Shown: one piece after another, positions 1-64,000 of the stretch | Layout of the letters: the number at the start of each line of letters is the position of its first letter | Numbering within the stretch: the first letter of the stretch is position 1 | Source: Seleniivibrio woodruffii | GTDB lineage: Bacteria; Chrysiogenota; Deferribacteres; Deferribacterales; Geovibrionaceae | DNA length: 64,000 bases | Assembly: GCF_004339245.1 (NCBI RefSeq) | Contig: NZ_SMGG01000007.1 | Span: 1 to 64,000, forward strand | Reading direction: 5' to 3' | The notes under the pieces: model-generated | What the model was told of the DNA's origin: nothing | Database searches by the model: none | Seen by the model: only the letters and a program-made list of their open reading frames with translations | Program-made: the position numbers and the translations under genes

Positions 1-40
1 GCCAGCGTTCGTTCTGAGCCAGGATCAAACTCTCCATCCG
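1..40 (-). rRNA. rrs: 16S ribosomal RNA, 5' end only
   Basis: The reverse complement of the first bases carries the universal 16S 5' primer site (AGAGTTTGATCCTGGCTCAG, complement at 14-33), followed by AACGAACGCTGGC. Counting back from that site with E. coli numbering places nucleotide 1 near position 40. The rest of the gene lies outside the left edge. The 5' end is estimated by homology and could be off by a few bases because the mature end depends on processing. Confidence 0.96.
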
Positions 41-269
41 AACTCTGTATAAATCTTTTTATCACATATCGACCTTATTCTGTTGTCAAACATCAGTGGA
101 ACCCACCTGAACCATTCCTGATCCAACCAAGCCCCGGAGACTTTAAATCCCCTTTGCAGGGGAGGATTAACTTACCTGATTCCCTTTCGAAAGTCAAGAA
201 GTTTTTTTAAACTTTCTTTTTTCCTTCCGTCCGGCCCATCAAGCATCCCGCTCTCTCAAGCGGCTGGTG

Positions 270-298
270 AATCTATCAAATATACCCACCGTTGTCAA
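270..298 (-). promoter_or_regulatory. probable rrn promoter
   Basis: On the minus strand a perfect -35 box TTGACA (complement 293-298) is followed after 17 bases by TAGATT (complement 270-275), which matches the -10 consensus at four of six positions. It points toward the 16S gene about 230 bases away. The other two TTGACA boxes have weaker -10 partners (TGTGAT at 61-66, TAAGCT at 371-376), so this is the best of the three. Confidence 0.5.
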
Positions 299-452
299 TC
301 TCTTTTTTATAAAATCTAACATCTTTTTTTTCAACCCCCTCAAAGGCCTTAACCTTCTCAGGAGTCGGTGAGCTTACTTTATTCAGCCCGCCTTGTCAAC
401 CACTTTTTTTGCTCTTCTAAGAATTCTTTTCAGCACCCTTTTAAAAAGCAAT

Positions 453-470
453 CGGCATCTTGCGATGCCG
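453..470 (-). terminator. terminator-like hairpin between aroC and rrn
   Basis: CGGCATC and GATGCCG form a perfect 7-bp stem with a 4-base loop. On the minus strand it is followed by ATTGCTTTTT, a short T-rich tract. It lies 160 bases after the aroC stop and may separate aroC transcription from the rRNA operon. The T-run is broken, so the strength is uncertain. Confidence 0.4.
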
Positions 471-629
471 CTTTCTAACATCTTTTCCGTCTGAACCTTT
501 TCACCATTCAAGGTGTGGTGTCCGGCGGAGATGTGTTATAGCCAATCCGGCTTATGAAGTCAATAACTTATTTCATTTTTTTTAACATTTTTCTACAAGC
601 CCTGTCAGGGGCGCATCACGGCCTTATCC

Positions 630-1697
630 TTATTTAGTGAAGAACTTAGCTACAGCTCTGTCAGACATTATCAGGTCAAGGACAGTGACAGCCGACATGG
701 CCTCTGCAACCGGAACGACACGGGGTGCGACGCAGGGATCGTGGCGTCCTTCGGTTATTATTGTCTTCTCATTGCCGTACAGATCGATACCCTGCTTGGG
801 CACGGTAATGGAGCTGGCGGGTTTTACAACGAAGCGGAACACTATGTCCTGTCCGCTGGCTATGCCGCCCAGAGTTCCCCCTGCGTTGTTTGAAAGGAAG
901 CCGTATTTGGTGACCTCGTCGTTATGTTCGCTGCCCCTCATGAGAGCCGCCTGAAATCCGCTTCCGAACTCGATACCCTTAACGGCAGGAATGGACATTA
1001 TAGCTTTCGCAAGGTTTGCGTTCAGTCTGTCAAACACGGGTTCGCCCACGCCCACAGGTACACCCTTCACAGTTACCTCGACTATTGCGCCCACAGAATC
1101 ACCGTCCTGTTTCGCATCAAGTATATAGTCTGTCATTGCCTGAACCGCATCAGGGTCGCAGGTGCGTATGATATTCTTCTCTATATAGTCAAAATCTTTT
1201 TTAACCGCTTTGTGGGGGCCGACCTGAATAACGTATCCTGTTATAGAGATGCCCAGTTGAGAAAGCACAGCCTTTGCAACTGCGCCGCCGCACACTCTGC
1301 CGATTGTCTCACGGGCAGATGAACGGCCGCCGCCTCTGTGGTCACGGATGCCGTATTTGGAGAAATATGTAAAATCCGCATGACCGGGGCGAAACAGATT
1401 CTTAACCGCATCATAGTCCTTTGACATCTGATTTTTGTTGAACACCATCATCATTACAGGTGTTCCGGTGGTTCTCCCCTCAAATACGCCGCTGTAGATG
1501 TCCACAGTATCGGACTCGTCTCTGGGGGTGGAGACTTCGCTCTGGCCGGGTCTGCGCCTGTCCAGTTCCTTCTGAACATACTCTGTTGAGAGTTCTATGT
1601 TGGGGGGGCAGCCGTCTATAACAACGCCGACAGCCTTTCCGTGGCTCTCGCCGAATGTTGTTATGGTAAAAATGTTACCGAATGTATTTCCAGCCAT
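630..1697 (-). CDS. aroC: chorismate synthase
   Basis: Chorismate synthase uses reduced FMN to remove phosphate from 5-enolpyruvylshikimate 3-phosphate, the last common step of aromatic amino acid synthesis in the cytosol. The 355-residue protein has the family signature GESHG near residue 17, the central RPGHAD and [13 protein letters not shown] motifs, and the C-terminal RHDPCVAPR motif. Length is normal and the frame intact. It lies 12 bases after crcB on the same strand, so the two are probably cotranscribed. No flavin reductase domain is fused, so it is the monofunctional type. Confidence 0.97.
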
Positions 1698-1709
1698 TTA
1701 AATCTCCGT

Positions 1710-2087
1710 TTATGATATTATACTGCGGGCTATGAGCATTCCGCCGTATGCCGCCAGAAGGCTCAGAAAAAGGTTACAGCCTATATATATGAGAGCGGGC
1801 ACAAAAGAGCCCTCCTCAAGAAGATACATTGTTTCCACTGAAAATGTCGAGAAGGTTGTGAAGCCGCCAAGGACGCCTACGCCTATGAAAAGCCTGATAT
1901 CCTCGTTCACCACCAGCTTTTCAACAGCCATAACCATCAGAAAGCCTATTATAAATGAACCGGCAACGTTTACGACAACCGTTCCGAAGGGAACTTTTGA
2001 CGGGAACAGCAGGTTTGTCCATTTAGATGTATAAAACCTTGCAACTGACCCGATGAAGCCGCCTAAGCCGATTAACAAAATTTTCAT
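1710..2087 (-). CDS. crcB: fluoride exporter CrcB/FluC
   Basis: Fluc proteins are small dimeric inner-membrane channels that let fluoride leave the cell. This 125-residue protein has four predicted membrane helices and the family motifs GGFIGSVARF near the N-terminus, GTVVVNVAGSFIIGF in the second helix, and GGFTTFSTFSVE in the third, where the conserved TTFSTF track lines the pore. A single copy implies a homodimer. It is divergent from the small membrane protein at 2122. I saw no fluoride riboswitch in the 34-base gap between them. Confidence 0.93.
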   Translation of the reverse strand: MKILLIGLGGFIGSVARFYTSKWTNLLFPSKVPFGTVVVNVAGSFIIGFLMVMAVEKLVVNEDIRLFIGVGVLGGFTTFSTFSVETMYLLEEGSFVPALIYIGCNLFLSLLAAYGGMLIARSIIS

Positions 2088-2121
2088 TTACAAAACCTCA
2101 TTCCAGTCTTATATAGAAATC

Positions 2122-2385
2122 ATGACATCAATTCAAGGCGTTATTGCAATCTGCATAGTTGCGTTTATTCTGAATCTGCCGTTTGGCTGGCTTAGAACCT
2201 ACACCAGAAAGTTTTCGCTGGCATGGATCACCTGCGTACACGCCCCCATTCCCGTGGTGGCGATTATACGCATATCCACGAACACTCCATGGACGTATAT
2301 CCCGCTTTTCCTGCTTTTTTCAGTTGCCGGTCAGCTCATCGGCGCATGGCTGAAAAAGTATTACTACTCCCTCAAAGCTTCTTGA
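2122..2385 (+). CDS. small conserved-type membrane protein, function unknown
   Basis: The 87-residue product begins MTSIQGVIA and has about three hydrophobic segments (roughly residues 5-20, 35-50 and 58-76) around an NLPFGWLRTYTRKFS motif and an IPVVAIIRIS segment, ending in a basic tail. I chose the internal ATG at 2122 over an upstream in-frame ATG at 2053 because the latter would overlap crcB and add a non-hydrophobic leader. The 3' end overlaps the end of copA by 14 bases in convergent orientation. I recognise the NLPFG...RKFS layout from uncharacterised membrane proteins but no function can be given. Confidence 0.7.
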   Translation: MTSIQGVIAICIVAFILNLPFGWLRTYTRKFSLAWITCVHAPIPVVAIIRISTNTPWTYIPLFLLFSVAGQLIGAWLKKYYYSLKAS

Positions 2386-4555
2386 TCTTAAGCCTCAGCG
2401 AGTTGCTCACCACACTTACAGAAGAGAAAGCCATGGCCACGCCCGCATACATGGGCATCATCCTTATTCCGAAAGCCGGATAGAACACGCCCGCCGCAAG
2501 GGGGATCAGCACTATGTTGTATATGAAAGCCCAGAACAGGTTCTGCCTTATGACGTTCAGGGTGTAGCCTGACAGCTTTATGGCTTTGACTATTCTGTCG
2601 GTCTTGTCCGCAATAATCGTTATGTCTCCTGACTGCATTGCAACTTCCGTTCCGCCGCTCATGGCAAATCCCACGTCGCTGGCCGCAAGAGCCGCCGCAT
2701 CGTTTATGCCGTCACCAACCATGGCGACGATATCGCCGTTGTCACGGTATTGATGGAGCTTGTCCAGTTTGCCTTTGGGTGATACTCCGCTGAAGTATTC
2801 ATAGATACCGAGTTTTTCGGCAACGCTTTTCACGGATTTTTCATTGTCGCCGGAGATTATCACAGGGGTGATGTGCATCTTCTTAAGCTGGGCAACGGTA
2901 GCCGCCGCATCCTCTTTAACCGTGTCTGCGACGCCGAACACGCCAACATAGACACCGTCCACAGCCACATAAACATGTGAACCTGCGAAGTCCGAAGGAA
3001 CAGCCTCGACACCGTTACCGCTGAGGAAATCAAGTTTGCCCACCAGAACCTCACGGCCGTCAACATTTCCTCTCACGCCTTCTCCATCTATATTATGGAA
3101 ATCAGCCACCAGTTGGGGGTGGATGTTCTTCGATTTTGCATATGTAACCACCGCCTTTGCCAGAGGGTGTTCCGACAGAGACTCAAGGGATGAGGCATAT
3201 TCAAGAAGTTTCTCCTCGGTATACCCCACTGCAACGTGGACGTCCTCCACTCGGAGCTTTCCGGTGGTAAGGGTTCCGGTCTTATCGAATATCACTCTGT
3301 TCACACGGCATGCTTTTTCAAGGGTCTCGCCGTTCTTAACCAGTATCCCCTCGGATGCTCCCCTGCCCGTTGCAACCATTACCGCTGTGGGGGTCGCAAG
3401 CCCCATTGCACAGGGACACGCAACGATGAGTACTGAAACGAAGGCCACCAGACTGTTTGTCAGGACAGGTTCGGGGCCGAATATCATCCATGTTCCCAGC
3501 GTTGCTCCTGCGATGAGTATCACCACCGGAACAAAGACCGCCGAGAGCTGATCAGCCATGCGCTGAACTTTCGGTTTGGATGCAGTGGCACCCTTTACCG
3601 CCTTAATTATGCCCGCAAGCACAGTGTCGGAACCGACTGAGGCGGCATGATAAAGCAGGGTGCCGCTGGTAAGGATCGTTCCGGCATACAGATTGTCGCC
3701 CACACGCTTTGAAACAGGAACGGATTCGCCTGTGAGCATGGATTCGTCCACACTGCCCTGCCCGTGTTCCACCACACCGTCAACGGCTATTGAGCCGCCG
3801 GGTTTAACACGGATGACATCGCCTATTTTAAGTGACGAGGCGGCAACTTCCCGCTCTCCGTTGTTCTCTATTATGGTAGCGGTCTTGGGTGCGAGGTTCA
3901 GAAGTGCCTCTATAGCTCCCGCCGCCTTCTTTTTTGCCCTTGTTTCAAGGAGTTTGCCCAGCAAAATGAACGTGATGATAACTGCTGATGCGTCATAATA
4001 AACGTGCGCCGCACCGAGTTTGTAAAAGAAATCATGAAACACTGTGACCGCAGCCGAATAGCCGAATGCGGACAGGGTTCCAAGTGCAAGCAGGGTGTTC
4101 ATGTCCGAAGTGCGGTTTTTCAGGTTCTTCCATGCAATTTTATAAAATGAGCGCCCGCCGAAGTACATCACATGCAGGGTCAGAAACATCATCACCCAGT
4201 TGGTGATCACCATGTATTCGTGGGGCGGCATTATGACCATTGTGAAAAGGAAGACGATGAACGCCACAGGGGCGGTCAGTTTCAGGGATTTAGCGTAATA
4301 CGCCTCTGTCTCGTCCTCCATGAAGTCCTTATCAGAACCCTTATAGACATAACCGATGCGCTCTATCTCTTCACCGATGGCATCGATATCAGTCACTGCG
4401 GGGTCATATTCAACTGCGGCCGAATTAGTCGCCAGATTAACGGAAACGGAGGCTATACCCTCCATCTTGCCGAGCTTCTTCTCGACCCTGCGCACACAGG
4501 CGGCACAGGTCATCCCGCCGATATTGACGTTCTTTTCTATAAGTTTTGAGGACAT
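2372..4555 (-). CDS. copA: copper-translocating P1B-type ATPase
   Basis: This 727-residue inner-membrane pump uses ATP to export Cu(I). It has one N-terminal heavy-metal domain with GMTCAAC (residues 14-20), eight hydrophobic segments, the actuator TGES motif, the metal-binding CPC in CPCAMGLATP, the phosphorylation site DKTGTLT, the HP motif in SEHPLAKAV, and the hinge GDGINDAAAL. The CPC with downstream NxxP-type residues and the MxxS in the last helices support Cu(I) rather than Zn/Cd. The gene stands alone; no chaperone or CueR-like regulator is adjacent. Confidence 0.95.
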   Translation of the reverse strand: MSSKLIEKNVNIGGMTCAACVRRVEKKLGKMEGIASVSVNLATNSAAVEYDPAVTDIDAIGEEIERIGYVYKGSDKDFMEDETEAYYAKSLKLTAPVAFIVFLFTMVIMPPHEYMVITNWVMMFLTLHVMYFGGRSFYKIAWKNLKNRTSDMNTLLALGTLSAFGYSAAVTVFHDFFYKLGAAHVYYDASAVIITFILLGKLLETRAKKKAAGAIEALLNLAPKTATIIENNGEREVAASSLKIGDVIRVKPGGSIAVDGVVEHGQGSVDESMLTGESVPVSKRVGDNLYAGTILTSGTLLYHAASVGSDTVLAGIIKAVKGATASKPKVQRMADQLSAVFVPVVILIAGATLGTWMIFGPEPVLTNSLVAFVSVLIVACPCAMGLATPTAVMVATGRGASEGILVKNGETLEKACRVNRVIFDKTGTLTTGKLRVEDVHVAVGYTEEKLLEYASSLESLSEHPLAKAVVTYAKSKNIHPQLVADFHNIDGEGVRGNVDGREVLVGKLDFLSGNGVEAVPSDFAGSHVYVAVDGVYVGVFGVADTVKEDAAATVAQLKKMHITPVIISGDNEKSVKSVAEKLGIYEYFSGVSPKGKLDKLHQYRDNGDIVAMVGDGINDAAALAASDVGFAMSGGTEVAMQSGDITIIADKTDRIVKAIKLSGYTLNVIRQNLFWAFIYNIVLIPLAAGVFYPAFGIRMMPMYAGVAMAFSSVSVVSNSLRLKIKKL

Positions 4556-4600
4556 ATGAGACTCCGGAAAATATTATTGATACTCAACATCAATATAGAA

Positions 4601-4629
4601 AAAGCCCTCCTGTTTTGCAAGAGGGCTTT
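4601..4629 (-). terminator. intrinsic terminator after lon
   Basis: AAAGCCCTC (4601-4609) and GAGGGCTTT (4621-4629) form a 9-bp stem. On the minus strand it is followed by TTTTTC. It lies 18 bases after the lon stop codon and before copA, so it ends the mqnE-to-lon transcript and keeps copA separate. Confidence 0.85.
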
Positions 4630-4646
4630 ACTGAATATTCAAATAT

Positions 4647-6983
4647 TTAATCTATAAGTGCATGTGGCACGACCTCGTCGAAGGTTGACACATATACTAT
4701 ATCAAGGGATTTTGTGACATACTTCGGCAGTCCACGCAGATCTTTTTCGTTCTTGGCAGGAACCAGAACCTTTTTAATGCCGTGGCGTTTCGCCGCCAGC
4801 AGTTTCTCTTTCAGACCGCCGATGGGCAGAACCTTTCCGGTGATGGTTATCTCTCCGGTCATGGCCACACCTTTGTCAACCTTTCTGCCTGTGAGACAAG
4901 AAAGGATACAGGTCGCCATAGTTATGCCCGCACTGGGGCCGTCTTTCGGAATAGCGCCCGCAGGAATATGCACATGGAAGTCGAAGTTATCGAAATCGTC
5001 CGGGTTAACGCCGTATTTCTCGGCTATGGTGCGGACGTAGGTCATTGCCGCTCTGGATGATTCCTTCATAACATCCCCAAGCTGACCGGTAACGTTCAGA
5101 GCACCCTTGCCCTTGTATTTCGTACACTCGATGAACAGGACGTCGCCGCCCACAGGGGTCCACGCAAGACCGGTGACAACGCCGACCTCATTCTCTTTCA
5201 GTGCTTCCTCACCGATGAACTTAACCGGCCCGAGAAACTTTTCCAGAGACTTTTCGGTAACTGTGAATGATTCCGACTTGTCTCCCTCAGCTATCTTACG
5301 GCCTATTTTCCTGCATACGGTTCCGATGGTGCGCTCAAGGTTTCTCAGTCCGCTCTCCATGGTGTAGCCGGATATAAGCTCGGAAAGTGACTTCTTGGTG
5401 AAAATTATCTCGTATTTGTCCAGACCGTTCTCTTTCTTCTGTCTGGGTATCAGATACTTTTCGCATATTTTTATCTTTTCCTCTTCGGTGTAGCCTGGGA
5501 TGTTGATGATCTCCATCCTGTCTTTCAGCGCCGGAGGAATGGGGTCGAGGTAGTTAGCCGTTGTTATGAACAGTACCTTCGACAGGTCAAACGGCACGCC
5601 GAGGTAATGGTCGACAAAGCTGACGTTCTGCACGGGATCGAGAACCTCAAGCAGAGCCGATGAAGGATCGCCTCTGAAATCCGAACCGAGTTTATCTATC
5701 TCATCCAGCATAAAAATGGGGTTGTTCGTGCCCGCAGTCTTCATACCTTGAATAATCTTTCCGGGAAGCGCACCGATATAGGTTCTTCTGTGACCTCTTA
5801 TCTCGGCCTCATCACGTACGCCGCCAAGGGACATACGAACGTATTTTCTGCCCATGGCCTTCGCAACGGACATACCCAGAGAGGTCTTACCTACGCCGGG
5901 AGGGCCCGCAAGACAGAGGATTGGGCTTTTCAGGTCATTCTTCAGCTTGCGCAGGGCGAGGAAGTCCAGAATCCTGTCCTTAACCTCTTCCAGCCCGAAA
6001 TGATCCTCATCCAGAATCTTTTTAGCGTTCTTGATATCTATCATATCCTTGGTGGCCTTGCTCCAGGGTATCTCCACCATCCAGTCGAGATAGGTGCGTG
6101 CCACTGTGGATTCAGCCGAATCGGGATGCATCTTCGACAGCCTGTCCAGCTGTTTCATAGCCTCTTCGTTCACCTTCTTCGGCATTTTGCATTTCTTTAT
6201 CTTCTTGGCATATTCCTCCATCTCCAGCTGGAAATCGTCCTCTTCGCCAAGTTCCTTCTTGATGGCCTTGAGCTGTTCACGGAGGAAATACTCTTTCTGG
6301 CTCTTGTCTATCTCGCCTCTGGCATCGTTCATTATCTTCTGCTGAACTTCCAGAATGGATATCTCACGGTTTAGGAGTTCGCCCACCTTCTTAAGTCTGT
6401 CCACAGGGTTTTCAATCTCAAGAACCGTCTGTCCCTCGTCCATCTTAAGTCCGAGGTTGGACACTATGATATCTGCCAGTTTGCCCGGCTCCTCAATACT
6501 GTCGATAACTGCGAGCAGATCGGGAAGCATGGGTTTGCCGAGGGATACGGCTTTGGTCAGCAGGTCTTTGGAATGGCGCAGAAGAGCCTGAACATCGATG
6601 TTCTCCTCTTTAACGTCATCGGCTATCTGCTCAATCTTGACTCTGAGCCCCTGATCGCTCTCAACATAGTCGGTTATCTTCGCACGCTTGATACCCTGAA
6701 TCAGCAGTTTTACCCTGCTGTCGGGCATCTTGAGCATCCGCAGAATAACGGCCACGGTTCCGACCTTGTAAATCTCTTCCTTCTCCGGATCTTCCACGGA
6801 AGCATCCTTCTGACAGGCAAGAAAAATAAGCCTGTCCTCGTTCAAAGCCTCGTTAACTGCGGCGATGCTCTGTTCCCTGCCCACATAAAGGGGCAGTACC
6901 ATATATGGAAAAACCACGATGTCCCTTACGGGCAGAAGCGGAAGCTCATCGGGTATGTTTATCTCCTGTTCAAACTGTTCCAT
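4647..6983 (-). CDS. lon: ATP-dependent protease La (Lon)
   Basis: Lon is a cytosolic hexameric AAA+ serine protease that degrades misfolded and regulatory proteins. The 778 residues comprise an N-terminal substrate-binding domain from about residue 13, a coiled-coil helical region, an AAA+ module with Walker A GPPGVGKTS and Walker B IFMLDEIDK, and the C-terminal protease domain with the catalytic serine in DGPSAGIT and the lysine in KLLAAKRHGIKK. It is the last gene of a six-gene minus-strand run and directly follows an hsp20 gene, a proteostasis pairing. Confidence 0.97.
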   Translation of the reverse strand: MEQFEQEINIPDELPLLPVRDIVVFPYMVLPLYVGREQSIAAVNEALNEDRLIFLACQKDASVEDPEKEEIYKVGTVAVILRMLKMPDSRVKLLIQGIKRAKITDYVESDQGLRVKIEQIADDVKEENIDVQALLRHSKDLLTKAVSLGKPMLPDLLAVIDSIEEPGKLADIIVSNLGLKMDEGQTVLEIENPVDRLKKVGELLNREISILEVQQKIMNDARGEIDKSQKEYFLREQLKAIKKELGEEDDFQLEMEEYAKKIKKCKMPKKVNEEAMKQLDRLSKMHPDSAESTVARTYLDWMVEIPWSKATKDMIDIKNAKKILDEDHFGLEEVKDRILDFLALRKLKNDLKSPILCLAGPPGVGKTSLGMSVAKAMGRKYVRMSLGGVRDEAEIRGHRRTYIGALPGKIIQGMKTAGTNNPIFMLDEIDKLGSDFRGDPSSALLEVLDPVQNVSFVDHYLGVPFDLSKVLFITTANYLDPIPPALKDRMEIINIPGYTEEEKIKICEKYLIPRQKKENGLDKYEIIFTKKSLSELISGYTMESGLRNLERTIGTVCRKIGRKIAEGDKSESFTVTEKSLEKFLGPVKFIGEEALKENEVGVVTGLAWTPVGGDVLFIECTKYKGKGALNVTGQLGDVMKESSRAAMTYVRTIAEKYGVNPDDFDNFDFHVHIPAGAIPKDGPSAGITMATCILSCLTGRKVDKGVAMTGEITITGKVLPIGGLKEKLLAAKRHGIKKVLVPAKNEKDLRGLPKYVTKSLDIVYVSTFDEVVPHALID

Positions 6984-7004
6984 CCTTGTCCTCCATTAAA
7001 ATAA

Positions 7005-7421
7005 TCACTCTATCTCACAGGCACATCTGGATATTTTTACGGTGAGAATCCCGTCTTTCAGTTTTGCAGTGGTTTCGGAATCATTTACGCAGAAAGGCAG
7101 ACGAACCACCCTGCGAAACCATACGGCCTCACGCTCAACACGGATGAACCGCACCATCTCCACCTGCTCTTTGGGTCTCATCCCCTCTATCACCACAAGA
7201 TCATCCAGCTGATATACGGTGAAATCATCCGCACAAAGCCCCGGAAGCTCAACATACAGAGTAACGTCTCTGTCGCTGATGACTATATCCATTGGCGGCC
7301 CCTGAGTTTCCGTCAGGCTGGCCTTTGCCGAATTGGCAAATTTAAGAAGCTCATCCAGTTCCTTTTTGAAGAGTCCGTGGATAAACTTTATTTTCTCTAT
7401 TCTGTCCTGCATTTGACTCAC
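7005..7421 (-). CDS. Hsp20-family small heat shock protein
   Basis: The 138-residue protein has an alpha-crystallin domain covering roughly residues 40-135. Signs are PPMDIVISDRDVTLYVELPG, the strand DLVVIEG, and the closing AKLKDGILTVKI, which carries the GxLTVxI signature. Such proteins are ATP-independent holdases forming oligomers. It starts 11 bases after galU and ends 21 bases before lon, so a holdase and a protease are likely made together. The short N-terminal arm and near-absent C-terminal tail (no clear IxI) are atypical. Confidence 0.9.
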   Translation of the reverse strand: MSQMQDRIEKIKFIHGLFKKELDELLKFANSAKASLTETQGPPMDIVISDRDVTLYVELPGLCADDFTVYQLDDLVVIEGMRPKEQVEMVRFIRVEREAVWFRRVVRLPFCVNDSETTAKLKDGILTVKISRCACEIE

Positions 7422-7432
7422 CTCTCAGGGTG

Positions 7433-8296
7433 TCAGATTTGCATACCTTTAATAACGTTCATCGCATGCTCACGCATGTCTTCCCTCTCCAGAGCGAAGT
7501 TGACAGCCGCCTCGAAAAGACCGAATCTATTGCCGCAGTCGAAACGCTTTCCTTCGAAGTGATAGCCGTAGACCCTGCTCTGTTTTGCAACCTCAAGGAT
7601 TGCGTCCGTAAGCTGAATCTCCCCGCCTGCACCTCTGGGTATGTTCTCCAGAGCGTCCATGACCTCGTTGGTGAGGATATATCTGCCGATAATGGCAAGA
7701 TTTGACGGCGGATTCTCTTTCGGTTTCTCCACCATACCCTCAAGCCTCATAAGCCTGTCGTTCACCTTTTCGCCGGGAACGACAATACCGTATTTGCTTG
7801 TGTCCCCTTCCGGAACCTCCATAAGGGAGATAACGGATTTTTTGGTCTGGTTGAACTGCTCAATAAGCTGTGCCGTAACCGGTGTCTTGCTCATAATGAT
7901 ATCATCCGGCAGTATCACGGCAAATGGTTCACGTCCCACGGCGTCTCTGGCGCAGAGAACTGCATGGCCGAGGCCTTTGGGGTTCTTCTGGCGGACATAG
8001 GTTATGTCACACATTTCGGAGATGCGCTTCATCTCCTCCAGAAGTTCGTTCTTGTTGTTGCCCTCAAGCTGATATTCAAGCTCGGGAGAATAGTCGAAAT
8101 GATCCTCCAGTGCTCTTTTGCTTCTGGCGGAAACAAATATCACCCTTTCGATACCAGCCGCAATGACTTCCTCAACTGCGTACTGTATCAAAGGTTTATC
8201 AATAAGCGTCACCATCTCTTTAGGAATCGATTTTGTCGCAGGCAAAAGTCTGGTTCCGAGCCCCGCAACGGGAAAAACCGCCGTTCTGACCTTCAT
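7433..8296 (-). CDS. galU: UTP-glucose-1-phosphate uridylyltransferase
   Basis: GalU makes UDP-glucose from UTP and glucose 1-phosphate for envelope polysaccharides. The 287-residue protein has the nucleotide-binding signature GLGTRLLPATKSIPKEM at residues 13-29, KPLIQYAVEE, the PDD of the sugar-nucleotide site, and VEKPKENPPSNLAIIGRY, all typical. Its start overlaps the amrB stop by 4 bases (ATGA), indicating translational coupling. Full length, intact. Confidence 0.95.
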   Translation of the reverse strand: MKVRTAVFPVAGLGTRLLPATKSIPKEMVTLIDKPLIQYAVEEVIAAGIERVIFVSARSKRALEDHFDYSPELEYQLEGNNKNELLEEMKRISEMCDITYVRQKNPKGLGHAVLCARDAVGREPFAVILPDDIIMSKTPVTAQLIEQFNQTKKSVISLMEVPEGDTSKYGIVVPGEKVNDRLMRLEGMVEKPKENPPSNLAIIGRYILTNEVMDALENIPRGAGGEIQLTDAILEVAKQSRVYGYHFEGKRFDCGNRFGLFEAAVNFALEREDMREHAMNVIKGMQI

Positions 8297-9096
8297 TCTT
8301 CACCCCTGTAATATATAATTCCGGCATAGCCCACCACGCTGTCGTAATCGCCCGAGGCCAGGCCGCTGTGTGTATGTTCCGTAAGTTCCGCCCTGTGCTC
8401 CCCGCAAAGTTTGCAATACAGCAAACCGATGTACGCAGGAAACACTCCGCACATTGATATATCATTGCCGACCACAACATTATACAGCATGTTTTCATCG
8501 GATTTCAACAGAGCATCTATGGCGAGAGCGTCTTTTTGCTCCGTAATCTGTGCATTTTCGAAGTGATTCATATCAGAACTCACCACAATCAGCACATTTT
8601 TGTTCCTAACAGATGAAAATAGTATCTCTGATGCAGTTTTTAAAGTGTTTTTATTGGAATTTTTCACTGTGATGCAGACAATTTTAACGTCAGGCCGCAG
8701 AAATCTGAGCATTGGTACAATCACTTCCAGTGAATGCTCCCTGCGGTGAGCCTGTGTGTCACGCTCGAATACCCCCGATGAACAAAGCTCTGCAATGATA
8801 TCATAATCGGTTTCAACGTCACCGAACGGAGTTTCCCACGAACCTTCGGGAAATACAGAAATTGATGTGCCCTGCCCTGTGTGATTCGGTCCCAGAAGAA
8901 CAACCGTTTCAGGAATATTCAAGGATGAAAGCGTTCTGAAGGCTGTTGCGCCCGAATAAATGTATCCCGCATGGGGAACAATCGCCATCAGGGCATCTTT
9001 TTTGGGTGATAAAGAAGTGTTTTCGTTAAAGAAACGGGAAAGAGTGTTTTTGTCTGCGGGGTAGAAATAGCCCGCTACCGCTGCCTGTCTGCGCAT
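8293..9096 (-). CDS. amrB: Memo-like protein (AmmeMemoRadiSam system protein B)
   Basis: The 267-residue protein belongs to the Memo family, related to extradiol dioxygenases. It has VAGYFYPAD at the N-terminus, PHAGYIYSGATAF, LGPNHTGQG and SSDMNHFE, with histidines placed as in the family's metal-site pocket. The biochemical role in bacteria is unsettled; many genomes pair it with an AMMECR1 domain protein and a radical SAM enzyme. Here it is flanked by an unknown gene and galU, and the only radical SAM enzyme nearby is mqnE. It overlaps its upstream neighbour by 22 bases. Confidence 0.88.
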   Translation of the reverse strand: MRRQAAVAGYFYPADKNTLSRFFNENTSLSPKKDALMAIVPHAGYIYSGATAFRTLSSLNIPETVVLLGPNHTGQGTSISVFPEGSWETPFGDVETDYDIIAELCSSGVFERDTQAHRREHSLEVIVPMLRFLRPDVKIVCITVKNSNKNTLKTASEILFSSVRNKNVLIVVSSDMNHFENAQITEQKDALAIDALLKSDENMLYNVVVGNDISMCGVFPAYIGLLYCKLCGEHRAELTEHTHSGLASGDYDSVVGYAGIIYYRGEE

Positions 9097-9890
9097 ATCT
9101 GTTTACCTACCTTGTCAAACCACTCGGAGGACAGCTTAACGGATACGTTGAAATAGCTGAAATCGTTCAGGAGGATCAGCCGTTTATCCAGACTGTTCAT
9201 CACCCATGGCATTCTGTTTCGGGAGATGACCAGTTCCTTTACCCTTTTAAAGCTGAATTTGTTCAGAAAATGCAGTTTGGAACTTAAAAATGCAAGATTA
9301 TCGTTGTTTTTATTACCGATTACAACCAGTCTGTTGCCCGAACGGCAAAGCTCGACCCTGTGGCCGTCCTCCATAAAGATTATGTAGTCGTTGCCCAGAG
9401 CCTGATTAATATCGAAATCCGTGTCATACATGGACAGTTTTTCACTGCCCGCCACAAACTCCATGTAGCCCGTGACTATGACGGCGTTTCCGTTATCTTC
9501 GGCGATGGCCGAAAAGCTGGATGCGCTGGAAATTTTTTGTGTGGAGGTGTAGGTGTCCTCAATGGCCTGCCGCCTGAAAAGCGAAAGATCCACAATATCT
9601 CCGGCCGACAGCCCCCTTGATATGCTGCCCAGCTCGAATGAAACCGCACGGACGCTGAACCCCGACAGAAAGCCTTTTTTCATTTTCATGAATCTTTTGG
9701 AATTTCCCAGACCGGGCTCGTCCTGAAAAAAAGTTTTGTAGGTTCCGTTATAAAAAACATGAACCGTTTCCGCAGATATGTCGGGAAACTGCTCGTTTCG
9801 AACAAGTTTCACGTCGAAACCTCTGTTGCGGACGTTCTCTGCAACTTTCAGCAGGTTCGGGGAGGGGTTTAGGAATATATAATCAGCCAT
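9075..9890 (-). CDS. uncharacterised protein between mqnE and amrB
   Basis: I do not recognise this 271-residue cytosolic protein. It has no signal peptide or membrane helix. The N-terminus (MADYIFLNPSPNLLKVAENV) suggests an alternating beta-alpha fold, the middle (about 85-170) is serine-rich, and the C-terminus has long basic helices. It lies 1 base after mqnE and overlaps amrB by 22 bases, so it belongs to that operon. Codon use resembles its neighbours. A scaffold or regulatory role cannot be supported from sequence alone. Confidence 0.75.
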   Translation of the reverse strand: MADYIFLNPSPNLLKVAENVRNRGFDVKLVRNEQFPDISAETVHVFYNGTYKTFFQDEPGLGNSKRFMKMKKGFLSGFSVRAVSFELGSISRGLSAGDIVDLSLFRRQAIEDTYTSTQKISSASSFSAIAEDNGNAVIVTGYMEFVAGSEKLSMYDTDFDINQALGNDYIIFMEDGHRVELCRSGNRLVVIGNKNNDNLAFLSSKLHFLNKFSFKRVKELVISRNRMPWVMNSLDKRLILLNDFSYFNVSVKLSSEWFDKVGKQICADRQR

Positions 9891-9891
9891 A

Positions 9892-10911
9892 TCAGCCGTA
9901 TACCTTTATTTCGTTATAGAATGCGTCCCGCTCAACGGCTATCAGCCCTGCGGAACGGGCAAAATCGGCCATTTCGGCCACTGTAAGCCCTTCGCTGCTC
10001 TTTGCTCCTGCGGCGTGGGTTATGTTCTCTTTAACAACCGTGCCGTCCAGATCGTCCGCACCGAAACGCAGAGCCACCTGTGCCGTTTTTTCGCCCAGCA
10101 TCACCCAGTATGCCTTTATGTGGGGCACGTTGTCCAGAACAATGCGGGAAACTGCGATGGTCTTGAGGTCTTCAACACCTGTGGAAGGCGGAACGTCCTT
10201 AAGGAAGGTGTTCTCCGGATGGAACGAAAGAGCGATGAAAGCCTGAATGCCCCCTGTCTCCTCCTGCAAAGCACGAAGGGTTTCCAGATGGCGCATTTTA
10301 TGTTCGTCATTCTCAATATGTCCGTAAAGCATTGTCGCATTTGTCACAATACCAAGCCCGTGAGCTTCCCTGTGTATCTCAAGCCATCTTTCGGCGGGTA
10401 TCTTTTCAGGGCAGATCACGCTTCTGACCTCCGGAGCGAATATCTCCGCACCGCCGCCGGGCATCATCTCAAGTCCTGCCGTTTTCAGTGCTTTCAGAAC
10501 TTCAAGAACAGAAAGACCTGATATCTTTGAAAAATAGTCTATTTCAACTGCGCTGAACGCCTTGATGGTCTTGTCGGGGTAGGCAGTTTTAAGTGCATGT
10601 ACTGCTTCGGTGTAAAATTTGAAGGGTTTGTCGGGGTGCAGACCGCCGACCATGTGTATCTCTCTGGCATCGGGCGCTTTCTCTTCCACATAGCGAACCA
10701 TGTGGTCGATTTCATAAAGATAAGCTCCCGTATCCCCTGTGTCCTTTGCGAATGCGCAGAAGCGACATTTGCTTACACAGATATTGGTATAGTTGAGGTG
10801 AAGGTTGCGGACAAAAAAGGTTTTTTTGCCCCACATTTTATGTCTTATATCATCCGCCTGTCTGCCAAGCGTAAGAAAGTCTTTCGCAAATAGATTTTCC
10901 ACTTGCCACAT
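9892..10911 (-). CDS. mqnE: aminodeoxyfutalosine synthase (radical SAM)
   Basis: MqnE joins the enolpyruvyl group of 3-[(1-carboxyvinyl)oxy]benzoate to an adenosyl radical in the futalosine route to menaquinone. The 339-residue protein has the [4Fe-4S]/SAM motif CVSKCRFC at about residues 45-52, HMVGGLHPDKPF, LPGGGAE-type MMPGGGAEIF, NATMLYGHIE and FGADDLDGT, the pattern of MqnE rather than MqnC. It opens the mqnE-to-lon run. No other mqn gene is in the window. Confidence 0.93.
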   Translation of the reverse strand: MWQVENLFAKDFLTLGRQADDIRHKMWGKKTFFVRNLHLNYTNICVSKCRFCAFAKDTGDTGAYLYEIDHMVRYVEEKAPDAREIHMVGGLHPDKPFKFYTEAVHALKTAYPDKTIKAFSAVEIDYFSKISGLSVLEVLKALKTAGLEMMPGGGAEIFAPEVRSVICPEKIPAERWLEIHREAHGLGIVTNATMLYGHIENDEHKMRHLETLRALQEETGGIQAFIALSFHPENTFLKDVPPSTGVEDLKTIAVSRIVLDNVPHIKAYWVMLGEKTAQVALRFGADDLDGTVVKENITHAAGAKSSEGLTVAEMADFARSAGLIAVERDAFYNEIKVYG

Positions 10912-10996
10912 CTCCAGATAACGCCGGAATCATAAAAACAGCGTAAGGGAAAAACTAACACAGGGGAGCACTTTAATCAATATTAAACTGAAAAGC

Positions 10997-12301
10997 TCAC
11001 ATGCTGCATTTGAATGAACCGCCCTCGAACACCTGAGCATTGTTCCGTCCTTTGCTCTTGGCTTCGTAAAGGGCGATATCAGCTTTCTGAACAAAGCTGT
11101 CGATGGTATCAGTTTCCGCAAACTCGGCAACGCCGAAACTGCAGGTAACCTCTTTGCAGACGGGGAAATCGTATGACGCTATTGAGTTGCGCAGTCTGTC
11201 AGCGATTTCGAAAGCACCTTCAACGTCTGTTCCGGGCATAAGAACTGCAAACTCCTCGCCGCCGTAGCGTGCCAGAATATCGGTCTTCCGGATTCCCTTG
11301 CGGATCAGATCTGTCAGATTTATCAGAACCTTGTCACCAACCGAGTGACCATAGATATCGTTTATGTTTTTAAAGTAGTCCGCATCCATCATTATAAGGG
11401 AGAGCTTCTGCTGATATCTCTGAACCCTCTCAACCTCTTTTTCCAGTTCGTCGAAGAACTTTTTACGGTTGTAGACCTTCGTGAGCGGATCCTGCATTGA
11501 AAGTATCATATAGAGCTGTTTCTCCATCTCCAGATGGGTAACATCGGCAAAGGAGAGCAGGTATTCTCTTTTTCCGGGTACATGTCTGACAGTGAGAATA
11601 AATGTTGTCTCATCATCCTCAGCGCCGGAATCGGGCTTCATCACCACAATGCGGCTGGTCTGCCTGTCGTCTGCGGCGGTTGCTATCCATTCGGAAATAT
11701 TCTTGCCGGCATAGAAGGAGTCGTCCTTGGTAACAAAAACGTTTTCCAGACTGCCGTACCTGAGTCTGAAATCCTCAAGTCCGGTGCAGCGGAGGAAACT
11801 TAAAAAAGAATCGTTGATGTATGTGCAGGTTGAGCCGTCTGTGGTTGCAAGAAAGTTGGGGTTGAGATCCATTACCTCACGGAGAAACTTGTTCTGCTGC
11901 TCAAGCTGACGGCGATAGAGCACCGCCGAAGACAGGTTCAGAATGACTTTCATAAGGTCACGGAAATCCACCGGCTTTTTGATGTATTTGTCAACGCCGA
12001 CATCAATGGCCTTCAGCAGAAACTCCTCGTCGTTGTGCCCTGTGGTGATCACGATGGGAATGTCGGGAGACAGTTCCTTAATCTTTCTGGACATCGTAAG
12101 TCCGTCCATAACAGGCATACGGATATCCGTCACTACTATGTCGGGTCTGTGCTTTTCAAAAAGCTCCAGTCCTTCCTGTCCGTTGGCCGCCAGATATATG
12201 GTGCCGGAACGACGCTGGAAAAACCGCTGCAGTCCCTCTCTTATAGCGGGTTCGTCCTCAACATAAAGAATTGATATGTGTAAAAATCTATCATCCTGCA
12301 T
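10997..12301 (-). CDS. response regulator with PAS and GGDEF domains (diguanylate cyclase)
   Basis: The 434-residue protein has a receiver domain at about 8-125 (acidic pair in YVEDEP, phospho-Asp in VVTDIRMPVMDG, Lys in IKKPV), a PAS-like region near 145-265, and a GGDEF domain from about 270. The active site is RYGGEEF, and an RKTD five residues upstream is a c-di-GMP inhibitory I-site. It should make c-di-GMP when phosphorylated, with product inhibition. No partner kinase is adjacent. Confidence 0.92.
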   Translation of the reverse strand: MQDDRFLHISILYVEDEPAIREGLQRFFQRRSGTIYLAANGQEGLELFEKHRPDIVVTDIRMPVMDGLTMSRKIKELSPDIPIVITTGHNDEEFLLKAIDVGVDKYIKKPVDFRDLMKVILNLSSAVLYRRQLEQQNKFLREVMDLNPNFLATTDGSTCTYINDSFLSFLRCTGLEDFRLRYGSLENVFVTKDDSFYAGKNISEWIATAADDRQTSRIVVMKPDSGAEDDETTFILTVRHVPGKREYLLSFADVTHLEMEKQLYMILSMQDPLTKVYNRKKFFDELEKEVERVQRYQQKLSLIMMDADYFKNINDIYGHSVGDKVLINLTDLIRKGIRKTDILARYGGEEFAVLMPGTDVEGAFEIADRLRNSIASYDFPVCKEVTCSFGVAEFAETDTIDSFVQKADIALYEAKSKGRNNAQVFEGGSFKCSM

Positions 12302-12375
12302 TGATCACCGTTAATAAAGTCTAACATTATTTTGTGTATATACAAAGCTAAATCATACATAAAAGATGCAAAATG

Positions 12376-12405
12376 AAGAGACCTGCCAGAATGGGCAGGT
12401 CTCTT
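12376..12405 (-). terminator. terminator after nhaB
   Basis: AAGAGACCTGCC (12376-12387) and GGCAGGTCTCTT (12394-12405) form a perfect 12-bp stem with a 6-base loop. It lies 14 bases downstream of the first nhaB stop on the minus strand. The following tract is TCATTTT, so release may be moderate. Confidence 0.75.
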
Positions 12406-12419
12406 TAATTATCAGCAGA

Positions 12420-13958
12420 TTACAAAAGATACATTGTTGCCAGATAGCCGGTGATGCTCATTACGATGGTATATGGCAGAGCAAGCTTCACCATTTCCAT
12501 GTATGACAGTCTGATAACCGGAGCGAGTGCGGAGGTCAAAAGGAACAGAAAAGCCGCCTGACCGTTGGGCGTGGCAACCGAAGGAATGTTGGTTCCCATG
12601 TTGATTGATACCGCAAGTTTTGCCAGATGTTCCAGCTTCTGGAAGTTCTCAGGAGAAAGATCGTTCGCATGATGTCCGAGCAGAGGAGCGACATCCTTGA
12701 AGTGGCTCATCGTCTCGTTCATGTATACCGTAGCAACAAAAACGTTGTCGGAAATTGCGGAAAGCACACCGTTTGCTATGAAATATGCCCCGAGCTGAGT
12801 GTTGCCTTCAAGGCTCAGAACGTATCCGATGATGGGCTTGAAAAGATTCTGATCGTGTATCACCGCAACGATGGCGAAGAAAACCACCAGCAGAGCTGTG
12901 AAAGGAAGCGACTCTGTGAATGCGTGGCCGATCTCGTGTTCGCTGATGATGCCGTTGAGAGCTGTCAGCAGAACTATCAGCGTAAGACCTATCACCCCCA
13001 CCTCTGCAAGGTGCAGAGCGAGTGCAAGAACCAGCAGACAGCCAAGAACACCCTGAATGATAAGTTTCAGTTTTTTGGAGCCGTCCATCTTCTCGGCCTC
13101 TTTTTCGACGTTCTTTTTCAGAATGTCGTAGACCGTTTGGGGAAGCTGATAGCCGTAGCCCATTATTTTGATCTGCTCAAGCAGAAGACAGGTCAGAAGT
13201 CCCACTATGAGAACAGGAATTGACACAGGAGCGGCATGGAAAAAGAAATCGGCAAAATGCCATTTCATCTTCTCGCCGATGATAAGGTTCTGAGGCTCGC
13301 CAACAAGCGTACAGGCACCGCCCAGAGCAGTACCTACAGCCGCATGCATCATAAGGTTGCGCAGGAAGCCTCTGAACTGGTCAAGGTCGTCCCTGTGCTC
13401 CTCGGGTATTCCCTCGTCATTGTCGACGCTGTAGTCGTCTCCGGAAAGGGCTGAGGCGTAGCTGTGGTAGACCTTATAAAAACCGTAAGCAACGGTTATA
13501 ACCACCGCCGTGACCGTAAGGGCATCCAGAAATGCAGAAAGAAAAGCTCCCGCAAAACAGAAGAAGAGCGACAGAAACATCTTTGAGCGGACGTTTATAA
13601 GAAGTCTGGTGAAAATGAACAGGAGCATGTCCTTCATAAAATAGATAGCGGCCACCATGAACATAAGAAGCATGATAACCGGAAAGTTCGCATGCGCCTC
13701 ATGATAAACGGTTGCAGGGGAGGTCATTCCCAGAAAGACCGCTTCAACTGCCAGAAGACCCGCCGGAGGCAGGGGATAGCAGTTCAGTGCCATTGCCAGA
13801 GTAAAGATGAACTCAATTATGAGCACCCAACCTGTAACAAAAGGGCCGACAGTATATAGCAGAACGGGGTTAAGGATCAGAAAGGCCAGAATGGTGAGTT
13901 TGTACCACTGGGGGGCTTCACCGAGAAAGTTTCGGGTGAAAATTTTTCCCATATTCAT
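12420..13958 (-). CDS. nhaB: Na+/H+ antiporter NhaB (copy 1)
   Basis: NhaB is an electrogenic inner-membrane antiporter swapping cytosolic sodium for protons. The 512 residues have about 12 hydrophobic segments and the family hallmarks [12 protein letters not shown] near the start, [47 protein letters not shown] and [29 protein letters not shown] lies 8 bases before the chosen start. It is 97 bases after a second nhaB in the same direction; the two products are clearly paralogous along their full length. Confidence 0.94.
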
Positions 13959-14055
13959 TGCGTATTCTCCTCATACAACTGGAAGACATCACGCAAGTTT
14001 ACAAAATCACCATTCCAAAAACAAGGCCTAAAAAAGGTAGTTTATTACATTATTT

Positions 14056-15585
14056 TCACAAGATATACACTGTAGCCAGAAATCCTGTGATGCTCATTAC
14101 GATGGTATAGGGCAGAGCAAGCTTAACCATTTCCAGATACGAAAGCCTGATCAGCGGAGCCAGTGCCGATGTGAGCAGGAACAGGAAAGCCGCCTGACCG
14201 TTGGGCGTCGCAACCGAGGGGATATTTGTTCCGGTGTTTATGGATGCCGCAAGTTTTGAAAGATGAACTATTCTCGCCTGCTGTTCGGGTGTTGCATTTT
14301 CGGGAGAGCCGAGCAGAGGAACTATATCCTTGAAGTTGCTGATGGTCTCGTTCATATATACCGTGGCCACAAAAACGTTGTCAGAGACAGCGGAAAGAAC
14401 CCCGTTTGCAACGAAATATGCGCCGAGCTGAGCGTTTCCGGACATACCCAGAACGTAATCTGTCACGGGTTTGAACAGGTGTTGATCATGTATTACGGCA
14501 ACAACTGCGAAGAAGACCACCAGAAGAGCTGTGAACGGCAGAGACTCCGTGAACGCATGGCCTATTTCATGTTCGCTGATAACACCGTTAAAGGCGCACA
14601 GCAGAACTATCAGGAAAAGACCGATGACCCCGACCTCCGCCAGATGCAGAGCCAGAGAAAGAACCAGCAGAACGCCGACAACGCCCTGAACAATAAGTTT
14701 CATTCTGCCTGATGCATCAAGCTGTTCGGCCTGCTTCTCAACATTCTTTCTGAGGACGTTATAAACGTTTTCAGGAAGCTGAAATCCATAGCCCATTATC
14801 TTTGTCTTTTCAAGAAACATACAGGTGGCAAGCCCTGCGAAAAGCACAGGGAAGGTGACTTTATAGGTTTGAATGACGAAATCTGCGAAGTGCCATTTCA
14901 TCTTTTCAGCGATTATCAGGTTCTGAGGTTCGCCAACCATTGTGGTTACACCGCCGAGAGCCGTTCCCACAGCCGCATGCATCATAAGGTTGCGCAGAAA
15001 TCCCTTGAACTGCTCCAGATCCTGTTTGTGGGATTCAATAACCAGCGAGTCATCATCAACAGAATAGTTTTCAGATTCCGTATCTGAAACATATGAATGA
15101 TAAACAGAGTAAAATCCGTATGCAACGGCGATTATCACAGCCGTAACCGTGAGCGCATCCAGAAATGCTGAAAGAAAAGCACTGACCGCACAGAAAAGCA
15201 GCGAAAGCATCATCTTTGAACGGACTTTAACAAGGAGTTTAGTAAAAACGAAAAGAAGGCCGTCCTTCATGAAATGTATTCCGGCCACCATAAACATAAG
15301 AAGCATTATAACGGGGAAGTTAGCATGAGTTTCGTGATATACCGAAGCGGGTGTTGTCATACCCATCAGAATGGATTCCAGAGCTATAAGTCCTGCGGGA
15401 GCAAGTGGATAGCACTTCAGAGCCATAGCAAGGGTGAAGATGAATTCTGCAATTATGATCCAACCTGTAACAAAAGGGCCAAAAGCAAAAAGAAACAGCG
15501 GGTTAACAAGCAAAAAGCCCAGAACAGTCATCTTATACCATCCGGGAGCTTCTCCTAAAAAGTTATGTACCAGCAACTTACCCAT
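14056..15585 (-). CDS. nhaB: Na+/H+ antiporter NhaB (copy 2)
   Basis: This paralogue has the same signatures ([60 protein letters not shown]). I start it at the ATG at 15585, giving 509 residues beginning MGKLLVHNFLGEAPG, because GGAGAGG lies 6 bases before it. An in-frame ATG at 15630 would add 15 polar residues that copy 1 lacks. The paired genes likely arose by tandem duplication and have diverged most in the cytoplasmic loop around residues 165-185. Confidence 0.93.
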   Translation of the reverse strand: MGKLLVHNFLGEAPGWYKMTVLGFLLVNPLFLFAFGPFVTGWIIIAEFIFTLAMALKCYPLAPAGLIALESILMGMTTPASVYHETHANFPVIMLLMFMVAGIHFMKDGLLFVFTKLLVKVRSKMMLSLLFCAVSAFLSAFLDALTVTAVIIAVAYGFYSVYHSYVSDTESENYSVDDDSLVIESHKQDLEQFKGFLRNLMMHAAVGTALGGVTTMVGEPQNLIIAEKMKWHFADFVIQTYKVTFPVLFAGLATCMFLEKTKIMGYGFQLPENVYNVLRKNVEKQAEQLDASGRMKLIVQGVVGVLLVLSLALHLAEVGVIGLFLIVLLCAFNGVISEHEIGHAFTESLPFTALLVVFFAVVAVIHDQHLFKPVTDYVLGMSGNAQLGAYFVANGVLSAVSDNVFVATVYMNETISNFKDIVPLLGSPENATPEQQARIVHLSKLAASINTGTNIPSVATPNGQAAFLFLLTSALAPLIRLSYLEMVKLALPYTIVMSITGFLATVYIL

Positions 15586-15701
15586 ACACCTCTCCTGAGC
15601 GGAAAAATATTCTTGCTGGCGAGTATACACTATGTTTTAACAAAGAACAATATTTATCAGTAATAACCAAATAGAAATATTACAGACATAAAATTTAATT
15701 A

Positions 15702-16880
15702 TTACAGAAAAATTGCCTTCGCCCTATCCCCTGTTTTAAGTGTTCCGGTCTCTTCATCGAGAAGAAGAAGAGCGTTGACACGGGCAAAGCTGTTAAAATG
15801 CGAAGTTTTCTGTGTGCCCGCATCTGAAGCGGTATACACACCGTTCTGTGCCCTTACGACCGCCCTGTTTATGTCGAACCTTCCCTCTCTTGAGGATGTC
15901 CTTCCGTCCATGACAACGCCTATTTCGTCATTTTCAAAAGTTTCATATCCGTAACATTTCTTCAGGAACGGAACGATATAGAAAATAAGATTTGTCATGA
16001 ATGCGGCGGGGTAACCGGGCATTCCGATAAAAATTCCGCCGTCCTTCTTTGCCGCCATCAGGGGGCTTCCGGGTTTTATGGCTGTGCGGCTGAAAAGTAT
16101 CTCGTAGCCGCAGGTAGAGAAGACCTCTTTAACATAGTCGTATTTGCCCATGGATATGCCGCCGGAAGAGATGATTATGTCGTATTGGCCGGACATTTTT
16201 TCAAACGCCGCCGCAACCTCCTCCTTACTGTCTTTCACATGGCCGAAATATTCATAATCGAATCCGTGTTTGTTGAACATTGATTCAAGGATATATCTGT
16301 TAGTGTTGTATACGAAGCCTTTGCGATATTCGTCTCCGGCTTCGAGAATCTCGTCGCCTGTCACAAAAATGCCTATCTTAGGTTTTTTGTAAACCTGAAC
16401 GCTCCCCTTGCCCAGATAGAACAGAACAGGGAACAGACCGTCTTTGATAACGCTTCCCTTTGAGGCCACAAGATCGCCTGCAAAGTTCTCCTCGCCGATG
16501 CTGTTTATGTTCTCGCCAACCTTCGATTCAGGCAGGTGAACTCTGCCGCCTTCTATAACGGCATCCTCGACCCTTGCCACTGCCTCTGCGTTTTCAGGAA
16601 CGTTGCCTCCGGTCATAACGAAAACGGTTTCATCTCCGTTTATAACGTCTGCACCTTTGCGCCCTGCACCTGTGTCGCCTATGGGATTATAGGTCTCGTG
16701 ACCGACTATATGCGCATATCCGTCAACGGCGGATTTGCGGCAGTCGGGATAGTCCCTTTCCGTGTGTATGTCCTCCGCCAGAACACGCATAAAGCTGTCT
16801 CTGACAGAGACGGTCTCTGTTTCAGGTTTAACGGCTATAGAATAAAGAATTTCTTTGGCTTTCTGTCTGGTGACTCTCAT
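15702..16880 (-). CDS. moeA: molybdopterin molybdenumtransferase
   Basis: MoeA inserts molybdate into adenylylated molybdopterin. From the ATG at 16880 the product is 392 residues with the N-terminal MoeA segment (DYPDCRKSAVDGYAH, TGGNVPENAEAVARVEDA), the MogA-like nucleotide fold with GDEI and SSGGISMGKYDYV, and GMPGYPAAF. An upstream in-frame ATG at 16919 exists, but the site at 16880 has GAGG about 6 bases ahead and leaves only 2 bases after the stop of the upstream gene. Confidence 0.9.
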   Translation of the reverse strand: MRVTRQKAKEILYSIAVKPETETVSVRDSFMRVLAEDIHTERDYPDCRKSAVDGYAHIVGHETYNPIGDTGAGRKGADVINGDETVFVMTGGNVPENAEAVARVEDAVIEGGRVHLPESKVGENINSIGEENFAGDLVASKGSVIKDGLFPVLFYLGKGSVQVYKKPKIGIFVTGDEILEAGDEYRKGFVYNTNRYILESMFNKHGFDYEYFGHVKDSKEEVAAAFEKMSGQYDIIISSGGISMGKYDYVKEVFSTCGYEILFSRTAIKPGSPLMAAKKDGGIFIGMPGYPAAFMTNLIFYIVPFLKKCYGYETFENDEIGVVMDGRTSSREGRFDINRAVVRAQNGVYTASDAGTQKTSHFNSFARVNALLLLDEETGTLKTGDRAKAIFL

Positions 16881-16882
16881 TT

Positions 16883-17902
16883 TCAGCCTCTTCCGAAAGG
16901 ACAGATAGGATATACGCATTTTTTGCAGAAATGACAGAGGCCTCCGTGTGCCAGAAGCGCCATGTCACGCTTGCCTATCTTCTCCCCTGCCAGAATTCTG
17001 GGCAGAAGGATATCAAAACTTGTCGCCGAGAAATGCAGTGCGGCGGCGGGGATTGCGCAGACGGGCTTGTCGCCGTAATATCCCATTGTAAGGTTGTTTC
17101 CGGGCTGGATCTGCGAGCCTTTCATTTCATATGTCACTCCGGCATCCAGAAGAGCCTGAGCGGTTATGTCATCGGGATCCACAGAAGTTCCGCCTGTGGT
17201 GATGAGCATGTCCGCCTTGGCGGCCATCTCCTGAACTGCGGCGGTAACAATATCCGCCTCATCGGGAACTATGCGGTAGTCGATAACCTCAACGCCCATT
17301 CTGTTAAGCTTCGGCTCAAGCTTCGGCCTGAAACCGTCCTTTATGCGGCCTTCATAGACCTCGCTGCCGGTTATCAGCAGTGCGGCTGTTTTAACCACAT
17401 AAGGTTTTATCTCAATTATGGGTGTGTCCAGAATTTCGGTGACCCTGTCCATGACGCTCTGTTCGCAGACAAGGGGGATGATGCGGAATGCGGCGACCTG
17501 CTTGCCCTTCTCCACTCCCATGTTGTTGTGGATGGTGGGCAGCGACGGAATACCTATGTTGTTTATCTGGAAAAGCCGCTCTTCGTCCACCTTGAAAAGT
17601 CCGTCGATCTCGGCATAAAAGCTGACCTTGCCCTCGGACGATTCGGCATCATAGCGGATGTTACTGCCTGCTATGAGCGGTGCGCCGATCTTTGCGGCGT
17701 CGTCTTCGTGAACCCCTGTGGAGTTTCCGTCCTCTATGAATATGGAACGTCTGCCGAGGCTTTTTAAATGTTCGACCTCGTCAGCGGCGATTATGTGCCC
17801 TCTTTTGTAGGCTCTGTGTTTAAAGCCCTCTACTATATTGACTTCGGTAATATCGTATGCGAGGACCTGCCCTACGGCCTCCTCGATTGAAACTCTTCGC
17901 AT
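16883..17902 (-). CDS. molybdopterin-binding protein with C-terminal cysteine cluster
   Basis: The 339-residue protein has a MoCF/MogA-like fold from about residue 170 (ALLITGSEVYEGRIKDGF, ADMLITTGGTSVDPDDIT, CAIPAAALHFSATSFD) preceded by a MoeA-like N-terminal part. It ends with a compact CHFCKKCVYPICPFG motif, four cysteines in the last 20 residues plus a histidine, suited to zinc or an Fe-S cluster. The TTGGTSVDPDD motif supports molybdopterin binding. It is 2 bases upstream of moeA and likely cotranscribed. The exact reaction is not known to me. Confidence 0.83.
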   Translation of the reverse strand: MRRVSIEEAVGQVLAYDITEVNIVEGFKHRAYKRGHIIAADEVEHLKSLGRRSIFIEDGNSTGVHEDDAAKIGAPLIAGSNIRYDAESSEGKVSFYAEIDGLFKVDEERLFQINNIGIPSLPTIHNNMGVEKGKQVAAFRIIPLVCEQSVMDRVTEILDTPIIEIKPYVVKTAALLITGSEVYEGRIKDGFRPKLEPKLNRMGVEVIDYRIVPDEADIVTAAVQEMAAKADMLITTGGTSVDPDDITAQALLDAGVTYEMKGSQIQPGNNLTMGYYGDKPVCAIPAAALHFSATSFDILLPRILAGEKIGKRDMALLAHGGLCHFCKKCVYPICPFGRG

Positions 17903-17925
17903 TTTACCCCCACAATGAAATGAAT

Positions 17926-18327
17926 TTAGTTGTTTATTTCACAGCACTCATGCGGATGCTTGACATAAATGGGAATATTTCTGTCCATGGCAAGCACAAC
18001 CCCGTCCGACGGGCGGCAGTCTATCCTGAAGTCCTTTCCGCCGGCTGTCATGAACAGGTTTGCCTTGTATATTCCGCAGTCGCAGTTATCTATCACCAGT
18101 TTCTCAAAAGTGACATTGTCCAGTCCGTCCAGAATGGGCGACAGCATGTCGTATGCGGATTTTCTGCATCCGGTTCCGGTGCATTTTCTCGAATGGATGT
18201 TCTCAGCCTCAAACTTTCCGATGGGAATAAGGACGGATTCCTCCGTCTGATCCACCGCATCCAGAATCAGCAGATATCTGGAAGTCAGCGGTTCTCTCAT
18301 GACCTTATATACCTTAACCTCGTACAT
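17926..18327 (-). CDS. bifunctional nuclease family protein (DUF151)
   Basis: The 133-residue protein has the DUF151 core, seen in VLIPIGKFEAENIH (about 32-45), the ILDGLD segment, and the hallmark CRPSDGVVLAM near residue 104 followed by PIYV. The family shows DNase/RNase activity in thermophile and plant members; in vivo role is unclear. Unusually many cysteines (CTGTGC, CDC, CRP, CCE) suggest redox sensitivity or metal binding. It overlaps the miaB stop by 14 bases and sits between miaB and the molybdopterin genes. Confidence 0.85.
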   Translation of the reverse strand: MYEVKVYKVMREPLTSRYLLILDAVDQTEESVLIPIGKFEAENIHSRKCTGTGCRKSAYDMLSPILDGLDNVTFEKLVIDNCDCGIYKANLFMTAGGKDFRIDCRPSDGVVLAMDRNIPIYVKHPHECCEINN

Positions 18328-19645
18328 CTGAATCTTCCTCCAGAGCTTTTCCGTAAAGACTGTTCGGTCTTGCCTGAGTTATGTATACTTTGGCAAAATC
18401 GCCAATATTCAGTTCCTTTTCGCTTGAAAAGTTTACCACTTTATTTTGGCGGTTTCTACCGCTGAATTGATTTTCGTCCTTTTTACCACGACCTTCAACC
18501 ATGACCTCAACAACAGTCTTTTCATACTCCTTCGAGCGTCTGGTGATTATCTCTTTCTGTAGGTCGAGCACCTTTGCCAGTCTCATCTTTTTAGTCTGCT
18601 CGGGAACATCGTCCACAAGTTTCTCTGCACCCGTTCCGGGGCGCACAGAGTAGGCGAAGGCGAATATGGTGTCATATTCTATTTCACGCAGAGCATTAAG
18701 GGTGCATTCAAAATCCTCATCGGTCTCTCCGGGGAAACCCACGATGAAATCCGATGAAAGCGCAAGGTTCGGGATACGCTCCTTCGCCCGCATCACCATA
18801 TCCCTGTAATGTCCGTAGGTATATTTGCGGTTCATGGCCTTAAGTATTCTGTCGCTTCCGGCCTGAAGCGGGAGATGGAGGTATTCGCACACCTTTTCGT
18901 TGTTCTGCATTATGTCTATCAGCTCATCCGAAAAATCTTTCGGATGGGATGTCACGAACCGTACCCGCTTGATTGAATCCAGCCCGCTGACTTCATTTAT
19001 AAGCTCCGGAAAGGATATCTTCTCGTCCAGTCCCTTTCCGTATGAATTTACGTTTTGTCCCAGAAGTGTCACCTCACGGGCTCCGTTGTCCGCAAGATAC
19101 CTTACTTCGGTCAGAATTTCCTCCGGAGTTCTGCTCTTCTCACGACCTCTGACATAGGGAACTATGCAGTAGCTGCAGAAGTTGTCACAACCTTTCATTA
19201 TAGTTACGAATGATGAAACTGAAACGTTTCTGCGAAAACTGCCGATGGTGAGTTCGCCGTCGTTGACCTGTGTGTCGCAAAGCCTGCGGCCGTTCTCGAC
19301 ACATGCGATGACCTCTTCCAGTCTGTCCAGCCCGTCGGTTCCCACAACAAAATCGATGAATTTGCTGTTCTTCAGGATCTTCTCTCCGTCCTGCTGTGCT
19401 ACACAGCCGCAGAAACCGACCTTGACTTCCGGACGTTTTTTCTTGATCTGCTTAAACCTGCCGATGGCCGAATCGGCCTTGTGCTGGGGCTTTTCCCGGA
19501 CACTGCAGGTGTTCACCAGAAGGTAGTCCCCTTCTTCCATTGTTTCTGCGGGGACAAAACCCATTTTTTCTAATATCGAGGCTATCCGCTGCGAGTCGTA
19601 CTCGTTCATCTGACAGCCCATTGTGTGGATAAAATACTTACGCAA
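18314..19645 (-). CDS. miaB: tRNA-2-methylthio-N6-dimethylallyladenosine synthase
   Basis: MiaB methylthiolates i6A37 in tRNAs reading UNN codons. The 443-residue protein has the UPF0004 domain with its three cluster cysteines (MGCQMN, NTCSVRE, GFCGCVAQ), the radical SAM motif CDNFCSYC with IVPYVRGREKSR, and a C-terminal TRAM domain (about 370-440). The cysteine spacing and IVPYVRG favour MiaB over RimO and MtaB. It lies 44 bases after the heptosyltransferase gene. Confidence 0.95.
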   Translation of the reverse strand: MRKYFIHTMGCQMNEYDSQRIASILEKMGFVPAETMEEGDYLLVNTCSVREKPQHKADSAIGRFKQIKKKRPEVKVGFCGCVAQQDGEKILKNSKFIDFVVGTDGLDRLEEVIACVENGRRLCDTQVNDGELTIGSFRRNVSVSSFVTIMKGCDNFCSYCIVPYVRGREKSRTPEEILTEVRYLADNGAREVTLLGQNVNSYGKGLDEKISFPELINEVSGLDSIKRVRFVTSHPKDFSDELIDIMQNNEKVCEYLHLPLQAGSDRILKAMNRKYTYGHYRDMVMRAKERIPNLALSSDFIVGFPGETDEDFECTLNALREIEYDTIFAFAYSVRPGTGAEKLVDDVPEQTKKMRLAKVLDLQKEIITRRSKEYEKTVVEVMVEGRGKKDENQFSGRNRQNKVVNFSSEKELNIGDFAKVYITQARPNSLYGKALEEDSDVRG

Positions 19646-19689
19646 AAAAGGCTCCTTTGTATTCCTGAAACCTAAAATATAATGAATCG

Positions 19690-20757
19690 TCAGTATAATG
19701 GAATAGTTTTTTTCGCCACGGAAAGGACATCTGCCACTGACACCCTGTCCATGCTGTTTTTATCCGCATCTTTTTCAAATCCGTAACAGAGCATTTTGGC
19801 TATTTCCGGCGGCGCCACACACACCGTATTTGCACCCAGAGTGCCCCATCGGTTCGGATTAACGGAACCTGCCAGTTCAACGACCGGCGCTCCGCAGGCG
19901 GAAGCGAAATGTGATATCCCACAGTTCACGGATATGACCCCTAAGCAGGAAGAAAAGTTGGAGGCTAATTCCACAAGGGGTCGGTCCGCTATAATAAAAG
20001 CGTTAATACCTTTGTTGCGTAAAAAGGCTTCAAGATGGGGGGATTCTGCACTATATGAGGTAAAAGCAAGGTAAAGACCGCAGTTTTTTATTTCTTTTGC
20101 CAGTTTTGCCCAATTTTCGAAGGCCCACATGCGGCTTTTATATCTATGTCCCCCACAATACATATGCAGAATAACGGTTTTTTCCAATCCTGCTCTCTTT
20201 TCCGCCTCCAATTTCGGCAGGACTCCGGTCTGCTCGCAGTACCTTTCTGCGATATTATAATAGTTGTCAAGCTCATGAATTTTTTTATTGTGGTCTGAAA
20301 TTTCGTCATAACAGAAATGCCTGTGCTGTCCCTCAGTCCTGAAACCTATCCGCCAGCGGGAAGGAATGAGCAGGCTGATCAGTGCATCGAACCTCGGCCA
20401 TGCGCCGAAATCTATCAGAACATCAGAAGTCCTTAGCTTTCTTAGCCTTATGAGCTGAACCGGTCGCCTGTGGTCGGCAACCACAACCCTGCAAGGGGTC
20501 ATAAGCTCCGCCGCCTCCCTGTTTTCAGGGGAGCAGACTATGGTCATTTCTGCTTCGGGATATTTAAGGGATATCTGGCGGATTACGGCCGACAGGAGAA
20601 CCATGTCTCCCATGCCGCCTGTTTTGACAAAACAGAAGGATCTCGGATGGGAAGGTCTGCTGCGCCGCTTCCTTAAAAACGACAAAGCAGCCAGAACAAA
20701 AATACCGGCGGACCTGTCGAGAAATCTTGCAAGTCTGCCGGTACGTTTCTGAAACAT
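19690..20757 (-). CDS. glycosyltransferase family 9 (LPS heptosyltransferase-like)
   Basis: The 355-residue protein matches GT9 enzymes that transfer heptose from ADP-heptose to LPS inner core. It has FVKTGGMGDMVLLSAVIRQI near residue 47, typical of the acceptor side, and ISVNCGISHFASACGAPVVEL near residue 275, the donor-binding loop. A basic RKRRSRPSHPR stretch precedes the fold, suited to membrane association. It overlaps hldD by one base and follows hldE-hldD, which make its donor. Which core residue it modifies cannot be told. Confidence 0.9.
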   Translation of the reverse strand: MFQKRTGRLARFLDRSAGIFVLAALSFLRKRRSRPSHPRSFCFVKTGGMGDMVLLSAVIRQISLKYPEAEMTIVCSPENREAAELMTPCRVVVADHRRPVQLIRLRKLRTSDVLIDFGAWPRFDALISLLIPSRWRIGFRTEGQHRHFCYDEISDHNKKIHELDNYYNIAERYCEQTGVLPKLEAEKRAGLEKTVILHMYCGGHRYKSRMWAFENWAKLAKEIKNCGLYLAFTSYSAESPHLEAFLRNKGINAFIIADRPLVELASNFSSCLGVISVNCGISHFASACGAPVVELAGSVNPNRWGTLGANTVCVAPPEIAKMLCYGFEKDADKNSMDRVSVADVLSVAKKTIPLY

Positions 20758-21701
20758 TAAATTATATAGCCGTCCGTCTTTTCAAGGACATCAAGATAAG
20801 CGTTAACGCCGTCCTCAAGGCTTTTAAACTGAACGTCACAGCCTGTTTTTCGCAGGTTTGCGAGATCCGCCTGAGTATATTTCTGATATTTGCCTTTCAA
20901 TGCATCGGGGAAAGGAATCTCTTTGATAACGGCATCTGTGTAGCGTTTTGAGAACACATCGGCAATGTCGCCGAAGCTTCTGCATGAGCCTGTTCCGCAG
21001 TTGAAAATACCCGACACCTGCGGGTTGTTCAGCAGATACATGTTTACTGCGACAACGTCGTCAACGTGGATAAAGTCACGCAGGAACTCCCTGCTGCCCT
21101 CAAACACCTTTATCTCTTTTCCCTCTCTGTACTGGTTGAAGAAATGTCTTATAACAGAGGCCATTCTGCCCTTGTGGTTCTCCTGAGGACCGTACACGTT
21201 GAAATAGCGCAGTCCTGCCACCTGAATGGAGACATTTTCTGGGTAGCGTCTTATATAGTTGTCAAATATGAACTTGCTGAATGCGTAAACGTTCAGCGGA
21301 TATTCGTTCTCACGTTTTTCAGCGAAGCCGTTGTCGCCGTTTCCGTAGACAGAGGCCGAGGAAGCATAGATGAAGCGGACGTTATACTCAATGCACTTGT
21401 TAAACAGAGCGCATGAATACTCATAGTTGTTCTCCATCATATATTTGCCGTCTGTTTCCATTGTATCGGAGCATGCGCCCTGATGGAAAATAACGTCTAA
21501 CTGAGGGGCTATCTCGTCGAACATCTCCAGAAAGTCGCCCTTGTCCACATAGTCAAGAAACTCCAGTCTGTTCATGTTCAGGTGCTTTTCGCTCTTTTTC
21601 AGGTTGTCGCTGATTATTATGTCTTTATAGCCCGCAAGGTTAAGCCCTCTGACGAGGTTGCTTCCTATAAACCCTGCTCCGCCTGTTACGGCTATCATCA
21701 T
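20757..21701 (-). CDS. hldD: ADP-L-glycero-D-manno-heptose-6-epimerase
   Basis: HldD epimerises ADP-D-glycero-heptose at C6 to the form used for LPS core. The 314-residue short-chain dehydrogenase has the NAD(P) motif VTGGAGFIGSNLV (residues 5-17), the HQGACSDTMETDG loop, catalytic YxxxK as YAFSKF, and RYFNVYGPQE. Its start overlaps the hldE stop as ATGA. Length is normal. Confidence 0.95.
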   Translation of the reverse strand: MMIAVTGGAGFIGSNLVRGLNLAGYKDIIISDNLKKSEKHLNMNRLEFLDYVDKGDFLEMFDEIAPQLDVIFHQGACSDTMETDGKYMMENNYEYSCALFNKCIEYNVRFIYASSASVYGNGDNGFAEKRENEYPLNVYAFSKFIFDNYIRRYPENVSIQVAGLRYFNVYGPQENHKGRMASVIRHFFNQYREGKEIKVFEGSREFLRDFIHVDDVVAVNMYLLNNPQVSGIFNCGTGSCRSFGDIADVFSKRYTDAVIKEIPFPDALKGKYQKYTQADLANLRKTGCDVQFKSLEDGVNAYLDVLEKTDGYII

Positions 21702-23110
21702 TTTGAATCTCCTTTCATTGCATTAATTACTGAAGTGGTTGAATAACCCTGCACAAAATCTATCAGCACGGTCTTCTTCGCAAACTCTCTGCCCACAACC
21801 TCTTCAACCTTATAGTCAGCCCCTTTGACCAGAACATCAGGCGCAACCGCCTTTATCAGGTCATGGGGGGTGTCCTCGTCAAATATTGTGATGTACCCGA
21901 TGCTCTCCAGTGCCGCCAGAACCTCCGCCCTGTCGTTTTCACTGTTTATGGGTCTTGAAGGCCCTTTTATCCTGCGGATGGAATCGTCACTGTTAAGCCC
22001 CAGAACGAGGATATCACCCAGTTCCGCCGCTTTTTTCAGGTATGTGACATGCCCTTTATGCAGAATATCGAAACATCCGTTGGTAAACACTATTTTTTTG
22101 CCCGTAAGCCTTGCTTTTTCAAGCTCTGCCTGAAGTTTATCAAGGGGCATAAGCTTGGATTTGACATCGTGAACACCGTTCAGCTCCGAAAGCAGAACCG
22201 GAGCCGTGCCTATCTTACCTACAACTATTCCGGCGGCTCTGTTTGCCACCATGACAGCCTCTCTCAGCGAAAAGCCCTTTGCAAGCCCCAGAGCGAGGGA
22301 AGCAACTACGGTGTCACCAGCACCGGACACATCGAAAACCTCTCTGGCCTCGGTGGGGAAGTGCATATAGTCCTTGCCGTCAACAACGGTTATGCCCTTT
22401 TCGCTTCTGGTTACTACCAGATATTTAAGGCGAACCCTGTCTATTATCTCTCTGGCGGCAAGCACCACCGCCTCGTCCTCATTGGGGACGTGTCTGCCGA
22501 CGGCCTCCGCAAGTTCCTTCACGTTAGGGGTTACGGTTGTGGCTCCGGCATATTTTCTCCAGTCGCTCCCCTTGGGGTCGACTATAACAGGAATGCCCTG
22601 CTTCTCTGCGAGCCTTATTATCTCCTCGCAGACGTTAAGCGTGCAGAATCCTTTGCCGTAGTCTGAAATGACCACAGCTCCGCACTGTTTTATATGCTCC
22701 TTCGCTTTGGCGGCCACTTCCGAGGCCTGCGACTGCGTGAGGTTCAGTATCTCTTCAAAATCCAGCCTGACTATCTGCTGTTTCTCGCCGATAACCCTGA
22801 GTTTGGTTGTTGTCGGTGCTCCGGTGGAGACCATGTCATAACCGACGTTTATGTTGTCCATCATACCTTTAAGAATTTCAGCATCGGAATCCGCTCCCCA
22901 GATTCCCATAACCATCGCATCCGCACCAAGATGGGCTATGTTGTTTGCGACGTTTCCCGACCCGCCGAGGGTCTGGGTTGTTTTTCTTACGTTCACCACA
23001 GGAACAGGAGCCTCAGGAGAAATGCGTGAAACAGTGCCGAAATGGTATCTGTCCAGCATAAGGTCACCGGCAACCAGAATTCTGGCTCCCTTAAAATCAT
23101 ATAAAGACAT
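21698..23110 (-). CDS. hldE: bifunctional heptose-7-phosphate kinase / heptose-1-phosphate adenylyltransferase
   Basis: The 470-residue protein carries both steps bracketing GmhB in ADP-heptose synthesis. The N-terminal ribokinase-like domain (about 1-320) has DLMLDRYHFGTVSRISPEAP, GGSGNVANN and DVSGAGDTVVASLAL. The C-terminal cytidylyltransferase-like domain has FTNGCFDILHKGHVTYL and ends with QGYSTTSVI. It heads the LPS core run hldE-hldD-GT9. gmhA and gmhB are not nearby. Confidence 0.96.
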   Translation of the reverse strand: MSLYDFKGARILVAGDLMLDRYHFGTVSRISPEAPVPVVNVRKTTQTLGGSGNVANNIAHLGADAMVMGIWGADSDAEILKGMMDNINVGYDMVSTGAPTTTKLRVIGEKQQIVRLDFEEILNLTQSQASEVAAKAKEHIKQCGAVVISDYGKGFCTLNVCEEIIRLAEKQGIPVIVDPKGSDWRKYAGATTVTPNVKELAEAVGRHVPNEDEAVVLAAREIIDRVRLKYLVVTRSEKGITVVDGKDYMHFPTEAREVFDVSGAGDTVVASLALGLAKGFSLREAVMVANRAAGIVVGKIGTAPVLLSELNGVHDVKSKLMPLDKLQAELEKARLTGKKIVFTNGCFDILHKGHVTYLKKAAELGDILVLGLNSDDSIRRIKGPSRPINSENDRAEVLAALESIGYITIFDEDTPHDLIKAVAPDVLVKGADYKVEEVVGREFAKKTVLIDFVQGYSTTSVINAMKGDSK

Positions 23111-23118
23111 CTGTCACC

Positions 23119-23832
23119 CTATTTGAGCTTTTTCAGCTCTGAAATTTTATTCTGTGCGTCCGCATAATTCTCGTCAAAATCAGCAACGGCGGAGAACCAG
23201 TATATTCCGTCCTCGACCAACCCTTTGTTGCCGCCTGTGGACAGGACAGCATTGTATCTGTGCATGCCCATCTGATAGGCAATTTCGCTCCGTTTCCGCT
23301 GAATCTTCTCTGTCTGCGGGTCTATATTGCCCAGTGCCTCATATGCCCTTACAAGATCACCCGAACCGACATGTTTCATCGCCTCACGATATTTTATCTC
23401 CGGAGCACGATCGATTATCATCTGGGTATCCCTGTTTATGTTCTTGATAAGCTCTTTTGCCTCCGGCTTTGAAGGCGAAAGTCCGGGGATGGAATTTGCA
23501 ATGTCATACGCCCGCTTCATTTTTATCTTTGCGTCTTCAACGTTGCCCTCAAGCCCCACGCTGACCCCATCTTCATACAGCTTTTTCGCTTCACCCAGCA
23601 GGTCCTCACCCTCGACAATGCGCATCAGCTTCGGTCTCAGGGCTATGGCCTGCCTGTTCAGTCTGTTCAGATTCAAAGCCTCATCAACTTTTGTGTAGGC
23701 CTCTCTGTATTCCCCTCTGTCATAAAGCTGCTGAGCTTCACGGGAAAGGTCGTAGCTTCGTGTGTTCAGAGAAAAATAGAAACCGACTGCCAGGATGGCG
23801 AAAATGGAAACCACTACAAGAAATGCTTTCAT
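23119..23832 (-). CDS. membrane-anchored tetratricopeptide-like protein
   Basis: The 237-residue protein has an N-terminal membrane helix (VVVSIFAILAVGFYFSL, about 5-21) and then helical hairpins of tetratricopeptide type, for example AQQLYDRGEYREAYTKVDEAL. The bulk is probably periplasmic. It overlaps the stop of the next upstream gene by 4 bases and ends 8 bases before hldE, so the two tetratricopeptide-like proteins may be tied to envelope assembly. No catalytic motif is visible. Confidence 0.78.
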   Translation of the reverse strand: MKAFLVVVSIFAILAVGFYFSLNTRSYDLSREAQQLYDRGEYREAYTKVDEALNLNRLNRQAIALRPKLMRIVEGEDLLGEAKKLYEDGVSVGLEGNVEDAKIKMKRAYDIANSIPGLSPSKPEAKELIKNINRDTQMIIDRAPEIKYREAMKHVGSGDLVRAYEALGNIDPQTEKIQRKRSEIAYQMGMHRYNAVLSTGGNKGLVEDGIYWFSAVADFDENYADAQNKISELKKLK

Positions 23833-25040
23833 TTCAGAACCCCTGCCAGTTTGGCTTTAAGATATGAATCCTTTATCTTTGCCGCCGTGTCCGCCGCTTC
23901 CTTCTTTTTGCCCAGTCCGGCGTAGCCTATTGCGGCATAATATCTGTCCATGTCGTCTGTTTCGCCCCTGAACATGTTAACAAGGCTTTTGTATGACTTT
24001 TTCTGGAGCATTATGTCTGCTATATGGAATTTATTCTCGCAGTCGCTGAATTTGGATTCCTTCTCGCCTGTGTAGAGCGAATTTGCGAATATATATTCGC
24101 CATATCCGCACAGCCCCGGAAATATCTTAGCTCCCAGGGAATCCGCAAAGGCGGTCAGGCCTTTGGCATCCTTTTTTTCGGCGAAGCAGGCGCCTTTTAT
24201 CTTAACGAAATCAACACTGTAGTCGCTCATGCACTTGTTAACAAGGTTGCAGTCAAACTGTTTCCCCGTCTCGTTGTAAAGGTCTATGGCACGGCAGACA
24301 GCAGCGCCCGAAAGCTCATATTTTGCGTTGATGGCAGCAAACCTTTCCAGATAGCCAGCCTTGTCACCCTTAACCCAGAATCTGTCCAGCTCAAGAGCCG
24401 CAAGGTCGCCGTCCATGTAATCGGCCTTGACCTTATCAAATCTGGCATTGTCCTTCTGCTTATAGAAATAGATGCCGAAATATTTTTTTGATGCAGGCGA
24501 AAGGGACGCAAGTGGTGTTGCATCGAATATCTTCGCCACTGTCTCCGGTTTATCGGCAGATTTTGTGACCGCCTTCATCCGGATGTTCTCGGATTTTACC
24601 TTAGGCAGGACGGTCTTTATGAAAGCGTCGTCCACAGGGCATTTTGAGTTCAGATAGCTGTCGATGACAGCATCTTCCGGCTTGCCCGATGCAAACTCAA
24701 CAGCCTTGGCACAGTCGCCTGATGTCAGAAGAGCCATGTTGTCCGCCGCCATCTGGTTTCTGTCGAACCTGCCGTCCTCCACATCCACAATATCACGCAG
24801 ATACTTCTGAGCTTCGGCGGTCTTACCCTGTTTCATATATGTCTTATAAAGCAGATATTTTGCGTAATTCCGCTTCTGGGCGTCCTGTCCGTCCTTAAGA
24901 TATGCCTCAAGAGCGGGAGCTGAGATTGAATATATCCCGTCTGCAAACGTGTTCAGACCGAGAATATAGTCGTCGTCCCCTGCAAACGCAGGAACAGCAA
25001 AAAGGAGCAGAAACGCCAGAATCTTTCTTATTTCAGACAT
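23829..25040 (-). CDS. exported alpha-helical repeat protein
   Basis: The 403-residue product has a signal peptide (KILAFLLLFAVPAFAGDDD, cleavage likely after AFA) and helical repeats rich in Ala, Tyr and Lys, such as YAKYLLYKTYMKQGKTAEAQKYL. Six cysteines are spread through the mature part. It starts inside the 3' end of the dehydrogenase gene (13-base overlap) and overlaps the next gene by 4. It probably acts in the periplasm as a scaffold; no enzyme motif was found. Confidence 0.75.
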   Translation of the reverse strand: MSEIRKILAFLLLFAVPAFAGDDDYILGLNTFADGIYSISAPALEAYLKDGQDAQKRNYAKYLLYKTYMKQGKTAEAQKYLRDIVDVEDGRFDRNQMAADNMALLTSGDCAKAVEFASGKPEDAVIDSYLNSKCPVDDAFIKTVLPKVKSENIRMKAVTKSADKPETVAKIFDATPLASLSPASKKYFGIYFYKQKDNARFDKVKADYMDGDLAALELDRFWVKGDKAGYLERFAAINAKYELSGAAVCRAIDLYNETGKQFDCNLVNKCMSDYSVDFVKIKGACFAEKKDAKGLTAFADSLGAKIFPGLCGYGEYIFANSLYTGEKESKFSDCENKFHIADIMLQKKSYKSLVNMFRGETDDMDRYYAAIGYAGLGKKKEAADTAAKIKDSYLKAKLAGVLK

Positions 25041-27856
25041 TCAGCCATCACCTCAATGGGATGTTTAACCTCTTTCATGCTCATGTGCTCCATCTGCATT
25101 GTGCAGGTGGGGCAGTCGGTAACACCGACATCCGCATCGCTCATTTTCAGCTTGTCGGTCATGGGCGTGCCTATTTTTGTACTCAGGTCATAGTTGTCGG
25201 CCTTCATTCCCCAGCTTCCCGCCATTCCGCAGCAGTTGCTGGCGAGATCTTCCACAACAGCACCTTTAAGGCAGGAGAGCATTTTCACGGAGCTGTGATT
25301 ATCCGGCAGCGACCTCATGTGGCAGGATTTATGGTATGCAAGGTGGAGTTTCTTGTCGCTGAACTCCAGTTTGTCCATATTCATATTAACAAGTGTGCTG
25401 ATGTGTATCAGCTTGGACTTAACCTTTCTGGTAAACTCATCATCACTGAGGAATCCCCACTCCTTATAGAGCGAAAGCCCGCAGGATGTGCAGGTGGCAA
25501 CAACGTAGTCCACCTCATCCAGAAGAGCACCCCAGCTTTTTCTGTTGGCCTCCAGCTTCTCCTTTGCGCCGTCCGTAAGACCTTTTGAAAGGTGCGGAAT
25601 GCCGCAGCAGTGCTGTTCGGGAACGATTACCTCCATTCCCGCCGCCTCAAGAACCTTTATCATCGCCTCGCCTATCTGCGGGCGGACGTAGCTTGCGTAG
25701 CATCCGGCAAAATAAAGAACTTTTCTATCGCTCTTAAGTTTTGAGCGTTCTTTCAGCCTGTCGTAAAGCGAGTTTTTTGCCAGCGGCACAAACTCTCTTT
25801 CAGATGCGATGCCCGACACCACCTCCATGATGTTCCTGGCAAATTTATGTTTCATCACGGGTTCCAGAAGCCATGTCACCTTGCGGAGGTTTCTGCCCAT
25901 GTCTTCAAGTTTCGTTGGTATTCTGTCGGTGAGTGATACGCCGAATTTTGAAACGTAGTGAGAGCGTGCTTCGATGCTGAGCTTCGGAATATTAACCGCA
26001 GAGGGACATTCGATATGACAGCTTCCGCAGTTGACACAATGGCTTATGACCTCCTGCAACGCTTCTTCGTAAAGCGCTCTGTCGTCCACAGCGCCGCTTA
26101 AAAGCGCACGAAGTATGTTCGCCTTTGCTTTGGGAGCCGAATATTCGTCACGGGTAACCTTATAAACAGGGCACATTCTGGTGGCGGTTGTAACGGTTGT
26201 ACATTTCGAACAGCCGTGGCACTTCTCCGCCTCCTCTACAAACCCTTCGCTCCATTTAAGGTTCTTATTGGGGATATCCACGCTGGAATACTCTTTTCCG
26301 TAGCGCAGATTCTTCATCATCTGGTTATCGTCGTGCTGGGTCTTTATCTCAGGGTTCAGCAGTTTCCCGCTGTCCAGAATCTCTTTGGTCTGCATAAAGA
26401 TGTCGTAAAGGTTTCCGTACTGCATCTTTATATATTTGCTGCGCAGTCTTCCGTCGCCGTGTTCGCCGCTGACAGCTCCGCCAAGGCGGTTCACCAGCGT
26501 GAAAACCTCATCGGCAAGTATGCGCAGAAGCTCTATGTCGTTAGGGTCTTTCAGATTCAGCAGGGGTCTGGTGTGCAGAAGTCCCTTGGCGATGTGACCG
26601 TAAATCACGAACTTGGCCTCGTTGCGCTCAAGTATCTCGTACAGACCTTCAAAATATTCAACCAGCCTGTCGGTGGGTACGGCGGCATCCTCTATCAGCG
26701 CAAGGATCTTGCGCTCACCTTTGATTTTATAAAGGATCGGCACTGCGGCCTTGCGAACCGCCCAGAATTTCTCCTTCTCCTCTTCGGAGGCGGCGGTGTA
26801 CATCAGCGGAGAAAGATTCTGCTCCTCAAGAATGGCCTTTGCCTTTTCTGCCAGAGCCGTTGTCTCCTCTTCGCTGTATCCGTCGAACTCGAACATGCAT
26901 ACGTTGTCGTATCCGTCCGGAATGGCATCGTTAAGCTTTGCGTCGGATTCCTTCGCAAATTTAAGGAGGGATTTATCCATTATCTCTATTCCTGCAGGAT
27001 TCATGGGCAGGATGGCCTGAGTAGCCTTTGCTGAGTTGATTATATTGTCGAAATACGCAACCACGAGGCTGTCGTGGGTGGGCTTTTTGTGCAGACGGAA
27101 CTTCAGGCGGGTGGTTATCACCAGAGTGCCCTCTGAGCCGCCTATGAGCTTGCCGAGGTTCAGTTTTCCGCTGTCGACAAGGCTTCTGAGGTTATAGCCT
27201 GAAACATTATATCTGACAGGGGGATATCCCTGCTCTATCTGTTCTTTATTGTCAGAATACAGGTCGAACAGTTTTCTGAAAGGTTCATCCAGACTGTTGT
27301 AGTCAGTTGAGGCTATCTGGCTGAATGTGTAAACCTTGCCCTCTGATGTTACGAACTCCGCATCCTCTATATAATCGGACACGTTGCCGTATTTAACTGA
27401 ATGGGCACCGCTGGCGTTGGTTCCGTACATGCCGCCGAAGGTCGCATACTCACCGCTTGAGGGATCGGGCGGAAAGAAAAGCCCCTTGCCCTTAAGAGCA
27501 ACCTCAAGTTCGCCGAATCTGTAGCCCGGCTGACAGACGAAGGTTTTGCCCTGTTCGTCTATCTCTATCAGCTGGTTCATGTATTTGGCAAAATCAAGAA
27601 TGATTCCTCTGCCCACCGCCGAGCCGCAAAGCCCCGAACCTGCGCCTCTGGAATGGACAGAAAGACCGTATTTATTGGCAAATCTTACCGCTTCTACAAC
27701 GTCGGTGGTGTCCTGCGGATAGACAACGCAGGCGGGTTCAACTCTGAAAATTGAACCGTCTGTGGAGTGCAGATATCTGCGAACCGCATCTGTATATACA
27801 TCCCCACGGATATTCTCCGTGAGCTCATCGAATATGTTTTTAGTAAGCTGGGGCAT
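25028..27856 (-). CDS. fused FAD-linked oxidase / Fe-S dehydrogenase (D-2-hydroxyacid type)
   Basis: The 942-residue protein joins a GlcD/D-lactate-type flavoprotein half to a GlcF-like half. The first 470 residues have the FAD motif PQDTTDVVEAV and SRGAGSGLCGSAVG and the family's SGEHGDGRLRS. The second half has two ferredoxin-type motifs (CHGCSKC...CP and CVNCGSCHIECP) and CCG-domain cysteines (HCCGIP, CTSCG, SNCCGMAGSWG). It should oxidise a D-2-hydroxyacid such as D-lactate and pass electrons to quinone. The substrate cannot be fixed from sequence. Confidence 0.9.
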   Translation of the reverse strand: MPQLTKNIFDELTENIRGDVYTDAVRRYLHSTDGSIFRVEPACVVYPQDTTDVVEAVRFANKYGLSVHSRGAGSGLCGSAVGRGIILDFAKYMNQLIEIDEQGKTFVCQPGYRFGELEVALKGKGLFFPPDPSSGEYATFGGMYGTNASGAHSVKYGNVSDYIEDAEFVTSEGKVYTFSQIASTDYNSLDEPFRKLFDLYSDNKEQIEQGYPPVRYNVSGYNLRSLVDSGKLNLGKLIGGSEGTLVITTRLKFRLHKKPTHDSLVVAYFDNIINSAKATQAILPMNPAGIEIMDKSLLKFAKESDAKLNDAIPDGYDNVCMFEFDGYSEEETTALAEKAKAILEEQNLSPLMYTAASEEEKEKFWAVRKAAVPILYKIKGERKILALIEDAAVPTDRLVEYFEGLYEILERNEAKFVIYGHIAKGLLHTRPLLNLKDPNDIELLRILADEVFTLVNRLGGAVSGEHGDGRLRSKYIKMQYGNLYDIFMQTKEILDSGKLLNPEIKTQHDDNQMMKNLRYGKEYSSVDIPNKNLKWSEGFVEEAEKCHGCSKCTTVTTATRMCPVYKVTRDEYSAPKAKANILRALLSGAVDDRALYEEALQEVISHCVNCGSCHIECPSAVNIPKLSIEARSHYVSKFGVSLTDRIPTKLEDMGRNLRKVTWLLEPVMKHKFARNIMEVVSGIASEREFVPLAKNSLYDRLKERSKLKSDRKVLYFAGCYASYVRPQIGEAMIKVLEAAGMEVIVPEQHCCGIPHLSKGLTDGAKEKLEANRKSWGALLDEVDYVVATCTSCGLSLYKEWGFLSDDEFTRKVKSKLIHISTLVNMNMDKLEFSDKKLHLAYHKSCHMRSLPDNHSSVKMLSCLKGAVVEDLASNCCGMAGSWGMKADNYDLSTKIGTPMTDKLKMSDADVGVTDCPTCTMQMEHMSMKEVKHPIEVMAECLK

Positions 27857-28013
27857 TTTATCTCCTTCCCTTTTGCCTTTTGATTAGCATCGGGCGTTTT
27901 ATCTTACAGGGTTTTAGCTCCATTTTCAAATACTACATATAATATTTAGTTGATATTTTTACGCAAGTTTTTAACACTTGAAACAGAAAGGCGGATGCTA
28001 TATCCTCTGAACC

Positions 28014-28976
28014 ATGAATAAAATTAAACTTGCCATAACAACGGGCGACCCCGCAGGAATAGGTGCGGAGATAGCCTGTAAATTCGCAGAAAGCCTTTCA
28101 GGAAGCGAAGAATACGAAATAATCCTTGTGTCCTATGAGCACATCATCAGGCATACATTCGAAAAACTCCTTAAAAGACCAATACCTCAGCTGACCATTG
28201 CCGAGCCGGACGAGAAGCTCGGATTTGATATGGAATACGGCGTCATTAAGCCGGAATACGGCAAAGCATCCATGCTTTTCGTTGAAAAAGCTGTAAAGAT
28301 GGTGAGAAACGGTGAAGCAGACGCACTGGTCACCTGCCCCATCAACAAAGCGGCCATAAAGGCCGGAGGATACGATTTCCCCGGGCACACCGAGTTTCTG
28401 GGACATCTGACAAAATGCCGCAACTTCTCCATGCTGATGGTCGGCAATAAAGTTCGCTGTGTTCTCGCCACAACCCACGTTCCCATGGAGAATCTGGTTG
28501 AGAAACTGGACGAAAAGGCGGTTATGAACGCAATTCTGAATGCAAACTCCGCCGGACAGTTCTTCTGTGGCAAACGTCAGCCGAAAATTGCAGTATGCGG
28601 ACTGAACCCCCATGCCGGCGATAACGGAGCACTGGGTGATGAGGAGATAACCCTTATCAGCCCCGTGATAGAAATTGCACAGGCGGAAGGCATCGACGTT
28701 GAAGGCCCTTTCCCTGCGGATTCTCTGTTTGTTAAGGCGGCAAAAGGGGACTATGACTTCGTTGTGGTGATGTACCACGATCAGGGGCTTATCCCTGTTA
28801 AGATGGAATCTTTCGGCAACGCCGTGAACGTGACGCTGAATCTGCCTATAATCAGAACCTCCGTCGACCACGGAACAGCCTTCGACATAGCAGGAAAAGG
28901 CATAGCCTCCTGCACAAGTATTAAAAGAGCCTCCGAAGTGGCGGCGGAAATGGTGAAAAATGCTCGACTTGCTTGA
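28014..28976 (+). CDS. pdxA: 4-hydroxythreonine-4-phosphate dehydrogenase
   Basis: PdxA oxidises 4-phosphohydroxy-L-threonine in the DXP-dependent vitamin B6 pathway. The 320-residue protein begins with the family's TTGDPAGIGAEI, and has the metal-binding histidines in FPGHTEFLGH, NPHAGDNGALG and VDHGTAFDIAG, plus YHDQGLIPVK. Length is normal. It opens a plus-strand run, overlapping rsmA by 17 bases, an arrangement (pdxA-rsmA) seen in many Gram-negatives. Confidence 0.96.
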   Translation: MNKIKLAITTGDPAGIGAEIACKFAESLSGSEEYEIILVSYEHIIRHTFEKLLKRPIPQLTIAEPDEKLGFDMEYGVIKPEYGKASMLFVEKAVKMVRNGEADALVTCPINKAAIKAGGYDFPGHTEFLGHLTKCRNFSMLMVGNKVRCVLATTHVPMENLVEKLDEKAVMNAILNANSAGQFFCGKRQPKIAVCGLNPHAGDNGALGDEEITLISPVIEIAQAEGIDVEGPFPADSLFVKAAKGDYDFVVVMYHDQGLIPVKMESFGNAVNVTLNLPIIRTSVDHGTAFDIAGKGIASCTSIKRASEVAAEMVKNARLA

Positions 28977-29763
28977 AATATATAAAAATGAATTCGGATT
29001 TACCAAGAAGAAGTTCGGTCAGCACTTCCTGACCAGCAGACATACCATTGAGGACATAGCGAACTCTCTGGCCTCTGCCGAGTGCAAAAACGTGGTGGAA
29101 ATAGGCCCTGGATGCGGTGTGCTCACCATCGCCATGCTTGAAAAAGGTGTAGCCGTTACCTCTGTTGAAATTGACGAGGATCTGGCAAAATTCCTGCCCC
29201 GCTACCTGTTCATTTACCCTAAATTCAAGCTGATACACTCCGACTTCATGCTGATAGAGGAATCACAACTCCCCGAAGGCAAGATAGCCTTTGCGGGCAA
29301 CCTGCCGTACAACGTTTCCGTCGATATACTGATGCACTGCGTTAAGTTCTTCCATCGCATGGAGAAAATGACCTTCATGTTCCAGAAGGAGGTGGCAGAC
29401 AGGATAAACGCCAAACCCAACTGCAAGGAATATTCATCATTATCTGTTATTTCATCCTACTTCTTCACCATGAAAAAGCTGAAAGAGATATCAGGCGGGC
29501 AGTTCTGGCCTAACACCAAGGTTCGCTCCACTGTACTTGAGTTCTATCCCCGTGAGAGATACTTTGAGCCGGAGCGGGAAAAACGGTTCCTCGATATGGT
29601 TCGCCAGTCTTTTGTTCTTAAGCGCAAGACACTGAAAAACAACCTGAAATCCATCCCCGACATAGACGGGATACTGGACAGGGCAGGACTGGCACAGAAC
29701 ATCAGAGGCGAGCAGATGACCGTTGCAGACTTCATCCGACTTTTTGAGGCAGCAGATGTATAA
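28960..29763 (+). CDS. rsmA: 16S rRNA (adenine1518/1519-N6)-dimethyltransferase
   Basis: RsmA (KsgA) dimethylates two adenines in the 3' hairpin of 16S rRNA during 30S maturation. The 267-residue protein has KKFGQHFLTS near residue 17, the SAM motif EIGPGCGVLTIAML, and the catalytic AGNLPYNVS (NLPY) near residue 110, then FMFQKEVADRI. The start lies within pdxA. Full length. Confidence 0.95.
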   Translation: MLDLLEIYKNEFGFTKKKFGQHFLTSRHTIEDIANSLASAECKNVVEIGPGCGVLTIAMLEKGVAVTSVEIDEDLAKFLPRYLFIYPKFKLIHSDFMLIEESQLPEGKIAFAGNLPYNVSVDILMHCVKFFHRMEKMTFMFQKEVADRINAKPNCKEYSSLSVISSYFFTMKKLKEISGGQFWPNTKVRSTVLEFYPRERYFEPEREKRFLDMVRQSFVLKRKTLKNNLKSIPDIDGILDRAGLAQNIRGEQMTVADFIRLFEAADV

Positions 29764-30373
29764 TACTCCGTTCACGGAGATGTCCTTTACAGTGTTTGAC
29801 ACCGAGACCACCGGCATGTCGCCCGCAAGGGGCGCAAGACTGGTTGAGATCGCCGCAGTCAGGGTCAAGCCCGGTCTGGTGGTTGACCTTCAGGACACCT
29901 TCAGCTCACTCATAAACCCAAAGACCGATATTCCCTATCAGGCATACGCAATTCACGGCATAAACACTCGCATGGTTGCCGATAAACCCGAAGCATACCA
30001 GGTGCTTCCGCAATTTCTTGAGTTCACTGGAAACAGCATAGTCGCCGCACACAATGCCGGATTCGACTACTCATTCCTTACGCATCACCTTGAAGAGAAA
30101 GGACTTTCCACCGGACTCAGATGCATAATAGACACGGTTAAGCTGTCCCGTGCAGCTGAAAAAGGACTGAAAAGTTACTCCCTCGACAACCTTATTCATC
30201 ATTTCGACATGAAAATACCATTACCCGATTCTTATCGTCACAGAGCACTGTTTGATGCCGCCCATACGGCACTGCTCCTCTGTATCTGTTTGAAGAAACT
30301 GGCAAACGAAGACATATGCACACCTGCGCAGCTATTCACACGACACCGCCAGACATTCCATATTTTCCGGTAA
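29756..30373 (+). CDS. DEDDh 3'-5' exonuclease (DNA polymerase III epsilon-like)
   Basis: The product is 205 residues if started at ATG 29756, which has GAGG 8 bases ahead and overlaps rsmA by 8 bases; an earlier ATG at 29723 lacks a good site. It has exonuclease motif I FDTETTGMSP, motif II AHNAGFDYSFL, and motif III with HRALFDAAHTALLL, giving the D-E-D-D-H set. It could be the polymerase proofreading subunit or a related repair exonuclease; no polymerase gene is near. Confidence 0.88.
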   Translation: MYNTPFTEMSFTVFDTETTGMSPARGARLVEIAAVRVKPGLVVDLQDTFSSLINPKTDIPYQAYAIHGINTRMVADKPEAYQVLPQFLEFTGNSIVAAHNAGFDYSFLTHHLEEKGLSTGLRCIIDTVKLSRAAEKGLKSYSLDNLIHHFDMKIPLPDSYRHRALFDAAHTALLLCICLKKLANEDICTPAQLFTRHRQTFHIFR

Positions 30374-30471
30374 AAAAGAAAACATTTGCAAAAAAAACTG
30401 AACAGTTTTATTATTCAACTTTCTGATACCGGTATAATGTCGGTATAGACACACAAAAACACGGAGAAAAT

Positions 30472-31320
30472 ATGGGCATCAGAGATTTTTTACGCGATAA
30501 AGTCCAGAAAGTTACTACTCCTGACCAAAGAAAGGAGATTGACGAAAAACTGTGGCTTAAATGCAGCGGATGCGGGGAGATCAACTATCACAAAGAGGTA
30601 GCCAAAGCTCTTCAGACTTGCCCCAAGTGCGGAAAGCACTTCCCGATTTCAGCTAGGGAAAAAATAGACATAATAATAGACCCCGGTACTTTTCAGGAGA
30701 TCGACGAAAACCTGAAATCCCTCGACCCGCTCAAATTCAAAGACTCAAAAAAATACCCTGACAGAGTTAAAGCCGCTGTCAAAAAGATGAACATGAACGA
30801 TGCTTTCGTTTCGGGCATTGCCAGAGTAAACGACCGCCCCGTTCACATCGGCGGCATTGAGTTCGGCTTCCTCGGCGGAAGTATGGGCAGTGTTGTTGGT
30901 GAAAAGATCGTCAGGCTCGTTGAGAGCGCAATTGAAAAGAATACACACGTCATTACTATAAGCTGTTCAGGCGGCGCAAGAATGCAGGAGAGTATCCTCT
31001 CTCTTATGCAGATGGCAAAAACCTCTGCCGCACTGGTTAAGCTTCGCCAGAAAGGCCTCGGCCACATATCTCTGCTCACAGACCCCACAACAGGCGGCGT
31101 TACCGCAAGCTACGCAATGCTGGGCGATGTGAACATTGCCGAACCGGGCGCACTTATCTGCTTTGCAGGTCCCAGAGTTATCGAACAGACCATCCGCCAG
31201 ACGCTCCCCGAAGGTTTCCAGCGTTCCGAATTCCTTCTGGAGCACGGAATGGTTGATATGGTTCTCCACAGAGAACACTGGAAATCCGGTATTTCTCAGG
31301 TACTGGAATTTTTCGGCTGA
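30472..31320 (+). CDS. accD: acetyl-CoA carboxylase carboxyltransferase subunit beta
   Basis: AccD with AccA moves the carboxyl group from biotin to acetyl-CoA, starting fatty-acid synthesis. The 282-residue protein has a four-cysteine zinc ribbon (CSGCGE...CPKCGKHF, about 33-55) and the carboxyltransferase core with SCSGGARMQES, TDPTTGGVTASYAMLGD and GPRVIEQTIRQTLPEGFQRSEFL. A GGAG lies before its ATG, and a TATAAT-like box is at 30433-30438. It is coupled to folC by a TGATG overlap. Confidence 0.96.
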   Translation: MGIRDFLRDKVQKVTTPDQRKEIDEKLWLKCSGCGEINYHKEVAKALQTCPKCGKHFPISAREKIDIIIDPGTFQEIDENLKSLDPLKFKDSKKYPDRVKAAVKKMNMNDAFVSGIARVNDRPVHIGGIEFGFLGGSMGSVVGEKIVRLVESAIEKNTHVITISCSGGARMQESILSLMQMAKTSAALVKLRQKGLGHISLLTDPTTGGVTASYAMLGDVNIAEPGALICFAGPRVIEQTIRQTLPEGFQRSEFLLEHGMVDMVLHREHWKSGISQVLEFFG

Positions 31321-32456
31321 TGCCGTACTCTCTTTTCGAAGTCTTTTTTAAAAACAGGGGTGAGTTCAAGAATCTTGAGCTCACCCTTAAACGTATAAAG
31401 ACCGCCGCCGAATCCTACGGCATAGGCGACAACATCGCAAAAAACATCATCCACATAGCAGGAACCAACGGCAAAGGCAGCACGTCTTATTTCATAGACC
31501 AGATCCTGCGCCACCGAGGGCTTTCAACAGGGCTTTTCACCTCTCCCCACATCTCATCCGTCACCGAGAGGATAAAGCTGAACGGGGCAGATATCTCCGG
31601 CGAGGAATTCGACAGGATATTTTCCATCATCGAACCGTCAATACTAATTAACTCCCTCTCCTATTTCGAAACCCTGACTCTCATAGCCTTCTATTATTAT
31701 ATGGAGAATCAGCCGGACGCAGTCATAATTGAGACAGGACTGGGCGGCAGATTCGACTCTACAAACATTCTGGACAGAAAAATCCCCGTCATAACCAGTA
31801 TCTCAATGGATCACATGGAATATCTGGGCAATGACATTATATCTATAGCCAACGAAAAACTCGCCATAATCAAGAATAACCCATTGTTCTTTCTGGGTGC
31901 AAACACAAAAGAGGTTTCAGACCACGCCCGAAAGGAGTTTGCGGACAGAAGGATAATCCAGTCTGACTATTCGGAGACAGCCCACAGAGGATTTCAGCCT
32001 CCTTATGCGGATAATCTGCGGCTGGCCGAAGCTGTTTGCGACCATATTATAAAGGGCTCGGTTCCCGACACCCTGAAACTGCCGCCGTGCCGCATGGAGC
32101 GTTTCGGGCGATTTGTGCTCGACGGAGCCCACAACGAGGACGGCCTCAACAGGCTAATGGCAAACTACAAAGATAAAAAACCAATTGTAATATTTTCATG
32201 CACCCGTGACAGGGATGCGCAGAAGCATATCAACATCATAAAACAGGCTGCATCAGAGGTCATTCTGACGCAGATTCCGAACAATGAAAGAAGCATAGAT
32301 GTCAATGATTTAATAACAGATGCGCACAAGCGGGCGGATGTGTGGGATGCGGTCAAATTAGCCGTTGAACTTAAGCAAAATACTGATATACTCGTATGCG
32401 GTTCGCTATATCTCTGTGCGGCGGTCAGGGAAATATTGGTCAAGGGCAGCCTGTGA
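31320..32456 (+). CDS. folC: folylpolyglutamate synthase / dihydrofolate synthase
   Basis: FolC adds glutamate to dihydropteroate and to folates. The 378-residue protein has the Mur-ligase-type P-loop GTNGKGSTSYF near residue 48, TSPHISSVTERIKLNG, ETGLGGRFDSTN and the C-terminal VLDGAHNEDGL. The C-terminal domain is somewhat short compared with the usual 410-430 residues. accD-folC is a common order in Gram-negatives. Its stop overlaps the GTG start of lptD. Confidence 0.93.
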   Translation: MPYSLFEVFFKNRGEFKNLELTLKRIKTAAESYGIGDNIAKNIIHIAGTNGKGSTSYFIDQILRHRGLSTGLFTSPHISSVTERIKLNGADISGEEFDRIFSIIEPSILINSLSYFETLTLIAFYYYMENQPDAVIIETGLGGRFDSTNILDRKIPVITSISMDHMEYLGNDIISIANEKLAIIKNNPLFFLGANTKEVSDHARKEFADRRIIQSDYSETAHRGFQPPYADNLRLAEAVCDHIIKGSVPDTLKLPPCRMERFGRFVLDGAHNEDGLNRLMANYKDKKPIVIFSCTRDRDAQKHINIIKQAASEVILTQIPNNERSIDVNDLITDAHKRADVWDAVKLAVELKQNTDILVCGSLYLCAAVREILVKGSL

Positions 32457-34624
32457 AATTAATTTTTTCTATATTTATAATATGTTTGTGTATGTCTTCA
32501 TACGCAGCTGAAAATGTCACCCTTGAGGCTGACAATGTTATTTCGTCCGACAAAAACTATTACGAGGCAAAGGGCAACGTAAAGGTTTTTCAGGGGGAGA
32601 GAACTCTCACTGCGGATGAAATAAAGTATTATAAAGACAGAGGATTTCTCGAAGCTACCGGCAACGTCCGGATTATTGAGAACGGCGAAACCGTCGACTG
32701 CGACCGTCTTGAATATGACACCAACGCACAGACGGGAAAATTCTTTCAGGCTGATGCCTTCATTCAGCCCTACAACTGGTTCAAAGCCGATGAGGTTCAC
32801 AAAACAGGCAAGGACTCCTATTATCTTAAAGGAACAACCTTCACAACATGCAGCGGCGACGACCCCGCATGGACACTATCTGCGAGTTCGGCAAAAATAG
32901 ACGTTGGCGGCTATTTCTCAGGCTTCAACGTTGCGGGCTGGGCAAAGAGCGTTCCGGTGTTTTACTCACCTTATATAATATATCCCATCAAAAACGAAAG
33001 AGAGACGGGATTCCTTGTTCCCAAAGTGGGCTACAGCTCCGATCTGGGTGCGTTTATACAGCCCAAGTTCTATTATAATATTGATGTGGACAAGGACACA
33101 ACCTTCGCCGCACTGTTCAACCAGAACGACAACACTCTCTATGCGAACGAGTTCCGCATGCGCCCCAGCACAGAGAGCAGCATATACAACTATGTGGAAT
33201 ATGCGGCAAAATCCAGAAAATCACCCACCGGAGAGGCCGAGAAAACAGGGCCGAACATCGAATCCGGCAGATTTTTCATCTACAACGATTCATCAATAGC
33301 CATCACAAAAAATCTCAGACTGGACATCGACCTTGAAGCGGTATCGGACTACAGCTATCAGGACGACTACGAAGACTATAACTTCGCCAGAAACTATGAC
33401 AACGAAGACGAAAATTTCTACAACAACATACAGCTTTCCTACGGATCCAGATTCAGCGACATAACCCTTAAATACAACGACACCATGTCCTACACCGTCA
33501 CAAGCTCATACATGAAGGAGCACACATATCTAAAGCCTTCTATATCGGCTGAAAAGGACATATCGGATCTGCCCGTAAGCGTGAGGTACTATGCGGCTCA
33601 CGATGAGGTCCGGAACACCAAGTTCATATACAACTATGCAACCTCAACCGAGGAGAACCGCAAGATAGACTACTCAAGAGACCACGCAAGCCTGATGTTT
33701 TACAAGCCCGTACCTGTTTATATAGGTACGTTTACTCCCTCGGTAACAGGCTATTTAACCAAGTGGTACAACTTCGAAAGCAACTTCGACATGACAATGC
33801 CCCAGACGGACAAAGTCTCCGGACTTGCGTATCTCAATGTGGACGGCGACACCATCACCCGCAGAATGTATACCATAGACTACTCCTTTGCCATGAACGA
33901 GATATTCAGAAACTACAAAAATTTCAGACACTCGATATATAACACCCTCAGATACACCCAGACCCCCGACATAGACCAGACAAATCTGGTTGACTATATC
34001 GATCAGGACGTTATAGACGAGACCCGCAACTACTCATATTCACTGAAAAACTATTTCAAATCACACGACTGGACACTGAAACTGGAGAATATTCAGGGAT
34101 ATGAAATGACCAGACAGGACAAACGCTACGAACCACTGGTTTCTAAAGCGGAATACTCCACAATAGGCGGGTTCTACGGCTATCTTGAGCACCAGTACAA
34201 TTACTATGAGAAGGATGTCGACTTTTTCCTCACAAGGCTCAGCCTGACCTACGGAAAATTCGTCATATCCGGCCGCTTTGCATTCGACAAAGAGACCAGC
34301 GATGATAAAAACACTACCATACAGGGCAAAATAACATATACTACACCTGTATACGACCTTGCCTACACCAGAACAAGCTCCGGATGGAACAACAAGCTCT
34401 CGGCAAAGGCCGACACATCCGTCGATGACGCCCTTTCACTGCTCTACAAGAGCGAATGCTGGGAGGCAGGTGTTTCCTACATCAGAAAAACGCAGATACG
34501 CAACGTTGCAGTCAGCAATGCCAGCGACGTTGAGCATGTTATAATGCTGACCCTCGGACTGAAAGGCCTCGGCAGATACAGTTCGTCTGTTTACAGCACC
34601 ACAGAATATGAGAGCGGAGACTGA
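32453..34624 (+). CDS. lptD: LPS-assembly outer membrane protein LptD
   Basis: LptD forms the outer-membrane barrel that places LPS on the cell surface. I start it at GTG 32453, giving 723 residues beginning with a signal peptide (KLIFSIFIICLCMSSYAAE) and sharing a GTGA overlap with folC; the longer frame from 32396 would bury the signal. The N-terminal OstA/LptA-like domain has VTLEADNVISSDKNYYEAKGN, followed by the LptD barrel with YSPYIIYPIKNERETGFLVP. Conserved disulfide cysteines are mostly absent in the barrel. Confidence 0.9.
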   Translation: MKLIFSIFIICLCMSSYAAENVTLEADNVISSDKNYYEAKGNVKVFQGERTLTADEIKYYKDRGFLEATGNVRIIENGETVDCDRLEYDTNAQTGKFFQADAFIQPYNWFKADEVHKTGKDSYYLKGTTFTTCSGDDPAWTLSASSAKIDVGGYFSGFNVAGWAKSVPVFYSPYIIYPIKNERETGFLVPKVGYSSDLGAFIQPKFYYNIDVDKDTTFAALFNQNDNTLYANEFRMRPSTESSIYNYVEYAAKSRKSPTGEAEKTGPNIESGRFFIYNDSSIAITKNLRLDIDLEAVSDYSYQDDYEDYNFARNYDNEDENFYNNIQLSYGSRFSDITLKYNDTMSYTVTSSYMKEHTYLKPSISAEKDISDLPVSVRYYAAHDEVRNTKFIYNYATSTEENRKIDYSRDHASLMFYKPVPVYIGTFTPSVTGYLTKWYNFESNFDMTMPQTDKVSGLAYLNVDGDTITRRMYTIDYSFAMNEIFRNYKNFRHSIYNTLRYTQTPDIDQTNLVDYIDQDVIDETRNYSYSLKNYFKSHDWTLKLENIQGYEMTRQDKRYEPLVSKAEYSTIGGFYGYLEHQYNYYEKDVDFFLTRLSLTYGKFVISGRFAFDKETSDDKNTTIQGKITYTTPVYDLAYTRTSSGWNNKLSAKADTSVDDALSLLYKSECWEAGVSYIRKTQIRNVAVSNASDVEHVIMLTLGLKGLGRYSSSVYSTTEYESGD

Positions 34625-34628
34625 CAGA

Positions 34629-35654
34629 ATGAAGAAGCTTTTTTTAACAGCCGCAGTTGCGCTGTTTTTCGCATTTAACGCCCATGCCCTTGTCGTTAAC
34701 GGTTCTTCGACCGTTACAGTTCAGGGTGACAACATAAAACAGGCAGACCAGAACGCCAAAACAGGCGCTCTCATAAACGCCCTTTACAACTATTTCTCCA
34801 GACAGGCAGAGGAACAGGGCGGCGAGGTTCCGGAGATAACATCGGAATATTTCAAGTTCATCAGAAGCTACAAAATAGTGGACAGACGCTACAGCCACGG
34901 CACCATAACCTATTCCGTTATAGCCGACGTGGACAAACTAAGCCTTTCAGACGTCAACTATATGATAAAATCCAGAACCGATAACGCAGTATACGTTATC
35001 GATTCCGCACACGATACCTATGAAACCAACTCGGCCATAGCGAATGCACTGAAAAAGTATTCGTTCAGCACCAAAAAGCAGATGGAGTTCCTCTCCTCTG
35101 TGGCAGACAGCGCAATTCCCGATCTGGTATATTCGGCCTTCCAGAACTCAGCCGCACAATACCTTTTCGATATTAAAGCCGAAACCAGCTTCAGCGGCGG
35201 AAAATGTACGGCAACACTGAACGTTCGCATCGCCGGAAAAGCCAAGGAATACCCATCACAAAAAACATCAGGCGAGGGCACAGGCCAGTCCCAGGCATCG
35301 TGCATTGCCACTGCAATATATAATGCGATGGAACTCGCACTCTATTCCGTGCGTGAGGGAGCCATACCCGCACCCTCTCTTGACAGAGAACTGACAAAAA
35401 TAACACTCACTGCCGCAAACTATGCGAACTTCGCAACGCCCAAGAACCTTATGGAAACGCTGAAGAACAAAACCTTCATCACCTCCTACAGCATAAAAGG
35501 CTTTGCGGAAAAATCGCTGGACGTTGAAGCGGAGATATATGTTTCCCCCGATATGCTGCTTAAGAAACTGCAGGGAATTGAAAAGAACTATGGTTTCAAA
35601 GCATCTAAACTTGAGGGCGGGAATATTCTCCTTGATTTTACGCCGCAGGAGTAA
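34629..35654 (+). CDS. exported protein of unknown function
   Basis: The mature product follows a signal peptide (MKKLFLTAAVALFFAFNAHA). I chose ATG 34629, 341 residues, 4 bases after the lptD stop, over an in-frame ATG at 34608. The N-terminal segment VQGDNIKQADQNAKTGALINALYNYF resembles the start of FlgT/LPP20-like periplasmic domains, but this is a weak likeness. The position after lptD suggests an envelope role. Two cysteines near residues 200 and 230 could pair. Confidence 0.75.
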   Translation: MKKLFLTAAVALFFAFNAHALVVNGSSTVTVQGDNIKQADQNAKTGALINALYNYFSRQAEEQGGEVPEITSEYFKFIRSYKIVDRRYSHGTITYSVIADVDKLSLSDVNYMIKSRTDNAVYVIDSAHDTYETNSAIANALKKYSFSTKKQMEFLSSVADSAIPDLVYSAFQNSAAQYLFDIKAETSFSGGKCTATLNVRIAGKAKEYPSQKTSGEGTGQSQASCIATAIYNAMELALYSVREGAIPAPSLDRELTKITLTAANYANFATPKNLMETLKNKTFITSYSIKGFAEKSLDVEAEIYVSPDMLLKKLQGIEKNYGFKASKLEGGNILLDFTPQE

Positions 35655-35665
35655 TAATCTTTGTC

Positions 35666-36655
35666 ATGATAGATAGAATCTTAGAGGATATTAAGCCCCG
35701 AAGAAAAGTTCTCATCCTGACCCACAACAACCCCGACCCCGATACCATAGCGGCGGCAACAGGGCTTCGGTTCATCCTCTCCGAGCGTCTTAAAAAAAGA
35801 TGTACCGTTGCGTTCCACGGAATTGTCGGCCGAGCCGAAAACCGTGAGCTTCTCCGTATGTGCAAAATAGAGATGCACAGCTCCATGAAGCTGAATTTCG
35901 CACGCTATGACTACCTTATCGTTGTCGACACCCAGCCCAAAGCCGGAAACGTTTATATTCCCGAAGGCTTTAAGGCGGACGTTGTCATAGACCATCACAA
36001 CTACAGAAACAGCACAGCCGAAATACGCATCAACGATGTACGCCCCGATGCGGGCAGCACCAGTACCATTATCACCGAATATATGAAGCATCTGAGCATA
36101 ATCCCCGACACCGACACAGCCACAGCTCTTTACTACGGAATAAAAACCGACACAGTCGGTTCGGGACGAACCAGCACATGCACCGACAAGGCGATGATGT
36201 CATACATCTTCCCCTATATTTCACATAAAAAACTCACCAAAATAGAAAATCCGGAAGTCCCCAGATACTATTTCAAAAACCTGAAAAAGGCTGTAGAATG
36301 TTCAGAGATAATTGATAATCTGATATTCTGCGATCTGGGCGAGGTCAGAAACGCCGACCTGATAGCGGAAACGAGCGATTTTCTCCTTCGTATGAGGGAT
36401 ATAAAATGGACGTTCGTTGTCGGGCGTATAGACAACGCCGGATATTTCTCTCTCAGGTCAAAATCCATCCGCACTGCGGTGGGCAGAATGGCCATAAGCC
36501 TTGTTAAAGGCCTTGGAACCGGCGGCGGTCACATGAAATCTGCAGGAGGCCAGCTCAACCTGACCGACAGGGATTATCAGGAAGTCATCTCTATAATAAA
36601 AGAGAGACTGCTCAAGAAGATAGGAATCACGAACGCTGAAATCAAAAAGATTTGA
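35666..36655 (+). CDS. DHH-family phosphoesterase
   Basis: The 329-residue protein has the DHH module: motif I THNNPDPDTIAAA (residues 19-31), motif III with DTQP and the diagnostic DHHNYRNST near residue 110, then a DHHA1 domain with GTGGGHMKSAGG near residue 290. Related enzymes (NrnA/Orn-like, pAp phosphatases, c-di-AMP hydrolases) cleave short nucleotides using manganese. Length and architecture fit NrnA, but the substrate is not certain. Confidence 0.88.
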   Translation: MIDRILEDIKPRRKVLILTHNNPDPDTIAAATGLRFILSERLKKRCTVAFHGIVGRAENRELLRMCKIEMHSSMKLNFARYDYLIVVDTQPKAGNVYIPEGFKADVVIDHHNYRNSTAEIRINDVRPDAGSTSTIITEYMKHLSIIPDTDTATALYYGIKTDTVGSGRTSTCTDKAMMSYIFPYISHKKLTKIENPEVPRYYFKNLKKAVECSEIIDNLIFCDLGEVRNADLIAETSDFLLRMRDIKWTFVVGRIDNAGYFSLRSKSIRTAVGRMAISLVKGLGTGGGHMKSAGGQLNLTDRDYQEVISIIKERLLKKIGITNAEIKKI

Positions 36656-36679
36656 CTTGCATAAAAGGATAAGTATACT
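36652..36679 (+). promoter_or_regulatory. rubredoxin promoter
   Basis: TTGACT (36652-36657) and TATACT (36674-36679) are separated by 16 bases, overlapping the end of the preceding gene. Transcription would begin close to the strong AAGGAGG site before the rubredoxin ATG at 36700. Confidence 0.6.
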
Positions 36680-36699
36680 CTTATTAAAAGGAGGTCTAT

Positions 36700-36861
36700 A
36701 TGAAGTATATCTGTACAATCTGCGGCTGGATTTATGACCCGGCAGTTGGCGACCCCGATGGCGGAATCGATGCCGGAACGGCATTTGAAGACATCCCCGA
36801 AGACTGGGTCTGCCCCGAATGCGGCGTAGGCAAAGACAGCTTTGAGGCTTATCAGGACTAA
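36700..36861 (+). CDS. rubredoxin
   Basis: This 53-residue protein has two CxxCG iron-binding knuckles, CTICGW (residues 5-10) and CPECGV (38-43), with the usual [12 protein letters not shown] and aromatic [11 protein letters not shown]. It holds one iron and carries single electrons. The ATG follows AAAAGGAGG. A terminator comes straight after, and the next gene is a flavodiiron protein, its likely electron-transfer partner in oxygen or NO reduction. Confidence 0.97.
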
Positions 36862-36867
36862 GAAATA

Positions 36868-36901
36868 AAGCCGCCGCAGCAAACATACGGCGGCTTTTTT
36901 T
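36868..36901 (+). terminator. intrinsic terminator after rubredoxin
   Basis: AAAGCCGCCG (36868-36877) and CGGCGGCTTT (36888-36897) form a 10-bp stem followed by TTTTTTT. The flavodiiron gene begins 23 bases further, so it either reads through this site or has its own start. Confidence 0.88.
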
Positions 36902-36923
36902 CACTTATTTTGCTGGAGGAAAT

Positions 36924-38135
36924 ATGCATGCAACTGAGCTTAAAAAAGATATTTACTGGGTCGGCGTAAAGGATCCTGAGCTTGAGATCTTCGATATAGT
37001 CATCCCCACTGAACACGGAACGACATATAACAGTTATCTTGTTATGGGCAAAGAGAAAACAGCTCTCATTGAAGCCTGTAAGCTTAACTTTCAGAAAGAA
37101 TATATCGCCAGAATTGAAGAGATAATCCCCGTCAATAAGATCGACTACGTTATCCTGAACCACAATGAGCCTGACCACTCTGGAGCACTCCCCACTCTTC
37201 TGGATATGAATCCCGACCTTGAGGTCATCTACTCAAAAACGGCAAAAACATTTGTGGACAACATCGTAAACCGTGAATTTAAAGGAAGGGCTGTCGGCGA
37301 CGAGGATATTATAGACCTCGGCGGAAAGACACTCCGTTTCTTCCACACCCCATTCCTGCACTGGCCCGACACAATGTTCACCTACCTTGTCGAAGATGAG
37401 ATACTCTTCCCCTGTGACTTCCTCGGCGCACACTACTGCCCCAAAGGCGACGTTCTGCTCAACAGCGAGGTCACAGCAAAAGAAGAGGCCAAAGAAGCCT
37501 TCCGCTTCTACTACTCAATGATAATGCGCCCCTACAAAGAGCACATAACCAAAGCTCTGCAAAAGATTCAGGGGCTTCCTATAAAAATGGTCTGCCCTTC
37601 ACATGGCCCTATCCTTGTGGAAGAGATAGACTTTTACATGGATTTCTATGAGAAATCCGCCGCACGCTATTACAAGAACATGGTGAACCGTCAGGTCACC
37701 CTTGTTTACGCTACGGCATACGGCAATACGAAGAAACTGGCGGATCAGATCCGTGCGGGAATCGAAGAGGTCGGCGTTAAAGTTGACATGTTTGACTCCG
37801 CCACAACGGATATAATGACCCTTATCGACTCCATAGAGATATCCCACGGGGTTCTCATAGGCACTCCTACGCTGAACGCCAAGGCGCCCCACCCCGTTCT
37901 GGAACTGTTCTCATATTTCGTTGTTCTGAACGTTGTGAACAGACTGGGCGGATGTTTCGGTTCATACGGCTGGAGCGGCGAAGGTGTGAAGGTGTCTGAG
38001 GACATCATGAAGACCATGCGTATGAAAACTCCCCTGCCCTCGTTCAAGGTCAAAATGACCCCGTCCGAGCAGGAACTGAGAGACGCTTATCAGTGGGGCA
38101 GAGAGTTCGGAATGCAGGTGCTTGAGGCCTCCTGA
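36924..38135 (+). CDS. flavodiiron protein (A-type flavoprotein)
   Basis: Flavodiiron proteins reduce oxygen to water or NO to N2O in anaerobes. The 403-residue protein has the metallo-beta-lactamase-like diiron domain with the ligands of NHNEPDHSGALP (HxExDH near residue 80), a histidine in HTPFLHWPDTMF, D in CDFLGAH and a late SHGPI, then a flavodoxin domain beginning VTLVYATAYGNTKKLADQI with SYGWSGEG. A GGAGG precedes the start. No rubredoxin domain is fused; the separate rubredoxin upstream likely supplies electrons. Confidence 0.95.
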   Translation: MHATELKKDIYWVGVKDPELEIFDIVIPTEHGTTYNSYLVMGKEKTALIEACKLNFQKEYIARIEEIIPVNKIDYVILNHNEPDHSGALPTLLDMNPDLEVIYSKTAKTFVDNIVNREFKGRAVGDEDIIDLGGKTLRFFHTPFLHWPDTMFTYLVEDEILFPCDFLGAHYCPKGDVLLNSEVTAKEEAKEAFRFYYSMIMRPYKEHITKALQKIQGLPIKMVCPSHGPILVEEIDFYMDFYEKSAARYYKNMVNRQVTLVYATAYGNTKKLADQIRAGIEEVGVKVDMFDSATTDIMTLIDSIEISHGVLIGTPTLNAKAPHPVLELFSYFVVLNVVNRLGGCFGSYGWSGEGVKVSEDIMKTMRMKTPLPSFKVKMTPSEQELRDAYQWGREFGMQVLEAS

Positions 38136-38156
38136 TAAACTGTAAATGGTTACTTA

Positions 38157-38248
38157 GTCTCTCCCTCCTTTTCTAAAGGAGGGTCGGGGTGGATTCTTTG
38201 GCTGAAAAAAATCAAATCCCTCCAACCCTCCCTTTGTAAAAGGGAGGC
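38157..38248. repeat. palindromic repeat, CTCC-rich family
   Basis: A large imperfect inverted repeat: CCTCCTTTTCTAAAGGAGGG on the left with GGTGGATT, and AATCCCTCC with CCCTCCCTTTGTAAAAGGGAGG on the right. Each arm is itself a small hairpin, so the whole folds into a cross-like structure. A relative of the same family lies at about 42,261-42,402 within this window. Confidence 0.7.
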
Positions 38249-38273
38249 ATAAAGACAAAAAATAGAGTAAAAA

Positions 38274-38297
38274 AAGGGCGGTCATCAGACCGCCCTT
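38274..38297. terminator. bidirectional terminator hairpin
   Basis: AAGGGCGGT (38274-38282) and ACCGCCCTT (38289-38297) form a perfect 9-bp stem with a 6-base loop. An A-run lies on its left (T-run on the minus strand), so it best ends minus-strand transcription from the protease gene, but it also follows the flavodiiron gene. Confidence 0.65.
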
Positions 38298-38317
38298 ACT
38301 GTTTACGATTCAGAAGC

Positions 38318-38378
38318 GTCATTCTGAGTGTAACGAAGAATCTCAATTGAGATCCTTCGGCATATGCCTCAGGATGAC
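38318..38378. repeat. palindromic repeat of the GTCATTCTGAG...CTCAGGATGAC type
   Basis: Outer arms GTCATTCTGAG (38318-38328) and CTCAGGATGAC (38368-38378) and inner arms CGAAGAATCTC and GAGATCCTTCG make an imperfect 61-base palindrome with few mismatches. Elements with these words occur interspersed in many bacterial genomes. It lies just past the 3' end of the protease gene. Only one copy is in this window. Confidence 0.7.
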
Positions 38379-38391
38379 GACGTTTTGTTGT

Positions 38392-39357
38392 TTATGCTCC
38401 TTTTCTTCTCACTATAAAGTAAATTCCGGCCGCACTCAGCATAAGGATGAATGCCAGAGGCGAACCGTCTTTCGATGCAGAGCATCCGCCGCCGCCACCA
38501 CCGCCGTTGTCTGAGCTGTCGCCTCCGCCAGATGAGCCGGAGGACATTTTGCTGTCTATCCATGATTTATAGTTGGCAACCTTTGTATATACGCCGTAAT
38601 AGTTGGGTTGTGCACACATGTAGCCGTTGCTGACAATACCGATAAGCGCATATCCTGAGCTCTCCTGAACAAACAAAGGGCCGCCGCTGTCGCCCTGACA
38701 TGAGTCTTTGCCGCCTTCTGCATAGCCTGCGCAGAGCATATTATCGTTTAAGCCGTTGTATTCAGGCACATCATCGCAGACAGAGTTTGCCACGACGGGA
38801 ACATCCACTTCCATGAGGTCTGTGGGGTATGTATGGGGATTAACCGGATAAACTGTTGAACCCCAGCCGGTTACAGTTGCCAGAGTCCCCACGGTGAATC
38901 CGGTGTTGCCGGATGAAGAGATTCTGCTGATAGGGCTGAGCGGAATTGCAGTATTGAGTTTAAGAAGTGCAATATCGCTGTCAAAGGTCACGCTGTTGTA
39001 GTTTTCATGTGAATAAACAGCTGAAACCCGAACGGTGTAATTCGTTCCGGAAGTGCTGCTGGAAAGTGTGTTGGTTCCTGCAAGAACACGGAGTTTGCTG
39101 AAATCCGTAAGGTAGTCCTCAAGGCAGTGCGCCGCTGTGACAACCCACTGTGATGCGATAAGTGTTCCGCCGCAGAACTGCTGGCTCAGCTCCGACGAAC
39201 CCTTTGAGGTGTCCAGTATGGCCACCATGAAAGGATACGCACCGTCTGCCGCTGCCGAACCGCCGATTATCCTCCCTTCTGTGTCTGCCGCAAAAGCAGG
39301 CATAACTGCAAATAACACCGAAAGCCCCGCAAGGAGCAGTTTGACTTTTTTTAGCAT
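38392..39357 (-). CDS. exported trypsin-like serine protease with C-terminal sorting tail
   Basis: The 321-residue S1-family protein has a signal peptide (KVKLLLAGLSVLFAVMPAFAAD), the activation-like IIGGSAA, and the catalytic triad His in VVTAAHC, Asp in DSDIALLK, and Ser in GDSGGPL. Residues after about 270 form a glycine/serine run, one cysteine (GGGGGCSAS), a hydrophobic segment (LAFILMLSAAGIYFIV) and RRKGA. This tripartite tail resembles GlyGly-CTERM-like sorting signals. It should be exported, membrane-anchored, and perhaps processed. Confidence 0.9.
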   Translation of the reverse strand: MLKKVKLLLAGLSVLFAVMPAFAADTEGRIIGGSAAADGAYPFMVAILDTSKGSSELSQQFCGGTLIASQWVVTAAHCLEDYLTDFSKLRVLAGTNTLSSSTSGTNYTVRVSAVYSHENYNSVTFDSDIALLKLNTAIPLSPISRISSSGNTGFTVGTLATVTGWGSTVYPVNPHTYPTDLMEVDVPVVANSVCDDVPEYNGLNDNMLCAGYAEGGKDSCQGDSGGPLFVQESSGYALIGIVSNGYMCAQPNYYGVYTKVANYKSWIDSKMSSGSSGGGDSSDNGGGGGGGCSASKDGSPLAFILMLSAAGIYFIVRRKGA

Positions 39358-39380
39358 ATCAAGCCCTCATGAACTTATTT

Positions 39381-39399
39381 TATATGATAATATCATATA
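39381..39399. promoter_or_regulatory. perfect palindrome between divergent genes
   Basis: TATATGATA, A, TATCATATA is a perfect 19-base palindrome in the 84-base gap between the protease gene (leftward) and the small exported protein gene (rightward). Its location suits a regulator binding site controlling one or both, but the sequence is pure AT-biased and no regulator is adjacent. Confidence 0.4.
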
Positions 39400-39441
39400 T
39401 GGTATGCTACTACAAAGTAACTATTACCTCAACGGTGCATT

Positions 39442-39855
39442 ATGAAAATCATATTATCAACATTATTGATTCTTTCTGCGGTGATGGCATTTGCAATGGG
39501 CGACAGGAGCACTCTTTCATCATTTGAAAAAGTTGAAGGTTTCGCCTCCTTCTCAAAGCCTGTGTACGGTGTCAAAATATTCAACTCCGAAGAGGAGTAT
39601 GCCGCTTTTCACAAGGCAAGGGCGCTGGTCAGCAAAAACACCGCAACTTTCGACTACGGTAATTTCTCCCTGCTGACCGCATATCTGGGAAAGGAGGCCG
39701 GCGACTCATGCATCAATGTCTACCGGATCGATGAGACCGATAAATATATAGTTGTATACGCTGAACCTGTAAAGTGTGACAAAGAATGGCAGACCCCATA
39801 CGTTTACTATAAAATCAAAAAGACGGATAAGCCCGCCAAGATCATTGTCAAATAG
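39442..39855 (+). CDS. small exported protein, unknown function
   Basis: The 137-residue product has a signal peptide (MKIILSTLLILSAVMAFA) and a mature part of about 119 residues with two cysteines (residues near 92 and 114) that could form a disulfide. Tyrosine- and lysine-rich strands such as YVYYKIKKTDKPAKIIVK at the C-terminus suggest a small beta fold. Divergent from the exported protease; it might be a partner or inhibitor, which is conjecture from position only. Confidence 0.72.
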   Translation: MKIILSTLLILSAVMAFAMGDRSTLSSFEKVEGFASFSKPVYGVKIFNSEEEYAAFHKARALVSKNTATFDYGNFSLLTAYLGKEAGDSCINVYRIDETDKYIVVYAEPVKCDKEWQTPYVYYKIKKTDKPAKIIVK

Positions 39856-39893
39856 GCTCCCCTAAAAAATATGGGAATAATAAAACCATACTA

Positions 39894-39922
39894 TTGACAT
39901 TAAAGTGAAAGCCTGATATACA
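39894..39922 (+). promoter_or_regulatory. promoter of tRNA-Ser
   Basis: TTGACA (39894-39899) and TATACA (39917-39922) are 17 bases apart, ending 25 bases before the tRNA. This is near consensus and may drive both the tRNA and the SRP RNA. Confidence 0.75.
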
Positions 39923-39947
39923 TTTGATTCCTTTTTGGAATCACGAA

Positions 39948-40036
39948 GGAGAGGTGTCCGAGTCAGGCTGAAGGAGCACGCCTGGAAAGTGTGTGTACGC
40001 TAACACGTACCGAGGGTTCGAATCCCTCCCTCTCCG
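39948..40036 (+). tRNA. tRNA-Ser (GGA)
   Basis: GGAGAGG (39948-39954) pairs with CCTCTCC (40029-40035), followed by a G discriminator. The anticodon arm CACGC-CTGGAAA-GTGTG gives anticodon GGA. A long variable arm, typical of class II serine tRNAs, lies before the T arm GAGGGTTCGAATCCCTC. CCA is not encoded. Confidence 0.95.
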
Positions 40037-40061
40037 TTTCGATGTTTTAAAAGAGAATATC

Positions 40062-40171
40062 AGGCTGGCCCGATGGGGTCTCTGCAACAGGTTTCCCGCG
40101 AACCCCGCCAGGTTCGGAAGAAAGCAACGGTAGTGGGTTAATTTGTGTGCCGGAGTCACCCTGTCGGGTCT
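40062..40171 (+). ncRNA. ffs: signal recognition particle RNA (4.5S type)
   Basis: The conserved apical domain GCCAGGTTCGGAAGAAAGCAAC matches the SRP Alu-less bacterial core that binds Ffh. Flanks GGCCCGATGGGGTCT and GAGTCACCCTGTCGGGTC pair to form the long stem. It lies 26 bases after tRNA-Ser and before ppiD. The ends are estimated from pairing. Confidence 0.9.
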
Positions 40172-40230
40172 TAAATTTTTAACTGGATAACATTCAGTTC
40201 AGTCAAATTCTACCTCACGAGGTATTCATT

Positions 40231-42132
40231 ATGATCTCCAAGTTCAGACAGCAGAAAAAACTGACCGTATTCGCCCTTTGGTTCGTAATCGCAGCCTTCA
40301 TAGGCACGATCTTCTTTGCATGGGGCATAGGCGACCAGATCGCCCAGAGCAACTTTGCCATCAAGGTCAACGAAACAGTTATCACCGATGCGGACTACAG
40401 CCAGAAGCTTGACGCAACGAGAGAAAACTTCCGCAGCCTCTTCGGAGCTCAGGCAGACGAGCTTACCAAGGACAACATTCTTGAGAAAACGGTCGTAAAC
40501 GAGCTTATCGCTCAGGCACTTCTCATTGAAGAAGCCAAAAGACTCAACATACCCGTTTCGGATGCCGAAGTTCAGATGGCTATCCAGAACATGCAGTCTT
40601 TCCAGACTGACGGTCAGTTCAATATCGAACAGTACACAGAGATTCTCGCCAGAAACAGAATGACCCCCGCCGTTTTCGAACAGAAGGTTAAAGACGACAT
40701 CACCAGCCAGAAGATGACGGAAGTTATTAAAGGCAGCGTGGCCGTTACTCCCAAAGAGATCGAAAACGAATACAAATACCGCAGCTCAACTGCTGTTATT
40801 AACTTTATAGCTTTCAACGCCGACAGCTATCTTACAAACGTAACAGATGATGCAGTTCTTAAAAAATACTATGACGAACACAAAGAAGAATACAGAGTCC
40901 CCGAGAAAGCTAACTTCATAGCTCTGGTTTTTGACCCCTCTGTTGTTCAGAACATGGACATTCCCGTTTCAGACAAAGAGGTTGACGACTATTTCCAGAG
41001 AAATAAAGCGACTCTCACTCAACCCGAAAGCGTTAAAGCTTCACACATCCTTTTCAGAGTTGAAGACTGGACCAACAAAGCCGACGTTGACGCTAAGCAG
41101 AAGCTTGCAGCTGATGTTCTGGCTCAGATAAAGGCCGGAGCTGATTTCGCAGAGATGGCTAAAAAGTATTCCGCAGACTCAAGCGGTCAGCAGAGCGGCG
41201 ACCTTGGCTATTTCAGCAAAGGTCAGATGGTTCCTGAGTTTGAAACTGAAGCTTTCAGACTTAAAAACGGCGAAGTATCGAACATAGTTAAAACAGATTT
41301 CGGCTTCCACATCATAAAAACAATCGACCACAAAATAGAGGCAAGCCCCTCAAAAGAGCAGGCAAAAGCTCAGATAATCGACCTTATTAAAAAAGAGAAG
41401 GGTCAGGCCGCATTCAAGAGCTTTGTATTCGACAAATACAAAGAGATCGTATCCGAATCCAACATCACGGCCTACAACAAAAAGAACGGCGGCAAACTCC
41501 CCGTTGCTAAACTTGAAGGCGTGACAGAGACAGGCGAAGGTTCACCCCTTGCCGGAAAACCCGACCTTGCCAAAAGAATCATGGCTATGACAAAAACTGA
41601 GATCAGCCAGATCCTTGACTTTGACGACAAAAAAGTAATCTTTGAAATGACCGACAAGTTCCCCTCATACATCCCTAAGTATGAGCAGATAAAGAACAGG
41701 GTCGCAATGGAATATAACGCTGAACAGAGTGTTAAAGCCGCTGAGAAGGCCGCTCTTGAGGCTGCAAAATCCAAAACCATCGAAGAGGCTTCTGCTAAGG
41801 CCGGTAAATCTTTTACCACAACAAAGGCTTTCAACAGAAACGAACCCATCGAGGGTCTGGGCATGAACAACGACCTTATGGACGCTGTTTTCGCATCCAA
41901 GCCCGGTTCATTTCTGGCCAAGCCCTACACAGTAGGTGCGAACGTCTACCTTGTTCAGGTGGTCAGCATCGCTCCTCCTGCGGCTCCCGTATCCGCCACA
42001 CTGAAAGAGCAGATATCCACATCACTGCTCAGTGTTAAGCAGGACGAAGCGGTCAACGACTACATCGCGGCACTTAAGAAAAAGGCCAAGATTGAGGTCA
42101 ATCCCGCACTTCAGCAATTCTACGTTAAGTAA
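40231..42132 (+). CDS. ppiD: membrane-anchored peptidyl-prolyl isomerase PpiD-like
   Basis: The 633-residue protein begins with a membrane helix (LTVFALWFVIAAFIGTIFFAWGIG), a SurA_N-type chaperone domain (about 45-180), a parvulin domain near residues 265-360 (ASHILFRVEDW, KYSADSSGQQSGDLGYFSKGQMVPEFE, FGFHIIK), and a C-terminal helical region. It should fold outer-membrane proteins at the periplasmic face of the inner membrane. A SurA homologue is not seen in this window. Normal length for PpiD. Confidence 0.93.
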   Translation: MISKFRQQKKLTVFALWFVIAAFIGTIFFAWGIGDQIAQSNFAIKVNETVITDADYSQKLDATRENFRSLFGAQADELTKDNILEKTVVNELIAQALLIEEAKRLNIPVSDAEVQMAIQNMQSFQTDGQFNIEQYTEILARNRMTPAVFEQKVKDDITSQKMTEVIKGSVAVTPKEIENEYKYRSSTAVINFIAFNADSYLTNVTDDAVLKKYYDEHKEEYRVPEKANFIALVFDPSVVQNMDIPVSDKEVDDYFQRNKATLTQPESVKASHILFRVEDWTNKADVDAKQKLAADVLAQIKAGADFAEMAKKYSADSSGQQSGDLGYFSKGQMVPEFETEAFRLKNGEVSNIVKTDFGFHIIKTIDHKIEASPSKEQAKAQIIDLIKKEKGQAAFKSFVFDKYKEIVSESNITAYNKKNGGKLPVAKLEGVTETGEGSPLAGKPDLAKRIMAMTKTEISQILDFDDKKVIFEMTDKFPSYIPKYEQIKNRVAMEYNAEQSVKAAEKAALEAAKSKTIEEASAKAGKSFTTTKAFNRNEPIEGLGMNNDLMDAVFASKPGSFLAKPYTVGANVYLVQVVSIAPPAAPVSATLKEQISTSLLSVKQDEAVNDYIAALKKKAKIEVNPALQQFYVK

Positions 42133-42136
42133 CTAC

Positions 42137-42164
42137 AAAGCCCCGCTCCGGCGGGGCTTTTTTT
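42137..42164 (+). terminator. intrinsic terminator after ppiD
   Basis: AAAGCCCCGC (42137-42146) and GCGGGGCTTT (42151-42160) form a 10-bp stem with a 4-base loop, followed by TTTT. It begins 5 bases after the ppiD stop. Confidence 0.92.
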
Positions 42165-42210
42165 ATCTAACGATGTCACCGGATATCCCGACGTTAAAGC
42201 ATATCATTAA

Positions 42211-42454
42211 AAAAGCCCGCATAAGCGGGCTCAGGTTGTTGATACACTAAAATAACTGCATTGCTCCCTCCTTTGACAAAACATTTGCACTATTTTATGC
42301 AACTGTTTCTGCACCGGGCTAGCCGGAAAGGAGGGCTGGGGTGGATTTTCATTGGTATTAAATGTAAATCCCCCTTGGTCCCCCTTTATTAAAGGGGGAG
42401 ATAAAACAAAAAAATCGACTTTGTCATCAGTCTGAGCCCGCATAAGCGGGCTTT
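42211..42454. repeat. compound palindromic element in a 540-base gene-free gap
   Basis: The same 16-base palindrome GCCCGCATAAGCGGGC occurs at 42215-42230 and 42436-42451, with outer flanks (AAAA...CTCAG and CTGAG...CTTT) in inverted order. The 205 bases between hold a CTCC-family palindrome (arms near 42261-42330 and 42345-42402) related to the one at 38157. Its apex contains an extra 50-base loop. I see no coding frame. It looks like a small non-autonomous element inside a duplicated terminator hairpin. Confidence 0.55.
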
Positions 42455-42462
42455 ATATTGTT

Positions 42463-42677
42463 CTTGTTTGTGCTTAGAACCGAGCAGTTCAAGGCGTGTG
42501 AGAAAAAATATGCGCAGTGTACGTCTTTGTAAAGGTTATAAGCGCAAAATATAAATTTCAGGTTAGACCCGAGCGGGTCAAGGCGAAGGTTTAAAAATCG
42601 GCTGAGTGTACATAGAAGTACATGATGACGATTTTTAAACCTTCAACGCAGAAGCGCGATGCGGTATAACCTGAAAT
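42463..42677. repeat. long imperfect palindrome (and a related half copy) downstream of a chemoreceptor gene
   Basis: ATTTCAGGTTA (42555-42565) pairs with TAACCTGAAAT (42667-42677), AAGGTTTAAAAATCG (42586-42600) pairs with CGATTTTTAAACCTT (42629-42643), and the centre reads GTGTACATAGAAGTACAT. The right end reaches the stop codon of the chemoreceptor gene. At 42481-42521 a second GAGC...TTCAAGGCG...GTGTAC stretch looks like half of the same family. The 123-base palindrome could form a very long hairpin. Confidence 0.72.
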
Positions 42678-44359
42678 CAGACCCGGAACTTGCCGACCAT
42701 AACCATCATATCATTAGACTGCATCTCCAGATCATTAACCGTTCTGGATATCTCGTGCAGTGCGTTTGAGCTTTGCTCTATTCCTGCGGAAATTGTCTGC
42801 GTATTATCGTTTATTCCGGAGATGGCCGAAAGCTGCTCACGGATAGATGTTTCAATTACTCCGTTCATGTCGTTCATTGCCTTCACAGAAGCCACTATTT
42901 CATCGAAGAACGACGATATGGACTTCATGGTATCCACGCCTGAGTCGACGTGTTTAAGGGCTGTCCCCATGTCTCCTGAGGCTTTCATGGACTCCTTGCG
43001 GAAGTTCTCGACTATAACGCTTATCTCGCCTGTGGCAGACTGGGTTCTTTCCGCCAGTTTGCGCACCTCGTCCGCAACCACCGCAAAGCCCCTTCCGTGC
43101 TCCCCTGCTCTTGCGGCCTCAATGGCGGCGTTAAGAGCCAGCAGGTTTGTCTGGTCTGCGATGTCGCTGATAACGTTCAGTATTACGTTTATTTCCTGAG
43201 ATGAATCCGCCAGACGGCCGATTGCCTGTCCAAGCTCGTCCACCCTGCTTTTGATAACCACGACCTCATCAACGGCCTTCTGGAGCATTCTGCTGCCCTC
43301 TTCGGTGTTCTTTTCGGTCTTGTCGGCCAGCTTAACGTTGTTGCTGAGGTTCACTGCGATCTGCTCCGATGAAATGCTTATCTGCTCTGTGGCCGCCGCA
43401 ACGCCCGAAATCTGCGCCGCCTGATCTCTTATGGTGACAGACAGCTCCTCTGTTGCAGATGCCAGTTCAACACTGCCTGAAGCCACCGACTGTGACGAGG
43501 ACTGTATGGATGATATTATCTCTTTCAGTTTCATAAGGAACGTATTGAAATAGACCGAAAGTCTGCCGACCTCGTCCTGACTGTTCACGGGGAGCTGTTT
43601 TGTGAGATCTCCCTCGCCGGAAGATATTTCGCCCAGAACTTCACCGACATTTTTGATATTGTTTATTACGGAGCGGAGGAGAAAACCTGCCAGCAGAACG
43701 GAAAGCACAGCACTGGCAGCGGATATTACAACTGTCCATATTATGAGCCTGTTGACCCTTTCAGCAGATTCCGCCTGAATTGCGGCGAGCTTGTCGTCCA
43801 CATCATCAATGTAGAAACCTGTTCCCACCATCCAGTTAAGTTCAGGGATCATCGCCGCATAGCTGAGTTTCGGCATTATGGCGTTCTTGGATTTTTTGAG
43901 TTTTTTATAGGGAACATATCCGCTTCCCTTCTGCGCCTCTTCTATCATCTGCCTGATAAACGGCACGCCCTCATCATCTTTAACGTCTATTCTATTCTTG
44001 CCCTCCAGTTCCGGCGTCATGGGGTTTGCAATGAGAACACCGTCCGGCTGATAGAGGAAATAATATCCGTCGGATCCGAAGTTTATGCTGTATGCGAGAT
44101 ACTGCACCCTCTTCGCCGCCTCCTCCTCTGTCAGGTCAGGATCTTTAAGAATAGTGTTTGCGGCAGAAAGAAAAAGATCCACCAGCTGTTTCAGCTCGTT
44201 CTTTTTCTCGGTCATAAGTCTTTCTCTGGTCTGTTCCAGTTCCAGTGCGCTTTCGTTTTTTATTGAAAGGATATTTGAGATACCTACTGTCAGAGTAGCT
44301 ATCATTACGGGGAGAAGAACCAATAAGGAAATCTTCATTCTCAATGATTTAGCGAACAT
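42677..44359 (-). CDS. methyl-accepting chemotaxis protein with Cache sensor
   Basis: The 560-residue receptor has a first membrane helix ([17 protein letters not shown], about 13-30), a periplasmic single-Cache domain to about residue 195 with [19 protein letters not shown] and [12 protein letters not shown], a second helix (about 205-228), a HAMP domain, and the signalling domain with the highly conserved tip [38 protein letters not shown]. The Cache type often senses small carboxylates. No chemotaxis kinase genes are adjacent. Confidence 0.95.
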
Positions 44360-44570
44360 GCAAAAGTCTCCTGCAATCTGAATTAATAAGGCCTATATGT
44401 GCATTTTGAAAATAGTATAGCTATAAAATCAATTATTTCAATTACAAACCTTGAGTGTCCATGATCAGGAAAAATTACAGAATGATAGGATTTTAAATTA
44501 TTTCAGCAGAAAATAGTTAAACACAGGAATAGACGCAGGGATCATCTGAAGCGGAATATATTGATAATAC

Positions 44571-45701
44571 TTATAATATTATAGGAATATGTACACGGAA
44601 AACCGTGCCGTTCTCCTCGTCGGTATGAAAATCAACCCGTCCGTGGAGATATCTTTCGGTGAGAAGTTTTATGCTGTGGGTTCCAAGACCGGAGCCCCTC
44701 TTTTTCGTCGTGAATGATTTTCTGAAAATGAGATGCCTGTGTTCCAGAGGGATCACCTGCTTGTTGTGAACGGCAAAAACGGCTATTCCGCCCTTACAGC
44801 AGACGGAAACAGTCACTTTATCTCCGATTGACGAGGCCTCAATGGCGTTTGTAAGCATGTTCAGAAGCACACGGCGCAGAAGGGATTCGTCAGCATTGAT
44901 CTGGAAATCCGTATTACCCGCATCACAGTATATTACCTTACCGAATGAACATTTCATATTCTCTGCCACGGAAACAACTTCTTTCAGAACATCCAGCGAG
45001 CTGAATACGGAATTGCTCACCAGAAGCTCGTTCGTTTCGGCTGCCTTGAGAGTTTTATGGGCACAAAGCTCGTTGATAAGCTGTTCCGAGGTGGCCATCA
45101 GAAGTCTGTTCAGCTTCTCACGCTCAGGCTCTTTCGCCTGCTTCTCCTCCAGAATCAGCTGGAGCATGGAGTGGATGCCACCTGCTATGTTTATGATGTC
45201 ATGGAAGAATATCTGTTCAAGGACATTCATGCGTTTCTGGCGGCCTATATCGCAGATAGAGAAGAGAGTATAGCGCATGCCTCTGAACTCGAAGGGCTTG
45301 CTGCTGACGGAAAGCTCATAGGTTTCCCCGTCCGCAGAGGTTATGACGCATTCCTCAATCCGCTCTTCACCTTTCAGCTGGGTTTCCAGAATGGCGTTCA
45401 CCGCTCCGCACTCTCTGCAGAAAACGGCAGTGCCGCAGCCGCCGTCCGTAAGTGCGTTGGTGCATTGGAATATTTCGCCCGGTCTCAAGCCCAGAACTAT
45501 CTGCGCATCCCCTATTCCATAATTATTCATAAGAGTGCGGTTTACATAAACAGTCTGACGTTTATCGTTTAATATCAGTATGTTCTGTTCAACTTTATCC
45601 ATCAGGGTTTTGAAGATCGGTTCGGACGAGAGGATATTGTATATCTCCAGTATGGAATTCCGGTCGTCTCTTTCGGCTGGTGCGAAGTGTGTTTCAGTCA
45701 T
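44571..45701 (-). CDS. sensor histidine kinase with PAS domain
   Basis: I start it at the ATG at 45701 (376 residues, MTETHFAPAERDD), which has AAGGGAC before it; an ATG at 45758 would add an extra hydrophobic leader. The PAS-like domain spans about 40-150 with six cysteines (CTNALTDGGCGTAVFCRECG), perhaps a metal or redox site. FFHDIINIAGG carries the phospho-accepting His, and the ATPase end has NMLTNAIEAS and the G box GSGLGTHSIKLL. No membrane segment, so cytosolic. The partner regulator is unknown. Confidence 0.88.
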   Translation of the reverse strand: MTETHFAPAERDDRNSILEIYNILSSEPIFKTLMDKVEQNILILNDKRQTVYVNRTLMNNYGIGDAQIVLGLRPGEIFQCTNALTDGGCGTAVFCRECGAVNAILETQLKGEERIEECVITSADGETYELSVSSKPFEFRGMRYTLFSICDIGRQKRMNVLEQIFFHDIINIAGGIHSMLQLILEEKQAKEPEREKLNRLLMATSEQLINELCAHKTLKAAETNELLVSNSVFSSLDVLKEVVSVAENMKCSFGKVIYCDAGNTDFQINADESLLRRVLLNMLTNAIEASSIGDKVTVSVCCKGGIAVFAVHNKQVIPLEHRHLIFRKSFTTKKRGSGLGTHSIKLLTERYLHGRVDFHTDEENGTVFRVHIPIIL

Positions 45702-45770
45702 CGTCCCTTTCCATAGATATCTAATTATAAGTATAAGGGATATCTGCATTATGAACAAGGGAAATAAAAA

Positions 45771-45794
45771 AAGACCGCCCCGAAGGGCGGCCTT
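45771..45794 (-). terminator. intrinsic terminator of the purine operon
   Basis: CCGCCC and GGGCGG pair with a CGAA loop inside AAGACCGCCCCGAAGGGCGG. On the minus strand it runs straight on from the TAA of the selenoprotein gene and is followed by TTTTTTT. It is the end of purS-Q-L-F-selenoprotein transcription. Confidence 0.88.
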
Positions 45795-46141
45795 TACTGC
45801 TGTTGTTTCAGTTTCAGTCTGGTCATGATGTCCCCTGCGTCCGAAAGTCCCCAGCAGAGCGGCTCGCCGTTCATGGTTACATAGGGCAGGGTCAGCCTTC
45901 CTTCGACAATGGAACCGATATCGTCTATGTAGTCCAGAATCTCAGGAGAGGCAACATCAACATATTTAAAATCCACTCTGTCCGGGCCGAACTCGCTGTT
46001 CAGAAGCGCATCCAGCTTGTATGACATCTGTTCGTAGGGATCCTGTCTTGACCCGCAGCCTGCGGGCGAAAACGAGGGGCCTCAGCCGGAGACAAACTCC
46101 ATACTGCTGCCGAAAACCCGGATTACTATAACGTCATTCAT
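45794..46141 (-). CDS. probable selenoprotein, thioredoxin-fold (in-frame TGA at codon 20)
   Basis: Ordinary gene finding sees only 77 codons from ATG 46027, but the frame stays open upstream to ATG 46141 (MNDVIVIRVFGSS) through one TGA at 46082-46084. AGGAG sits about 8 bases before ATG 46141, 11 bases after purF. Read as selenocysteine, the product is 115 residues with VSG-U-GPS at 17-23, a Cys at 29 (AGCGSR), helix DPYEQMSYKLDALL, strand VDFKYVDV, and a cis-Pro-like LPYVTMNGEPL. This is a small thioredoxin/YuzD-like fold. A SECIS-like hairpin follows the TGA. Substrate unknown. No selA/B/C is in the window. Confidence 0.85.
46045..46073 (-). promoter_or_regulatory. bacterial SECIS-like hairpin
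   Basis: In the mRNA, CCCGCA-GGC-UGCGGG is a perfect 6-bp stem with a 3-base loop (46052-46066). A lower stem GUUUU/AAGAC extends it to 46045-46073. The loop's first G is separated from UGA by 21 nucleotides, within the known bacterial range. The GCAGG...CUGC apex resembles that of E. coli fdhF. It lies inside the coding sequence, as bacterial SECIS elements do. Confidence 0.8.
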
Positions 46142-46152
46142 ACAAAAAACTC

Positions 46153-47523
46153 CTACTCACTGTTTTTATGCATGGTGGGGTATTCGCCGGAAAAACAAGC
46201 ATGGCAGTAGTTCTCGCTGCCCACGCAGTCCATAAGACCCTCTATGCTCAGATAGCCGAGGCTGTCCGCAGTGATGTATTTTCTGGTCTCCTCGACAGTG
46301 TGTGTCGAAGCGATAAGTTCTTTTCTTGTGGGGGTATCTATACCGTAGAAGCAGGGAAATGCAGTGGGGGGTGAGCTGATGCGCATATGCACCTCTTTTG
46401 CGCCCGCCTCACGAAGCATTTTTACGATCTTACGGCTGGTGGTTCCCCTTACGATGGAGTCGTCAACCACAACAACCCTTTTGCCGTCTATAACCTCTCT
46501 TACGGGGTTAAGCTTTATCTTAACTCCGAAGTGACGGATGGACTGGCTGGGTTCGATGAAGGTTCTGCCCACATAGTGGTTTCTCATAAGACCCATCTCA
46601 AAAGGGATGCCGCTCGCTTCGGCATAGCCGAGAGTGGCAACGACACCTGAATCCGGAACGGGGATAACCACGTCCGCCTCAACAGGCGTCTCCTTCGCAA
46701 GCCATCTGCCGAATTTTTTACGAACCTCATAAACGTTGCGTCCGAAAAGATAGGAATCAGGACGTGCAAAGTAAATATGCTCGAATATGCAGGGCTTAGG
46801 TGTTGTCTTTTCAAAGGGGAAAATGGATTTGATGCCGTCGTCGTCGATTATGACCATCTCGCCCGGCTCAATCTCACGGACAAAGCTGGCCTCAATAAGA
46901 TCAAGCGCAACCGTTTCCGATGCGAGGATGTATCCGTTGTTCTTGAGTTTGCCAAGAACCAGCGGACGCATGCCCATGGCATCACGCACGCCTATCATTC
47001 TGTCTTTTGTCATGATAAGCAGCGAGAAAGCACCTTTCAGCCTGCGCAGAGAATCGGTGATAGCGTCAATAAGGTTGTCCTTGCCGCATTTTGCAATGAG
47101 GTGGACTATGACCTCAGAGTCGGATGTTGAACCGAAGATCGCTCCTCTGGCAACAAGACCCTCTTTTATCTCGTCGGCATTAACAATGTTTCCGTTGTGT
47201 GCCAGCGATATCTGACCGAAATTGATGGTAACGGTTATGGGCTGGGTGTTCGCAAGGGCTGAGACCCCTGTGGTGGAATATCTGTTGTGCCCGATGGCGA
47301 TATCGCCCTGAAGCTTGTCCAGCTTCTCCTGGCTGAAAATATCGGCCACAAGACCCATGCCTTTTTCATACACGATCTTCGATCTGTCGGTAACGGCTAT
47401 TCCCGCTCCCTCCTGACCCCTGTGCTGAAGCGAGTACAGCGACAGATAGACAAGATTTGCCGCCTCTCTGTTTCCGTGTACTCCCGCTACCCCGCATTCT
47501 TCGTGAAATTTATCAAAAATCAT
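46153..47523 (-). CDS. purF: amidophosphoribosyltransferase
   Basis: PurF makes phosphoribosylamine from PRPP and glutamine, the first purine step. The 456-residue protein has a short propeptide ending before the catalytic Cys ([17 protein letters not shown]), the glutaminase core with HNRYSTTG and NGNIVN, and the PRPP loop [17 protein letters not shown]. Late cysteines ([18 protein letters not shown]) match the [4Fe-4S]-containing Bacillus-type enzyme. It overlaps purL by 4 bases and precedes the selenoprotein gene. Confidence 0.96.
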
Positions 47524-49751
47524 TTCATTCTATCTCCGATGCTGTTTTTCCAGATTTTTTCGAGTTCCGACACTTTTGATGAAATCAGTTTGTCGGTTTT
47601 GTTGGATATCTCGATAAGTCCGCTGCATGTACGCCCAATCTTCGATATAGGCAGATTATATTTTTCCGCAAGGGCTGTTATGGCCTGTGCGTTGTTAACA
47701 TCTATCTCAAGTATGACACGTCCGTGGTTTTCACCGAAAAGCAGTGCATCATTGCGTATTCCGCTCTCCAGCTTAACGTTCACGCCGACGTTTCCGCCGC
47801 CGAAGCACATCTCGCACAGAGCAACCGCAATACCGCCCTCGGATATGTCGTGGGCAGATTTGACAAGTCTTCTGTCGGCCGCTTCGCACATGAAATCGAT
47901 TATGCCCTTCTCACGCTCAAGGTCGACCTCGGGAGCATCGCCGCGCTCAAGTCCGTGGATGGATGCCAGATATTCGCTTCCGCCCATGTAGCCTGTGTTC
48001 TCACCCAGCAGATAGACTGCGCTCTCCATGCTTTTGAAGTATGAGCCGATGCGCTTTGTAACGTCGTCGAACACGCCCACCATAACCACTGTGGGTGTGG
48101 GGTGTACGGGTTTGCCCTCTGTTTCGTTGTAAAGGGAAACGTTTCCGCTGATGGCAGGTGTTTCAAGCACTTTTGCCGCTTCCGCCATACCCTCCACCGC
48201 CGAAACGAACTGCCACATTATCTCAGGCTTTTCGGGGTTTCCGAAGTTCAGACAGTTTGTGAAGGCTCTGGGGCGTGCGCCGCTGACGGCGACGTTTCTG
48301 GCTGATTCGGCTATCGCCGCTTTTCCACCCTCAAAGGGGTTGAGCAGACAGAATCTGCTGTTGCAGTCGCTTGATATGGCAACGCCCTTCTCTGACTCGT
48401 TAAGCCTGATGACGGCCGCATCCGAACCGGGAAGCTGAACAGTGCCCACACGAACCATGTGGTCATACTGCTCCCATACCCATCTTTTGGATGCTATGGT
48501 CTCGTTGGCAAGCAGAGTTTCCAGAACTTTCTGGAGATTTGCAGGCGCATCTACTTTGGGCAGACGCTGAAGCTCGTCCATATAGTCGGGTCTTGAATAG
48601 GGTCTGTTATATTTGGGTGCCTCGTCGGCCAGAGGAGCCGCCTCAAGAGCCGCAACCTCTTCGCCTTCCCAGAACAGCCTTACATAGCCGTCATCGGTAA
48701 CTTCACCTATAACAACGGCATCCAGATCCCATTTATCGAAGATCTCTTTAACTTTGTCTTCATATCCTTTCTTCGCCACCATAAGCATACGCTCCTGTGA
48801 CTCGGAAAGCATTATTTCATAGGGATTCATGCCCTTCTCACGCATGGGCACCCTGTCCAGATCAAGCCTTACGCCCGAACCCGACTTGGAGGCCATCTCA
48901 AAGGAGGAACTGGTAAGCCCTGCGGCTCCCATGTCCTGAATACCTACAATGAAGTCTGTTTTCATAAGCTCAAGGCAGGCCTCAAGCAGAAGTTTTTCTT
49001 TGAACGGATCGCCAATCTGTACGTTGGGGCGTTTAGCCTCGCTGTTCTCGTTGAACTCCTCGGAGGCCATGGTTGCGCCGTGGATTCCGTCACGTCCGGT
49101 CTTCGCACCGACGTAGATAACGGGGTTGCCGAGACCTTCCGCCTTCGCCAGATAGATGTTCTCCTTGCGGACAACGCCCAGAGCGAATGCGTTTACCAGC
49201 GGATTGCCGTCGTAGCAGCTGTTGAAATATACCTCGCCGCCAACTGTGGGAACGCCGAAGCAGTTGCCGTAGTGAGAGATCCCCGCCACAACGCCTTCAA
49301 ATATCTGACGGTTCTTAGGTTTGTCCAGTTTTCCGAAACGCAGTGAGTTCATAGCAGCAACGGGTCTTGCGCCCATGGTGAAAACGTCGCGAAGGATACC
49401 GCCTACCCCTGTTGCCGCTCCCTGAAAAGGTTCGATGAATGAGGGGTGGTTGTGGGATTCAACCTTGAAGCATACGCAGAGGCCGTCGTTGTCGACCTCG
49501 ATGATGCCTGCGTTCTCGCCGGGGCCCTGAACAACCCACGGTGCCTTTGTGGGGAATTTTGCCAGATGCACACGGCTTGACTTGTAGCTGCAGTGCTCGG
49601 AATACATCGATGAGATTACGCCAAGCTCTATATAGTTGGGCGTTCTGCCCAGAAGTTTCTTAACACCCGCAAACTCTTCGGCGGAAAGACCCATGCCCTT
49701 CGCCGCCTCGGCAGTTACTTCGGGGAAACCGAATTTTTCGTATACGCTCAT
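47520..49751 (-). CDS. purL: phosphoribosylformylglycinamidine synthase subunit PurL
   Basis: PurL is the synthase subunit converting FGAR and glutamine-derived ammonia to FGAM. At 743 residues it is the small type that needs PurS and PurQ, both encoded upstream. It has [28 protein letters not shown]-like [40 protein letters not shown] and the C-terminal [14 protein letters not shown]. It overlaps purQ by 4 bases. Confidence 0.96.
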
Positions 49752-50446
49752 TTGCAGCCCCCGATAAATTTTGCTATGGATTCAAACAGGAAATAACCGT
49801 CTCTGGTCTCCATAACACCCTCCGCACACCTTTCGGGGTGGGGCATCATACCCAGAACGTTGCCCTGCTTGTTAACTATTCCCGCAATGTTGCCCAGTGA
49901 GCCGTTGGGGTTTGAATCGTCCTCTGCCGTGCCGTTGTCATCGCAGTAACGGAAAACAACCTGTCTGTTGTCCTCCAGCGATTTAAGGCCGTCGGCATCT
50001 ATATAGTAATTACCCTCCGCATGGGCAATGGGGATACGCACAACTTCGCCAGCCGCATAAAGGTTGGTGAAGGGGGTGTCCGTATTGTCTACACGCAGGT
50101 TTACATATTCGCATTTGAATTTCAGGCTTCTGTTGCGCAGGAGTGCGCCGGGAAGAAGACCCGATTCTGTGAGCACCTGAAATCCGTTGCAGATTCCAAG
50201 CACATGACCGCCGTTTCCGGCGAAATTGATAACTTCGTTAACTATGGGCGAAAACTTCGCAATTGCACCGCAGCGCAGGTAGTCGCCATATGAAAACCCG
50301 CCGGGGAAGACAACGAGGTCAACACCCTGAAGGTCGGTATCCTTATGCCAGAGGAAAACCGTGTCCGCACCGATGACGTGCTTAAGCACATGATAGCAGT
50401 CGTGGTCACAGTTTGACCCCGGAAAAACAACAACTCCGGCTTTCAT
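49748..50446 (-). CDS. purQ: phosphoribosylformylglycinamidine synthase glutaminase subunit PurQ
   Basis: The 232-residue class I glutaminase feeds ammonia to PurL. It has [13 protein letters not shown] at the start, the [16 protein letters not shown] oxyanion region, the nucleophile in [13 protein letters not shown], and [10 protein letters not shown] with the catalytic His and Glu. It lies between purS (2-base gap) and purL. Confidence 0.96.
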
Positions 50447-50448
50447 GC

Positions 50449-50682
50449 TTACGCCTCAAACTCTATGCTGTATTCTTCAATGATCATGTTTGCAAGCATT
50501 GTAGATGCTATTTTCTCAAGGTCCTTGCGGCAGGCCTCGCTTTCAACCTCTATCTCAAACACTTTGCCGACCCTTACCTCTTTTGCAAAATCATAACCCA
50601 TTCTCTCAACTGAGCTTTGAATTGTCTGGCCCTGAGGGTCGAGGACGCCGTTTTTGAGCCTCACATACACTTTTGCTTTCAT
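50449..50682 (-). CDS. purS: phosphoribosylformylglycinamidine synthase subunit PurS
   Basis: The 77-residue subunit bridges PurL and PurQ. It has the family features [18 protein letters not shown] near the start, [12 protein letters not shown], and the end [14 protein letters not shown]. It opens the purS-Q-L-F-selenoprotein operon. Confidence 0.95.
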
Positions 50683-50784
50683 TTAAAGACACCTTTTATT
50701 GTTTATTTCTGAAAATGGACGCACCTGTAGCGGAAGATTTTTTATATCAGAAACCTTCGGGCATGTCATTAGAAAATCTGATAA

Positions 50785-51795
50785 TTAATTGACCTGAATC
50801 CCCAGTACCTGACGGACTTTTTCAGGGTATCGTTTTTCATAAAAAAAGTAGTTGGAAAACAGCAGTATGTTGTTTCCTGCGCCAACCGCCAGTTTAACGG
50901 TATCTTCGAAACTGTAGTTGTCGGCTATGGCTCCCATCTGCAGATCGTCACTGATGATTATGCCTTTGTAGCCCATGTCCTGCAGGAGCGAAATGGTCTT
51001 TTTGGAGAGTGTTGCGGGATAGTCGGGGTCGATTCCGCCGTTAAAAACGTGCGCAGTCATAATCATGTCTGCGTAGCCGTCGGAGATAAGCCTCTGGAAA
51101 GGCTCAAGCTCTATATCGTTCCATGTGTCCGTGACATCAGTAAAGCCCTGATGAGAGTCTTTCTTAGAGCTTCCATGCCCGGGAAAATGCTTAAGACAGG
51201 TTATCACACCGTATTTTCTGTGGGCGTTTATAAAAGCCTTGGCATAAGCCACGACAGTATCAACGTTTGATGAATAGCTGCGTTCGATGCCGCCGATTAT
51301 AGGGGACGCAGGGTTGATGTTCAGGTCGATAACGGGGGCGAAATTCACATTAAAACCAACGTCGGCAAGGTCTCTGGCGGTTAGCTCATAAACTTTCTCC
51401 GCCTGGTCAGGCGTCATATGCCTTGCGATGTACTGGGCAGTAGGCTCTTCAACAAAACCTTTGTCAACCGTGAGCCTCTGTACCCGGCCGCCCTCTTCGT
51501 CCACAGCCATCATAAGGGGAACGAATGATCTGTTGTGGCTGTTCAGCTCCGCAATGAGTCTTTTGACCTGACGTCTTGATTCGATGTTGTATCCATAGAA
51601 CACGACTCCGGCCACAAGTCCGTTTTCTATCTGTTGCTTAAGCTCTTTCAGCTCTTCGTCTTTATAGTCTGTTGCATGGAACCCGACCATGACCATACGT
51701 TTCGACACGATATTTTTGTCTATGGCGGGCATATCGGCAAATGCGCCGTAAATAGCTGATAACATGAGAATTGCAGTAATGATTAGTTTTTTCAT
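50785..51795 (-). CDS. nagZ: glycoside hydrolase family 3 (NagZ-like beta-N-acetylhexosaminidase), exported
   Basis: The 336-residue protein has a signal peptide (KLIITAILMLSAIYGAFA) and a GH3 TIM barrel with DEEGGRVQRL, the FNVNFAPVIDL segment, KHFPGHGSSKKDSHQG, which carries the His/Asp acid-base loop diagnostic of NagZ, and the nucleophile in IISDDLQMGAI. It should remove GlcNAc from muropeptides or chitin-like chains in the periplasm. Most NagZ are cytosolic, so export is notable. No clear ribosome site precedes the ATG. Confidence 0.88.
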   Translation of the reverse strand: MKKLIITAILMLSAIYGAFADMPAIDKNIVSKRMVMVGFHATDYKDEELKELKQQIENGLVAGVVFYGYNIESRRQVKRLIAELNSHNRSFVPLMMAVDEEGGRVQRLTVDKGFVEEPTAQYIARHMTPDQAEKVYELTARDLADVGFNVNFAPVIDLNINPASPIIGGIERSYSSNVDTVVAYAKAFINAHRKYGVITCLKHFPGHGSSKKDSHQGFTDVTDTWNDIELEPFQRLISDGYADMIMTAHVFNGGIDPDYPATLSKKTISLLQDMGYKGIIISDDLQMGAIADNYSFEDTVKLAVGAGNNILLFSNYFFYEKRYPEKVRQVLGIQVN

Positions 51796-51834
51796 GGCAA
51801 CAACATAGCAGACTTTTCAGAAAAAAGAAATAAC

Positions 51835-51861
51835 TTGACAAAAAGTTCCTCAATATATAGA
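51835..51861 (+). promoter_or_regulatory. promoter of tRNA-Arg
   Basis: TTGACA (51835-51840) and TATAGA (51856-51861) are 15 bases apart, ending 12 bases before the tRNA. The spacing is shorter than the usual 17, but a 17-base alternative offers only a poor -10. Confidence 0.5.
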
Positions 51862-51873
51862 AATTTCTTTCAC

Positions 51874-51947
51874 GCCCCCGTAGCTCAGGCGGATAGAGCG
51901 ATGGATTCCTAATCCAGAGGCCGCATGTTCGAGTCATGCCGGGGGCG
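51874..51947 (+). tRNA. tRNA-Arg (CCT), probable integration site
   Basis: GCCCCCG (51874-51880) pairs with CGGGGGC (51940-51946), discriminator G at 51947. The anticodon loop TTCCTAA gives CCT, and the T arm is GCATGTTCGAGTCATGC. CCA is not encoded. A tyrosine integrase starts 200 bases downstream, so the 3' half is probably the left attachment site. The outermost anticodon stem pair is mismatched. Confidence 0.93.
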
Positions 51948-52147
51948 TTTGTTTTACCAATGTTTTCAATCACTTATCAGAAATATCCTAAAAATTCAAA
52001 ATTACTCTAAGTTACTGATAATTTCTCTGGATTACCCTTTTTGGCGCAAATATGGCGCAAAGAAATTCAAGCTATATGACTATTAAATAAGAGCTTTTTA
52101 TTTGACAAATCCTCTAAAAAACACTATATTGATTTATGAGGTGAGTC

Positions 52148-53293
52148 ATGGGAGTAAAATTTATTACAACTAATTACCCTGGTGTCGTCTATTACGAATC
52201 TGCGAAAAAAACACACAACAGTAAACCGGATCGTTGCTACTATTTTTCTGAAAAGAGAAAAACGGTCGACGGCAAATATAAAACGTTCAGAACAAAAATT
52301 GGGTGGGCATCCGAAGGCGTCACCATAGCTTATGCCAATGAAATACGTTCAGCTAACATGAAGTTGCGCAAACACGGCATAACAAAAGACATTGGGGCAT
52401 TCATGACTTTCAGAGAGGCGGCAGAGTTATATCTCAGAGATTTCGCTAATGGGAAAAGTAGTATCAAAGCAGACATTAGTCGTTTAAGTTACCGAATTCT
52501 CCCTGAATTTGGCGATAAGATCTTAAATGAAATAACAGCTGCACGCGTTCAGCAATTTTATAATAAGCTCTTGAAATCACCTACGAGAAACGGAAAAATT
52601 ATGGCTCCTGCCACCGCTGAGCACCATATTAAAATCATACGACAAATATTTAATTACCTGAAATATCAGCATAATTTTTTAAAAAACAATCCCGCAGATT
52701 TTCACTATTTAAAGTTGGCAAAATACGATAACACATTAATACGGTATCTGAATGACAAACAAACTGACGCTCTATTAAATGTTCTCGCCGAGTACAAAAA
52801 CAAAACAATAGCCAATATGATCACTCTGTATCTCCATACTGGCATGCGCAAATCTGTTATTCTCAATCTCACGTGGTCACAGATAGATACGCATTTATGG
52901 ACCATACAGTTCACCAACAAGGACAGCTCCCTTGATACAATTGTACTTAACTCTGCTGCCCAAACTGTTTTAGCCGAACAAATGGCAAATGGCTCAGACT
53001 CAGAATTTGTCTTCACGTCTAAAAACGATAAAAACTGGGTAAACATTTCAAAACATTGGAAAAAAATTAAAGAAATGGCTGGATTAACAAATTTCAGACT
53101 ACACGATCTCCGTCATAATTTTGCAACACAACTCCACTTTAATCAAACCGAAATGAGAGATATCATGGCTCTAATGACACATAAAGACGCAAAAACAACA
53201 TTAAAATATACACATGTCAACCCTGCCAGACTTAGAGAAATGAGCGAGCTTATTGTCAAGAAACGCATTGACAAACAAGACAAATCGAACTAA
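52148..53293 (+). CDS. int: tyrosine recombinase / integrase
   Basis: The 381-residue protein has an N-terminal arm-binding region, a SAM-like core-binding domain (about 90-190), and the catalytic domain with Arg in HTGMRKSVILNL, HDLRHNFATQ (HxxR), His in MTHKD and the nucleophile in LKYTHV. It should cut and join DNA between the tRNA-Arg 3' end and its circular partner. GGCGCAAATATGGCGCAAA, a direct repeat at about 52041-52059, lies between the tRNA and the gene and may be an arm-type binding site. Confidence 0.93.
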   Translation: MGVKFITTNYPGVVYYESAKKTHNSKPDRCYYFSEKRKTVDGKYKTFRTKIGWASEGVTIAYANEIRSANMKLRKHGITKDIGAFMTFREAAELYLRDFANGKSSIKADISRLSYRILPEFGDKILNEITAARVQQFYNKLLKSPTRNGKIMAPATAEHHIKIIRQIFNYLKYQHNFLKNNPADFHYLKLAKYDNTLIRYLNDKQTDALLNVLAEYKNKTIANMITLYLHTGMRKSVILNLTWSQIDTHLWTIQFTNKDSSLDTIVLNSAAQTVLAEQMANGSDSEFVFTSKNDKNWVNISKHWKKIKEMAGLTNFRLHDLRHNFATQLHFNQTEMRDIMALMTHKDAKTTLKYTHVNPARLREMSELIVKKRIDKQDKSN

Positions 53294-53330
53294 AATATGA
53301 AGTCATCAATTTAATTGAGGACACGTATAA

Positions 53331-53409
53331 CCACCAGCTCAACGGGGTGGAATCGCTACGGCGAATAAACGCACAGATGTTGCGTCTTTAAGCGGACACT
53401 AGATGTCTG
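53331..53409 (+). other. structured intergenic element with four small hairpins
   Basis: In AT-rich DNA between integrase and excisionase a GC-rich island has consecutive hairpins: CCACC/GGTGG (53331-53350), CGC/GCG (53354-53363), CGCA/TGCG (53370-53384) and GACA/TGTC (53395-53407). It could be a small RNA, a leader, or a recombination site. It matches no RNA family I know. Confidence 0.4.
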
Positions 53410-53505
53410 ATTTTCCCACTATTCAACATTATAACAATAAAAAAACACCACAACAAAATTTATCTAGCAATATTAATATGTTATGCGTTTTATACGGAGC
53501 AACAT

Positions 53506-53820
53506 ATGAACATTCTGTTCCTACGCATCGTGCACATTATTATGCGCAAACACAATTCCTATATCGATAGGAAATTTTTCGAATTGTCCCATCAGCTCAT
53601 CGCTGAAATTACCAATCAGCAGAAATTTTCTCGAATTGATGCAACATTCAGCATCGAGGAAACTGCTGCGTTACTACACACCACTCCTGCGAATCTCGCA
53701 AAATGGCGGTGTATCGGCCGAGGTCCTCGCTACCGTAAAGACGGTGGAAACGTTTTTTACACGGCAAAAGACCTGCAGACCTATCTCAACAGGATAGCGT
53801 CTAAGAAACCAAAATATTAA
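53506..53820 (+). CDS. excisionase-like helix-turn-helix protein
   Basis: The 104-residue protein has a MerR/Xis-type HTH at about 46-95 (FSIEETAALLHTTPANLAKWRCIGRGPRYRKDGG, then YTAKDLQTYLNR), where a short winged helix is followed by a DNA-contact loop. GGAG before the ATG at 53506 supports this start. With the integrase next door it likely directs excision or regulates the element. Confidence 0.8.
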   Translation: MNILFLRIVHIIMRKHNSYIDRKFFELSHQLIAEITNQQKFSRIDATFSIEETAALLHTTPANLAKWRCIGRGPRYRKDGGNVFYTAKDLQTYLNRIASKKPKY

Positions 53821-53933
53821 ACCTAAACGCTAAACATTAATATTGTTTAGACACCAACTTTCACCCTGAAAGTCGACAATTTTAAATTAAAAAATAGCAA
53901 CACAATAATTAATAAATATAAAGAATACATTCA

Positions 53934-53963
53934 AAAGCACTGGAGCGATCCGGTGCTTTTTTT
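53934..53963 (+). terminator. intrinsic terminator after the excisionase gene
   Basis: AAAGCAC/GTGCTTT with an inner TGG/CCG(G) near-pairing forms a hairpin around GAGCGAT, followed by TTTTTTT. It lies 114 bases after the stop. Just after the stop, CTAAACA (53831-53837) and TGTTTAG (53845-53851) form another inverted repeat without a T-run. The rest of the gap to 54213 holds no gene I can support. Confidence 0.8.
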
Positions 53964-54213
53964 GTTTAAATATTCAACCCGGCGCAAGAATCAACGTTCC
54001 AACATGCAATTTGCTGCTTATTAAACGTAAATATGGGTATCAATACGCAATTAATTTCGTTTTGACACTGAAGGCAATATTATTTATGTTTCTTCATGAA
54101 CTGCTTCAACACAATCAACAACGCCATTTTAACTGAAGCCAGATTCAAAGCCAATCACACAAAATAGAGATTGCAGTCAAAATACTTATAAAATAATTTG
54201 CGCCTCTCGCTCT

Positions 54214-54308
54214 TTGTTACGTTTGATAATTTTATCCCTAGCGTAACAAGGACAATTTTGTTACAATATAGTCAGTTACATTAAAACTGTCTTTACGAGC
54301 GTAACAAG
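54214..54308 (+). promoter_or_regulatory. repeated CGTAACAA operator upstream of fic
   Basis: TTGTTACG (54214-54221), CGTAACAAG (54242-54250), TTGTTAC (54258-54264) and CGTAACAAG (54300-54308) are four copies of one 7-9 base word in alternating orientation, with a partial GTTAC at 54274. The 54242 and 54258 copies make an inverted repeat. TACAAT (54262-54267), a plausible -10, overlaps one copy and the last abuts the fic ATG, fitting autorepression. Confidence 0.65.
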
Positions 54309-55337
54309 ATGCAAAACATTTCAGATGAACTCTTAAACCCTCGCCTCTCCTTACTGAATAAACTCGGCGGCATATCTTCGCCAGTCGTAACCAATAACGA
54401 ATGGCTGTATCTGCTCACAGAAGAGACAAGAAACTCCATATTAATTGAAGGATATTTCGTAGATAAGAAATCACTCCAAGATGTGTTCAGCAATAAGAAA
54501 TATAAAAACAATAGTGACGATGTTGACAAAGCTGTCAACTACCACCAAGCTGCCAATACATTCTACGGACTCGCATACAACGACTACGTGGACAAAACAG
54601 ACTCGTTCCTTACCTCCGCAATCATCAAAACCATCAACTCCACTCTGCGCCAAGGAGACAACGACACAGGTTTCCGCAGAGATCATATCGTAATAACAGG
54701 CTCAAAACACACTCCGCCAGACTACGTTGACATTGAATATCTCATAAAAAATCATTTCCTTGAACATATCATAAAGTCGAGAAAGGCTTATATGGCAGGC
54801 GGAATAAAGCTCTCTACATACATTAACTCTATTGCAAAACTTCATTGTCTTTTCGAGGCGATACACCCCTTCGCTGACGGCAACGGCAGAACCGGAAGAA
54901 TATTCCTAAACTGCATGCTTATTGCATCGGGATTACCTCCCGTTATCATCAAAGGAGCAGATAACGACAGAAACAAATATTATGCCGCACTTGAAGAGTT
55001 CGACTCAAAACTTGGAAATAGCCTGAATTTCAGAGATTCATTTTACAGGATTGACAACCTGATAAAAGATGAAGGCAACGCAGAGCTTATGACGGGCATT
55101 ATTTATGATTCTCTTCTTTATAGTTTAGACACTTTCATATGCAATACTCTTGAGAATAAAGGCGTAAAAATCAGCCCTATTGCAGATATTGCGCCATCTA
55201 TGGGCTACACAGCAGACTCTCTTCGTGTCATGGTCAACCGGGGACAACTCATTGCAAAAAAAGCAGGTAAAACTTGGTGTTCCAGCGAAATACTCCTTAT
55301 TAAGAATAATATGACTGAGATTGAAAGCACTATTTAA
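54309..55337 (+). CDS. fic: Fic-domain AMPylase, class II
   Basis: Fic enzymes transfer AMP to hydroxyls of target proteins. The 342-residue protein has the catalytic HPFADGNGRTGR (His at about residue 186) and an N-terminal inhibitory SILIEG (Ser43-x3-Glu47-Gly48), the class II motif (S/T)xxxE(G/N) that blocks ATP binding. The C-terminal part (about 285-342) with APSMGYTADSLRVMVNRGQL is winged-helix-like and could bind the upstream operator. It lies on the mobile element next to the RADAR genes. Its target is unknown. Confidence 0.92.
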   Translation: MQNISDELLNPRLSLLNKLGGISSPVVTNNEWLYLLTEETRNSILIEGYFVDKKSLQDVFSNKKYKNNSDDVDKAVNYHQAANTFYGLAYNDYVDKTDSFLTSAIIKTINSTLRQGDNDTGFRRDHIVITGSKHTPPDYVDIEYLIKNHFLEHIIKSRKAYMAGGIKLSTYINSIAKLHCLFEAIHPFADGNGRTGRIFLNCMLIASGLPPVIIKGADNDRNKYYAALEEFDSKLGNSLNFRDSFYRIDNLIKDEGNAELMTGIIYDSLLYSLDTFICNTLENKGVKISPIADIAPSMGYTADSLRVMVNRGQLIAKKAGKTWCSSEILLIKNNMTEIESTI

Positions 55338-55377
55338 TAACTACAAGTTAAAATACGTTTATTTCAGCGTGAATTTT

Positions 55378-56006
55378 CTATTCTCCGTATTTTCGCTTCT
55401 AACGAAATTTGCATCCATAAACACAAAACTCCAACTCACAAGCTTTTTTTCGTCTCATACAGGCTCACAGCCACTCACAACGCCATACCAGAGTTGCAAC
55501 GCCATGACATAGGAAAAAACCGCATATCAATGGATGATATTACTGACAGCTAAAATTTTAGTTTGCACATAAATCTTTCCCAAAAAAGCCGAATAAAATC
55601 ACTGTCGATTTTTACACTGACTGAATTCATTTGCATAGAAACCAATTGTTTTATTTTAAAAAATGTAGAATTAGAAATCGCTTTCGCTCGAAATAGAAAC
55701 TGTAAAACATACGAAGTATATAATAGTGGATAATGCTGGCGTTTCTAGAAACGCCGAGCGGCGTTTGTAGGAACGCCGGCCGGCGTTCACGGAGCTGCTA
55801 ACTGGTTGCTAAAAATTCTGAACATTATCTCATAATTTTTACTATATAGTTTTGCGTTTAATTATTTTAATAACTATTATTTCAGGCTCATTTCTACTCT
55901 AAAATTCTATGTTAACTAATCACACAGCACTAGGGTTCATGTAACTCAATATCGGGCATCGCAATCCCAGTTGAGACCCAAAACAATCCCAACTCTGTCT
56001 AGCATT
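55378..56006 (+). repeat. long direct repeat, left copy (flanks RADAR)
   Basis: About 629 bases nearly identical in order to 61405-62035. It includes CAACGCCATACCAGAG, a run of palindromes GGCGTTTCTAGAAACGCC then GGCGTTTGTAGGAACGCC then GGCCGGCGTTC (about 55739-55790), and the end ATCGGGCATCGCAATCCCAG. Differences are scattered single bases and small indels. This stretch has no good gene; a frame open in the other copy is stopped here by TAA. It lies between fic and rdrA. Confidence 0.9.
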
Positions 56007-56111
56007 GATGCCTCACAAAACCACTTCAGCTTAAAAACAACTATAAAACATTCAATTTGGAAATTGATTTTTTAAATGTTATTATTACAAATATGATATT
56101 AGGAGCAAAGA

Positions 56112-58907
56112 ATGGTAAGAAAACTTAGAAATGAAATTATAATCAACTTAAACGACGAGAGAGACGCATATGCAGTCAGTAATACAAACGAATGGATTCA
56201 CATAAAACAACGAAAAAGAATAATTGAGCTAATTCAGGAGTCACTCACAAAGCTTGAAAATATAAAAGATTACCAAAACGCATTTTCAGCCATAAGACCT
56301 CATGATACCATTCTGATCTCCGGGGGAAGGGGCACAGGAAAAACAACTTTTATTTTAAGTTTATTCAAAGAAATCGAATCGGGGACTATTCTTTCTGACA
56401 AAAAAATAGAGTTAATCGCACCTATAGACCCAACACTCATAGAAGATAAAAGCAACATTCTGATCAATATTATTTCCAAGATTAAAGAGAAAGTCAAATG
56501 CAGCATATCCGTCAAGAATCAATGCGATAAAATTGATGCGCAATACAGAGCATGGGAAGAATCTTTGAAAGCACTAGCAGATGGCTTGCAAGGGCTTGAC
56601 GGCATTGGCGGCGACATGCGTACTTCCGACTGGCATGACAGTGATTACATAATGAAAAAAGGGTTATCTAATGTCCATGCCGCAAATAATCTCGAGTCAA
56701 ATTTATCAACGTTCATGAAAAACAGTCTTACGCTACTAGATAAAGAAATCTTCATGGTAGCTTTTGACGACATCGACACAAATTTTGAAAAGGGGTGGTC
56801 TGTTCTTGAAGTCTTAAGAAAGTATCTTGCCATCCCACAATTAATCACAATAATGACAGGAGATATTTCTCTTTACTCTTTACTTGTCAGAAAGCATCAA
56901 TGGGAAAATTTTGGCGAAGACTTAATAAAAAATGATGTTGTTCAATATACGGGAAGATACAATGAGCCTATTCGAAACCCTATGAGATACGATGACACAG
57001 TATCTGAACTTGAAGAGCAATATATGCTCAAAATACTTAAACCTGAAAGAAGAATTATGCTCGATTCCCTGTTCAACAAAGGGAGTTATTTCTCAATAAA
57101 AATAAAACACATTGACACATCTCAATCAGCAATAATACAAGACCTGGCAAGCTTTTACAGCGAATTTTTTAACCTTTTTGGTATTAGATCCGGATTCGGC
57201 AGATACTATGAATACGTTACGTCTCAACCAATTCGTAAACAAAAACAATTGATGTATATCTATAGTAAAACCAAGAACAAAGAAATAATTATTAATTCTA
57301 TGTTTGATATTTTCTGGACGGAACTTGACAGATGCGGCATCAATATTTTCAATTTACGCAATAACAGAAGCAATATTATGCAGGAATCACTTCATTATTT
57401 GCTTAAGAACTTTATTCTTTACGGTGGTTTTTCGTTTGAGCTTTTCTCAAACAACGAGAATATTAACGGTTCGCAGCTTATGTTAAGTTTTGTACTTAAT
57501 AACAGTTTTGAAAATAATCCCTCAACAATATTTGACTACTTAATAAGAATTGGTTTCTCCACAAACTTTATCAAGCGTATTGAAGCAACCACCGGGCAAG
57601 CAACTTACCCTGTCACAAATATCCCAACCTCGAATGATTATCTAAATCATATAGGCACATGGCAAGATAAATCTTTGGTGTCTATCGCCAGTGCCTCAAC
57701 AAGTTATATCAGAGCCCTCAAAAGCTACAACGCTATATTCAACGCAAAAGAAACTCTATCATTTGATGATATGGGAAATTATCTGGGCACAGCAGCTCTC
57801 TATGGATACTATAAAACATCTAGAAAAAGAATAAATAAAAAGAGAATTGACGAAATCATTACTAAAGATGAAGAAAATGTCGAATGGGTATTGGCAATGT
57901 TAACAATTGTTAACGTATCAAATGCTTCTGGACAGACCATTCCTGTTTTCTCAGTACATAAACTAATCGGAGTTTTAAATAGGCTGATAAATAAATATTA
58001 CGAGTCAGCATATTTAAACTCAGAAATTATTGAGTCAGAATTATCTAAATTAGGACAAATAAAAGACTTCTTGTATCCTGATTGGGCATCAAAGATGCCT
58101 ATAAAAGTTAACGATAACTTTGAGACAGATGAAATTGAGGAATCACATAATCAGAAAAATACAAACACTAAGCTCAATGAGTTAGCCACTATAATCAGTG
58201 AGTGGATTAGCTCCAGCGAACCTATTAATATTTCGCCCACGCTACTAGGCAGGATATCAACTAGGTTTTTCTATGCCCTTTTACGTATTGATGAAAAGCA
58301 GTATCAAAAACTAGGCGAATACATTCACAGAGTGTTGATTGTATTTTTATATTCAATTTTAGTTGAAGAACTGGATGAGAACAGCAAAGAAATAAGAATC
58401 CAAAGAACTAACCCCACAGATACCGATGGGCTGTTTGATAATGCGTTAAAAACACTGGCTGGAATAGATGGATTGAACTTGCCTTTCTTCGAATGGATAC
58501 TCACATGTCCTCTAATCACTGTTTATCTTGATAAAGAAACACTCAAAAAGATTAGTAACTACAAAGAATCGGATATTAACAGCGAAGAATTCAATATACA
58601 TGCAAAGCTGATGAAAGTTGATATTTATACTAAAAATGTCCCTTCGAGTACCGCCGATAACAACGAAGGAATCGGTGAAAAGCCAAATATTGGAGTATAC
58701 AATAACAAACACATTGAAATATTCGAAACTTATCTAGTCCGTTCAGGGTATGATATGAAAAAAATTAATCCAAGAAATAACAATATATTATACGAAATAA
58801 AAGACAAAGTTAATGAAGATATACAATTCCCCTATCGTTTACCATCAATAAAAACAGTCAGCTCACTTATTAATACAATAAAGAGCAGGAATAGCAAAAA
58901 ACAATGA
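56112..58907 (+). CDS. rdrA: RADAR ATPase RdrA
   Basis: The 931-residue protein has a P-loop (GGRGTGKT at 71-78) and a Walker B-like FMVAFDDID at 214-222 in a KAP/AAA-type NTPase, followed by a long helical region without other known domains. An NTPase of this size, overlapped by 4 bases (ATGA) with an 800-residue adenosine-deaminase-like gene, is the layout of RADAR, where RdrA assembles with RdrB against phage. AGGAG precedes the ATG at 56112. I identify it from architecture and partner; homology should be checked. Confidence 0.82.
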   Translation: MVRKLRNEIIINLNDERDAYAVSNTNEWIHIKQRKRIIELIQESLTKLENIKDYQNAFSAIRPHDTILISGGRGTGKTTFILSLFKEIESGTILSDKKIELIAPIDPTLIEDKSNILINIISKIKEKVKCSISVKNQCDKIDAQYRAWEESLKALADGLQGLDGIGGDMRTSDWHDSDYIMKKGLSNVHAANNLESNLSTFMKNSLTLLDKEIFMVAFDDIDTNFEKGWSVLEVLRKYLAIPQLITIMTGDISLYSLLVRKHQWENFGEDLIKNDVVQYTGRYNEPIRNPMRYDDTVSELEEQYMLKILKPERRIMLDSLFNKGSYFSIKIKHIDTSQSAIIQDLASFYSEFFNLFGIRSGFGRYYEYVTSQPIRKQKQLMYIYSKTKNKEIIINSMFDIFWTELDRCGINIFNLRNNRSNIMQESLHYLLKNFILYGGFSFELFSNNENINGSQLMLSFVLNNSFENNPSTIFDYLIRIGFSTNFIKRIEATTGQATYPVTNIPTSNDYLNHIGTWQDKSLVSIASASTSYIRALKSYNAIFNAKETLSFDDMGNYLGTAALYGYYKTSRKRINKKRIDEIITKDEENVEWVLAMLTIVNVSNASGQTIPVFSVHKLIGVLNRLINKYYESAYLNSEIIESELSKLGQIKDFLYPDWASKMPIKVNDNFETDEIEESHNQKNTNTKLNELATIISEWISSSEPINISPTLLGRISTRFFYALLRIDEKQYQKLGEYIHRVLIVFLYSILVEELDENSKEIRIQRTNPTDTDGLFDNALKTLAGIDGLNLPFFEWILTCPLITVYLDKETLKKISNYKESDINSEEFNIHAKLMKVDIYTKNVPSSTADNNEGIGEKPNIGVYNNKHIEIFETYLVRSGYDMKKINPRNNNILYEIKDKVNEDIQFPYRLPSIKTVSSLINTIKSRNSKKQ

Positions 58908-61270
58908 GTAACACACCATCGTTAAGACAAATTCTTTTTGATATAAATTCGTTAAAAGATTACGAAACAGGTAATGGCAAACCGGAATTTGAAGATATTA
59001 AAAGAAGAATGGTGCTCAACGAACGTTCACTCAACAGAAATTTGCCTGATCATTATTACAATAACGGTTACGAATATGTACTGGGCGGAATCAATGATAT
59101 AAATTCACTTCTGACCAAAGGGTTAACAAAACTCGGCTCCGAGCATCTGACAATTTTTAAGGATCTTGTCTATGTAAAGACTGAAAGCTTTTCGGACTGG
59201 CAAGAGTTACTGACTTTATGCCCCCCACTGATACTTGTTTGTGCTTTTTTATGGGACACTAAATACTGCAAAAGCCAGACGAAAGTCTGTTGTATATCAG
59301 AATTTACTATAGAGTATTTGAAACCGCACACTATTTACACATGTATTCCTTCACCAAGATTCATTCATCTGGATAGTTTCATTGAAGAAAATGGTGGTCT
59401 TTACGATCTGCACATGCACTTGAACGGTTCAACAGAAACCGATATAGCATGGCACTATTTTCTACAGACACCTGAAAAAGTCAAAAAAGGCCTAATGAGT
59501 GCAAGCCATAACCAAAAAGTCATAGAACAGATTGAACAGACGGAAAATGGTTTTACACCGGACGTTCTCTATCAACGCCTGCAAGCCGCAGTTGAACTCA
59601 GACATGATATCGTAAGAACAATACTTGCGTCTTATGGCATTATAAAATGTGAAAACTACATAAAAGTCAGTGACAGACACCCTATGACTCTGCTGTTTAG
59701 CTCCTATTCTGACCCAGACAGCAATTGGCGTGATGAAACAATGGAAGCCTTGATGTATATCTTGGCACTAGACCACATTCATACACACCAAAGCAGTACT
59801 CTGGCAAAAATATTCCACCACTACCTCCTCATTTTGGGTTTCATTAACCAGTTCCTTGTTCAACAGATTCATCAGAGCGGTTTTGACCAATTCCAAAAAA
59901 TCACACTTAACAAGTTTCGTGAAACACCAGAAGAAACTTATGCAAGGCGATTTTTTCAATTGGGAGGATACAAACAGAATAACTTTAAAATGATTGAAGG
60001 ACGGTTCGCTCCGAAAGATACACCGCAGAAAAACAGAGAGCAGATAAACCTTATACTTTCTGGATGGGGAAAATATAAAGAAAAAATTAAGAGCCGTTAC
60101 GATGACCTAAAAGTTGACTCCGACCATATAGAATTAAAGCTCGTAGCTCACTTTATAAAACAAAGTGATTCCAATATATCAACTGATACCGATGACTTCT
60201 TTATTCCTCATACAAGATTACGTAAGTCTCTATGGCAGAAGGCTGCTGCCCTTATTGTAACCAAAAACCACACAGAGCACGGTCAATACCTCACCGGAGT
60301 TGACGCTGCATCCAATGAGTTGGAAACACCGCCTGAAGTTTTTGCCCCGATATACAGACACTTGAGAAATAATGGGTTCAGTCATTTCACATACCATGCG
60401 GGCGAAGATTTCCATCATATCGTAGGTGGACTCAGAGCTATGTACGAGGCTGTTGATTTTCTCGATTTAAAAGCAGGAGACAGAATCGGGCACGGCACTG
60501 CAATGGGAATCAGCCCTGAATTATGGCACGGTCACACAGGGAATTTTCTATTTTTGAACAAAGGTGAATGGTTGGATGACTTACTATTCTCAATTTTCCT
60601 AATTGAAAAATACGATGACGGCTCTCTTGTCAATTTGTCCAGTAAACTCCGCTTTGAAGCTGAAAAAAAAGCATCGGAAATATATGGGAACTATTTTCAT
60701 ATAGGAGCTTTAATCGGTGCATGGAAGCTCAGAAAGTTCTGCCCTTTTCATATGTTTCCTGTTGAAAGTTCTCTAGGGCATAACGACTACTCAACTGAAA
60801 CGGTAGCCTGCTGTCAGGCAAAGCCGGATAAAATACAGTCAGACCTGTTGAAAGCTTACTATACACAATCGATAAAAAAGCGATATGATATTAAAGAAAA
60901 AATTGAAACATTAGGCCTGTTCAGTCTGGATGACCTGTGGAAGTTGCAAATAATTCTCCAGAAATATATGCACCAGAAAGAAATCGTAATGGAAGTCCTA
61001 CCAACAAGTAATGTTAGAATAAGTTATTACAGCCAATACTCAGAACATCATATATGGAGATGGCTCGGATTGAATAAAGTTAACAATTGCGACACCTTGC
61101 CCCCCATCGTCCTCGGAACAGACGATACTGGCATATTTGCGTCAAATATAAGAAACGAGTATGCTCATATTTATAACCATCTGATTAATACCATAAAGTT
61201 ACCTCACCAATCAGCCTTGAAGTATATTAAGGAAATTCATGAAAGCAGTAAAGTGTATGCGTTTAAATAG
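58904..61270 (+). CDS. rdrB: RADAR adenosine deaminase RdrB
   Basis: The 788-residue protein has the metal-site and catalytic motifs of adenosine deaminases: LHMHLNGS (His170, His172), YHAGEDF (His498, Glu501), GHGTAMG (His530) and LGTDDTG (Asp740-Asp741). It is far longer than housekeeping Add (about 330), with an N-terminal domain of about 160 residues and large insertions, as in RdrB. RdrB was reported to deaminate adenosine in RNA and, in later work, ATP/dATP. Its start overlaps rdrA as ATGA. All key residues look intact. Confidence 0.87.
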   Translation: MSNTPSLRQILFDINSLKDYETGNGKPEFEDIKRRMVLNERSLNRNLPDHYYNNGYEYVLGGINDINSLLTKGLTKLGSEHLTIFKDLVYVKTESFSDWQELLTLCPPLILVCAFLWDTKYCKSQTKVCCISEFTIEYLKPHTIYTCIPSPRFIHLDSFIEENGGLYDLHMHLNGSTETDIAWHYFLQTPEKVKKGLMSASHNQKVIEQIEQTENGFTPDVLYQRLQAAVELRHDIVRTILASYGIIKCENYIKVSDRHPMTLLFSSYSDPDSNWRDETMEALMYILALDHIHTHQSSTLAKIFHHYLLILGFINQFLVQQIHQSGFDQFQKITLNKFRETPEETYARRFFQLGGYKQNNFKMIEGRFAPKDTPQKNREQINLILSGWGKYKEKIKSRYDDLKVDSDHIELKLVAHFIKQSDSNISTDTDDFFIPHTRLRKSLWQKAAALIVTKNHTEHGQYLTGVDAASNELETPPEVFAPIYRHLRNNGFSHFTYHAGEDFHHIVGGLRAMYEAVDFLDLKAGDRIGHGTAMGISPELWHGHTGNFLFLNKGEWLDDLLFSIFLIEKYDDGSLVNLSSKLRFEAEKKASEIYGNYFHIGALIGAWKLRKFCPFHMFPVESSLGHNDYSTETVACCQAKPDKIQSDLLKAYYTQSIKKRYDIKEKIETLGLFSLDDLWKLQIILQKYMHQKEIVMEVLPTSNVRISYYSQYSEHHIWRWLGLNKVNNCDTLPPIVLGTDDTGIFASNIRNEYAHIYNHLINTIKLPHQSALKYIKEIHESSKVYAFK

Positions 61271-61404
61271 TAAATAAAGAAATCTAACTTTAACAATATT
61301 ACAAGGAGTCTAACTGTGACTGGTTTTGTTCCATTATTGACGGTGTTTTCAACGCAGCATAAATATAACTATTAATTAAATATGTTTGTTTTAGTACTCT
61401 TTAT

Positions 61405-62035
61405 CTATTATCCGTATTTTCGCTTCTAACGCAATTTGCGTTCATAAACACAAAACTCCAACTCCCAAACTATTTTTCGTCACAGACAGGCTCATAGGCT
61501 CTCACAACGCCATACCAGAGTTGCAACGCCATGACATAGGAAAAAACCGCATATCAATGGATGATATTACTGACAGCTATAATTTTAGTTTGCACATAAA
61601 TCTTTCCCAAAGAAGCCGAATAAAATCACTGTCGATTTTTACACTGACTAAATTCATTTGCATAGAAACTAGTTGTTTTATTTTAAAAAATGGAGAAATA
61701 GAAATCGCTTTCGCTCGAAATAGAAACTGTAAAACATACGAAGTATATAATACTGGATAACGCTGGCGTTTCCAGAAACGCCGAGCGGCGTTTGCAGGAA
61801 CGCCGGCCGGCGTTCACGGAGCTGCTAACTGGTTGCTAAAAATTCTGAACGTTAGGTCATAATGAAAACTATATAGTATTGCATTTAATTATTTTAATAA
61901 CTATTATTTTAGCCTCATTTCCACTCTGAAATTCAGTGTTAACTAACCGCACAGGACGGGGGTTCATGTAACCCAATATCGGGCATCGCAATCCCAGTTG
62001 AGACCCAAAACAATCCCAACTCTATCCAACATCAG
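61405..62035 (+). repeat. long direct repeat, right copy (flanks RADAR)
   Basis: About 631 bases matching 55378-56006. It adds a perfect AACGCAA-T-TTGCGTT palindrome where the left copy has lost it. The palindrome run (about 61766-61817) is GGCGTTTCCAGAAACGCC, GGCGTTTGCAGGAACGCC, GGCCGGCGTTC. Its last 14 bases are the 3' end of the HD-like gene. The 61521-61760 frame is open here, but most differences from the left copy change amino acids, so I do not call it a gene. The stretch 61271-61404 holds nothing I recognise. Confidence 0.9.
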
Positions 62036-62876
62036 AGCAATTGTCGCTCATATTCCATATCGAACATGAAACAATGCGTCGATGAGCCTGCATATTCTTT
62101 CGCACCTCTGTTACCCTGTCATTCTGCAAGTCATAAATAATCCGCGCTTCAACAGATCTCGCCAGCACATTCCCATCTGGAGAATGATGAAGAATGATAT
62201 TCTCAAGTTTTTGAAGAACCGGCTCATCGATCTCAATCATCTTGGCAGCATTCTCTAACAATATCTTATGCGATGAAGAAACAGCACCGACATAAAGACC
62301 TGTGTGCGTGACCTGAAAGCCTCGCTCTGTCATCCTGTAACACTTGGCTTTTCCAATATTAACAAGCATAATTCCCATGATGAGATGGTCATAATTTATA
62401 TATTTTCCAATGCGATCCATCTTCGCAAATAGTTCTGCTGTCTCAAAAAGCTCGCAGGTATGAACCAGAAGACCGCCAATGTAATTATATTTACTGTCAT
62501 TCGACTCCGGCGCATCTACAAACAACCTCATTAGCTTTCTGTCTCGATGAATCATGCGGAATAGCCTACTACACATGTCATCCTGCAGATTAAAACTGTA
62601 ATCCACAAACTTCTGCATGTATTTTTCATAAAGCTTGTTCAGACCTATTCTTACTCTGGAAATGCTGATCCTACCGTTTTTCCTATTCTTAATCCTGACA
62701 CCGTCGATACTGATTTCACTGTAATCAGCCAGAATACGAAGTGTGGCATCGATATTATCTTTGCAGTAGGCAACTTCTTGTCCTTTTGGACCAGAAACAT
62801 GTAGTTTCAAACACCTGCCGTCAGAGTTGACAACTTCCTTATGTATGACTACAAACTCACCAAGATATTCAACCAT
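62022..62876 (-). CDS. YhaM-like HD-superfamily protein with degraded HD motif
   Basis: The 284-residue protein resembles 3'-5' exoribonuclease YhaM's HD domain: NYIGGLLVHTCELFETAELF, HLIMGIMLVNIGK, LHHSPDG and EARIIYDLQNDRV. In active enzymes the middle motif is LHDIGK; here it reads LVNIGK, so both the His and Asp of HD are gone. It may be a non-catalytic binder. It is the leftward gene of a divergent pair; palindromic operators lie upstream. Its final codons lie in the direct repeat. Confidence 0.75.
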   Translation of the reverse strand: MVEYLGEFVVIHKEVVNSDGRCLKLHVSGPKGQEVAYCKDNIDATLRILADYSEISIDGVRIKNRKNGRISISRVRIGLNKLYEKYMQKFVDYSFNLQDDMCSRLFRMIHRDRKLMRLFVDAPESNDSKYNYIGGLLVHTCELFETAELFAKMDRIGKYINYDHLIMGIMLVNIGKAKCYRMTERGFQVTHTGLYVGAVSSSHKILLENAAKMIEIDEPVLQKLENIILHHSPDGNVLARSVEARIIYDLQNDRVTEVRKNMQAHRRIVSCSIWNMSDNCSDVG

Positions 62877-62906
62877 CGCACACCGCCACTGTTCTCACAA
62901 GAACAC

Positions 62907-62938
62907 GTTTATTTTTAAACATGTTTAATAATAAACAT
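62907..62938. promoter_or_regulatory. paired GTTTA-N4-TAAAC operators
   Basis: GTTTA-TTTT-TAAAC (62907-62920) and ATGTTTA-ATAA-TAAACAT (62921-62938) are two adjacent inverted repeats with centres 16 bases apart. A half-site ATGTTTA lies at 62984-62990 and another, TAAACAT, at 63794-63800 upstream of the XRE gene. This suits a dimeric HTH repressor acting on the divergent genes at 62876 and 63001. Confidence 0.6.
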
Positions 62939-63000
62939 TCAATTGCGTCATGTCAATGAAATAATTTGATTTTTACTCTTTTGATGTTTATTCTTGTTAT

Positions 63001-63207
63001 ATGGAAATAAGACTTAAACCCGAATATTTAGAAGAAATTAAAAAGAAGCACACAACCTATTCGCTTGGAAAAATACTAAGCAACCACCAGGCAATACGTA
63101 TTTTCAGCGGAGAGGCCAATATAACTCTCAAGTCATACTACGTTCTTTGCAAAGCAATGGGATGGGATTTTCCTGAGTATTTCAGTGTCAAAGATGACGC
63201 TGAATAG
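63001..63207 (+). CDS. small HTH-like protein
   Basis: The 68-residue protein (MEIRLKPEYLEEIKKKH) looks like a compact helix-turn-helix: the segment SLGKILSNHQAIRIFSGEANITLKSYYVLCKAMG has the spacing of a Cro/XRE recognition unit. No strong ribosome site is visible before the ATG. It is divergent from the HD gene, with palindromic operators between. Function as a regulator is inferred. Confidence 0.6.
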   Translation: MEIRLKPEYLEEIKKKHTTYSLGKILSNHQAIRIFSGEANITLKSYYVLCKAMGWDFPEYFSVKDDAE

Positions 63208-63233
63208 ATTAGTCTTCTACATATTTTAGATTA

Positions 63234-63261
63234 TTGACAATATATTTTTGTGATTTATAAT
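63234..63261 (+). promoter_or_regulatory. consensus promoter for the 35-residue peptide
   Basis: TTGACA (63234-63239) and TATAAT (63256-63261) are both perfect hexamers, 16 bases apart, ending 23 bases before the peptide's start codon. Confidence 0.8.
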
Positions 63262-63284
63262 ATAGAGTACATAAGGAGGACACT

Positions 63285-63392
63285 ATGGAACTGATTACAT
63301 CACCAATCTTTATTTTCCTCATGATTGTCGGAGTACTTGGAATAGGCGCACAACTGCTGTTGAATAGCAGACATAAGCAAAAGAATAAATAA
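63285..63392 (+). CDS. 35-residue single-pass membrane peptide
   Basis: The frame MELITSPIFIFLMIVGVLGIGAQLLLNSRHKQKNK is preceded by AAGGAGG 8 bases upstream and by a consensus promoter, and is followed by a hairpin terminator. This compact signal set argues that it is truly expressed. It has one hydrophobic helix (about 5-27) and a basic C-tail, the form of type I toxin peptides or small membrane regulators. No antisense antitoxin RNA is evident. Confidence 0.68.
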   Translation: MELITSPIFIFLMIVGVLGIGAQLLLNSRHKQKNK

Positions 63393-63419
63393 GAGAAGGC
63401 TTCTGCTTTCTCTTTTTTT
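63392..63419 (+). terminator. terminator of the small peptide gene
   Basis: AGAGAA (63392-63397) pairs with TTCTCT (63408-63413) and is followed by TTTTTT. It overlaps the 3' end of the XRE gene. Confidence 0.72.
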
Positions 63420-63765
63420 ATATCAGCTTATCGAGTTCAGAAAGTATTCCGGTAACCGCCGCCTTCTTCCCGCTGTCGGCAGTCTCAAGACTCTTCTGCA
63501 GCTTCTGCAACGTTTCATCAGCAAGAAAGTCAGTCTCAGGCATCAACAGCCTTTCAACGTTCACGCCCAATCTCTCGGACAGACTCAGAAGTATCGCAAC
63601 TGTGGGATTCGCTTTGCCGGTTTCCAGATGTGACACATAGGTGGGATGCAGCCCAGCAAGCTCAGCCAGCCTCTCCTGAGAGTAGCCCTTCGCCTTGCGC
63701 AGCTTCTTGATGTTTACAGCTAGAATTTCCATGAATTCAGTCATTTTGGCTTCGTTTATTTCCAT
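63418..63765 (-). CDS. XRE-family transcriptional regulator
   Basis: The 115-residue protein has a classic XRE helix-turn-helix at about 15-70 (IKKLRKAKGYSQERLAELAGLHPTYVSHLETGKANPTVAILLSLSERLGV). The C-terminal part is helical and polar. A palindrome TATTTCC-GTAT-GGAAATA is centred on the start codon, fitting self-control. It probably regulates the element's genes. ATGs at codons 8 and 12 are alternative starts without a better ribosome site. Confidence 0.88.
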   Translation of the reverse strand: MEINEAKMTEFMEILAVNIKKLRKAKGYSQERLAELAGLHPTYVSHLETGKANPTVAILLSLSERLGVNVERLLMPETDFLADETLQKLQKSLETADSGKKAAVTGILSELDKLI

Positions 63766-63883
63766 ACGGAAATATATTATTTTTCCAAAACGATAAACAT
63801 AGATGATACTACATCATAATTGACTTTATTTGTCTGTTACTCTATATTTCTATTCATTCTATGTATTATATTACGAGGTGAAC

Positions 63884-64000
63884 ATGAAAAGGTTGCTTTT
63901 AGTCATGATACTATGTATCAGCTCAGCTCTCGCTTATGCTGAAGATGCAGTCACTCAATACGACCTCTCTTCAGAACTTGTCACAAAGAACATCCTTGTT
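63884..64000 (+). CDS. exported protein, 5' part
   Basis: The frame begins MKRLLLVMILCISSALAYAEDAVTQ with GAGGTG before the ATG, and stays open to the window edge (39 codons). The first 19 residues are a signal peptide. What follows (YDLSSELVTKNILV) is too short to place. A mobile-element exported protein could be a conjugation component, but that is not shown here. Confidence 0.65.
   Translation, partial: MKRLLLVMILCISSALAYAEDAVTQYDLSSELVTKNILV

Follow-up and report, generated by a model that had tools for sequence, protein, structure and literature searches.

The gene that closes a purine operon of Seleniivibrio woodruffii very probably encodes a DUF1462-like protein that is decoded with selenocysteine (Sec) at an in-frame TGA. 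The protein represents a new branch, one with Sec only, within a thioredoxin-fold family, and adds a selenoprotein family to those in the 2026 catalogue of 119 (PMC13188914). Our tentative overall picture is of a family that spans at least two phyla, with Sec in every copy found, and that in Deferribacterota may serve [4Fe-4S] PurF as its dedicated redox partner. The frame, the conserved UGA, the SECIS hairpin, the Sec machinery, the family and the gene order are read from the sequence itself, and the fold is predicted.

A first-pass annotation of the window (the whole stretch of 64,000 nucleotides that was analysed) had proposed a selenoprotein gene hidden by a TGA at the end of the purine operon. 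This proposal is borne out by the Sec machinery of the genome, by the TGA in all homologous loci and by the conservation of the SECIS hairpin. It is also supported because none of three findings named beforehand as damaging was made, that is, a genome without Sec machinery, homologues with neither Cys nor Sec at the position, or homologues starting only at the downstream ATG. The features of the locus, in positions of the window, are as follows.

45794..46141, minus strand: putative selenoprotein gene, thioredoxin-fold, DUF1462-like; 115 codons plus TAA, Sec at codon 20
46082..46084, minus strand: in-frame TGA, read as Sec within the motif VSG-U-GPS; shared by all 37 homologous loci, 0 Cys
46149..46153, minus strand: ribosome-binding site AGGAG ahead of ATG 46141 (approximate)
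46052..46066, minus strand: bSECIS hairpin CCCGCA-GGC-TGCGGG; fixed spacing, reduced synonymous change, a covarying pair, stability above synonymous shuffles
46052..46060, minus strand: codons 28-30 (Gly-Cys-Gly) within the hairpin; Cys29 invariant in Deferribacterota orthologues
45770..45795, minus strand: intrinsic terminator at the operon end, 11 pairs, 3' of the selenoprotein gene stop
46153..47523, minus strand: purF, [4Fe-4S]-type amidophosphoribosyltransferase, directly 5' of the selenoprotein gene
47520..50682, minus strand: purL, purQ and purS, the remaining operon genes

When the TGA is read as a residue, the minus-strand frame from 46141 to 45794 comprises 115 residues, with a single TGA and a TAA stop. 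Re-reading the window thus agrees with the frame described earlier, open for 115 codons except for the TGA at codon 20. The ribosome site claimed for this long frame was also recovered as the AGGAG before ATG 46141, and a Shine-Dalgarno-like stretch lies upstream of the long start in the orthologues too. Since purS, purQ, purL and purF lie upstream in the same direction and a terminator follows the stop, the selenoprotein gene is the last of purSQLF. An Rfam search of 45500-46500 returned chance or terminator-like matches only.

The source genome (G000, 2.9 Mb) was searched for selA, selB, selC and selD, as the first-pass annotation had suggested, and all four genes expected alongside a bacterial selenoprotein gene are present. 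We found a tRNA-Sec (selC; 74 bits, anticodon TCA), SelA (505 bits) directly adjoining SelB (302 bits, above its cut-off), and SelD (328 bits), whose own active site contains one TGA. This selD (L117:984-1150, G000:C3) is itself a UGA (Sec) gene with the motif KAAG-U-AAKTGPGD. We propose that SelB and tRNA-Sec translate through the UGA under the direction of the hairpin just downstream. The product would be a 115-residue cytosolic thioredoxin-fold selenoprotein, a Sec branch of the DUF1462 (YuzD) group.

Among 100 relatives, a search reading through stops detected the gene in 19, at 20 orthologous loci. All 20 orthologues and a paralogue that is 24% identical carry a single in-frame TGA, and it always falls at the aligned codon. 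Together with 16 loci from another phylum, the TGA occurs at the same codon in 37 of 37 loci, and none has Cys there. The search queries had Cys at the TGA codon, which should have favoured Cys forms, yet none turned up. Aligning homologues at codon 20, a check suggested at the outset, therefore gave Sec in every locus and a Cys counterpart only in the distant structure 1xg8. The conserved in-frame UGA is flanked by coding constraint on both sides (pN/pS 0.14-0.39), as expected of a selenoprotein gene.

These data bear on two other readings of the codon. If the TGA were a true stop, a 77-residue protein would start at ATG 46027, and this ATG and its open frame do exist in the window. However, only 3 of the 19 orthologues compared have Met at the downstream ATG, so that a start there is absent from most of them, and in two orthologues no start codon of any kind occurs 3' of the TGA. 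Furthermore, purifying selection runs upstream of and across the TGA, and the Shine-Dalgarno sites stand at the long start. As judged from these alignments, conservation already refutes the 77-residue protein, to which we give practically no credence. The second reading, that the gene is a pseudogene, contains a sequencing error or has TGA decoded as Trp, draws on the in-frame TGA itself and nothing more, whereas an identical TGA at 37 loci from two phyla, the strong constraint and the loss of the gene where selA is lost all argue against it. Three orthologues terminate at a TGA themselves, thus TGA is not simply reassigned. We consider this second reading extremely improbable.

The paralogue (in G005, L118:4623-4986) is divergent, with the Sec motif CTSG-U, and lies away from purF; two MoeA-like (molybdopterin) genes stand a few kilobases off. 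Another genome, G004, holds two copies of the purF-selenoprotein pair, on contigs C7 and C16 (L002, L020); in both the purF is 95% identical to that of the window, which points to a duplicated operon or to two strains in a metagenome bin. With a Deferribacterota profile, both a pattern scan of genome contigs and a search of 385 genomes gave matches in Deferribacterota only, and a plasmid search gave nothing.

The hairpin had been placed 21 nt past the TGA; this holds for the start of the loop, whereas the base of the stem starts at 15 nt. Its extension by GUUUU/AAGAC is confirmed, as the outer pairing forms in the computed fold. The GCAGG at the apex presumably resembles that of the E. coli fdhF SECIS. 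Scoring as a SECIS, another check called for earlier, showed that the hairpin (loop GGC, spacing 21 nt, best fold -21.0 kcal/mol) satisfies the bSECIS rules, which comprise a loop of 3-9 nt, G in the first two positions, a spacing of 16-37 nt and an MFE <= -7.5 (PMC13188914). A single hairpin is little proof, as these rules are also satisfied by 79 out of 300 random TGAs of the window. It is the conservation of the TGA and the loop spacing, not one hairpin, that exceeds chance: the loop begins exactly 21 nt after the UGA and with G in all 21 loci (20 orthologues and the paralogue), a spacing thus kept throughout the orthologues. In Deferribacterota, the mean hairpin energy is -8.8 kcal/mol compared to -4.1 for synonymous shuffles, and synonymous change drops to 0.32 within the hairpin codons, from 0.72-0.85 in the flanking ones. 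Covariation links codon 27, at its first base, to the wobble base of Cys29: the two are paired in all 13 cases that allow it (GCA/TGC, ACA/TGT), with a permutation P of 0.0009 from a statistic that ignores relatedness.

The distribution of the gene follows that of selA. Both occur in 18 of 51 genomes from the phylum, the gene only in 1, selA only in 2 and neither in 30 (P = 1.2e-10, which overstates independence because related genomes share ancestry). The single gene-only genome is 87% complete, and among genomes that are >= 90% complete the corresponding counts are 18, 0, 1 and 20. In the 16 genomes without the gene that were checked 3' of purF, no homologue was found, Cys or otherwise. Since these Sec-less relatives have retained purF, and the stretches of it that were read show the C-terminal cluster cysteines, the selenoprotein is not essential for PurF. 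One selA-positive genome from the same taxonomic order (L104, G015:C37) likewise has purF with no selenoprotein after it.

Homologues also occur in a second phylum. A 111-residue homologue in G381 (L079), with its TGA in CGYG-U-GP, was first seen as a weak PF07315 match, and a further search centred on it yielded 16 loci from five families, every one with the TGA. Other PF07315 matches with stops (L080, L088, L094, L095) are unrelated frames, and L135, L137 and L138 from the second-phylum search are likewise unrelated. The hairpins of this branch have a mean energy of -9.4 compared to -3.9 for synonymous shuffles, with a G-initial loop about 16-17 nt past the UGA. Most of the genomes have selA; none was found in G390 and G392 (75-76% complete) and G566 (88%). 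This branch is without Cys29, and most members have a Cys at U-4/U-5 instead. None of the members examined is next to purF, and thioredoxin reductase-like and/or thioredoxin genes adjoin four of them (L132, L133, L134, L136). A thioredoxin reductase/thioredoxin pair probably supplies the relatives outside Deferribacterota. At L136:1-3178, the Sec-DUF1462 gene has a thioredoxin gene on one side and thioredoxin-reductase/thioredoxin-like genes on the other, and together these may form a redox operon.

The family, which the first-pass annotation could not name exactly, can now be called DUF1462-like, although the window protein itself scores 16.4 bits against Pfam DUF1462 (PF07315), under the 25-bit gathering cut-off. 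The distant Sec members L132, L136, L133 and L130 reach 43, 32.9, 29.3 and 25.3 bits, and a two-phylum profile matches 1xg8 with E 8e-9, aligning the Sec to the second Cys of CASC. DUF1462 has been placed in the thioredoxin-like clan (PMC3091736). The AlphaFold model is predicted as beta-alpha-beta-alpha-beta-beta-alpha (mean pLDDT 77.6); the active-site loop, residues 15-31, falls below pLDDT 50, and a second structure model is no better there. Its top Foldseek match in the PDB is 1xg8 (E 1.3e-4, TM 0.53-0.55). The earlier claim that the TGA sits at a thioredoxin-fold active site is thus consistent with the predicted fold and with the Cys of 1xg8 aligned to the Sec. The CASC active site itself is replaced by VSGU. 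Residues G19, U20, P22, L47, P86 and G98 are invariant in both phyla. Sec20 would occupy the catalytic position ahead of helix 1, with the conserved P86 apparently at the cis-Pro position of the fold. No NCBIfam selenoprotein family (June 2026) scored above its curated cut-off, and direct searches of NCBIfam and the PDB that used only the window protein yielded no useful match.

The link to purine genes, which had been described as unexplained, was under-rated: purF directly precedes the gene in 20 of 20 orthologues, across five families of the order. For the function we can offer a proposal. The four cluster cysteines known from B. subtilis PurF are all present in the PurF encoded here, and B. 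subtilis-type [4Fe-4S] PurF is an oxygen-sensitive enzyme. Because these cysteines are kept and distant members neighbour thioredoxin and thioredoxin reductase genes, our best guess, held with some reserve, is a reductase that protects or repairs PurF. Co-expressed with PurF, such a thiol/selenol reductase may keep the oxidation-sensitive enzyme active or restore it, with the cluster cysteines or the Cys nucleophile as the possible target. Cys29 is the likely candidate for the resolving Cys in the Deferribacterota form, and a Sec20-Cys29 selenenylsulfide cycle would be the most plausible chemistry.

Nearly as likely is that the protein is a general thiol-disulphide reductase or peroxidase without a special tie to PurF, for which the purine operon supplies only a promoter. 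The thioredoxin-like fold suits such an enzyme, and members in the other phylum sit elsewhere, some beside thioredoxin reductase and thioredoxin genes; however, the position of all 20 orthologues of five families directly after purF is an unusually constant link. Less probable, and in our view unlikely, is a Sec-containing chaperone for Fe-S clusters or metal(loid)s (ArsD-/YuzD-like), which would deliver or protect the PurF cluster rather than act as a redox enzyme. PurF is of the [4Fe-4S] type, and ArsD is both the second-ranked structural match of the model and a weak Pfam match, below cut-off, in three members. However, the protein has no cysteine-rich metal site, and redox chemistry better fits a Sec together with a cis-Pro-type Pro86.

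If a reductase does serve PurF, the first step of purine synthesis would be tied to selenium. The constant purF neighbour links selenium with purine synthesis in a way that is directly testable in cultured Deferribacterota. Furthermore, the branch supplies Sec relatives for the uncharacterised DUF1462/YuzD group. In the open-access literature searched, no DUF1462/YuzD entry appears among the prokaryotic selenoprotein families of the 2026 inventory (PMC13188914). Standard annotation would truncate the gene at the "stop" codon, and because Sec is present in every copy found, searches based on Cys/UGA pairs would tend to miss the family.

When comparing the protein to known systems, we find the closest likeness in DUF1462/YuzD (PF07315; PDB 1xg8, S. 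aureus SA0798), which shares the thioredoxin-like fold, gives the best structural and profile match and has an alignable C-terminal half. In Bacillus, yuzD presumably lies in a neighbourhood with nfu. The position that is Cys in 1xg8 is Sec in every copy of our branch, and the Deferribacterota form has an insertion of ~10 residues with the SECIS and Cys29 and is without the first Cys of CASC. ArsD is the second-best fold match, but its cysteines are absent here. The hairpin has the same G in the first loop position as the bSECIS consensus and a spacing inside its 16-37 nt (PMC13188914); it differs from that consensus and from the E. coli fdhF SECIS in its three-base loop and in its spacing, which is 21 nt in Deferribacterota but about 16-17 nt in the second phylum. 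The Trx, Grx, SelW-like, UXX-star and SaoT selenoproteins likewise have a thioredoxin fold with Sec as the N-terminal active-site residue, and a bSECIS just downstream. In contrast to these, the present family has no UxxC or CxxU motif; it has GU-x-P, with a Cys at U+9 in Deferribacterota or usually at U-4/U-5 in the others.

Follow-up and report, generated by a model that had tools for sequence, protein, structure and literature searches.

A divergent predicted RADAR gene pair bracketed by long direct repeats in a tRNA-Arg island of Seleniivibrio woodruffii

Two overlapping genes of Seleniivibrio woodruffii, one for an AAA+ ATPase and one for an adenosine-deaminase-fold protein, raise the question of whether they form a RADAR anti-phage system and in what genetic setting they are carried. 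We analysed a 64,000-nucleotide stretch of DNA, hereafter the window, which corresponds to contig positions 1-64000, and our computations covered the gene pair, its predicted folds and catalytic residues, the conservation of the operon, the island and the repeats (Table 1). An earlier reading made from the sequence alone had described two open reading frames with an ATGA overlap and a set of motif residues, all of which we confirmed in the sequence. Both genes lie on the + strand with zero internal stops, the ATGA at 58904-58907 is common to both, and rdrA stands immediately 5' of rdrB on the same strand, as is the RADAR gene order. RdrA carries a Walker A motif, GGRGTGKTT, at residues 71-79 (GRGTGKT core, 72-78), a Walker B motif, FDDID, at 218-222 (DD, 219-220), and sensor residues D251 (sensor 1) and R375 (sensor 2), both present and conserved. 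RdrB contains HMH (H170, H172), HAGED (498-502), GHG (529-531) and TDD (739-741), and its zinc-binding histidine tetrad (H170, H172, H498, H530) and catalytic E501 are complete.

Table 1. Coordinates of the features discussed (window positions unless a locus is named)
Feature	Coordinates	Strand	Remarks
tRNA-Arg(CCT)	51873..51948	+	integration target
attL	51902..51955	+	54-bp exact direct repeat of the tRNA 3' end
Tyrosine integrase of the island	52148..53293	+	Phage_integrase 1e-24
Small HTH_17/MerR-like protein	53506..53820	+	also in sister species without rdrAB
Fic-domain protein	54309..55337	+	also in sister species without rdrAB
Direct repeat R1	55374..55996	+	left cassette border; contains the core at about 55708-55728
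rdrA	56112..58907	+	931-aa AAA+ ATPase; AGGAG ribosome-binding site a few bases 5' of the start
rdrB	58904..61270	+	788-aa adenosine-deaminase-fold protein
Direct repeat R2	61400..62023	+	right cassette border; reaches the 3' end of the YhaM-like gene
YhaM-like gene	62022..62876	-	E 6e-6; outside the cassette; next to Fic and a single R in the sister species
Further core copies, L035	1636, 6121, 9280	-	
Further core copy, L036	8912	+	
Further core copy, L037	6971	-	

The identification of the pair as RADAR, also proposed in the sequence-only reading, is upheld by family profiles, by the sequences of solved structures and by predicted structures, all of which name RADAR. RdrA and RdrB were the best families for the two proteins in PADLOC (7e-32 and 6e-26) and the top-scoring ones in NCBIfam (138 and 150 bits). 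Neither protein reached its NCBIfam equivalog cut-off (600 bits for RdrA, 800 bits for RdrB), and because the scores fall so far under these values we regard the pair as divergent. These cut-offs, which are a threshold for annotation, do not seem to bound the RADAR family, since several plasmid relatives are annotated just as "hypothetical protein", among them a Pantoea RdrB that is near-identical to the solved E. coli RdrB. Among sequences in the PDB, RdrB matched 8fnv over residues 38-787 (1e-72), and RdrA matched 8fnt in its ATPase part alone (4e-28), in agreement with the published account of the family, in which sequence conservation of RdrA is confined to that part (PMC9994260).

We predicted the structures of both proteins with AlphaFold, using 48 relatives for RdrA (pLDDT 85, pTM 0.80) and 50 for RdrB (pLDDT 91, pTM 0.92). 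In Foldseek, all 20 significant matches of the RdrA model were RADAR RdrA, and the top eight matches of the RdrB model were RADAR RdrB, with TM-scores of 0.80-0.82 of the query compared with about 0.27 for ordinary deaminases. VIA comparisons likewise placed RADAR proteins best: 697 residues of the RdrA model aligned with E. coli RADAR RdrA (Z 32.6, 3.5 Å) versus a Z of at most 11.7 for non-RADAR ATPases, and the RdrB model aligned with E. coli RdrB over 705 residues (Z 40.2, 2.7 Å) versus 313 residues (Z 29.1) for ordinary deaminases. In the RdrA model a four-helix crown (helices 116-134, 139-159, 177-192 and 194-209) precedes the Walker B strand, and this insertion and the helical C-terminal lobe both fall within the match to 8fnw/8fnt, which spans the full length (Z about 32). 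The N-terminal extension and two shell insertions of RdrB are contained in its alignment to 8fnv, which runs from residue 6 to 788. Because the model-to-structure matches span the RADAR proteins, the shell-building extensions of RdrB and the RdrB-touching crown of RdrA are present as predicted folds. At no point did RdrB match unrelated amidohydrolases only, or RdrA an unrelated NTPase family with a different partner.

A genome scan returned 431 relatives, and the best 80 of these 431, together with five viral loci, gave 85 loci for comparison. rdrA lies directly 5' of rdrB in 79 of the 85, and most of the other six reach a contig end. The Walker A and B motifs of RdrA are kept in all 88 sequences bar one gap, and its sensor-2 Arg375 in 87 of 88. 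In RdrB, H170 and H172 are kept in 92 of 94 sequences (the other two having gaps) and H530 in all 94; these three histidines and the TDD motif were not criteria of the scan, yet they are kept almost without exception, whereas the conservation of H498 and E501 is biased by the use in the scan of a motif containing both. Five viral loci were found by profile search, while a single-sequence search of viral contigs found none, and no RdrB match was found in phage records.

In the tree of RdrB sequences, the protein of the window is sister to that of a Desulfamplus sp. (support 99), within a branch that has strong support and holds 35 rows, 26 from Bacteroidota. The Pantoea RdrB shares a large branch with the window protein. 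The sequence-only reading had remarked on a missing accessory membrane protein and thought this version worth a look. The absence is real: between rdrB and position 62022 there are just short, spurious-looking open reading frames, none of them hydrophobic and the longest 79 aa with a TTG start. It does not mark a special version, as a multi-TM third gene (a direct neighbour with at least three predicted TM segments) occurs in about three of the 85 loci (L051, L058, L098); loci of this branch usually lack such a membrane gene, and two genes are the standard arrangement. In a set of 60 related genomes, a relative turned up in just one other, which belongs to the same phylum (G048). It is a different RADAR (L046, 7255-10504), with rdrB split and a transposase-like gene, in two inverted copies, between the pieces, and its RdrB groups with Paenalcaligenes and not with the window protein. 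This pattern fits horizontal gain.

From the sequences and models, we consider rdrAB an intact, divergent RADAR that very probably works by the E. coli-type mechanism. Oligomer state (an RdrA heptamer, an RdrB dodecamer and the giant complex of the two), substrate, trigger and protection are taken over here from the E. coli system, the function of which, like that of C. rodentium and S. suis RADAR, is described in PMC9994260. By this analogy, infection would switch on a ring of AAA+ RdrA subunits, which would dock through the four-helix crown on the RdrB shell; RdrB, a zinc-dependent enzyme of the adenosine-deaminase fold, would turn ATP and dATP into ITP and dITP, and these would poison the nucleotide pool and halt the phage. 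An alternative is that RADAR acts chiefly by RNA editing, with RdrA loading RNA and RdrB deaminating adenosines of transcripts. Such a mechanism was first put forward for C. rodentium RADAR, according to PMC9994260, and PDB entries among our RdrA matches describe rings in an "RNA-loading state". We nevertheless hold it to be highly unlikely, given that the same study detected neither robust in vivo editing nor deamination of RNA in vitro and instead saw a massive build-up of ITP and dITP (PMC9994260), and that the active site of RdrB, also in our predicted model, is of the mononucleotide-deaminase type.

We give very little credence to the idea that rdrAB is a decayed or silent copy without activity. 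RADAR is rare in the family (one of 12 genomes) and the relative in G048 is broken, with the transposase-like gene between its rdrB pieces, but here both reading frames are full length, the ribosome-binding site is in place and every catalytic residue is intact. There is next to no chance that the pair is instead a metabolic adenosine/AMP deaminase or a CRISPR-linked CARF-deaminase beside an unrelated NTPase: RdrB does hit the Pfam family A_deaminase (5e-12) and, with a weak match, PADLOC CARF_ADA (1e-6), both across the catalytic core that these proteins share, but the CARF_ADA match is restricted to the deaminase core (residues 438-540), the RADAR match of RdrB runs end to end through the RADAR-specific extensions (Z 40 over 705 residues versus 29 over 313), RdrA matches RADAR RdrA over its full length, and 79 of 85 relatives have the two genes as a pair.

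The sequence-only reading had described the setting as a tRNA-bound integrative element worth a look. That description was borne out by the tRNA-Arg(CCT), the integrase and exact 54-bp direct repeats at both ends, and the setting can now be defined better, with both att ends located and rdrAB placed within long direct repeats. The island (element 1) spans contig positions 51902-71590 (19.6 kb), with the integrase at its left end and a GC content of 37% against 48-52% in the flanking chromosome. attL has partners at contig 71537-71590, the right end of element 1, and at 159598-159649 (~52 bp), the right end of a second element. An Rfam search found only the tRNA. The remaining cargo of element 1 comprises the HTH protein, the Fic protein, the YhaM-like gene and a restriction-modification pair, and no conjugation genes were recognised among the element 1 genes examined. 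Because the HTH and Fic genes are present without rdrAB in the sister species, we count them as parts of the island and not of RADAR.

The restriction-modification pair, which lies beyond the window (contig C7, 67163-70668), consists of an N6 methylase carrying a domain of HSDR_N type and of a specificity subunit. Also beyond the window, element 1 encodes a protein of 224 aa that seems to have about three membrane segments (65584-66258), overlapped by the following 178-aa open reading frame. We considered the 224-aa protein as a detached RADAR accessory and set this aside, no confident domain match having been found. In tandem with the island, at the same tRNA-Arg site, lies an 88 kb conjugative-type element (contig C7, 71537-159649) with type IV secretion genes (TraG-like, TraN), a reverse transcriptase, a molybdopterin oxidoreductase and a type III-like restriction enzyme. 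This element holds no second RADAR; a 931-aa open reading frame within it fails to match the RdrA profile.

What is new here is that rdrAB is bracketed by direct repeats of ~624 bp and that a sister allele has one repeat and lacks rdrAB. R1 and R2 are 92.8% identical. In another genome of the genus (G001), the order is integrase, HTH, Fic, a single R and the YhaM-like gene, with rdrAB absent; the left part of this R is like R1 and the right part like R2. rdrAB is carried as cargo of the island, and from the one-repeat allele of the sister species we infer that the flanking repeats probably let the pair be gained or lost as a whole through homologous recombination. The single R of G001 fits either a crossover between R1 and R2 that removed the pair from G001 or an insertion through homologous recombination that brought it into the genome studied here. 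The repeat-flanked layout and the rdrAB-less allele together make a clear case of a defence module as a removable unit within an island; this setting is more interesting than the RADAR pair itself, and it remains a lead.

Within R lies a core of about 21-30 bases, CATACGAAGTATATAATAGTG, found at window positions 55704 and 61731. In a sister genome (G004), the core borders a NACHT-like gene and an MBL-fold pair and also occurs beside a Shango operon, and in G003 it occurs at a site without cargo. Other genomes of the family yielded a single match with one mismatch (G009), and no core was found in viral contigs. The Shango-like operon (L037:845-6472, G004:C12), with SngA, SngB and SngC matches, lies ~500 bp from a core. 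The NACHT-like gene (L035:2046-5966, G004:C15) encodes a 1306-aa NACHT/STAND-like protein with a weak NACHT match, sits between two core copies and matched no PADLOC family. The core might mark sites where whole defence modules are swapped by dedicated cassette exchange and not by chance homologous recombination, an idea that we hold tentatively and rate as unlikely; if true, the modules swapped would be RADAR here and the NACHT-like gene, the MBL-fold pair and, at a second site, Shango in the sister genome. The repeats at first resembled attC sites, and we rejected an integron cassette on account of the lack of consistent paired boxes, a cargo far above the usual size and mixed gene orientation; no integron integrase passes the cut-off in the four genomes searched, where matches are no better than the Xer-type background. 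A role as promoter was rejected as well: the core holds TATAAT, but a promoter scan of 55300-62100 gave 24 versus 24.9 in shuffles, no excess, and in one sister genome the core is oriented against the genes of the cargo. As for RNA structure, the repeat yields merely six weak consensus pairs, and Rfam finds no family there.

Compared with known systems, the window RdrB shares a deaminase core with Cad1, the CARF-adenosine deaminase of type III CRISPR (9c77), which turns ATP into ITP (PMC11645235). Cad1 differs in that its chain includes the CARF sensor and that it lacks an RdrA partner, and only ~320 of its residues align to the window RdrB. RADAR loci of Bacteroidota, Spirochaetota and Bacillota (for example L048-L068, L071, L073-L078, L082, L083, L086, L088, L089 and L096) belong to the same strongly supported branch and have the two-gene layout, with RdrB ~34-41% identical; a few of them (L051, L058) carry a multi-TM third gene, unlike the window. 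The closest relative found is the Desulfamplus sp. RADAR (L047), from a Thermodesulfobacteriota host, in which rdrA again directly precedes rdrB and the proteins are 46% (RdrB) and 34% (RdrA) identical to those of the window, although its RdrA is longer (1059 versus 931 aa).

The RADAR systems of E. coli and C. rodentium (8fnt, 8fnv, 8fnw, 8hr7; PMC9994260) likewise consist of two adjacent genes and match the window pair in fold over the full length, sharing the AAA+ RdrA with its crown helices and helical C-terminal lobe and the RdrB zinc site with its three extensions, at an identity to E. coli RADAR on structural alignment of ~27% for RdrB and ~21% for RdrA. The EEE loop at the threefold interface of E. 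coli RdrB (E595-597), which is needed in E. coli, is missing from the window RdrB; the triplet is absent from most relatives examined too and, among these rows, is found in the E. coli-type lineage only, which makes it, by alignment, apparently a trait of that lineage rather than of the RADAR family. The crown residues K150, E151 and R162 tested in E. coli RdrA align with Y145, R146 and D157 of the window, which also has an LDGIG stretch that the E. coli-type sequence lacks. Because neither the EEE loop nor these crown residues are kept, shell and docking contacts may differ from those of E. coli RADAR: either other contacts would do the work of the EEE loop and the crown charges, or the assembly would differ. 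Since these features are needed in E. coli and are not kept here, this distant, intact pair could offer a way to test how general the individual contacts of the giant RdrA-RdrB assembly are.
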